Notes under the pieces: model-generated
The model's input: the letters and a program-made list of their open reading frames with translations, nothing else
What the model was told of the DNA's origin: nothing
The model's database searches: none
Part shown: positions 1 through 35,821 of the stretch, piece by piece
Layout of the letters: each line of letters opens with the position of its first letter
How positions within the stretch are numbered: the first letter of the stretch is position 1
Position numbers and translations under genes: made by a program
Assembly: GCA_021647505.1 (NCBI GenBank)
Contig: JAKIUN010000040.1
Location: 1-35,821, forward strand
From: Gammaproteobacteria bacterium
GTDB lineage: Bacteria; Pseudomonadota; Gammaproteobacteria; SZUA-152
DNA length: 35,821 nt
Reading direction: 5' to 3'

Positions 1-2
1 GT

Positions 3-203
3 GAAATACCCGGGCCTCAGAAGCGACCCATCCCAAAATCATTAGCCGAGTATGATAAGCAGGCTACGGATAGAGATCATGCGATTACACTGGCCTATCA
101 GAGCGGCGGCTATAGTATGAAAGAGATAGGCTCTTATTTCGGATTACACTATTCGAGAGTGAGCAGGATTATTGGGAAGAGGTGGGCAAAAGGCAAGACC
201 TGA
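3..203 (+). CDS. REP-associated tyrosine transposase (RAYT), C-terminal fragment, cut by window edge
   Basis: The frame is open from the window edge to TGA at 201-203 and gives 66 residues. The protein tail contains EYDKQATDRDHAI and then a helix-turn-helix segment (SMKEIGSYFGLHYSRVSRII), the usual C-terminus of RAYT/IS200-like Y1 transposases, where it follows the HUH nuclease domain. The nuclease part lies outside the window, so I cannot say whether the gene is intact. The stop codon lies inside the motif AGACCTGACCCC, which recurs at the other RAYT remnants in this window and probably belongs to the element boundary. The intact RAYT at 34803-35648 has the same domain order but a different C-terminal sequence, so the two are separate copies. 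Confidence 0.75.
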   Translation, partial: EIPGPQKRPIPKSLAEYDKQATDRDHAITLAYQSGGYSMKEIGSYFGLHYSRVSRIIGKRWAKGKT

Positions 204-261
204 CCCCCTTGATGCTCCTTGATGCTTGATGTGTTTTACCCTGTGGCTAACGTACAACCAC

Positions 262-293
262 CAGCAAGCGGCTTCTAAAAAAGCCGCCTGCTG
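262..293 (-). terminator. Hairpin downstream of the PEP-CTERM gene, possible terminator
   Basis: AGCAAGCGGCTT pairs with AAGCCGCCTGCT across a short A-rich loop, with one G-T pair. On the minus strand it lies about 18 nt after the stop of the PEP-CTERM gene. There is no clean U-tract after the stem (the T-run is in the loop), so it may stabilise the 3' end rather than terminate. Confidence 0.45.
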
Positions 294-310
294 AAATAAG
301 AACGAGCAAA

Positions 311-1078
311 TCAAAAGACATTTAGCTTACGTTTTCGCCGGCTAAAACCGAGTCCGACCAAGCCAAGGCCAAATAGCGCCAGGGTAACCGGCTCAGGAAC
401 AACAACAACGCTGCCACTAACAAATAGATACTCATTCATTCTATTTCCTTTACAAAATCCACCTAAATTGGTGGATGTTTGTGTTAAGGATCCACATCCA
501 TTACCCGATTCTAGAAAACCATCCATCGCTCTGATTGCGAGCACATTCGTTCCTGTCTGAAAGAAAGGGCTAAGCATAGCGAAGTCAAGAATCAGCGGAT
601 CTGGTTGACCATTTGGTTTCTGATTACCTTCAAGAGTTGCAGATATAACCTCCTGACCATTAATAACAAGGACGAAAAAATCATCAGCGATTATAGCGAT
701 ACCCGCATTGGAAACCTTTGCCCCTGGCTTGATGTCAAAAGAGAAGCCGAAAAACACTTCGGTCGGTCCGTCAGCACCTGTTATTGTACCGCTTGAATTC
801 TCACATGCTGATCCATCGGCCCCACAATTCCACATCATGTAGTTTTCATTAAGGTCAGTTGTACCGGCATTACCGTAAGGCGCCCATGCAGCAACTCCAT
901 CTGTAGAATTAAAGTTGCCTATAGCCCATTGGTTTCCCAGCGATGAATCCGTCGTAGTCCTCCAACCCGAGCCTGCACTCACATCCACAACCATAAGTCC
1001 AGCATAAGAGTTGGGCATGATCACAATAGCCAAACTAATAATCATAGCTATGGCCACAAACAATATTTTAGGTGGCAT
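311..1078 (-). CDS. PEP-CTERM sorting domain-containing secreted protein
   Basis: Predicted exported protein of 255 residues. The start at 1078 is preferred over the longer frame reaching 1189 because GAGGAAA lies 7 nt upstream of the ATG and translation then opens with a signal peptide (residues 1-27, hydrophobic LFVAIAMIISLAIVIM, ending near SYA). The C-terminus has the full PEP-CTERM tripartite signal: VPEP at about residues 227-230, a short hydrophobic helix, then RRKRK. This is the recognition signal for exosortase. The middle (DDFFVLVINGQEV, NVLAIRAMDG) resembles the beta-sandwich folds common in such proteins. No exosortase or EPS gene is in the window, so sorting must depend on genes elsewhere. 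The ligand or function is unknown. Confidence 0.85.
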   Translation of the reverse strand: MPPKILFVAIAMIISLAIVIMPNSYAGLMVVDVSAGSGWRTTTDSSLGNQWAIGNFNSTDGVAAWAPYGNAGTTDLNENYMMWNCGADGSACENSSGTITGADGPTEVFFGFSFDIKPGAKVSNAGIAIIADDFFVLVINGQEVISATLEGNQKPNGQPDPLILDFAMLSPFFQTGTNVLAIRAMDGFLESGNGCGSLTQTSTNLGGFCKGNRMNEYLFVSGSVVVVPEPVTLALFGLGLVGLGFSRRKRKLNVF

Positions 1079-1354
1079 TTCATTTTCCTCGTTAGTTGTT
1101 TTAAAATATGGGGCCAGAATAAAATTGTATTCGACAATCCTAATCACATCTTTCATCCCAAAACCCTGATACGCCATTAATACCCACAACCAATTAGCGT
1201 TAACATGTACAAGGCAAACTTAATGCCAACCAAGCCCTTTGTACAATGACGACAAAGATTTTGCCGCAAGCTGGATATCCTGACGCGCTGATCTATAGTC
1301 AGCTATAGGCGCTAGTATGCTGTTATCTTTTCAGTGCCAAAGGATCTTGGGACG

Positions 1355-1813
1355 ATGCGTAAACTGGAAGTTTTGAACAAGGCTGTTCTGCAATCCGCTT
1401 GCAAGGCAGAAACCACCCGCAATTGTGAGTCTCGCTTCCTACACCGCTTGCATTGCGTGCTGTTGGTGGCACAGGGCAACAGTTGTTATCAGGTTTCTGG
1501 GTGGTTTGGAGAACACCCTTGCACTGTAGAGCGCTGGATTCACCATTTTCATGCCTACGGCCTGGAGGGGCTCAGGGATGAGCAGAAAACAGGACGGCCC
1601 AAAAAGATACGCGACGACCAACTCAGACGACTACAAGACGAAATCGCAAGAGACCCCTTTGAGCTGGGATATAACCAGAATGGCTGGGACGGGAAGTTGC
1701 TACAAACACATCTGGAGCGCCGTTACGATATTGAACTGAGTGTGCGACAGTGTCAGCGGCTATTAAACCAGTTTCGGCATAACACATCCTCTCATGGTGT
1801 GCTATCTCAATAG
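1355..1813 (+). CDS. IS630-type winged helix-turn-helix protein, orphan
   Basis: 152 residues from ATG 1355; an in-frame GTG at 1334 would add seven. ATG is chosen because AAGGA lies about 11 nt upstream and nothing resembling a ribosome site precedes the GTG. The sequence matches the N-terminal DNA-binding half of IS630-family transposases: a first helix-turn-helix (YQVSGWFGEHPCTVERWIHH), a GRPKKI linker, then a second winged-helix segment ending in LSVRQCQRLLNQ. It stops where the DDE catalytic domain would begin, and no DDE domain follows in any frame. It is therefore either the remaining orfA of a broken element or one of the stand-alone HTH proteins seen widely in bacteria. Confidence 0.6.
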   Translation: MRKLEVLNKAVLQSACKAETTRNCESRFLHRLHCVLLVAQGNSCYQVSGWFGEHPCTVERWIHHFHAYGLEGLRDEQKTGRPKKIRDDQLRRLQDEIARDPFELGYNQNGWDGKLLQTHLERRYDIELSVRQCQRLLNQFRHNTSSHGVLSQ

Positions 1814-2101
1814 GCGATGCTGCACTCTTTTGTCGTCAAGTTAGACAACGTCATCCCAAGAGATCTGAAGTGTCTAGTGAGTTGCTCAAACTGTAAAATT
1901 TCCCGACACATTGTCACGCGGACTAAAAACCTTTCAATTTCTAAGATTATTCCAGAATAACAGTACCTTACATGTGCCAACGGGATGAGAATCCAGGAAT
2001 CAGGGGTTTGAAGGTGTAAAGTTATCCGACAACACCCCGTAAACTTACCTACAGGGGCTAATTGAAAGCATCCGTGGTCACGACCACGGTGAGCGCAGGC
2101 A
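1814..2101. other. Gene-free stretch with IS-like debris and a palindrome
   Basis: No convincing coding sequence. Two 17-bp near-copies of TGTAAAATTTCCCGACA lie at 1892-1908 and 2015-2031 (14 of 17 identical), the style of insertion-sequence ends. An 18-bp dyad CCGTGGTC-AC-GACCACGG at 2072-2089 sits 12 nt before the small frame that begins at 2102 and could be an operator for the metal-resistance operon. I see no clear promoter boxes. Confidence 0.4.
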
Positions 2102-2254
2102 ATGCAGCGAATATATGGCTGCGACCACAAGCTCAGCCAATATGCACACAGCCTGAAGGAACAGAAGCGGTCAACTGCCCGTCAGCTAATCGCCATCACC
2201 ATCACGGCAATGGCGATAGAGTTGCTTTTTACTTTGCTAATTGCTTACACTTAA
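2102..2254 (+). CDS. Possible small membrane protein, 50 aa
   Basis: Short frame ATG 2102 to TAA 2252-2254, below usual gene-calling limits. It has a basic middle (SLKEQKRSTARQ) followed by one hydrophobic stretch (LIAITITAMAIELLFTLLIA), which would be a single membrane helix at the C-terminus. AGG lies 4-5 nt before the start. Its stop is 4 nt before the start of the His-rich membrane protein gene, which lacks its own ribosome site, so translational coupling would explain both. I recognise no family. It could also be the remnant of a longer metal-transport gene. Confidence 0.3.
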   Translation: MQRIYGCDHKLSQYAHSLKEQKRSTARQLIAITITAMAIELLFTLLIAYT

Positions 2255-2258
2255 GCAT

Positions 2259-2675
2259 ATGGAATTTTTCCACCTTGCAAACAAACAGGCATTACTGCTG
2301 TGGTGCTTTTTACTCTCCCTGTCGCTGCTGTGCGTGCAGGGGGCGAAGCTGCATGTCCATGATCTGGATCATGGTCACATCCATGCCATGGATGACGTAG
2401 GTGATCACAGCCATTTGAGCAAGGCCCATTTTGCTCACGACACATCCCACGACGAGCATCACAATGGTGTTATATCTGAGGTCGATATCAGCCCGGATGG
2501 GGTAGTGAAAAATGCCAATAACAGTCCTTTTACGATAGCCCTGATTATTTTCTTTTTTGCCCTGGTGATATTTTTCACTTCACGACAGCTAGTCCAGCGC
2601 TGCCGGGAAGGCAAACTTATCTTCCATGAGTACTATGTCCTTTCTCCCCCCTTGCGGGCGCCGCCGCAACACTAA
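2259..2675 (+). CDS. His-rich small membrane protein of the czc-type operon
   Basis: 138 residues from ATG 2259; an upstream in-frame TTG at 2241 is possible. An N-terminal hydrophobic segment (ALLLWCFLLSLSLLCVQG) is probably a signal anchor. It is followed by a His/Asp-rich stretch of about 40 residues (HVHDLDHGHIHAMDD, then DHSHLSKAHFAHDTSHDEHH) that would face the periplasm and bind Zn, Co or Cd. A second hydrophobic helix (FTIALIIFFFALVIFF) and a basic tail ending PPLRAPPQH follow. Small His-rich proteins with this ending are commonly encoded in front of RND metal pumps in proteobacteria, probably as periplasmic metal-binding accessories. The exact role is inferred from context. Confidence 0.65.
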   Translation: MEFFHLANKQALLLWCFLLSLSLLCVQGAKLHVHDLDHGHIHAMDDVGDHSHLSKAHFAHDTSHDEHHNGVISEVDISPDGVVKNANNSPFTIALIIFFFALVIFFTSRQLVQRCREGKLIFHEYYVLSPPLRAPPQH

Positions 2676-2829
2676 CACCCTCCTTAGAATTCGCGCTGTA
2701 GAATAGCGTCAAGCTGTCTACGTGTTGCGTGGATTGATTTTTCCTTGTCTTTTTTGGCTGGCTGAAATCCGTTAAACAATTTTTCTCTAGAGACTCCCTC
2801 GATGGATTTTCTTCAATTTTGCTCTTTTG

Positions 2830-2859
2830 TTGGGCGATGCGCAGCATCGTCTGTATAAA
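2830..2859 (+). promoter_or_regulatory. Candidate promoter with a dyad in the spacer, upstream of czcC
   Basis: TTGGGC (2830-2835) and TATAAA (2854-2859) are separated by 18 bp, and the spacer is largely the perfect dyad CGATGC-GCA-GCATCG (2835-2849). MerR-family metal sensors bind dyads placed in this way, but the spacer is shorter than the usual 19-20 bp and no merR-type gene is nearby. Putative only. Confidence 0.3.
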
Positions 2860-2928
2860 AATGAAAGCCAATAAATATCAATCATTGCTGTGCCTGCACC
2901 GTGGTAAGCATGCACTAAGGAGTTTGTA

Positions 2929-4202
2929 ATGCGGGGTTTTTTTCTTATAGCCGGAGTCGTGTCTTGCCTGGTATTACTGAGTACCAGCGTGGGTGCAGCC
3001 CCCGGCTTAGATGCCGGTAAGCGCACCATCAGCCTGCACGAGGCCGTTACCAGAACCATTGAACACAACCCGGATTTGCGGGCCTTTGACTACCAACGTA
3101 AAGCACAGGAAGGCCGAGTTTTACAAGCAGGGCGGGCACCGAGCCCCGAATTGAGCCTTGCACTGGAAGACGCACTCGGCACGGGTGCCCACAGGGGTAT
3201 GGATAGCGCACAAACAACCCTCAGTATTGGCTGGGTACTTGAGCGCGGCGTCCGACAACGTCACATCGATGCCGCCCGTGCAGGTTCATCCCTGTTCTCT
3301 GTTGAGGCCGACATCAAGCAGCTTGATGCGGCGGCTGAAACCGCACGCCGTTATCTTGTCAGCTTGGCATACCAGGCGCGTCGGGTAAATGCGGACAAAA
3401 CAGTTCAGCTCGCTGAAGAAACAACTGACGCCGTACGCAAACGGGTAAAAGCAGGCAAGACCCCTGAAGCTGAACTCTCCAGGGCACGCGCTGAACTGGC
3501 ACGCAGAAAGCTGGAACGTGAAGACATTGAACATGAGCTGCTCTCTGCGAATCGTCGCTTGGCTGCCCAGTGGGGGGAGACCACACCTGATTTTGTGCGG
3601 GTCGAGGGTGATATCATCAGCCGGCCCCAGCTGGCATCGTTCGAAACCCTCGAATCACAGCTACAACAGAATCCTGAATTCGCCCGCCTGTTGTCCGACC
3701 GGCGTTTAAAAAAGGCAGAGTTACAACTCGCCCAAGCGCAGAACAAACCCAACTGGCAGGTGAACGTGGGAGTTCGTCATATCGCTAGCAGTAACGATAT
3801 GGCATTTGTCACCGATATCACCATTCCTTTTGGTAAACGCACCCGTAATCCCGGCCGTATCGCAGAAGCTGATGCTAATCTGGAGAAAACAAATCTGGAA
3901 AAAAATGCAGCACAGGTTCGCATCAAAACCTCGCTCTTCGTTATCTATGAAAAATTACAACACAGTTTGCATGTGACCGATGCGCTACGTGGCGAGATTA
4001 TTCCACCACTTGAACAGGCACTTATAGAGACCCGCCGGGCATATAATCTTGGGCGTTACAGCTATCTGGAATTACGCAGCGTTCAAGCGGAACTGTTGGA
4101 CGCACATAATGCACTGATTGAAGCAAGCGTTGACGCACAACGCAATATTATTGAAATTGAACGATTGACGGGCGTACGTATCGTACAGCCGACGTCAAAT
4201 CC

Positions 4203-4206
<4 letters not shown>
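2929..4206 (+). CDS. czcC: CzcC-like outer-membrane efflux protein (TolC family)
   Basis: 425 residues; AAGGAG is 6 nt before the ATG. A signal peptide covers about residues 1-24 (SCLVLLSTSVGAA). The rest is the outer-membrane efflux protein pattern of two related alpha-helical repeats, rich in Ala, Glu, Arg and Gln (QLDAAAETARRYLVSLAYQA; AELSRARAELARRKLERED; ARAYNLGRYSYLEL-type segments near the C-terminus, here RRAYNLGRYSYLELRSVQAE). It forms the trimeric channel through the outer membrane for a CzcCBA tripartite metal exporter. It overlaps the next gene by ATGA (4203-4206), so the two are translationally coupled. The specific metal cannot be read from this subunit. Confidence 0.85.
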
Positions 4207-8650
<4,444 letters not shown>

Positions 8651-9049
8651 CGATGAACATTCACAGAAAATGTAACTCAACTGGCTCAGATACGTGGTTC
8701 ACCCAAATATCTTGGTAGGCGGTGCCCACCATTGTCGCGGTGAGTGGCGCCCACCCTGCGACGGCTTCCATATTTGCCTGGATAAAGTCCACAAATGGAT
8801 GCAAATACTGCGGTAATCAGCAAGTAGCCTTTGGCATAGAGGGGGGAGGGTAATATTGCACAGGAATTCCACATAATTTTACGCAGAACCAATTATAAGA
8901 AACAGGGTATAAAGTCATCTGTAAGCTCTAGGCACAGTGGCACGTTAATTAACTAGGGCTTTTCCACGATTAGATTATATGTGTATATGGTCTTGATGGA
9001 ACTGCTATAAAATAAATGGATATTATTACACAAATTTGGAGAAAAAAAG
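8651..9049. other. Intergenic region with a REP-like repeat
   Basis: No coding sequence supported; the opposing frames are antisense shadows. A REP-like unit at about 8714-8764 has GTAGGCGGTGCCCACC and GGCGCCCACCCTGCG and is related to the repeats at 9946-9990 and 17694-17761. The last 150 bases are AT-rich and probably hold the promoter of the next gene, but no clear -35/-10 pair stands out. Confidence 0.4.
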
Positions 9050-9751
9050 ATGAAATACTTTATAACGTTAACCTTGGCGGCAGGTTTGTCGATATCTACC
9101 CTGCATGCAGCAGAGTATGATCAGTTTGTGGAAATAAAGGAAGGTCATTATGCCAAAATATCTGAACATGGGGTCTTAACAGAAGTTGCAACTACAGGAG
9201 ATGCTGTACTTGATCTAAATAAAGAAGTTTCTGATGACTATACAGAATCAGTGAGAGAAACCGTTCTAACAAAACAGAAAGCAGCAAATGCTTTTTTGTG
9301 TGATGTGGAAACATTTCAACGTTATAGCGTAACTTTTTCTAACGACAATTTTAGTGTTTATGGTGAAACTCACGCACATTATTGGGTTGGTTCGGATGAG
9401 CCTTCTGAACTGTTGTACTATAAACTGCGCACGAAAGTTAAAATAGTATCCTTTAATGCTAAGGGTATCCGCATAGGAAAAAGGTATTTTATCATTCGGG
9501 AAGAAGGAGGCTTGGGATCTAGTCCTCCACATGCATATGCATCTGTAGAGATACCATTAGATAGTAATATTAAATCGATCAGATGGGTGGTTAGATCAGA
9601 TATTGTCGTTGATGACCCAGATACTTTAAATGCCACCGTTTTAAGTGAAAGAGATTGCTATGCGACGCAGATGATTAAAACTTCAGGCAAAGTTATATAT
9701 AGCTCTTCAGGAATATTTATGGATGAAAACATAGCGAATTCGTTGCGATAG
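9050..9751 (+). CDS. Exported protein of unknown function
   Basis: 233 residues. GGAG lies 8 nt before the ATG. The N-terminus is a clear Sec signal peptide (MKYFITLTLAAGLSISTLHA, cleavage after about residue 20). The mature part has mixed beta-type composition and only two cysteines (in AFLCDVE and SERDCYATQ), which could form one disulfide in the periplasm. No membrane helix, lipobox or recognised motif is present. Base composition is more AT-rich than the flanking czc and flagellar genes, and it stands alone between repeat-bearing gaps, which suggests acquisition. I do not recognise the family. Confidence 0.7.
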   Translation: MKYFITLTLAAGLSISTLHAAEYDQFVEIKEGHYAKISEHGVLTEVATTGDAVLDLNKEVSDDYTESVRETVLTKQKAANAFLCDVETFQRYSVTFSNDNFSVYGETHAHYWVGSDEPSELLYYKLRTKVKIVSFNAKGIRIGKRYFIIREEGGLGSSPPHAYASVEIPLDSNIKSIRWVVRSDIVVDDPDTLNATVLSERDCYATQMIKTSGKVIYSSSGIFMDENIANSLR

Positions 9752-10184
9752 CGGTAGTTTTTCTGGGATTTAAAGGGTAGAGCATCCTGTTCCCGCTCTG
9801 AGAAAATGGAAGTTACGACACTACCATCAATCAGGGAAAAAGGAACAGGATGCAGATAAAGGCTATCCTCAATCGAGTCCAGAAATTCACTGAAGCGGAA
9901 GAGCAACCACTTGATGTCTGCCAGTGTAGTGACTCATCCAAGCATCCTGGAGGGCATTGCCCACCATTGCTGCGGAGAGCGGCGCGATCAATGCAGTTAT
10001 TCTACGGGCTGAAGAAGACAACAGCATAGATCCAGGAGGTAGGGCAACTCAGTAGATGAAAGCCGAGATGCGAGATCGGGAAGTTATTTCGTGAACGTTT
10101 CTAACCGTACGAAAACTGCCGAAACATCACTGACAGCTTTGCTGTGTTTTAATTTTCTTGGGTATGGTTCAACCCATCCGGCAA
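9752..10184. other. Gene-poor gap with inverted repeat, REP-like unit and IS relic
   Basis: A perfect 12-bp inverted repeat GCATCCTGTTCC / GGAACAGGATGC lies at 9782-9793 and 9842-9853, the right arm overlapping the start of the probable ISL3 relic. A REP-like unit with GCCCACCATTGCTGCGG is at about 9946-9990. ACAGC-TTT-GCTGT followed by T-rich sequence (10133-10158) is a weak hairpin. Nothing else is supported. Confidence 0.4.
9850..10029 (+). pseudogene. Probable ISL3-family transposase N-terminal relic
   Basis: A 59-residue frame begins MQIKAILNRVQKF, which resembles the opening of ISL3-family transposases (typically MQxKTILNRVQKHxxFVY). It continues with a degenerate Cys/His-containing part (SKHPGGHCPPLLRR) where the zinc-binding motif would be, and FYGLKKTTA before an early stop. 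The family protein is about 400 residues, so this would be a decayed fragment. The resemblance is short and the call is tentative. Confidence 0.35.
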
Positions 10185-10520
10185 TCAAGCACCGGATCGC
10201 TGAAACTGGCCATAAGCCGCCACTGCCTTACGGTTGATGGAGAGGGTATCCAGTTTCTCCAGCAGCCCCCCTCGTAAGATTTCGGCACCACGCATAATCT
10301 CAGCATCCATGGTCATGACCTGCTGAATCTCAGCCGCCGACGGCCTCGCTTCATTGGCGGAAAACACCACCGCCAGCAAGCGATGACGCTGCCCCTCCAG
10401 AGCCACCATATGATCGATTTCGCCAGCGCGCACCGAATCCATCATCGCCCGGGTGAGAGAAACCACCTCCTGCCAGGCATTGGCTGGTCGTGCCGTGCTG
10501 TCACGCTCTGCTATGGGCAT
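10185..10520 (-). CDS. fliT: FliT-like flagellar chaperone
   Basis: 111 residues from ATG at 10520, which overlaps the fliS 3' end by 20 bases and has AGGA upstream; an in-frame ATG at 10544 is possible. The protein is small, soluble and almost wholly helical (WQEVVSLTRAMMDSVRAGEI, then MVALEGQRHRLLAVVF), with spacing like FliT proteins and placed directly after fliS. In enteric bacteria FliT is the export chaperone of the filament cap FliD and an antagonist of FlhDC. Here the family call rests mainly on position and size, since FliT sequences diverge strongly. Confidence 0.65.
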   Translation of the reverse strand: MPIAERDSTARPANAWQEVVSLTRAMMDSVRAGEIDHMVALEGQRHRLLAVVFSANEARPSAAEIQQVMTMDAEIMRGAEILRGGLLEKLDTLSINRKAVAAYGQFQRSGA

Positions 10521-10920
10521 CCTGCACTTCCTGTGGAATGGCATCCCAGGCCTCCTTGATAGGTTTGATAAGATTGATCACCTCATCGAGAATGGCCACG
10601 TTGTTACTGGCATTGGCTTCCGTGAGTCGCCGCTCCATATAGTCGTAGAGCGAAAACAGATTCTCAGAAATCTCACCGCCCTTTTCCATGTCCAGACTCA
10701 CCCGCAGCCCTTCGACAATGGCCACAGCGGAAATAATGTGCTGCACTTTTTTGTCAATAATGCCCTGGGTCATGCAACCACGGGCGGTGGCAATCTTGTC
10801 CTGGGCCGCCTGCAACAGCATCTGAATCAGCCGGTGTGGGCTGGCAGCACCAACACCACTGTGGACAGCCACCTCGGCGTAGGAATTCAAGGCGCCTGCT
10901 GCGTTACCCGTATAACTCAT
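10501..10920 (-). CDS. fliS: Flagellin export chaperone FliS
   Basis: 139 residues. It has the FliS hallmarks: an N-terminal AxxAYxxV-like stretch (ALNSYAEVAVHSGVGAASPH), then RLIQMLLQAAQDKIATA (consensus LIxMLYDGAxxxLxxA), an internal helix (AVAIVEGLRVSLDMEKGGEI) and SLYDYMERRLTEAN. FliS forms a four-helix bundle that binds the C-terminus of newly made flagellin in the cytoplasm and delivers it to the flagellar export gate. It lies between fliD and fliT on the minus strand and overlaps fliT, so the two are likely cotranslated. Confidence 0.9.
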   Translation of the reverse strand: MSYTGNAAGALNSYAEVAVHSGVGAASPHRLIQMLLQAAQDKIATARGCMTQGIIDKKVQHIISAVAIVEGLRVSLDMEKGGEISENLFSLYDYMERRLTEANASNNVAILDEVINLIKPIKEAWDAIPQEVQDAHSRA

Positions 10921-11000
10921 GATGGTTCACCCTTGTTTTGTCTGTGTTGTTTCGTCACTGTTCGTAAATTTTTTACTGACCGGCTTGCTACTGTCGAGGA

Positions 11001-12350
11001 TTAGCTTGATGCTGCCCCCGGCAGCGAACCCAACTGCTGCGAGAGAAAACTGCTGGTGCTCTGCAGACGGGCAAGCAGGCCGTCGAGCGCCGTAAACTGG
11101 GCGCGATAACGGGCCTCCGTCAGAGTCATGCGGTATTCGAAATTTTCAATCTGGGTATCGATGCTACCAATGCGTGCATTGATGCCATCTTCACGCGTGT
11201 CGATGATGCCCTCGGTAGCCAGCTGCTCTTTGGCCAAGGCCTCGAGGCGGAAGGCATAACCCTGGTTATCATTGGCAAATAGTTCGGTAACACCGTTGAA
11301 ATCCTCGGCCAGCTTTTCATTCAGCAGGGTGCTGTCGAGTTCGAGATCCCCCGAACGCGAAGTCTTGATGCCGACTTCGGAAAGAAATTGCAGGCTGGTG
11401 CCCAGCCCTGTGGGTGCCATATTAAGGATGTTGCGCATCTGCGACTGAATGGAAATCAGCGTGTTGTCACCCTGCAGGTCGCCTTTGGACAGATAGCCGA
11501 TCATGCCACGCAGATCATTATAGGCATCGACAAAGGTCTGCACATTCTCCTGCACCGCACCGGTATCACGGCTCACGGAGAGGGTTTCTGTGGTGCCGGC
11601 CGCACCCAGGGCATTAAGCTCGATGGTGACGCCTTCGATGGCGCCTGTTACCGTATTCGAGGCGCTGGTTACCTGATTGCCATCCAACATAAAGACAGCA
11701 TCCTGCGCCGCCGTCACCGTGCTCATGCCCAAAGTGGCGGCCACATTGCCACTGACATCACTCAGCGTCACGCTGTTAGCGGCGCCGGTCTTGTCGCTGC
11801 TGAGCAGCAGACGGCTACCGCTGTCCACCGTAATCACGGTGGCGGTAACACCCGTATTGTCCGCCGCAGAATTAATCGCATTTTTGATGCCATCCAGAGA
11901 ATCGCTGCCCGCATCGATGAGCACATCAAAACTATTACCACCCAGGTCGATGCGCAGGGTACCCGTGGCCGCGATACTGCTCGAAGTATCGGCGAAATCC
12001 TGGGATGTAAGTTTGTGGACTTGCGCCAGCTGGTGGGTGCCGTTATCGGAAAAATCAATACTGTAGCTGCCGGAAACCGCCGTTGAAGACGCGGTCACGG
12101 TAAATATGCTGTCATTGGAAGAACTGGCGGCATTGACGGAAAATTTGTCGGTGGCGCTCAGGCCGCTCATGGCCGACTGGAAATCAGAAATAGCGCCCTT
12201 CAGACGACCATAGGCACTGAGGTCTGTATCCAGCCCCTCTTTGCGGGTTTTCATCACACCCAATGGCAGGCGTTCAGCGGCCATCAATGCACCGACAAGA
12301 CCATTGATATCCAGACCAGAGCCAACCCCTGGTGATGAAATAGTCGCCAT
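11001..12350 (-). CDS. fliD: Flagellar filament cap protein FliD
   Basis: 449 residues from ATG 12350, chosen because AGGAG lies just upstream and the protein then opens MATISSPGVGSGLDINGLV, the conserved FliD N-terminus; the longer frame to 12368 has no ribosome site. The N-terminal coiled-coil region is followed by a variable beta-rich middle (DIDLGGNSFDVLIDAG-type repeats, here LRIDLGGNSFDVLIDAG). The C-terminal domain ends with ARYRAQFTALDGLLARLQST and SSFLSQQLGSL, also typical. FliD forms the pentameric or hexameric cap that folds flagellin at the filament tip. It is transcribed with flaG upstream and fliS downstream. Confidence 0.9.
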   Translation of the reverse strand: MATISSPGVGSGLDINGLVGALMAAERLPLGVMKTRKEGLDTDLSAYGRLKGAISDFQSAMSGLSATDKFSVNAASSSNDSIFTVTASSTAVSGSYSIDFSDNGTHQLAQVHKLTSQDFADTSSSIAATGTLRIDLGGNSFDVLIDAGSDSLDGIKNAINSAADNTGVTATVITVDSGSRLLLSSDKTGAANSVTLSDVSGNVAATLGMSTVTAAQDAVFMLDGNQVTSASNTVTGAIEGVTIELNALGAAGTTETLSVSRDTGAVQENVQTFVDAYNDLRGMIGYLSKGDLQGDNTLISIQSQMRNILNMAPTGLGTSLQFLSEVGIKTSRSGDLELDSTLLNEKLAEDFNGVTELFANDNQGYAFRLEALAKEQLATEGIIDTREDGINARIGSIDTQIENFEYRMTLTEARYRAQFTALDGLLARLQSTSSFLSQQLGSLPGAASS

Positions 12351-12459
12351 AAAGCCAACTCCTCGCAATACCTGCCTGCGAACTATCGCGGGCCTTTAAG
12401 TAACTGACGGATTCTCTTCTTACTCTCTTAAACCCAGCAAATTTCAGGCCAGACAGGTT

Positions 12460-12858
12460 TTAAACTTTGTCCTGAAACAGGTTTCCCTTGTCTTCGTGCA
12501 TCTGCATCATGCGGCGTGCCAGCGCCAGCAATTCTTCGGAGGGGATTTGTCGTATCACCTCGTCAGTGGCGGAATCCATCACTTTGATCACCGTATCACC
12601 AGTGACTTCATCAACCTCGAACTGAAGAGATCGATCCTGGCGCTGAATGAAATCATTGAGGTTTTGCACGGTTTCGCGCACTTCGCGTGAGCGGGTTTCA
12701 GCATCGCCTGTCTGCAGGGCCGAGGCTGGCGGCAAGTCTTTGCCAGTAGCAGGCAAGTTGCTCCCCGCTACAACATCAGCGGATCTTGCTGCTGTATTTC
12801 GCGCCGACCGGATATCAGGCGCCACCTGGACTATCGGTATTTCAGTCACACTTGGCAT
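12460..12858 (-). CDS. flaG: FlaG family protein
   Basis: 132 residues from ATG 12858, with AAGGAG 8 nt upstream; the longer frame to 12888 runs through the upstream hairpin and is rejected. The N-terminal half is low-complexity and polar. The conserved C-terminal FlaG domain follows: LNDFIQRQDRSLQFEVDEVT, then DTVIKVMDSATDEVIRQIPS and EELLALARRM. FlaG affects filament length in polarly flagellated proteobacteria. It sits between fliC and fliD as in Pseudomonas and Vibrio. Confidence 0.88.
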   Translation of the reverse strand: MPSVTEIPIVQVAPDIRSARNTAARSADVVAGSNLPATGKDLPPASALQTGDAETRSREVRETVQNLNDFIQRQDRSLQFEVDEVTGDTVIKVMDSATDEVIRQIPSEELLALARRMMQMHEDKGNLFQDKV

Positions 12859-12871
12859 GCTAAGTCTCCTT

Positions 12872-12902
12872 ACGGCCCCCCGGAGCATTACGCTCCGGAG
12901 GA
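12872..12902 (-). terminator. Hairpin between fliC and flaG
   Basis: On the minus strand CCTCCGGAGC-GTAAT-GCTCCGGGGG forms a strong GC-rich stem 15 nt after the fliC stop. There is no U-tract, so it may be an mRNA-stabilising or attenuating hairpin that keeps fliC mRNA in excess over flaG-fliD. Confidence 0.55.
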
Positions 12903-12917
12903 CTGTCTTCTAGCCCA

Positions 12918-13751
12918 TTAACGCAACAGCGACAGGATGTTCTGCGGCACCTGGTTGGCCTGAGACAACATGGCCACACCCGCCTGCTGCAAGATCTGCG
13001 CACGGGTCAGATTGGCCGTCTCGGCGGCAAAGTCGGTATCCTGAATCCGGCTGCGCGAGGCACTCAGGTTTTCCACCGTAACCTGGAGATTGCGCACTGT
13101 GGATTCAAAGCGGTTCTGCTTAGAACCCAGGTCGGCGCGGATGGAGTTGATGCGATCCAGGGCCGAATCCGCCAGGCCGATAGCACTCAGGGCACCTGCG
13201 GCTGTGCTGACATTGGCATTGGTAATGAAAGAGCCAACACCACTGGTACCGGCAATGTCCTTGAACTGGACCTTCACCTGGTTGTCGGCGACGGCAGCGC
13301 CTTGGCCAATCTGGAAGGCCGCAGACTGGGTGGAGCCAATGACCTTGACACCATTGAAGGTCACGGCATCGGCCATTCGGGAGATTTCCTCGCGCAGCTG
13401 CACGACCTCACCATCCAGCGCCTTGCGTTCGGTATCGGTATAGTTGCCATTGGCCCCCTGTACCGCCAGTTCACGTACACGCTGCACCATGCTGGTCACT
13501 TCCTGCAGAGCGCCTTCAGCGGTCTGCGCCAAGGAAATGCCATCGTTGGCATTACGGATAGCCTGGTTGTAACCACGGATCTGCGAGGTCAAGCCCTCAG
13601 CGATCTGTAGGCCTGCCGCGTCATCTTTGGCGCTGTTGATACGCAGACCGGAAGACAGGCGCTCCAAGGAAGTCTGCATGGCGGACTGGGAAGAATTCAA
13701 GGCACGCTGGGAATTCAGCGACATGACATTGGTATTAATATACTGAGCCAT
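12918..13751 (-). CDS. fliC: Flagellin
   Basis: 277 residues, at the short end for flagellin. The N-terminal D0/D1 domain is classic (MAQYINTNVMSLNSQRALN, SLERLSSGLRINSAKDDAAG, NDGISLAQTAEGAL), as is the C-terminal domain (SRIQDTDFAAETANLTRAQI, then LQQAGVAMLSQANQVPQNIL, ending LSLLR). The variable surface region is only about 60 residues, so D2/D3 domains are essentially absent. Ser and Thr in that region (about residues 140-200: STQSAAF, GTSGVGSFITNANVSTAAG) are candidate glycosylation sites. GAGGAG lies 8 nt before the ATG. A sigma-28-like promoter is 115 nt upstream. It is divergent from the Maf/legionaminic acid operon. Confidence 0.95.
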   Translation of the reverse strand: MAQYINTNVMSLNSQRALNSSQSAMQTSLERLSSGLRINSAKDDAAGLQIAEGLTSQIRGYNQAIRNANDGISLAQTAEGALQEVTSMVQRVRELAVQGANGNYTDTERKALDGEVVQLREEISRMADAVTFNGVKVIGSTQSAAFQIGQGAAVADNQVKVQFKDIAGTSGVGSFITNANVSTAAGALSAIGLADSALDRINSIRADLGSKQNRFESTVRNLQVTVENLSASRSRIQDTDFAAETANLTRAQILQQAGVAMLSQANQVPQNILSLLR

Positions 13752-13865
13752 TTTAATGCTCCTCTAAAAAGTATGCACCCGATCATGCCCCCAGAAGGGC
13801 CAGGCGACTTCATCTAGCGGATACGGTGCCTCGCATTCGGGCTCCATTTACCGCTCCCAACTCAC

Positions 13866-13893
13866 TTATCGGTCCTAGAGCCATGATTCTTTA
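13866..13893 (-). promoter_or_regulatory. Sigma-28 (FliA)-type promoter of fliC
   Basis: On the minus strand TAAA (13890-13893), a 16-bp spacer and ACCGATAA (13866-13873) closely match the flagellar sigma-28 consensus TAAA-N15-GCCGATAA. It would give a 5' leader of roughly 105 nt for fliC. Confidence 0.7.
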
Positions 13894-14030
13894 GCCCGTC
13901 AGAGAAAAAAATCACCGTCTCGCCATAGCGCTCGAGGGACAACTCAGGACAGATAAAGGGTCGTATTTTCCGTAAATAATCAATCACCTGTAGGACAACC
14001 CAGACAGTAATAGCGGATACATGATGGCAA

Positions 14031-14046
14031 TGGCATATTCTTTGCT
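14031..14046 (+). promoter_or_regulatory. Sigma-54 (RpoN)-type promoter of the Maf/leg operon
   Basis: TGGCATATTCTTTGCT carries the invariant GG (14032-14033) and GC (14044-14045) with exactly 10 bp between them, as the -24/-12 sigma-54 consensus requires. It lies about 105 nt before the start of the maf gene. It would put flagellin glycosylation under RpoN and a flagellar activator such as FleQ/FlrC. Confidence 0.65.
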
Positions 14047-14151
14047 TGTTATGGAGTCAGAAGCCCATAACGTCATGAACCCGACAGGGAATCCGTGCAT
14101 TGAGCATTCCACTCCCAGGCCTAGGGGGCGCTCTCAATCATTCTGGCAGCA

Positions 14152-16656
14152 GTGATGAAAATGAAAGGTCAACAGACCCTAAATTCCGCCGAGAGCAGTT
14201 TTCTGACCAATCGTTTTGGTGAGACCTATCTGCACGCCGTCAACCGCGACGCCTTCAACAAGATCGGCTCACAGGCCGTCTTTCAGCAGCAACTACCGGA
14301 CAATTTGTGGGCGGAAGACCGCCTGCACATCATCATCGGCACAGACTCCGGGCTGTTGATCCGCCACATTCAGGCCCACGGTGTGCCGCCGGGGAGCCGC
14401 TTTCTTTTCATCGAACTGACCGAAATCATCGAGCTGGTGAAACAGCGCATCGGCGACCTGCCGGCGGAGCCACGCATCACTCTGACCACGCCGGAATTCT
14501 GGCAACAGACGGCACAGGATGCCGATATCGACACCTATGTCTATCTGGATCAGGTTCAGCTATTGAAATCCGTCGGCGCCACCGACGCCTACCTGCCAAC
14601 CTATCGCGACTTGCATACCTCGGTGGAGGGCGATCTCAAGGGCTGGATCTGGGCCCTGCGCAGCCAACTCGCCAGCAGTAGCTTCATCCAGTGCCAACTG
14701 GACAATCTGGCCGAAAACCGCCTCCCCGCCACCTGCCTCAAGGGTGCTTTTAGCGGCCATACCGCCGTGCTCCTCGCCGGTGGCCCGTCCCTCGACGATA
14801 TCCTGCCCTGGGTTCGGCAATACCGCGCTGACCTGCTGGTAGTGGCGGTATCCCGCATCGCCCGGCGGCTACTGGAGGACGGCATACAACCCGACATCGT
14901 CTGCACCATCGACCCTACCCGCCTCAGTTTCGATGTCAGCCGCGAGATGCTGAACTTCGACCCGCAGCGGGTGCTACTGGTCAACGCCTACCACACCTAT
15001 CCACCCCTGCTATCCCAGTGGCGAGGCAACAGCCTGTTCCTCGGCCCAACCTTTCCCTGGTCGGCCAAGACACAGGACGACAATCTGCCCGTCATCGGCC
15101 CCACGGTGTCCAACACCGCCATCGCCCTGCTCATGGAGATGGGCGTGGCGCAGATCATCTTTGCCGGCCTCGACCTCTGCACCCGGCCGGACGGCAGCCG
15201 CTACGCCGCCGGCAGCAATGAAAGTCAGGTCGGTCATTCCCTCGGCCTGGTCGGCCTGCGCGTGCCCACCAATGCCGGCGGCATGAGCGACACCAGTGAA
15301 GACTTCATGCAGTCCATTCACGACATTGGCCGTCAGGCAGTCTCTGCCCGCGAGCAAGGCATTCGCCTCATCAACCCCTCTCCTCACGCGGCACGCATCG
15401 CCGGCATCGAATATCTCCAGTTGGAAGAGATCGACCTTCCACCCACCCCACGAGATATCTGCCGGCAGATCACCGCCCTGCTGCCCGCCAGTGACCGACA
15501 GGCACGGCTTGGACACTATCGACAAACCGAACACGAACTGCGGCATATCGAGAACCAGTTGCGCAAGATCCGCGCCCTCAGCCAGGATGCCCTGCACTAC
15601 AACGACGGTCTGTTCGGCCGCAACGGCAGGTTGCAAAGTTTCAAATACAAGCACAAGATGGACAAGGTGGAAAAACACCTCAACCGTGACTTTCCGCAAT
15701 TAAGTGAACTGGTCAAACGCTTCGGTATCCGCCAGTTCCTGCGCATTCTGCGCACCGATGGGGAGCGGGAATGGAGCGATGAAGAGGTGGAAGAGACCGG
15801 CCGCACCTATTACGAGTCTTATCGCGACGGTGCCGACCGCCTGCTCGGACTAATAAAGGACGCCCTCACCCGCCTGCATTCGCGCATCGCCGAAGAGAAC
15901 GAACCCGTTGACCTCGACGCCCTCGCCGACCAATGGCGCGCGGACGAAGCACCGGGCCGCGGGCGTGTCTGGCGCCACCACCACCAAACCATCCTGACGG
16001 AACAGGAGCAGGCCACTCTCGACCAACTGGCGGCGGAATTCGACGCCCGCATCAACGAGCAGAACACCCCCCACATGGCCCGCTGCCGTCAACAGGCTGG
16101 GCTTGAGAACGTCGCCAGCAAGGCCGCCCTGCTGTTCCGTCAGGGGGATCACGAGGGGCTGCGCAATCTGGCCGACGCCTTAGGCCAGCTCGACGGTCAC
16201 GAAGCCACTGAGCTACATCACCTCGTCCTCGGCCAGCTGGCCGAGAGCGAAAACCGCGATGACGATGCCTTACAGGCCTATCAGCAAATCGGCGCAGGCC
16301 CGCTGCTGGAAGATGCCCTCAGCCGCATCAGCAGCCTGTGCCTGGCGCACGATGATTTCGATAACGCCCGCCTGGCCTTCGACTGCCTGAGCCAGATATC
16401 GCCCGGCCACCTACCACAATATGCCGAACTGATGCGTATCACCGGTCGCATGGACGAGGCCGCCGAGCTATACGCCCGCTACCTGGAACAGGTGCCGGAA
16501 GATCTTTCCACCATGTTGCGCCTGGGGCGCCTGTATCAGGAAAATGACGTCATTGACGGTGCCCGCTGGGCCTTCGACTATGTACTGCAACGCGACCCCG
16601 ACAACCGCGCCGCGCGCAGCCTGCGCGAAGCCCTGCCCACGGAGTGTCCGGTATGA
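14152..16656 (+). CDS. maf: Motility accessory factor (Maf)-type flagellin nonulosonate transferase, DUF115 plus TPR-like tail
   Basis: 834 residues from GTG 14152; ATG codons at 14155 and 14161 are alternatives, and none has a strong ribosome site. The central DUF115 (MAF_flag10) domain is recognisable by LLAGGPSLDDILPWVRQY near residue 206, then CTIDPTRLSFDVSREML and GPTVSNTAIALLMEMG followed by IIFAGLDLC. Maf proteins transfer pseudaminic or legionaminic acid from the CMP-sugar to Ser/Thr of flagellin in the cytoplasm. The last 130 residues read as helical TPR-like repeats (DDALQAYQQIG, AAELYARYLEQVPED, WAFDYVLQRDPDN), perhaps for flagellin or chaperone binding. It opens the leg operon; its stop overlaps legB by ATGA. 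Specificity for legionaminic acid is inferred from neighbours. Confidence 0.85.
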   Translation: MMKMKGQQTLNSAESSFLTNRFGETYLHAVNRDAFNKIGSQAVFQQQLPDNLWAEDRLHIIIGTDSGLLIRHIQAHGVPPGSRFLFIELTEIIELVKQRIGDLPAEPRITLTTPEFWQQTAQDADIDTYVYLDQVQLLKSVGATDAYLPTYRDLHTSVEGDLKGWIWALRSQLASSSFIQCQLDNLAENRLPATCLKGAFSGHTAVLLAGGPSLDDILPWVRQYRADLLVVAVSRIARRLLEDGIQPDIVCTIDPTRLSFDVSREMLNFDPQRVLLVNAYHTYPPLLSQWRGNSLFLGPTFPWSAKTQDDNLPVIGPTVSNTAIALLMEMGVAQIIFAGLDLCTRPDGSRYAAGSNESQVGHSLGLVGLRVPTNAGGMSDTSEDFMQSIHDIGRQAVSAREQGIRLINPSPHAARIAGIEYLQLEEIDLPPTPRDICRQITALLPASDRQARLGHYRQTEHELRHIENQLRKIRALSQDALHYNDGLFGRNGRLQSFKYKHKMDKVEKHLNRDFPQLSELVKRFGIRQFLRILRTDGEREWSDEEVEETGRTYYESYRDGADRLLGLIKDALTRLHSRIAEENEPVDLDALADQWRADEAPGRGRVWRHHHQTILTEQEQATLDQLAAEFDARINEQNTPHMARCRQQAGLENVASKAALLFRQGDHEGLRNLADALGQLDGHEATELHHLVLGQLAESENRDDDALQAYQQIGAGPLLEDALSRISSLCLAHDDFDNARLAFDCLSQISPGHLPQYAELMRITGRMDEAAELYARYLEQVPEDLSTMLRLGRLYQENDVIDGARWAFDYVLQRDPDNRAARSLREALPTECPV

Positions 16657-17663
16657 ACCTACACGGCAAGAAAATCCTCATCACCGGCGCCGATGGTTTC
16701 ATCGGCTCCCACCTCACTGAGGCCCTGATCCGTCGTGGCTGCGAGGTGCGTGCCTTCGTTTTTTATAACAGCTTCGGCCACTGGGGCTGGCTGGATGAAT
16801 CCCCCACCGACATCAAGTGGGAACTCGATGTCTTCACCGGCGACGTGCGCGACCCCCACGGTGTGCGCACCGCCATGCAGGGCTGCGACGTGGTGCTGCA
16901 CCTGGCCGCACTTATTGGCATCCCCTATTCCTACCACTCGCCCGACACCTATGTAGACACCAACATCAAGGGCACGTTGAACATCATCCAGGCGGCCCGT
17001 GACCTGAGCGTGGAAAAGGTGGTGCACACCTCTACCAGCGAGGTCTACGGCACCGCGCAATACGTACCCATCGACGAAAAACATCCCTTGCAAGGCCAAT
17101 CGCCCTACGCCGCCAGCAAGATCGGCGCAGACCAGATGGCCCTCTCCTTTTACCGCTCCTTCGAGACCCCGGTGACCATTGCCCGTCCCTTCAACACCTT
17201 CGGCCCCCGCCAATCGGCGCGCGCCGTGATCCCCACCGTCATCACTCAGATCGCCAACGGCGAACGCCGGCTCAAGCTGGGCGCCCTGCATCCCACGCGC
17301 GATTTCAATTATGTGGCGGACACGGTCAACGGCTTCATTGCCATGGCCGAATCAGACGCCGTGCTGGGCGAAGAGGTGAACCTGGGCAGCAACTATGAAA
17401 TCAGCATTGGCGACACGGTGCGGCTCATCGCCGAGGCCATGGACACCGAGGTGGAAATCGAAACCGACGAGCAACGCCTGCGCCCGGACAACAGCGAAGT
17501 GGAACGCCTGTGGGCCGACAACCGCAAGGCCCGTGAGCTGCTCGGCTGGAGCCCCGAATACGGCAGCCACGAGGGCTTCAAACGCGCATTAACCGAGACC
17601 GCCGAGTGGTTCACCAACCCGACCAATCTGGTACGCTACAAGCACGGCATCTACAACATCTGA
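16653..17663 (+). CDS. legB: LegB-like NDP-N-acetylglucosamine 4,6-dehydratase (SDR/epimerase family)
   Basis: 336 residues from ATG 16653, which overlaps the maf stop; GGAG lies 8 nt upstream. An extended SDR fold is evident: TGADGFIGSH nucleotide-binding loop (residues 11-20), LAALIGIPYSYHSPDTYVDT typical of LegB, STSEVYGTA, and the catalytic Y152/K156 in SPYAASK. It then has ARPFNTFGPRQSARAVIPT and LHPTRDFNYVADT for the substrate sugar. LegB converts (G/U)DP-GlcNAc to the 4-keto-6-deoxy sugar, the first committed step of legionaminic acid synthesis. This family retains C5 configuration, unlike PseB of the pseudaminic pathway. A palindromic repeat separates it from legC. Confidence 0.85.
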   Translation: MNLHGKKILITGADGFIGSHLTEALIRRGCEVRAFVFYNSFGHWGWLDESPTDIKWELDVFTGDVRDPHGVRTAMQGCDVVLHLAALIGIPYSYHSPDTYVDTNIKGTLNIIQAARDLSVEKVVHTSTSEVYGTAQYVPIDEKHPLQGQSPYAASKIGADQMALSFYRSFETPVTIARPFNTFGPRQSARAVIPTVITQIANGERRLKLGALHPTRDFNYVADTVNGFIAMAESDAVLGEEVNLGSNYEISIGDTVRLIAEAMDTEVEIETDEQRLRPDNSEVERLWADNRKARELLGWSPEYGSHEGFKRALTETAEWFTNPTNLVRYKHGIYNI

Positions 17664-17693
17664 TGAAACCATTTCCAAACTGCCAACGCTTCG

Positions 17694-17761
17694 TAGGGTG
17701 GGCACTGCCCACCGATTGTGCCCTGTTCATGCCTCGCATGGTGGGCACTGCCCACCCTACA
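17694..17761. repeat. REP/BIME-like palindromic repeat between legB and legC
   Basis: Two 21-bp arms, GTAGGGTGGGCACTGCCCAC(C) at 17694-17714 and its near-perfect reverse complement at 17741-17761, enclose 26 bp. Each arm is itself palindromic around GGGCA-TGCCC. The end is 14 bp before the legC ATG. Related shorter units occur near 8714 and 9946. Confidence 0.8.
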
Positions 17762-17775
17762 GACAACATCATCTG

Positions 17776-18936
17776 ATGACCTTCACGAAATCCATCCTCG
17801 ACACCCTGCGCGACCTGTTACCCGAGCAGCGTCCCCTCGGCTTGCACGAACCCGAATTTGGCAAGACCGAAAAGGCCCTGATCACTGACTGTCTCGACAG
17901 CGGCTGGGTCTCTACCGTGGGCGGCTATGTGGATCGCTTCGAGCAAGACCTCACCGACTACACCGGCATCCCCCACGCCATCGCCACCGTCAACGGCACG
18001 GCCGCCCTGCACACCTGCCTGGTTCTCGCCGGCGTGCAGCCCGGTGACGAAGTGCTGCTGCCCGCCCTGACCTTCGTCGGCAGCGCCAACCCGGTGGCCC
18101 AGCTCGGCGCCACGCCGCACTTCGTCGATGCTGAAACAGAGACTCTGGGTGTCGATCCCCAATGCCTGGCTGATTACCTGAAGGAAATCACAGAGCTGCG
18201 TAACGATATCTGTGTCAATCGCCGTACCGGCCGCCCCATCCGTGCCCTGATGGTGGTGCACGTGCTCGGCCATCCGGCACGCATGGACGAACTGGCGGCC
18301 ATCGCCGAACGCTACCGGCTCACCCTCATCGAAGACGCCGCCGAATCTCTCGGCTCGTGGCGCGGCAAGCGCCACACCGGCAGTTGGGGCCGGCTTGCCG
18401 CCCTCAGTTTCAATGGCAACAAGATCATCACCAGCGGGGGTGGCGGCGCCATATTGACTAGCGACCCCGACATGGCCCGGCGGGCAAAACACCTCACCAC
18501 CACCGCCAAACGGCCCCACCCCTGGGCCTTCGAACACGACGCCGTGGGTTACAATTACCGCCTGCCCAATCTCAATGCCGCCCTCGGCTGCGCCCAGCTC
18601 GAACACCTGCCCGAACGGCTGACACAAAAGCGCCGTCTGGCAGAGCGCTACACCACCGCCTTCACCGACATCAAAAACCTCCATTTTCAGTTAGAACCGA
18701 AAGACTGCCGCAGCAATTACTGGCTCAACCTGCTGCTGTTGCCGGACGCCGAACAGCGTGACCAGTTGCTGGCGGCGGCCCACGCCGAAGATATCCGGCT
18801 GCGCCCCTTCTGGACACCCCTGCACCAACAGCCCATATACGCCGATGCCCCGCGCATGGATTTGCCCTGTACCGAAACGCTGTTCGCACGCGGTGTCTGC
18901 CTGCCCAGTTCGGCAAACCTGGGAGGTAAGGTATGA
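17776..18936 (+). CDS. legC: LegC-like PLP-dependent sugar aminotransferase
   Basis: 386 residues from ATG 17776; the longer frame to 17698 is rejected because it would be coded by the palindromic repeat. DegT/DnrJ/EryC1 family: LHEPEFGKTEKALITDCLDS near the N-terminus (LegC-type), ATVNGTAALHTCLVLAGVQP, PALTFVGSANPVAQLGATP, LIEDAAESLGS and the PLP lysine K216 in SFNGNKIITSGGGGA. It would transfer an amino group from glutamate to C4 of the LegB product, giving the 4-amino-4,6-dideoxy sugar. The stop overlaps an ATGA (18933-18936) whose downstream frame is not legG, which suggests that legG once began there before an insertion. Confidence 0.88.
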   Translation: MTFTKSILDTLRDLLPEQRPLGLHEPEFGKTEKALITDCLDSGWVSTVGGYVDRFEQDLTDYTGIPHAIATVNGTAALHTCLVLAGVQPGDEVLLPALTFVGSANPVAQLGATPHFVDAETETLGVDPQCLADYLKEITELRNDICVNRRTGRPIRALMVVHVLGHPARMDELAAIAERYRLTLIEDAAESLGSWRGKRHTGSWGRLAALSFNGNKIITSGGGGAILTSDPDMARRAKHLTTTAKRPHPWAFEHDAVGYNYRLPNLNAALGCAQLEHLPERLTQKRRLAERYTTAFTDIKNLHFQLEPKDCRSNYWLNLLLLPDAEQRDQLLAAAHAEDIRLRPFWTPLHQQPIYADAPRMDLPCTETLFARGVCLPSSANLGGKV

Positions 18937-19156
18937 GCCGTGTCGCCCTTTTTGAGTTTTCTTTTTCAGCGCCAAGACACAACGACACAAAGAGCGCAAA
19001 GGAAATTGTGTTAAATGGTTTCGTGTGCAATATCCCTGCCGTCGGAGGCCTTGGTTTCTGCACATTTTCCCCGGACGCTTACAAAAAACTTTGCTTCCTG
19101 TGCACCTGTACGCCTGTACCTTGGATTGCCCCACCCGCAGCCGGATCCACCACGCC
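18937..19156. repeat. Insert-like spacer with a CGCCAAGACACAA repeat between legC and legG
   Basis: In an operon whose genes otherwise touch or overlap, this 220-bp spacer is out of place. It contains CGCCAAGACACAACGACACA (from 18970) followed by AAGAGCGCAAAGG, a motif that I recognise as a dispersed intergenic repeat in many environmental bacteria. Both short open frames through it look non-coding (Cys/Pro/Thr-rich). Confidence 0.5.
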
Positions 19157-20317
19157 ATGAGCACCCCACGCCGTATCTGCGCCGTCACCGGCTCGCGCGC
19201 CGACTGGGGCCTGCTGCGCCCGGTGCTGGACGGTATCCGCGACAGCGAGGCACTGGTGTTACAACTGGCCGTCACCGGCAGTCATCTGTCCCCGGCCCAC
19301 GGCCACACCGTGGACGCCATCGAGAGCCAGGGCTTTAGCATCGACACCCGCATCCATCTGGCGCAGCATGGTGACGACGCCCGCGCCGTGACCCACGCCC
19401 TGGGACGTGGCGTGGCAGCCTTCGCCGATGCCCTGCAAGACCTCGCCCCCGATCTGCTACTGGTGCTGGGCGACCGTTTCGAGATCCTCGCCGCCGTACA
19501 GGCCGCTCTCATTGCCCGCGTGCCGGTGGCCCACATCGCCGGCGGCGACATCACCGAGGGTGCCTTCGACGACGCCATCCGCCACGCCATCAGCAAAATG
19601 GCCCACCTGCACTTCGCCACCCATGCCGGGGCCGCACGGCGACTGCGGCAGATGGGCGAGGCCAACGTGCACCTCAGTGGCAGCCCCGGCATCGACCAGA
19701 TCCTGGCCACACCACGACTGTCGCGGAACGCACTGTCGCAGTCGCTGGGATTCCCGTTGTGCTCACGCAACCTGGCCATCACCTTCCATCCCGCCACCCT
19801 GGACGAGGCCGATCCGCTGGCGCAACTCAATACCCTGCTCAACGCCCTGGATCGCCTCGGCCCCGAGACCGGACTGATCTTCACCGGCGCCAACAGCGAC
19901 ACCAGCGGCGACACCCTCAATGCCCGCATCAAAGAATTCGCCGACGCGCACGACAACGCCTGTCTGCACCGCTCCCTGGGCCAACAACGTTATTACAGCC
20001 TGGTGGCCCAGGCCGACGCGGTAGTAGGCAATTCCTCCAGCGGCCTCTACGAAGCCCCCTCGCTGGGCACGCCGACAGTAAACATCGGCAGCCGTCAGGA
20101 CGGACGGCCACGCGCCGCCTCGGTCATCGACTGCCCGGCGGAAACGGACGCCATCGTCGAAGCCATCCACACCGCCTATCGCCTGGACATGGCGGGGATA
20201 GAAAACCCCTACGGCGACGGCCGCGCCAGCGAGCGCATCCTCGCCGTACTGCGTGGCCCATGGTCACGCAAGACACTGATCCACAAGCGTTTCATCGACC
20301 TGGAATGCACCACATGA
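19157..20317 (+). CDS. legG: LegG/NeuC-like hydrolysing UDP/GDP-sugar 2-epimerase
   Basis: 386 residues from ATG 19157; the open frame extends to 19025, but that part is translated repeat DNA. UDP-GlcNAc 2-epimerase family: RICAVTGSRADWGLLRPVL at the N-terminus (typical NeuC/LegG), VLGDRFEILAAVQAALIARV, HIAGGDITEGAFDDAIRHAI with the conserved GGxxxxG, SGSPGIDQIL and the C-terminal VGNSSSGLYEAPSLGTPTVN. It releases the nucleotide and inverts C2, giving 2,4-diacetamido-2,4,6-trideoxymannose. This enzyme type separates the legionaminic route from the pseudaminic route, which uses PseG. It overlaps legI by ATGA. Confidence 0.87.
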   Translation: MSTPRRICAVTGSRADWGLLRPVLDGIRDSEALVLQLAVTGSHLSPAHGHTVDAIESQGFSIDTRIHLAQHGDDARAVTHALGRGVAAFADALQDLAPDLLLVLGDRFEILAAVQAALIARVPVAHIAGGDITEGAFDDAIRHAISKMAHLHFATHAGAARRLRQMGEANVHLSGSPGIDQILATPRLSRNALSQSLGFPLCSRNLAITFHPATLDEADPLAQLNTLLNALDRLGPETGLIFTGANSDTSGDTLNARIKEFADAHDNACLHRSLGQQRYYSLVAQADAVVGNSSSGLYEAPSLGTPTVNIGSRQDGRPRAASVIDCPAETDAIVEAIHTAYRLDMAGIENPYGDGRASERILAVLRGPWSRKTLIHKRFIDLECTT

Positions 20318-21411
20318 AAGAACCCGTCACCATCATCGCCGAGGCCGGCATCAATCACGACGGCGACATCGAACGCGCCCTGGCCCTGGTGGACACCGCC
20401 GCCGAGGCCAGCGCCGATGTGGTCAAGTTCCAGACCTTCCGCCCCACCGCCCTGGCCAGTCGCCATGCACCGCGCGCCAGCTATCAGGTTCGCAACGACA
20501 CGACCCGCCAGGACGATTCCCAACTCGCCATGCTGCAACGCCTGGCGCTCAGTGATGACGAGCACTTTCGCCTGCACGAACACTGCCGGGCGCGAGGCAT
20601 TGAATTTCTCTCCTCACCCTTCGACGCCGACAGCGCCTGCTTCCTCATCGAGGACATGGCCCTGCCACGGCTCAAGCTGGGCTCCGGCGAGCTGACCAAC
20701 GCACCACTGTTGCTGCAAATCGCCCGCAGCGGCCGACCGCTGATCCTCTCCACCGGCATGGCCGAGCCGGACGAGATCCGCCAGGCTTTGGGGGTGCTGG
20801 CCTTTGGCTATCTGGATGAGCAGGCATCACCCTCGCCCGCCACTTTCGCCAAGGCCTTCGAGCACACCAGCGGCCGTGCCATTTTGAAGGGAAAAGTCAC
20901 CCTGCTGCACTGCACCAGCGAATACCCGGTGCCCTTTACTGATGTGAACCTGCGCGCTATGGATCATCTGCGCGACGCCTTCGGCCTGCCCGTGGGCTTC
21001 TCCGACCACACCTCCGGCATCCACATCTCCATCGCCGCCGCCGCGCGCGGCGCCTGCGTGATTGAAAAACACTTCACCCTGAACAGCAACCTGCCAGGCC
21101 CCGACCACCGAGCCTCGCTGGAACCCTTTGAGCTGCGCGCCATGGTGGAAGGCATCCGCCAAGTGGAACAGGCCCTGGGTGACGGCAGGAAACGCGTGGC
21201 GGACAGCGAGCGAAAAAACCGCGCCATCGCGCGAAAATCCCTGGTGGCCACACGCCCCATCCGTGCTGGCGAGGCCTTCAGCGAAAATAATCTCACCGCC
21301 AAGCGGCCGGGCGACGGCCTCGCTCCCGTCCACTACTGGTCTCTGCTGGGTCACCTGGCAAGACACGGCTATGCCGCCGACGAGGCCATCGGCGAGGAGG
21401 AATTAGCGTGA
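20314..21411 (+). CDS. legI: LegI/NeuB-like N-acetylneuraminate-family synthase
   Basis: 365 residues from ATG 20314 (ATGA overlap with legG); ATG 20305 would add three residues. The open frame far upstream to 19759 is antisense-like overlap with legG and is not used. NeuB family: IIAEAGINHDGDIERALALV, VKFQTFRP, EFLSSPFDADSACFLI, KLGSGELTNAPLLLQIA, ILSTGMAEPDEIRQAL, LLHCTSEYPVPFTDVNLRAM, GFSDHTSGIHISIAAAARGA and EKHFTLNSNLPGPDH. The C-terminal 60 residues are an antifreeze-like SAF domain (ARKSLVATRPIRAGEAFSEN, then NLTAKRPGDG). It condenses the diacetamido-mannose sugar with phosphoenolpyruvate to give legionaminic acid. Confidence 0.9.
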   Translation: MKEPVTIIAEAGINHDGDIERALALVDTAAEASADVVKFQTFRPTALASRHAPRASYQVRNDTTRQDDSQLAMLQRLALSDDEHFRLHEHCRARGIEFLSSPFDADSACFLIEDMALPRLKLGSGELTNAPLLLQIARSGRPLILSTGMAEPDEIRQALGVLAFGYLDEQASPSPATFAKAFEHTSGRAILKGKVTLLHCTSEYPVPFTDVNLRAMDHLRDAFGLPVGFSDHTSGIHISIAAAARGACVIEKHFTLNSNLPGPDHRASLEPFELRAMVEGIRQVEQALGDGRKRVADSERKNRAIARKSLVATRPIRAGEAFSENNLTAKRPGDGLAPVHYWSLLGHLARHGYAADEAIGEEELA

Positions 21412-21428
21412 AATCAGCCGCTTATTTT

Positions 21429-21489
21429 GTAGGAGCGGGCCATGCCCGCGATTGCCGGTTAGCAAATCGCAGGCACAGCCCGCTCCAGG
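21429..21489. repeat. REP-like long hairpin between legI and legH
   Basis: GGAGCGGGC (21432-21440) pairs with GCCCGCTCC (21478-21486). Inside it GCCCGCGATT pairs with AATCGCAGGC with one mismatch, around an 11-nt loop. The GTAGGAGCGGGC...GCCCGCGA layout is that of Pseudomonas-type REP elements. It ends 20 bp before the legH start. Confidence 0.8.
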
Positions 21490-21506
21490 CGGAAGCGAGG
21501 TAGCCC

Positions 21507-22163
21507 GTGACAGACCCAACATCCACCAACCTCATCCTGCTCGGCGCCGGCGGCCACGCCACCGTACTGGCGGAAATTCTGCAACTGGCCGGCGAGGCCC
21601 TGCCCGACCTGTACGCACCGCATCCACCGACACCCGGCCTGCTCGCCAACCTGTCCTATCTGGGCAATGACGAAGCCGCCGAACAACACGACCCGGACAC
21701 GGTGCGGCTGGTCAACGGCCTCGGCTCCAGTGCCAACACCTCGGCACGGGCCGAGATATTTCAACGCTTCCGCGCGGCCGGCTACCACTTCGCCGGGGTG
21801 CATCACCCCTCGGCCATCATCAGCCCCAGCGCGCACACCGGCGAAGGTCTGCAAGCACTGGCCGGCAGCCTGATCAACAGCGAAGCCCGCCTGGGTGACA
21901 ACGTACTGATCAACAGCCACGCCGTAATCGAACACCACGGCGAAATCGGCGACCACTGCCACATCGCCAGCGGCGCCGTGCTCTGCGGCGACTGCCGACT
22001 GGAACCGGGAGTGCACGTGGGTGCCGGAGCGGTAATAAAACAAGGCGTGCATATCGGTGCCGGCGCGGTGATCGCCGCCGGCGCGGTAGTCATCGCCGAC
22101 GTGCCAGCGCACACCCTGGTGGCCGGGGTACCGGCCCGCATTAAGCGGGAGAATATTCGATGA
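21507..22163 (+). CDS. legH: LegH/NeuD-like sugar N-acetyltransferase (PglD type)
   Basis: 218 residues from GTG 21507, with GAGG about 7 nt upstream. The N-terminal Rossmann-like part begins LILLGAGGHATVLAEILQ, as in PglD/NeuD proteins, and HHPSAIISPSA starts the left-handed beta helix of hexapeptide repeats (INSEARLGDNVLINSHAVIE, IGDHCHIASGAVLCGD, VGAGAVIKQGVHIGAGAVI). The family uses acetyl-CoA. In the legionaminic pathway LegH acetylates the 4-amino group made by LegC. O-acetylation of the final nonulosonate is the alternative for NeuD relatives. It overlaps legF by ATGA. Confidence 0.82.
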   Translation: MTDPTSTNLILLGAGGHATVLAEILQLAGEALPDLYAPHPPTPGLLANLSYLGNDEAAEQHDPDTVRLVNGLGSSANTSARAEIFQRFRAAGYHFAGVHHPSAIISPSAHTGEGLQALAGSLINSEARLGDNVLINSHAVIEHHGEIGDHCHIASGAVLCGDCRLEPGVHVGAGAVIKQGVHIGAGAVIAAGAVVIADVPAHTLVAGVPARIKRENIR

Positions 22164-22873
22164 ATCCGCGTGAGCTGCTGGTGGTGATTCCCGCCCGTGG
22201 TGGCTCAAAGGGACTGCCGGGTAAGAATATCAGGCCTCTGGACGGCCTGCCCCTGCTGGGCTGGACTGCCGAGGCTCTGCGCCACAGCGGCCTGCGTGAG
22301 GCCCGTTGCCTGCTCAGCACCGATGACATGGCCATCGCCGAGGCCGGCCGTGCCTGCGGCCTGGAAGCCCCCTTTCTGCGCCCGGCGGCCCTGGCCGGCG
22401 ACACGATCTCTTCCGTGGACGTGGTTCTGCACACCCTGGACTGGCTGGCCGAAGCGCACGACGAACATCCGTCCTGGGTGCTACTGCTGCAACCCACCTC
22501 TCCCTTCCGCCCGCCAGCGGTTATCGACCAGGCCTGGGACATGCTGCACGCCGATCCCACGCTGGACGCCGTGATCGGCGTCAAGGCCATCCAACGCAGC
22601 CCCGGCAGTCTGTTCCTTACCAACACCCAGGGCCGCCTGTGTCCGCTGGGTGACGACAGCATCACCCGCCGCCAGGACAGCCCCGGCCTGCTCACTCCCA
22701 ACGGCGCTCTCTATCTGATACGCAGCAGTGTGCTGTGCGCGGGCGGCAACTTCTTTCCGCCCGCCAGCGCTCCCCTGCCCATGGACGCCATCGCCAGCCT
22801 CGACATCGACGATGCCAGCGACTGGGCCATAGCCGAGGCCCTGCTGGATCTGAGCTGGCGGGCAAAAACCTGA
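22160..22873 (+). CDS. legF: LegF/NeuA-like CMP-legionaminic acid synthetase
   Basis: 237 residues, ATG 22160 overlapping the legH stop. Acylneuraminate cytidylyltransferase family: VVIPARGGSKGLPGKNIRPL near the N-terminus holds the CTP-binding motif, followed by LLSTDDMAIAEAGRACG, LLLQPTSPFRPPAVIDQAWD, GALYLIRSSVL and IDDASDWAIAEALL with the metal-binding aspartates. It activates the nonulosonate with CTP to CMP-legionaminic acid, the donor for Maf. It is the last gene of the contiguous leg operon. Confidence 0.9.
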   Translation: MNPRELLVVIPARGGSKGLPGKNIRPLDGLPLLGWTAEALRHSGLREARCLLSTDDMAIAEAGRACGLEAPFLRPAALAGDTISSVDVVLHTLDWLAEAHDEHPSWVLLLQPTSPFRPPAVIDQAWDMLHADPTLDAVIGVKAIQRSPGSLFLTNTQGRLCPLGDDSITRRQDSPGLLTPNGALYLIRSSVLCAGGNFFPPASAPLPMDAIASLDIDDASDWAIAEALLDLSWRAKT

Positions 22874-22988
22874 GTCGAATGATACCTGGCTTTAAGATAC
22901 AGCTTCCTCTGGAGCGCTCTGACAGTCTCACAGCTGAATGTCGATGTTTCTAGGGTGATGAAGAAAGGGGAAGAGTAAGAAAATTGAG

Positions 22989-23396
22989 CTATGCAGCCGT
23001 AAATCCACAAACGTGGGTGTGGGGAAGATACTTTCCGGAATCCTCGGGTTTTAGGTTTGAAACAATGCGTAAAACATTTTCCGCCGCATCCTTCGGTGTT
23101 ACCGGTGCAGACTCTCCGCCCATCTGAGTACTGACCCATCCGGGGCTTATGGCCACGGCCAGCTATAAGCCTGGATAGACGTGCAATGTCCGATTCATCT
23201 GTAATATCCAGTTTGATACATACGATTTGATCCTTTGATGTCAAACCCTCTTTCCACTGTTTCAGATCATCTTCGCTGGGCAGGTTCTTGAATCCGGCGA
23301 TTACCGTCTGACCATCATTGGCTAATAGATGGGCAAATTCCCGCCCGAGGCCACAGTCACAACCGGTTTATTAAAATATTTTTCCTGAATGCCATG
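22989..23396 (-). pseudogene. Short-chain dehydrogenase/reductase, internally deleted and frameshifted
   Basis: Read on the minus strand, ATG 23396 gives MAFRKNILI. After a one-base shift it continues with TGCDCGLGREFAHLLANDGQ, a degraded Rossmann loop, then TVIAGFKNLPSEDDLKQW and CIKLDITDESDIARLSRL. A second shift joins directly to LAVAISPGWVSTQMGGESAP, then VTPKDAAENVLRIVSNLKPE, the C-terminal part of the C-factor-like SDRs. The middle with the catalytic SxnYxxxK is missing, so about 100-120 residues are deleted. It is clearly non-functional. It lies between legF and the thioredoxin-like gene on the opposite strand and does not look like a leg pathway enzyme. Confidence 0.7.
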
Positions 23397-23427
23397 ATAT
23401 GCCTTTCTCAGTAGTATGAGCACCACA

Positions 23428-23802
23428 TTAGCGTTCTGCACTATCCCCAATTACTTTTTTAATCTGTAGTAAAGGTGGGTTGTTGGGGATGAACGTGCCC
23501 TTAACATCAAAACTGGGAAAACCCATGTCACTGGCTGAAAAACCTGCTTGACTCAATTTCTTCTGCAACTCAGCACCCGCACCAGGATGACGATCTACGA
23601 CATACTCCACGTAGGGAATTTCCGCCCTGCGCAATTCACGGCGCTTCACCTCACAAAATTCACACCCTGTAATAGAGTACATAATCAGTTGATCATGCTC
23701 GGCTAGCTTAACCGCAGGGCTCTCAATCACCAGTTTATCCAGTGCCTGATAGATCACGACCCCAAAAAAAGCCAAAACCACAAAATACAGCCCGCCTTTC
23801 AT
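23428..23802 (-). CDS. Membrane-anchored glutaredoxin/thioredoxin-like protein
   Basis: 124 residues from ATG 23802; a TTG at 23808 is possible. One N-terminal membrane helix (LYFVVLAFFGVVIYQAL) anchors the protein with a periplasmic domain. The domain has thioredoxin-fold features: MYSITGCEFCEVKRREL with the redox pair C47/C50 (CEFC), IPYVEYVVD, and the cis-proline loop MGFPSFDV. It probably acts in disulfide exchange or reduction in the periplasm; the partner is unknown. The start codon lies between two copies of a 20-bp direct repeat (23781-23800 and 23806-23825), so the 5' end was duplicated and its original promoter or ribosome site may have been disturbed. Confidence 0.75.
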   Translation of the reverse strand: MKGGLYFVVLAFFGVVIYQALDKLVIESPAVKLAEHDQLIMYSITGCEFCEVKRRELRRAEIPYVEYVVDRHPGAGAELQKKLSQAGFSASDMGFPSFDVKGTFIPNNPPLLQIKKVIGDSAER

Positions 23803-23825
23803 TATCAAAATACAGCCCGCCTTTC
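23781..23825. repeat. 20-bp direct repeat at the start of the thioredoxin-like gene
   Basis: CAAAATACAGCCCGCCTTTC occurs at 23781-23800 and 23806-23825, separated by 5 bp that hold part of the start codon. It looks like a small tandem duplication. Confidence 0.9.
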
Positions 23826-23926
23826 TTATATCTGCTTTAGCTCGCTATCCTTGGCATGTGACATTCACACATGTATTTGGTTCACTCAGTGCTGACTCAA
23901 AAAGAACCCCCACAAAAGAAGGCATA

Positions 23927-24008
23927 GTAGGCAAAGCTACCGCGTCCTGCTATCGCTCCTTACCTACATCCATGTAGGCAAAGCTACCGCGTCCTGCTAT
24001 CGCTCCTT
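23927..24008. repeat. Pair of perfect 35-bp direct repeats upstream of ptmE
   Basis: GTAGGCAAAGCTACCGCGTC(CTGCTATCGCTCCTT) occurs at 23927-23961 and 23974-24008. The 12-bp spacer plus the start of copy two form a small hairpin CCTACAT-CC-ATGTAGG. The 316-bp gap 23803-24118 otherwise shows no gene. The leader of ptmE lies in its last 110 bases. Confidence 0.9.
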
Positions 24009-24118
24009 TAAGTGAATAACTCCTTTTTTCCGCCAGCACCACCTGATGGCATCCAACTTGCATATTTCCGCAACAACGACATCAACAACGATTCATTGAC
24101 GCCTGTGAAACCAGCCCC

Positions 24119-25168
24119 GTGAATAACTGGAAACCCATTGCAGTCCCCTCTTCCACCCGCATGAAGGCCGTGCTCGAGGTCATCGACCGCGGCCGCATGC
24201 AAATCGCCCTGGTGGTGGATGATGGCTGCCACCTGTGCGGCACCGTCACCGACGGCGACATCCGTCGCGCCCTGCTACGTGGTGAGGGCCTGGATACGCC
24301 GGTGGAAAAATTCATGAACGACACCCCCGTGACTGGCCTGGTCGGCGAAGACGAACTACTCTGGCAGCGCACCATGCAGCGTCATAGCCTCGGCCATCTG
24401 CCCTTGCTCGACGCCAAAGGCTGCATCGTCGGCCTCACCCGCTTTCAGCCACCGCAGGAACCCCGCCACGACAACGCCGTGGTGTTGATGGTCGGAGGCC
24501 TGGGCTCACGCTTGCGGCCGCTGACCCAATCCCGCCCCAAGCCCCTGTTGCAGGTGGGCTCCAAGCCTATCCTCGAAACCATCGTCGCAAACTTCGCCAG
24601 CCACGGCTTTCACCGCCTTTATCTGTGCATCAACTACAAGGGCGAGATGATCCGCGAGCACTTCGGTGACGGCAGCCCGTGGGGCGTAGAGATTACCTAC
24701 ATAGAGGAGAAAGAACGCATGGGCACCGCTGGCGCCCTCAGCCTGCTACCGGAGCAACCGGAGGCACCCTTTTTCGTCATGAACGGCGACCTGCTCACCC
24801 AAGTAGACTTCGTGCGTCTGCTGCGTTTTCATCAGAAACAGGCGTCCACGGCCACTCTCTGCGTACGCGAATACGCCCACCAGATTCCCTACGGGGTGGT
24901 CGATCTGGACGGCCACACGGTCACTGGCATGCTGGAAAAACCCAGCCACCGCGTACACGTCAATGCCGGCATCTACATGCTCAACCCGGAGGCCCTGGCG
25001 CTGATCCCACACGGCCGCTACCTGGATATGCCGGATCTGGTCAATCACATGCTCGAACAAGGTATGCCCGTGGGCAGTTTCCCCATTCACGAATACTGGA
25101 TCGACATCGGCCAGATGCAGGAATTCCAGCAGGCCCACGAAGACTACGAAGAGAAATTCCCGGCCTGA
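24119..25168 (+). CDS. ptmE: PtmE/LegD-like CBS-domain nucleotidyltransferase (glucosamine-1-phosphate guanylyltransferase type)
   Basis: 349 residues from GTG 24119, with no strong ribosome site. The N-terminal 115 residues are a pair of CBS domains (STRMKAVLEVIDRGRMQIAL, LCGTVTDGDIRRALLRGEG, MQRHSLGHLPLLDAKGCIVG). The C-terminal part is a sugar-nucleotidyltransferase: GGLGSRLRPLTQSRPKPLLQ from G126, and NGDL at 222-225 holding the metal-binding aspartate. This CBS-plus-NTP-transferase layout is that of Campylobacter PtmE, which makes GDP-glucosamine for legionaminic acid. It would feed LegB, so the pathway here is probably GDP-based. It is separated from legF by an SDR relic and repeats. 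Confidence 0.8.
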   Translation: MNNWKPIAVPSSTRMKAVLEVIDRGRMQIALVVDDGCHLCGTVTDGDIRRALLRGEGLDTPVEKFMNDTPVTGLVGEDELLWQRTMQRHSLGHLPLLDAKGCIVGLTRFQPPQEPRHDNAVVLMVGGLGSRLRPLTQSRPKPLLQVGSKPILETIVANFASHGFHRLYLCINYKGEMIREHFGDGSPWGVEITYIEEKERMGTAGALSLLPEQPEAPFFVMNGDLLTQVDFVRLLRFHQKQASTATLCVREYAHQIPYGVVDLDGHTVTGMLEKPSHRVHVNAGIYMLNPEALALIPHGRYLDMPDLVNHMLEQGMPVGSFPIHEYWIDIGQMQEFQQAHEDYEEKFPA

Positions 25169-25232
25169 CGCCAAAATAGACATCCATCATTCACCTCCAA
25201 AAACAAAGCAAGACAAAACGAGAACAACAAGG

Positions 25233-26735
25233 ATGAATCTGCCGTGCCAACACATCACAGAGATTACACAGCCACCGCGCATTGCCAACATTACCGCGCC
25301 TGACAGCAATCTTTATTTCTTCGACTATCAACAGGCCTACAGAACCGCCGCCCAGCATAACCAAGTGTCCACGACACATCCCAGCATCACCGCACTGCAA
25401 ATCTGTTTCTACGATGGGCCACCACAGGTGGATGCATTGGAAAACATGATCAGTCTGCCCTTTGAGCAGGTCGAAAGCCGATTGATCGAGCTGCCCTATC
25501 AACTGCCAAGCCAGCTCATTTTCCCGCACGGAACGCCCGATAATTTTATCAATGAAATCGGCCGTGTATTCGAACAAACACTGAAAAATGTCATCCAGCG
25601 GCGAAAGATGCTCACAGCCCGGATCCAGCAACAGCTGAAAAACCAGCGGCCTGAATTCGACAAAAACACACCGCTACGCATCCTGCTCAAATCGAGCCGA
25701 CTGACAACCGTGATGCAGCACTGTTCCCGCCAACTGGCCCGGGCCCTGGAAAAACAGGGCCACGAGGTCTTTCTATGCATGGAAGAAAACGATATGCAGA
25801 TGCTTGATAGCTACCTGCATATCAAGGCCCTGGCGGCCTTCAATCCTCATGTGGTCTTCAACATCAACGCCCTGGACACACAGCACCTGCATCCCGACGT
25901 ATTCTATTTTTCCTGGTGGCAGGATCCCATGCCCAGCATCACCCGTGGAGTTACCCTGCCCTGGCGGGAACGTGACATCACGCTCTCCCTGACACGAAAT
26001 TTCGATGACTATCTGCAGCACTGTGGCTGTCCAGAGGTTCGGCGACAACATTTCTGCATTGATAAAGAGATCTTCAATACCGCCCATGACGTGAAACGGG
26101 AAAACAAGATCATCTTCATCGGCTCTTCCTATCGCGACCGGCTGCGGAAAAGTTCCCGCGAGAACGGTGCCTTGCAGGACATCATCGCGCGCATGAAAGC
26201 CGGCGAGCCTGTCGACGAAACCTTCCTGCGGCCATTGAGCCAGCGCTGGAGACTCGACTATCACCGGGTTTACTGGGATTTGTTCCACTATGCGGTGCGC
26301 GACGTCACCCTACAGTGGCTGTGCCGCGAAGCGGACATTCCCATCGAAGTCTATGGTCGTGGCTGGCAAGACGACCCGCTGGTGCGCCCTCACTTCCGTG
26401 GTGAACTGCCGCACGGCGAGGCCGTGGCGCGCGCCTACAATTCGGCTCGCTACGCCTTCATCTGTCATCCCTTCGAAATCAACTCCCAGCGACTGGTGGA
26501 AGCCGCCGCCTGCGGTAGCGTGCCGGTGGTGTTCGACTGCCGCCACATTGCCGAAGCCCCGCACTGGGACGAATACTGCCGCTTCTTCCGCACCGCCGCG
26601 CAGTTGCGTGATCGCCTGCACAGTAAAGATGATCTAGACCCTACCCCCATCGCCCAGTCATTCAACTACGATCATCTGGCGGATTTTGTTACCCGTAGCG
26701 TGCATGAGAGGCTAGGCTGGATCGGGCCATCCTGA
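25233..26735 (+). CDS. CgeB-like glycosyltransferase, flagellar/glycan modification candidate
   Basis: 500 residues; AAGGA lies shortly before the ATG. The first 200 residues are not recognised. The C-terminal half looks like a GT-B type protein of the CgeB/Glyco_trans_1_2 family: IIFIGSSYRDRLRK, IEVYGRGWQDDPLVR, GEAVARAYNSARYAFIC and the nucleotide-binding stretch NSQRLVEAAACGSVPVVF. The N-terminal part of the GT-B fold may be LRILLKSSRLTTVMQHCSRQ. Such proteins often sit in flagellin-glycosylation islands and add further sugars. Target and donor cannot be inferred. It is the last gene before the accessory zone; an IS relic begins directly at its stop, so its 3' end may have been clipped. 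Confidence 0.7.
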   Translation: MNLPCQHITEITQPPRIANITAPDSNLYFFDYQQAYRTAAQHNQVSTTHPSITALQICFYDGPPQVDALENMISLPFEQVESRLIELPYQLPSQLIFPHGTPDNFINEIGRVFEQTLKNVIQRRKMLTARIQQQLKNQRPEFDKNTPLRILLKSSRLTTVMQHCSRQLARALEKQGHEVFLCMEENDMQMLDSYLHIKALAAFNPHVVFNINALDTQHLHPDVFYFSWWQDPMPSITRGVTLPWRERDITLSLTRNFDDYLQHCGCPEVRRQHFCIDKEIFNTAHDVKRENKIIFIGSSYRDRLRKSSRENGALQDIIARMKAGEPVDETFLRPLSQRWRLDYHRVYWDLFHYAVRDVTLQWLCREADIPIEVYGRGWQDDPLVRPHFRGELPHGEAVARAYNSARYAFICHPFEINSQRLVEAAACGSVPVVFDCRHIAEAPHWDEYCRFFRTAAQLRDRLHSKDDLDPTPIAQSFNYDHLADFVTRSVHERLGWIGPS

Positions 26736-27381
26736 GAAAAAACAAAAGGGATTCAAGAGCTTGAAGATGAAGAATGTCTAAATCAGACGGCAATACGAAA
26801 AGATTACGCGTATTTGTCAGAGGGAACAGTGATTCCACATGGCATTTATGATCTAAAGTATAATGATGCGATGATCAACATTGGAACGAGTGCTGATACC
26901 AGAGAACTTTCCTGTGATTCGATAAAGCATTGGTGAGAGACGATAGGTTGCAGTCGCTATAGAAACGCAACATCCTTATTGCTGTTGCTTGACTGTGGCG
27001 GGAGTAATTCTTATCGCCATCACGTATTTAAAGAAGCACTACAGCTGTTGGCAAACGACATTGGGATAAAGATTAGGCTTGCTCACTGTTCTCCCTACAC
27101 ATCGAAGTTGAAACCCGATAGAACATCGATTATTCCCACATGTTAGTCGTGCGATGTCCGGTGTTGTTTTCAAAGACTATAAACTGGTTAAATAGTTGAT
27201 TAAATAATTGATTGAAAATACCAGTACAGAAAGCGGATTAAGAGTGGCGGCGAATATAATCGACAAGGTTTATGAAAAGGGCAAAAAATCCTGTAGCAGA
27301 ATTTATGACACGGACACCATTATTTTCGATACAGTGCTAAGGCAGCTGAATTATAACATAAAGCCAGTCCCAGGCCATTAA
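26736..27381 (+). pseudogene. ISAzo13-family transposase relic
   Basis: With one to several frameshifts and stops the region reads LSEGTVIPHGIYDLKYNDAM, INIGTSADTRELSCDSIKHW, LLLLLDCGGSNSYRHHVFKE, ALQLLANDIGIKIRLAHCSP and YTSKLKP. Then come SRAMSGVVFKDYKLVK, STESGLRVAANIIDKVYEKG and FDTVLRQLNYNIKPVPGH. This is the C-terminal two thirds of the ISAzo13 (Rhodopirellula-type DDE) transposase. The IPHGIYDL and DCGGSNSYRHH blocks are diagnostic. The N-terminal part is missing and the frame holds in-frame TGA/TAG codons (for example at the expected WW after KHW). It abuts the stop of the CgeB-like gene. Confidence 0.72.
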
Positions 27382-27422
27382 AACCGGAAGTTATTACGTA
27401 CATGTTCCTTAAAGGAATTTCT

Positions 27423-28103
27423 ATGTATTCAAATAAATCAGCATTGCTACTGGATATGAATAGCACATTTATGTTTGGTGAAGATAATTTTGGCGGTTCA
27501 GAGAATTTTTCTAAGTATTACCACAAAATTGGCGGGACTCTTCCGGAAGAAGAAGTTAATGGAATCATTAAGTCAGTTTATGCATATTTAGATGAACGAT
27601 ACCCAGATGAAAATTACAGGCATAGCTTTCCAACGGTAGAAGAAACAATCAACAATCTCGTGGAGAAAAAGTTATCTGGTGAGGAAGTATCAAAAATAGT
27701 TAGAACTTTTGCTCATCATGAAATTGGGAATATTCCTACTGAATATATCGATGTGCTCCATAAATTAAGCGTGAGCTATACACTAGCTGTCGTAATTGAT
27801 ATTTGGTCACCAAAAGCAACATGGCTTACCTTATTTGAAGAACTGGGCATTGATAAATTATTTTATGCGTCATCATTTTCATCAGATCACGGTATAGTAA
27901 AGCCATCCCCAAAACCATTCGAGCTTGTAATAAGGAAACTTGGCATAAAGAAGGAAAAATGCTTAGTAATTGGCGACTCAATTCGTCGAGATCTTGGTGG
28001 CGCATCGGCGGCGGACATTGATTGTGTATTGGTAGGTGGTGCGAAGCATACAAATGCTTTAAGGTGTTACAAACATTTACTAGAGTTAAGTCATGATTTG
28101 TAG
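27423..28103 (+). CDS. HAD-superfamily hydrolase (Asp-to-Asn in motif I)
   Basis: 226 residues from ATG 27423, with AAAGGA 6 nt upstream; the frame to 27402 has no ribosome site. HAD motifs in order: motif I LLLDMNSTF, with nucleophile D11 but Asn13 where classical phosphatases have Asp; motif II around VVIDIWSPKATW; motif III lysine in GIVKPSPKPF; motif IV VIGDSIRRDLGGASAADI. The cap is the C1 alpha-helical insert between motifs I and II. Some HAD families with DMNGTF are known, so the Asn need not mean loss of activity. Substrate unknown. AT-rich codon use differs from the leg genes, and it sits among IS relics, so it is probably acquired cargo. Confidence 0.8.
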   Translation: MYSNKSALLLDMNSTFMFGEDNFGGSENFSKYYHKIGGTLPEEEVNGIIKSVYAYLDERYPDENYRHSFPTVEETINNLVEKKLSGEEVSKIVRTFAHHEIGNIPTEYIDVLHKLSVSYTLAVVIDIWSPKATWLTLFEELGIDKLFYASSFSSDHGIVKPSPKPFELVIRKLGIKKEKCLVIGDSIRRDLGGASAADIDCVLVGGAKHTNALRCYKHLLELSHDL

Positions 28104-28370
28104 TAAAACAGCTAATCTGGATAGGGAGCTACTTGAGCAGCCTCCTCTCAAAGCACCATAGATACGGGTTCGTATACGGCACCTGGAATGCTATTCGCAG
28201 ATATGTTTACCGGGCAGACCGGCTTTACATCAAGCGTCTATCTGACCGTAGCCGGATGATGGATTTTGCACCATACTGTACGCAAGGAAATGAGTCCTAT
28301 TCTTGCGAAATTTTCATTGCTTAACCCCATGTTTGTGCCCAATTTATTTGAGTAACGTCAGTAGCTTTTA
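28104..28370. other. Unassigned stretch between HAD gene and group II relic
   Basis: A 63-codon frame from TTG 28133 has GGGAG 5 nt upstream and reads GFVYGTWNAIRRYVYRADRL in its middle. I recognise no family, and the opposite strand of the same bases is also partly open, so I do not call it a gene. Confidence 0.3.
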
Positions 28371-28820
28371 CGTGATAACCCTAGCGGCTTGCTGTACGGA
28401 ACAACCTGGCTTGTAACCAAAGCTGCTGTTAGAGAAGATGGGTTCAAACAGGTAACCGAGCCCCCTTATGACAGACTGCATCACCACTCAGCCCAATGCA
28501 CAGGGGATACCAAGTTTGCGCATCTCTCCAGACTCCTTGGGGATTTCGACGCGCAACGCAGGTGAGGGGAGATAGCTCCCCTCCAATACCTGCTTCTTGA
28601 TCGCTATCCACTGAGGCCGGAACTTTTCCGGGAAATCTTCAGTGCTGATACCATCAACACCGGGAGCACCTTTATTAGCTCTGACCTTTTTCCAAGCTTC
28701 GGTTATACTCGCATTCGATACGATGTATTCTACCGATGCATAATCGACAGGAGGTCATTCTATGACGCGCCACCAGGCACCCAAATCCCCAGTCGGGGTT
28801 AGTGAGTTACCTGAGCTCAT
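28371..28820 (-). pseudogene. ltrA: Group II intron reverse transcriptase/maturase relic, N-terminal part
   Basis: Minus-strand reading from ATG 28820 gives MSSGNSLTPTGDLGAWWRVI and a stop. After a shift it continues DYASVEYIVSNASITEAWKK, VRANKGAPGVDGISTEDFPE, LEGSYLPSPALRVEIPKESG and EMRKLGIPCALG, then an in-frame TGA, then GYLFEPIFSNSSFGYKPGCS and VQQAARVIT. These are the opening RT blocks of the LtrA family (AWKKVRANKGAPGVDG and LRVEIPK...RKLGIP are diagnostic). It ends before the YxDD catalytic box, and intron domains V and VI are not evident. It is a truncated, stop-containing relic. Confidence 0.8.
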
Positions 28821-28928
28821 AGGCACCGCTCTATCACACTGCCCTCGAACCTTTCTAAATAGCATAATCCTCTCACCGCTCCAATTTCCAGCCTACTGCG
28901 AACGTTATACAGCACAAAGGAGTCATAG

Positions 28929-29471
28929 ATGAACGATACAATTGCAATTTTTGCAAGTGCAAGAAGAAATGGAAATACGGGAAAATTTATCGACTGGATT
29001 GGTAATGAGTTAGATATAAGTATTATCGATCTTTCTGAAAAAAATATATCGCCCTACGATTACGAGCACAACAACCTCAACGATGATTTTGTACCATTAA
29101 TGAATCAGCTATTAGATTATAAAAAAATTATATTTGTAACACCCATCTACTGGTATGCTTCTAGCGCACAAATGAAAATATTTATTGATAGAATTGCTGA
29201 TTTATTATACCTAGAAGAGCTAAAAGACATAGGTCGTAGGTTAAGAAAAAAAACTGGCTATGTTGTTTGTACGTCAACTAGTAATGAGGCTAATCAATCA
29301 TTTATGAATACTTTTAAAGATACATTTGAATATCTTGGCATGAACTACGGAGGGCATGTACATGCCAATTGCGAAAATGGTTATAGTCCAAACAAATACA
29401 TAGAAGACGTTAATAAATTTGTTAAATTAGTTAAATTAGTTAAATGCAAAGATATATCTCCGGCTGCATAG
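28929..29471 (+). CDS. NADPH-dependent FMN reductase/flavodoxin-like quinone reductase
   Basis: 180 residues with AAGGAG 6 nt before the ATG. Flavodoxin-like fold: IAIFASARRNGNTGKFIDWI near the N-terminus is the FMN phosphate-binding loop (SxRxxGNT), and FVTPIYWYASSAQMKIFIDR is the isoalloxazine-contact segment (TPxYWYxxSAQMKxFIDR). It would reduce FMN, quinones or iron-sulfur clusters in the cytoplasm. Family members of this kind are common integron or island cargo. A low-complexity KLVKLVK stretch near the C-terminus is unusual. Codon use is AT-rich, like the HAD gene and vapBC, and unlike the leg operon. Confidence 0.82.
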   Translation: MNDTIAIFASARRNGNTGKFIDWIGNELDISIIDLSEKNISPYDYEHNNLNDDFVPLMNQLLDYKKIIFVTPIYWYASSAQMKIFIDRIADLLYLEELKDIGRRLRKKTGYVVCTSTSNEANQSFMNTFKDTFEYLGMNYGGHVHANCENGYSPNKYIEDVNKFVKLVKLVKCKDISPAA

Positions 29472-29515
29472 AATCTGCTATGGAAAGGATGCTTCTGAAG
29501 AAAAAAATTAATCAA

Positions 29516-29833
29516 GTCAGGTCTTTGATTTATGATGGCCGTGTTTCTGTCTTGACTGGTTGCTTCGTAAGTGCTCAATGGTTTCGGCGGTGGCCTTCTT
29601 TGCGCTAATCGCACATCGCCCAGATCCTGGTCGCCATCCAGCCATGATTGTATCTTTTCCACAAAGCTGTCGCTGCCAAGATATACCTGATTTCGTAAGT
29701 GCTTCCACGGCGATGGCTGGCCTTTTCCCTCCTGGATGAATTTTCTATAGCGTTCGATGGCTATTGCCTTTCTTTTTGCAAACTATTAGGAACCAGAGCT
29801 TATCGGACTGGGATCATAAATCAAAGACCTGAC
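29516..29833. mobile_element. RAYT-derived mini-element with 21-bp inverted repeats
   Basis: The 21-bp arms at 29516-29536 (GTCAGGTCTTTGATTTATGA(T)) and 29813-29833 are exact reverse complements and enclose a RAYT coding remnant. Both carry the GTCAGGTCT motif seen at other RAYT loci here. It has the form of a non-autonomous, internally deleted element. Confidence 0.75.
29537..29785 (-). pseudogene. RAYT transposase relic (central/C-terminal part)
   Basis: One unbroken minus-strand frame reads FAKRKAIAIERYRKFIQEGK, GQPSPWKHLRNQVYLGSDSF, VEKIQSWLDGDQDLGDVRLA and QRRPPPKPLSTYEA, then SQDRNTAII. This matches the segment between the HUH nuclease and the C-terminal HTH of RAYT transposases. Both the nuclease domain and the HTH are missing and the frame runs into the inverted repeat, so it cannot be active. 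Confidence 0.75.
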
Positions 29834-29863
29834 CATTCCTCTCTACTTCCTCTCCCCTCCTTC

Positions 29864-29905
29864 TTGAAAGTTTATGCATATTTCTATATAATCATATGCA
29901 TAAAC
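29864..29905 (+). promoter_or_regulatory. vapBC promoter and operator
   Basis: TTGAAA (29864-29869), 17 bp and TATAAT (29887-29892) form a near-perfect sigma-70 promoter. GTTTATGCATAT (29870-29881) and ATATGCATAAAC (29894-29905) are a perfect 12-bp inverted repeat that flanks the -10 box, the place where a VapBC complex would autorepress. A GGAGG site follows 5 bp before vapB. Confidence 0.85.
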
Positions 29906-29920
29906 TATATGGAGGTGAAT

Positions 29921-30115
29921 ATGAGAACAACACTAGATTTACCCGAGAATTTACTCAATGAAGCGATGAAGGTTACACATACCAATACAAAAACAGCCGT
30001 TATTATCAAAGCCTTGGAGGAATTAGTAAGAAAATCAAAGATATCCGATTTAAAAAAATACAAGGGAAAAATTGACTTAGATATTGATCTGGATGAAATA
30101 AGAGATCGTCACTAA
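29921..30115 (+). CDS. vapB: VapB-like antitoxin
   Basis: 64 residues from ATG 29921; GGAGGTG is 5 nt upstream. The long frame to 29699 is rejected because it crosses the operator. MRTTLDLPENLLNEAMKVTH is the ribbon-helix-helix start of VapB/DUF2191 antitoxins, followed by NTKTAVIIKALEELVRKSKI. The acidic tail (KIDLDIDLDEIRDRH) would wrap around the toxin. The antitoxin neutralises VapC and, with it, binds the operator at 29870-29905. It overlaps vapC by one base (TAATG), a strong sign of coupling. Confidence 0.9.
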   Translation: MRTTLDLPENLLNEAMKVTHTNTKTAVIIKALEELVRKSKISDLKKYKGKIDLDIDLDEIRDRH

Positions 30116-30495
30116 TGGATGTGCTGGTTGATACATCAATATGGATCGACTATTTCAGGGAAGGTAAAAACTCCAAAGATTTAGATTACTTGATAGATGA
30201 GAATGTCATTATCATTAACGACATAATTCTGGCTGAGTTAGTCCCTTATTTGAAGATAAAAAAGCAACTAAAAGTCATAAATCTACTTCATGAAATAAAT
30301 AGAGTCCCACTGAATATTCAATGGGATGAAATCATTGACTTTCAAATAAAGTGCTTAAAATGTGGCGCTAATGGGGTGGGCATTCCTGATTTGATAATTG
30401 CTCAAAATGCAAAGCAATTAGGTTGTAAAATTTACTCTCTTGATAAACATTTCCGGCTGTTAAATCAGGCGTTAAAGATTAAGTTATATATGTAA
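30115..30495 (+). CDS. vapC: VapC-like PIN-domain ribonuclease toxin
   Basis: 126 residues. PIN-domain metal ligands are all present: D6 in VDTSIWIDYF, E41 in AELVPYL, D92 in GIPDLIIAQNA and D110 in SLDKHF. VapC toxins are Mg-dependent endoribonucleases that cleave tRNA or rRNA and stop growth when VapB is degraded. The gene appears intact. It is followed within 10 bp by the attC-like sequence at 30499-30541, which suggests that vapBC came as an integron cassette. Confidence 0.92.
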   Translation: MDVLVDTSIWIDYFREGKNSKDLDYLIDENVIIINDIILAELVPYLKIKKQLKVINLLHEINRVPLNIQWDEIIDFQIKCLKCGANGVGIPDLIIAQNAKQLGCKIYSLDKHFRLLNQALKIKLYM

Positions 30496-30498
30496 AAA

Positions 30499-30541
30499 GG
30501 CTAACAAAAGCAATTAATATGGATATTTTTCCGAAATGTTT
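30499..30541 (+). repeat. attC-like half-site after vapC (copy 1 of a shared 40-bp element)
   Basis: TAACAAAAGCAATTAATATG then GATATTTTTCCG, 40 bp at 30502-30541, matches 33781-33820 at about 33 of 40 positions. Both copies start just after the stop codon of a cassette-like gene, as the R''/L'' half of an integron attC site does. The other half of the site is not clear here. Confidence 0.5.
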
Positions 30542-31132
30542 GTAATCTCAGTATGTGCTGCAGTGCCTGTAAAGGGCTCTGCCCCCTTTAACTTGCGTCG
30601 AATCCATGACAATACTCCCTTGAGTGACGCTGGTGTTTTGTACAGTAATTTTTTAAGTCAGCCATTGCAAGCGGAATATTCCCCCACTTTGGGGTATTAT
30701 CTCATCCAATATCTCGGCCACACCCCAATATTCCAAGGAGAAAAGCATTCGGGAGTATTTGGTAACTTGTTGAATAAATTATATTTTCAGCTGAAACGGC
30801 GAAGATAGGGCATGATTAATTGATAAATATGTACCGGAAGTACCGTACATAATATCCCCCAAAATGTCTTATTTGTCCGTTCAATATTCGGTGGGAATTG
30901 CAGACTGCATGTCCATGGCGTAAAATAAGATGATGTAAGTGATTGATTGTTTAGCAGGTTTGTAGGAGTATTTGGAGAGGTCGGGAATCACCGGCGAATA
31001 AATCACCGGATTTCGGGGCGGAGTTCTACCCCACTTTGGGGTAGATTAAGCGTTAGATTCGCCGAGCAAGCTCGGAGAAGATGGTAGGCAATAGCTGTAT
31101 ACATACTCAGTATTGTAGACTATCCTGATAGC
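30542..31132. other. Gene-free accessory stretch with paired hairpins
   Basis: No supported gene; the 90-codon frame 30536-30808 has no ribosome site or recognisable motif. CCCCACTTTGGGGTA occurs at 30682-30696 and again at 31029-31043, the second in a perfect hairpin CTACCCC-ACTTT-GGGGTAG. AATCACCGG appears twice near 30990-31015. GTTAGAT at 31052-31058 fits the attC core GTTRRRY. The leader of the IS91-type gene occupies the last 70 bases. Confidence 0.45.
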
Positions 31133-32439
31133 ATGTCAAAACATACCGTACAGCAGGTTCTTCAACAATACCTGGCAACGGCACAAAAAGTCCGCGTACC
31201 TCTGCACCACCTGAAAGCCCTGGACAAACTCTCCACCTGTCGTACCGCCGCTTTGGGCGGGCATGCGCAATATTGTGAAAACAACCACCTCAACGGTATA
31301 TGGTACAACTCCTGTAAACATCGTGCCTGTCCACAATGTCGTGGCATGCCAACCGAAGAATGGTTAATTAACACCCGGGAAGTATTACTGGATTGCCCGC
31401 ACCACCACGTAATATTCACCATACCCGCAGCACTTAATAACCTATGGCGCTACAATCAAAGCATCATGACAGACATCCTGTTTAAAGCCGCTCAACAAAC
31501 ATTAAAACAATTCTCAAAAGACCCAAAATACCTCAACGCCACACCCGGCATACTCTGCGCCTTACATACCTGGGGCCGAAGCCTGTCACTACACCCTCAT
31601 ATCCATGCCCTCATCAGCCATGGTGGAATCAATGAAAAAGGTGAATGGACAACCCCCGAAAAAGCGATACTGTTTCCCCAAAAACCCGTCATGATGGTCT
31701 ATCGGGGAAAGCTGCTCGCGATGATAAAGCGTGCGATGAAAGAAAAAGACTGGCAAACACCCCCCGCTTATCAAAGAAATCAACTCACCAACCTGCTCAA
31801 CAAACTTGGCCGACAACCCTGGGTTGTTCATTTCTGCAAACGGTATGACCATGCCGATGGTGTCGCCAAATACCTGTCACGATACGTCAAATCGGGGCCA
31901 TTAAAAAATCAACAAATAAAGTCAGTCACCGCTGAACAGGTGACATACCAATACCAGTCGCACCAAACGAAAAAAACAGAAACACTGACACTGCCAACGA
32001 ATCAATTCATACAACGGCTCCTACAGCATATCCCGCTACCCGGAAAGCCCACCGTACGATACAGTGGTTTATATCATTCAGCGACCCGAAAAAAGCTTAA
32101 CCTCGCCCGGGCTGCGTTAGGACAAGCCGACGTGAGCGAACGCCAGATACTGGACTGGCAACGCTTCCTGGAAAGCAAAGGCAACCTGCCTGTCTGTGAA
32201 ACGTGTGGTTTACGACTGACCAAAAGGGTCGATATATTGCCGCAGCGACAAGCGGCATAATACGCTGGCGAAAACATGACCATTTGAGTCATGGAGCACT
32301 GCTGTGCCTGAAGGAAAATAAAAAGGGTATTGAAAAAGCGCCGAATAAATGTTGATATACAAACTACCCACCCGGATGTCAGGTGGGAATCGGGAAAATG
32401 AATACTGAATGGCCATAGTATGAGGGCGGCGAATCTAAC
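31052..32439 (+). mobile_element. IS91-like element framed by 12-bp inverted repeats
   Basis: GTTAGATTCGCC (31052-31063) and GGCGAATCTAAC (32428-32439) are exact reverse complements that enclose the IS91-family transposase. IS91 elements normally lack inverted ends, and these two sequences also fit attC cores (GTTRRRY and RYYYAAC). The boundaries may therefore be those of an integron cassette rather than of the IS itself. Confidence 0.45.
31133..32260 (+). CDS. IS91-family rolling-circle transposase (Y2, HUH)
   Basis: 375 residues, full length for this family. The N-terminal zinc-binding part has C48, C61, C66 and C69 (CKHRACPQC). The HUH metal-binding motif is HPHIHALIS (H156, H158), and the two catalytic tyrosines fit Y247 and Y251 in VAKYLSRYVKSG. 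The C-terminus has CETCGLRLT. The enzyme nicks one strand and transposes by rolling-circle replication. No frameshift is visible, so it may be active. It lies between attC-like core sites with a duplicated 78-bp unit downstream. Confidence 0.9.
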   Translation: MSKHTVQQVLQQYLATAQKVRVPLHHLKALDKLSTCRTAALGGHAQYCENNHLNGIWYNSCKHRACPQCRGMPTEEWLINTREVLLDCPHHHVIFTIPAALNNLWRYNQSIMTDILFKAAQQTLKQFSKDPKYLNATPGILCALHTWGRSLSLHPHIHALISHGGINEKGEWTTPEKAILFPQKPVMMVYRGKLLAMIKRAMKEKDWQTPPAYQRNQLTNLLNKLGRQPWVVHFCKRYDHADGVAKYLSRYVKSGPLKNQQIKSVTAEQVTYQYQSHQTKKTETLTLPTNQFIQRLLQHIPLPGKPTVRYSGLYHSATRKKLNLARAALGQADVSERQILDWQRFLESKGNLPVCETCGLRLTKRVDILPQRQAA

Positions 32440-32466
32440 AGCTGGGCGAGTTCAGTGGGGCGACTA
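32261..32466. other. Short gap downstream of the IS91 transposase
   Basis: Contains the hairpin CCCACC-CGGATGTCA-GGTGGG (about 32368-32388), possibly the ori or ter end of the IS91 element, then the inverted-repeat arm at 32428-32439. No gene. Confidence 0.4.
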
Positions 32467-32641
32467 ATCTAACAAGTCGATAAAGGCGGCGCTGACAGCA
32501 TGGTGGCGCTGCGCGTTTTGGTCTGGTGGGGCGCCGCTTATCTAGGCGTTCAAGTCGATAAAGGCGGCGCTGACAGCATGGTGGCGCTGCGCGTTTTGGT
32601 CTGGTGGGGCGCCGCTTATCTAGGCGTTCTAGGCGTTAGGA
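32467..32641 (+). repeat. Tandemly duplicated attC-like integron recombination site
   Basis: ATCTAAC (32467-32473, RYYYAAC core) is followed by two exact 78-bp copies (32473-32550 and 32551-32628) and ends in GGCGTTAGG (32632-32640). Within each copy GATAAAGGCGGCGC pairs with GCGCCGCTTATC, leaving a two-base bulge, as attC inner boxes with extrahelical bases do. The outer CTAAC pairs with GTTAG. The next gene begins 19 bp after the end, the position expected for a cassette gene. No integrase gene is visible. Confidence 0.6.
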
Positions 32642-32659
32642 AAAGAAGGAGAGGGGGCA

Positions 32660-33745
32660 ATGGATAGAGTCATCAATATTAGCTCGTGGGATGGTAAAGA
32701 GAGAAGGGTGAACTCCACCGAACCAGATAGATGCCAAAGAATTTCTGATAAAATTTCACCAAGCGACGGTGATTGGAAGGAATACATTGAAAGAATCCAG
32801 TGGGAGCAGAATACACTGTTTGATTATTTGAAAGATATTCAGCGGAAAAAATTTCTGGTAATTAATTATGCTGTTGGGATATTTCCTTTTTTGGTGGCTG
32901 CGATAATTACAACCTATTCATATATTAGCAAAGCTAGCGGCGGCTCCTTGTCTGGAGTTGTTATTGGTTTGTTTATAGTGATTTTGATGGCTGCAGGTGC
33001 ATCAAATATGGTAGCGATAAAATATATTGCTGCATTTAAAGCCAATGCAATATTGCTTATTAGGCAGATTATATGTTTAAGGCAGGCTTTGGATACCGTT
33101 AACTACTGTATGTTTGAAGGAGAATTGCCAAAAAATATAGACCCTCTAAGAAATCGAGATACGAAGTATTGGAGTGTATTTGGTAGGCATAGAAAGCTCC
33201 CAATTGGTAATAGCGGTTATCGTAGGCACTATCTGGATAACTATAGCGAGTCGGCAGATAAAACGGTTATAGTTTTTATATTCATTGTTTCTTCTTTACT
33301 TTTGTGCGCTCCCACAATATTTATGATCGTAAATGGCCATTTTGTTCTAATGAAAGGAGAATATATTAGTGTTGGGTTTTATGAAATTTTACTTGGAGTA
33401 ACCTTGGCTCTAGCTTTAGTATGTTTTCGATTTTTTATTAAAGATTTTTCAGAGGTGTTAGCAATACCATTGCCAAGTGAAGACAAAGAAGATAGTGATG
33501 ATGACGTTGGTGACAAACCTATAAAATATACGATGAGTAAATCTGTTATTGCTTTAGGAGTCGGCCCTATACTTGTCGTTGGAGTTCTTTTTGTTGCTGG
33601 CTTTTCTCAGTTAAATGAAGGTAAACGTATAGTCTTGACATTTATGGCTTTAATCGGTGTTTTCTGTGTTTATCACGCTTTTTATAGCGTTTTTATCGAT
33701 TCCTTCAATAGAATCAAAAAAGCGGCTATTACAAAAAAGACGTAA
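32660..33745 (+). CDS. Six-helix membrane protein of unknown function, cassette-like cargo
   Basis: 361 residues; GGAGAGGGGG lies just before the ATG. A soluble polar N-terminus of about 65 residues is followed by six predicted membrane helices (FLVINYAVGIFPFLVAAIIT; VVIGLFIVILMAAGASNMV; VIVFIFIVSSLLLCAPTIFM; FYEILLGVTLALALVCFRFF; VIALGVGPILVVGVLFVAGF; IVLTFMALIGVFCVYHAFYS). An acidic loop, PSEDKEDSDDDVGDKP, lies between helices 4 and 5. I recognise no family. It is AT-rich, preceded by the attC-like tandem site and followed by the shared attC-like half at 33778-33820, so it most likely is an integron gene cassette. Confidence 0.75.
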   Translation: MDRVINISSWDGKERRVNSTEPDRCQRISDKISPSDGDWKEYIERIQWEQNTLFDYLKDIQRKKFLVINYAVGIFPFLVAAIITTYSYISKASGGSLSGVVIGLFIVILMAAGASNMVAIKYIAAFKANAILLIRQIICLRQALDTVNYCMFEGELPKNIDPLRNRDTKYWSVFGRHRKLPIGNSGYRRHYLDNYSESADKTVIVFIFIVSSLLLCAPTIFMIVNGHFVLMKGEYISVGFYEILLGVTLALALVCFRFFIKDFSEVLAIPLPSEDKEDSDDDVGDKPIKYTMSKSVIALGVGPILVVGVLFVAGFSQLNEGKRIVLTFMALIGVFCVYHAFYSVFIDSFNRIKKAAITKKT

Positions 33746-33777
33746 TAGAATAGTGCGTTGGCTTTAAGTGTAAAAAT

Positions 33778-33842
33778 ACCTAACAAAAGCAATAAACACG
33801 GATATTTTTCCGCAGCGTTTTTTGTGCTAAAAAATCTAGCAC
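33778..33842 (+). repeat. attC-like half-site after the membrane-protein gene (copy 2)
   Basis: ACCTAAC fits RYYYAAC; the next 40 bp match the element after vapC. A stem GTGCTA-...-TAGCAC (33824-33842) follows. The site then runs into GGGGTCAGGTCTTGC, so RAYT-linked sequence has replaced its right half. Confidence 0.5.
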
Positions 33843-33869
33843 GGAGCATGGGGTCAGGTCTTGCTTTTT
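33843..33869. repeat. RAYT-associated boundary motif, copy A
   Basis: CGGAGCATGGGGTCAGGTCT (33842-33861) then TGC. The related CGGAGCACGGGGTCAG is at 34771-34786, and GACCTGACCCC occurs at 196-206 and 35683-35693. The motif marks the edges of all the RAYT remnants. Confidence 0.65.
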
Positions 33870-33894
33870 GCTATATCTGAACTAAGCTGTGAGC

Positions 33895-34028
33895 ATGTCA
33901 AAACCGCTGAGAATTGAATATCACGGAGCGCTTACCATGTGACCTCCAGAGGTGGTGGGCGTGATGATATCTATCTTGACGATGAGGATAGGAAAGGATT
34001 CCTAACGGTTCTTACTGACGGACAATAG
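33895..34028 (+). pseudogene. RAYT transposase N-terminal fragment, frameshifted
   Basis: ATG 33895 gives MSKPLRIEYHGAL. A one-base deletion just after this (CTT-ACC for CTT-TACC) shifts to HVTSRGGGRDDIYLDDEDRK then GFLTVLTDGQ and a stop. This equals the first 45 residues of RAYT proteins (compare MARPLRLEFAGALYHVTSRG in the intact copy at 34803-35648). The HUH motif is missing. Confidence 0.8.
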
Positions 34029-34101
34029 GGGACAGACCAGAATGGCACTTCCTTAAGCCTAAGTCATTGTAGATTATAATGATTCACAAGAGTCCTAGTG
34101 C
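34020..34101. other. Gap with a GGGGACAGACCAG motif before the truncated IS4
   Basis: AATAGGGGACAGACCAGAAT lies at about 34024-34043, a second motif class often seen beside RAYT genes. The right end of the truncated IS4 copy is expected here. No gene. Confidence 0.35.
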
Positions 34102-34776
34102 TCATTTTTGTTTTTTAGGATGCCCGTATTTTTTTACGTGTGCTCGTGCCAGTCCTCTTATTATCACCAGTAGCGAATAGGGCTTAGGTCGTCGCTTTAT
34201 CACCCTGGGCTCAATTCGCCCGGGCCGGTTTCCCACTCTGTTTTCGGCAATAAGCAAACACAAAACCCTGAGACTTTCATCTTCATTCATCAGATTTGAT
34301 TGTTGTCGCCAAACCCGCCAGAGTTGTAAGGCGTGCTTAAAACTCAACTGGCGTGGTAATATATCCATAAACGAGGCAGCTTGCGCCATGATAATCCGAA
34401 TTAAATTATAAGCCAGAAAATAAACCCACATCTCTTTTTCCACCATCTCAGGCCTTTTACAGCTTAATGTTTCCATCCCCAGCGTGGTCTTTATATTTCG
34501 GAAATCCAACTCTACATGCCAGCGCTCTTTGTACAATTCCTTCAGTGCTTTTTTCGGTGTTTTCTTCGGCAACAAAAGCGTTGTCACCAAAATTTTTCCT
34601 CCAACCTTAAGCTCTCGCACTGTTAATGTCTCTGGCATGGAAAAATAGTACTCATCTGTCATCCATTCAGGTTTTATCTTTGGTTTTTCATAGGTGATTA
34701 AATGATCCAATGCCCCCAACTTTTTACCTTTACGGAAGTCTGTCGACTTTTTACGTGCGCCGTGTTGTTCGGAGCA
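34102..34776 (-). pseudogene. IS4-family transposase, 5'-truncated
   Basis: The minus-strand frame covers the C-terminal 225 or so residues of an IS4 transposase, beginning EQHGARKKSTDFRKGKKLG. The IS4 signature Y(2)R(3)E(6)K is complete (Y88, R91, E95, K102 counted from the first Met, in ELYKERWHVELDFRNIK), followed by TTLGMETL and LAYNLIRIIMAQAASFMD. The first Met, at 34794, is coded by GGGGTCAG motif DNA and is an artefact. The N-terminal half with the first two catalytic Asp residues is missing. It is truncated exactly where RAYT-linked sequence begins, so that insertion probably broke it. Confidence 0.8.
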
Positions 34777-34802
34777 CGGGGTCAGTTCTAACATTCCAAC
34801 AA

Positions 34803-35648
34803 TCAGCTATCCCTTGCCTCAAACCGCCGGACAGCCCGACTGACGGTCATATAGTGCACACCAAAGTGCTCGCCTATCTCTGCCATCGTATAGGCACCAG
34901 AAAGATAAGCGTGCGCCATAGCTTCCTGGCGCTCACCGTAGCGATTCTGATACTCCGCCAACGGCAGTGCCAATGCTCTGCGGTGCGCTTTCGAGACTTC
35001 TCTGACATCTTCTGTCGTTTTTTGCGTACCGTATTGCTCCACGAAGGCGTCATCTCCAAGCAACAGTTGGTGACGAACATCCTTGAGCGGGCTGGGTATC
35101 GCTGTGCCTTCCATAACAAACTTGCGGTAACCCTCGATGGCTCTCTTACGGCGCTTACCAAACTGGTTTAGCAGCCAGTCGGTATCCAGCCACTGTGGGC
35201 TTTCACACATGCCTGCTACCGCCCGATAGCTGCTCCAAGGCCAATCCTCCGACTGATCCACCATACCCGCTCGCACCGGGTTCAACACCACGTATCGCGT
35301 CAATTCCAGCAGATAGTTCTCTTTCTGAATCAGATACGCCTTGTAACGACCCTGAAACAGATGCCCAGCTATCTTGTACTTCCGGTTGAATCGCTGCGTA
35401 TAGTGGCCGTTGAGCTGCCGCATGCCTCTGGAAAGATTACCGTCTACCGTCTCCACAAGCAGGTGGTAGTGATTGCTCATTTCACAATACGCATGCACCA
35501 CCCAGTTGAATCGTTCACAGACAGTTGCAAGCACCTCAATCCATGCGACCCGATCACCATCGTCCAAGTAAATATCTTCCTGTCTGTCGCCGCGTGAGGT
35601 CACATGATAAAGCGCACCCGCGAATTCCAGTCGAAGTGGTCTTGCCAT
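34803..35648 (-). CDS. REP-associated tyrosine transposase (RAYT), intact
   Basis: 281 residues from ATG 35648, the conserved MARPLRLEFAGALYHVTSRG start; the frame to 35663 adds five unlikely residues. The HUH metal motif is H60-Y61-H62 in SNHYHLLVET. The catalytic tyrosine lies in NYLLELTRYVVLNPVRAGM (Y112 or Y119). The C-terminal HTH is YTMAEIGEHFGVHYMTVSRA. RAYTs are single-copy-like Y1 nucleases linked to dispersal of REP palindromes. No frameshift is visible. It is the only full-length RAYT in the window and could act in trans on the REP-like repeats and RAYT relics described here. Tandem repeats begin about 40 bp upstream of its start. Confidence 0.88.
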   Translation of the reverse strand: MARPLRLEFAGALYHVTSRGDRQEDIYLDDGDRVAWIEVLATVCERFNWVVHAYCEMSNHYHLLVETVDGNLSRGMRQLNGHYTQRFNRKYKIAGHLFQGRYKAYLIQKENYLLELTRYVVLNPVRAGMVDQSEDWPWSSYRAVAGMCESPQWLDTDWLLNQFGKRRKRAIEGYRKFVMEGTAIPSPLKDVRHQLLLGDDAFVEQYGTQKTTEDVREVSKAHRRALALPLAEYQNRYGERQEAMAHAYLSGAYTMAEIGEHFGVHYMTVSRAVRRFEARDS

Positions 35649-35680
35649 ACTGAAGCCTAGCACACCTTATGCTGGAATGT

Positions 35681-35821
35681 TAGACCTGACCCCTTTCGCT
35701 GTGCTGTGACCCCTTTCGCTGTGCTGTGACCCCTTTCGCTGTGCTGTGACCCCTTTCGCTGTGCTGTGACCCCTTTCGCTGTGCTGTGACCCCTTTCGCT
35801 GTGCTGTGACCCCTTTCGCTG
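35681..35821. repeat. 20-bp tandem repeat running to the window end
   Basis: TAGACCTGACCCCTTTCGCT leads into six exact copies of GTGCTGTGACCCCTTTCGCT (35701-35820), with the next copy beginning at 35821. The shared TGACCCCTTTCGCT core is an extension of the RAYT boundary motif. The true copy number lies outside the window. Confidence 0.95.

Follow-up and report, generated by a model that had tools for sequence, protein, structure and literature searches.

The exact tandem repeat at 32467-32641 of the DNA analysed here (the window, 35,821 nucleotides) is best explained as the attC site that closes an integron gene cassette carrying the gene for an IS91-family HUH transposase. This cassette lies first behind a retained attI site whose integrase gene has been deleted, and its attC would have been duplicated later; we put the probability of this reading at about 0.88. 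The order of events that we propose starts with an integrase that, by analogy with integron biology, would have recombined the folded bottom strand of the then single-copy attC with attI at G/TT. After this insertion the attC would have gained two tandem duplications, of 9 bp and 78 bp, for which slipped replication at the hairpin is the most likely cause. The intI gene belonging to this attI platform was deleted after its fourth codon.

An initial annotation, made from the letters of the window, had described a cassette cluster without an integrase. An integron remnant without an integrase is indeed present; the attI site and the four intI codons at 30596-31052 show that it is what is left of an interrupted integron and not simply a group of cassettes. 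The features are collected in Table 1.

Table 1. Integron-related features of the window (a slash within a sequence marks the crossover)
Feature	Positions	Strand	Basis
attC half-site following vapBC, of the cassette 2 type	30499..30541	+	83% to cassette 2 half-site
First four codons of the deleted intI, ATG GAT TCG ACG	30596..30607	-	comparison with contig 28
attI platform and intI upstream region, crossover between G31052 and T31053	30608..31052	+	copies in own genome and beside intact intI
Gene cassette 1, start TTAGATTCGCC directly behind attI crossover, end at G of GCG/TTAGG	31053..32635	+	junctions in relatives; start/1L complementarity
Hairpin CCGAG-CAAG-CTCGG at cassette start	31062..31075	+	conserved in clade, compensatory changes
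IS91-family HUH two-tyrosine transposase gene, 375 aa	31133..32260	+	Pfam Y2_Tnp, Zn_Tnp_IS91
attC of cassette 1, internally duplicated	32467..32641	- (active strand is bottom)	trained attC score, Infernal
Copy 1 of exact 78-bp tandem duplication	32473..32550	+	TRF 100% identity; repeat finder
Copy 2 of exact 78-bp tandem duplication	32551..32628	+	TRF 100% identity; repeat finder
Extra 9-bp duplication CTAGGCGTT ahead of canonical 1R	32629..32637	+	sequence
Gene cassette 2, coding for a 361-aa membrane protein (32660-33745); its attC is truncated beyond the left half	32636..33842	+	sequence

The attI platform and the integrase gene

Positions 30595-31056 recur in the same genome on contigs 105 (98%), 28 (95%), 59 (98%, 206 bp), 20 (96%, 179 bp) and 40 (76%), and the platform is also present in many genomes of the family, relatives holding several copies. 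Similarity between copies stops at AAGCGTT, exactly at G/TT, and a different first cassette follows. Furthermore, in two relatives (G005:C238 and G006:C49) a homologue of the platform immediately precedes an intact intI and is oriented as an attI should be, and these observations together identify the platform as attI. With the window and contigs 105, 28, 59, 20 and 40, one genome carries at least six copies of it, each with a different first cassette. No intI was found alongside four of them, and the copies on contigs 59 and 20 are cut on the intI side, where they adjoin palindromic GGGGACAGACC repeats. On contigs 105 and 28 the platform adjoins intI pseudogenes.

Beyond the four intI codons at the platform edge the sequence is unrelated, and no intI match was found in the window's contig. 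The sole intact intI of the genome lies on contig 39 (TIGR02249, 445 bits), and fragments occur on contigs 105, 28, 36, 84, 10 and 42. Since intI is cut after four codons here and the genome keeps the contig 39 gene, the integrase has been lost from the window by deletion and retained in the genome. The statement of the initial annotation that no integrase is visible holds for the window but not for the genome. With attI and cassettes present, intI reduced to four codons and the attC duplicated, the window illustrates the decay of an integron.

Cassette 1 and its boundaries

The cargo listed for the doubled attC in the initial annotation left out the actual one, the transposase gene of cassette 1. 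Its product matches Y2_Tnp (8.6e-52) and Zn_Tnp_IS91 (3.6e-23), and residues H154 P H156 x H158, Y247 and Y251 are invariant across eight homologues; the predicted protein accordingly combines the HUH motif, the two catalytic tyrosines and the zinc-binding N-terminus of the IS91 family. A gene cassette requires a start complementary to its own 1L box, and the start of cassette 1 (GTTAGAT, 31052) is complementary at 7/7 positions to the 1L of the doubled site (ATCTAAC, 32467).

The ends of the cassette coincide with integrase crossovers. In another genus (G018:C87) the same cassette, at 82% DNA identity and with a 1-base gap relative to the window's reading frame, lies behind an attC rather than attI; the shared sequence starts at AAGCGTT. 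G013:C32 shares, at 72% and as far as GCGTT, the last part of the gene, the trailer that separates gene and attC, and an attC in single copy; next comes another cassette with its own attC. Junctions with differing neighbours in relatives therefore fall exactly at G/TT, and the trailer is conserved between genera. These two relatives show one end each; a complete cassette with both ends intact was not found in any one relative of the same family. Immediately ahead of the attC, at 32424-32474, GGGCGGCGAATCTAAC recurs 34 bp on as GGGCGACTAATCTAAC; over 13 bp the first of these copies repeats the cassette start in inverted orientation, and this doubling is kept in other genera.

A clade of cassette-borne transposases

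Among 369 genomes of the class, seven matches to the transposase reached E 1e-70 or better, the window included, and all the other six have an attC-like sequence beside the gene, four by model and two (G059 and G372) first read by eye; the G059 site scores 35.9 bits by covariance model. The best plasmid homologue, 46% identical, is a cassette of integron In722, and another lies between attCs on plasmid pTBH10 of Thiolapillus brandeum. Scanning GTDB contigs with a single-protein query gave no matches; an alignment of eight sequences gave 78 named loci. A quick maximum-likelihood tree of 62 proteins placed the window in a clade of 41 (support 98), which ranges from Gammaproteobacteria to Planctomycetes and Acidobacteriota and includes a single case from a clinical class 1 integron that carries a carbapenemase.

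At 30 of the 33 assessable clade loci one or more of three tests gave evidence of an attC downstream of the gene (two tests at 24 loci); the sister group yielded 1 of 19 (none by two). Loci L143, L144 and L171 gave no attC by the three tests. The 7-mer at the start was complementary to the downstream 1L at 22 of 34 clade loci, one of which (L142) looks accidental and was left out of the count of 30, where 1.4 would be expected from shuffled flanks; the sister group gave 0 of 17. A hairpin of at least 5 bp was present in 24 of 27 starts, picked among those with a recognised junction, compared with 19% of shuffles. It mostly begins 10-11 nt past the G of G/TT and shows many compensatory changes. 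Clade members thus appear usually to travel as cassettes. The attC label clusters on the tree yet needs 11 changes, in part because the attC models miss sites, and for this reason we do not claim a single origin.

Members of the clade might be doubly mobile, being at once integrase cassettes and candidate rolling-circle elements, with the start hairpin as terminus and the single-stranded attC region as origin. IS91-family elements have ends, oriIS and terIS, that are used by the transposase, the ori end having a tetranucleotide as its target, and the conserved 5' hairpin could be a candidate terIS. Folded single-stranded DNA is the substrate of HUH transposases as well as of integron integrases, which makes the idea plausible, and it is favoured by the conserved catalytic residues, by ends that coincide with integrase crossovers, by the compensatory changes in the start hairpin and by the conservation of the trailer between genera. 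Against it, no copies with the same ends were seen outside cassettes, and the hairpin could equally serve the mRNA, so that we regard double mobility as a tentative and rather unlikely proposal.

On a different view, a cassette or attC was already present and an ordinary element of the IS91 type inserted itself there, within it or next to it, the attC belonging to another cassette. IS91-family elements are after all insertion sequences, and several IS groups (for example IS1111-attC) are known to target attC. Such an insertion would not account for left and right limits that match integrase crossovers in different genomes, for starts complementary to the downstream 1L in most clade loci, or for a trailer and attC conserved along with the gene; we strongly disfavour it and leave it only a slim chance.

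The doubled site and the origin of the duplication

The initial annotation was right that the 78-bp unit is exactly doubled. The left flank of the doubled unit is the 1L box (32467-32473) and its right flank is GCGTTAGG, from 32634 onwards, with the canonical 1R GTTAGG from 32635. The 9-bp CTAGGCGTT is itself doubled (32620-32628 and 32629-32637). Copy 1 retains 1L with an altered 1R (GTTCAAG), and a canonical 1R is found only behind copy 2 and the 9 extra bases, for which reason cassette 1 would be expected to excise poorly. Recombination of the doubled copy by an integron integrase is doubtful because of the duplication.

Complete relatives of the site (contig 32 and G013:C32) carry a single copy, so that the duplication appears to be a local event; the copy on contig 89 ends broken inside the unit. 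The left edge of the unit, TCTAA/C, agrees with 1L and the right edge does not fit, which led us to reject integrase cleavage points as the unit boundaries and to prefer slippage. An origin from a group II intron or an IS1111-type element was also rejected, neither element being at the site. The single copy in complete homologues and the 100% identity of the two copies would also be compatible with an assembly artefact hiding a normal single attC. Ordinary reads, however, easily cover an array of 156 bp, and the additional duplication of 9 bp speaks for a local event that did take place, so that an artefact seems very improbable. Taken alone, the doubled attC is a curiosity.

Identity of the attC

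The attC architecture proposed in the initial annotation (outer cores, inner arms and a bulge) is borne out by the fold, the boxes and two trained models. The outer boxes ATCTAAC and GTTAGG(A) pair as RYYYAAC/GTTRRRY, with the last base off consensus, and the inner boxes GATAA(A)G and CTTATC pair with extra-helical bases on the foldable bottom strand. When one copy is joined to both flanks and folded as bottom strand, 1L and 1R are paired, the spacer is open, 2L and 2R are paired with extra-helical bases, and a GC stem follows. The bottom-strand fold of the whole 175-nt site was better than 197 of 200 shuffles; that of a single copy is unremarkable in energy, 22 of 300 shuffles being as good.

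A score combining left box, right box and stem, for which 24 attCs (class 1 and Vibrio, taken from plasmid records) served as training set, reached 42.1 at 32467-32632 (40.6 with one training attC, vG, dropped). Nowhere else in the window did it exceed 20, and its maximum in 779 kb of Markov sequence was 24.8. The covariance-model search that the initial annotation had called for, with an Infernal model built from 12 class 1 attCs, gave as its top match in the window the bottom strand of 32467-32554 (21.5 bits; E 0.0011 with filters off, a rough value); genome-wide the site had an E of 0.11 and ranked beneath matches on contigs 102 and 32. A simple attC scan, which yields many matches by chance, missed the site because the doubled length exceeds its limit, and an Rfam search gave no match. 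The annotation would have been abandoned without a reasonable model match and similar sites elsewhere; the matches exist, and contigs 32, 89 and 102 carry related sites, as do relatives. The contig 32 relative (81%) preserves the arms via compensatory changes and has an additional C in 2L (GAT-C-AAGC against GATAAGC); known attCs carry an extra base in 2L.

Judged from sequence, the doubled repeat is a genuine attC, because it is the best match in the window by two models trained separately and its arms are conserved in homologues. The fold energy of a single copy, inside the shuffle range, is what a chance inverted repeat or a transcription terminator would give, a reading that we consider next to impossible in view of two trained attC models, crossover-exact neighbours and homologues with compensatory changes in the arms.

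Cassette 2 and the surrounding genes

The membrane protein of cassette 2 gave no Pfam match. The 1L of this cassette, ACCTAAC (33778-33784), is complementary to GTTAGGA at all but one of the 7 positions. The attC of the cassette, truncated at about 33842, resembles the hairpin attC of contig 39. The latter (L018 10278-10388) is a very strong 111-nt hairpin (z -13) beside the intact intI, and the half-sites behind cassette 2 and vapBC share its type.

Three neighbours had been proposed as typical cassette cargo. The membrane protein is cassette 2; vapBC and the flavin reductase are outside the array of cassettes 1 and 2, on the side of attI that faces intI. A half attC of another type does stand behind vapBC, but on that side of attI, and nothing marks the flavin reductase as a cassette. 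Between flavin reductase and vapBC, at 29515-29836, two near-perfect inverted copies of TCAGGTCTTTGATTTATGAT some 320 bp from each other may represent a MITE. On the minus strand at 28140-28770 we noted a frame-broken reverse transcriptase-like remnant (GAPGVDGISTEDFPEKFRPQWIAIKKQVLEGSYLPSPALRVEIPKESGEMRKLGIP...), by eye a group II intron protein; group II introns are known to target attC sites. A remnant at 26979-27146 resembles, also by eye, the end of a DDE transposase (LLLLDCGGSNSYRHHVFKEALQLLANDIGIKIRLAHCSPYTSKL...), and at 35687-35821 a 20-bp unit TGACCCCTTTCGCTGTGCTG is repeated 6.8 times with no mismatch, reaching the contig end.

Comparison with known systems

attC and attI sites, integrons lacking an integrase and IS91 transposases are already known, and one such transposase cassette has been named. 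A CALIN is a cluster of attC sites lacking an integrase, with at least two attCs and no integrase nearby. The window resembles CALINs and degenerate integrons in having cassettes without a complete intI nearby, and differs in keeping attI and the start of intI and in holding only one complete attC, those at 30499 and 33778 being half-sites. Group IIC-attC introns and IS1111-attC elements are likewise mobile elements tied to attC; they insert into it, whereas here the element is the cassette itself. IS91 and ISCR elements share the Y2_Tnp and Zn_Tnp_IS91 domains, the HUH motif and the two tyrosines, but have free oriIS and terIS ends where the present element has cassette boundaries, and ISCR1 stands beside integrons, not within a cassette.

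As a rule the cargo of integron cassettes is passive; in the present case an entire clade of rolling-circle transposases is found inside cassettes, with exact boundaries and, in most cases, a conserved start hairpin. Two systems working on folded single-stranded DNA share the same ends, and mobilisation of the cassette by the transposase without the integrase is therefore directly testable. If the clade were doubly mobile, one unit would have two routes of movement, the integrase and rolling-circle transposition, and might start new cassettes or increase their number outside integrons.

Transposases reported in cassettes are mainly IS5, IS3 and IS110 insertions (PMC11089894), and IS91-like elements have been mentioned as ISCR (PMC8876359). 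In the open-access papers covered by our search we found no description of the cassette-borne IS91 clade. The closest counterpart is the IS91-type cassette named gcISKpn22 in the class 1 integron In722 of pMRY16-398_2 (NZ_AP018758; PMC6262049), the last cassette there, between aadA2 and qacEdelta1. Like cassette 1 it carries an IS91-family transposase, its own attC and a start hairpin, and its GTTGAAC complements the 1L GTTCAAC. It differs in its single-copy attC, in its transposase subfamily and in its setting, a plasmid-borne integron with intact intI1 and resistance cassettes.
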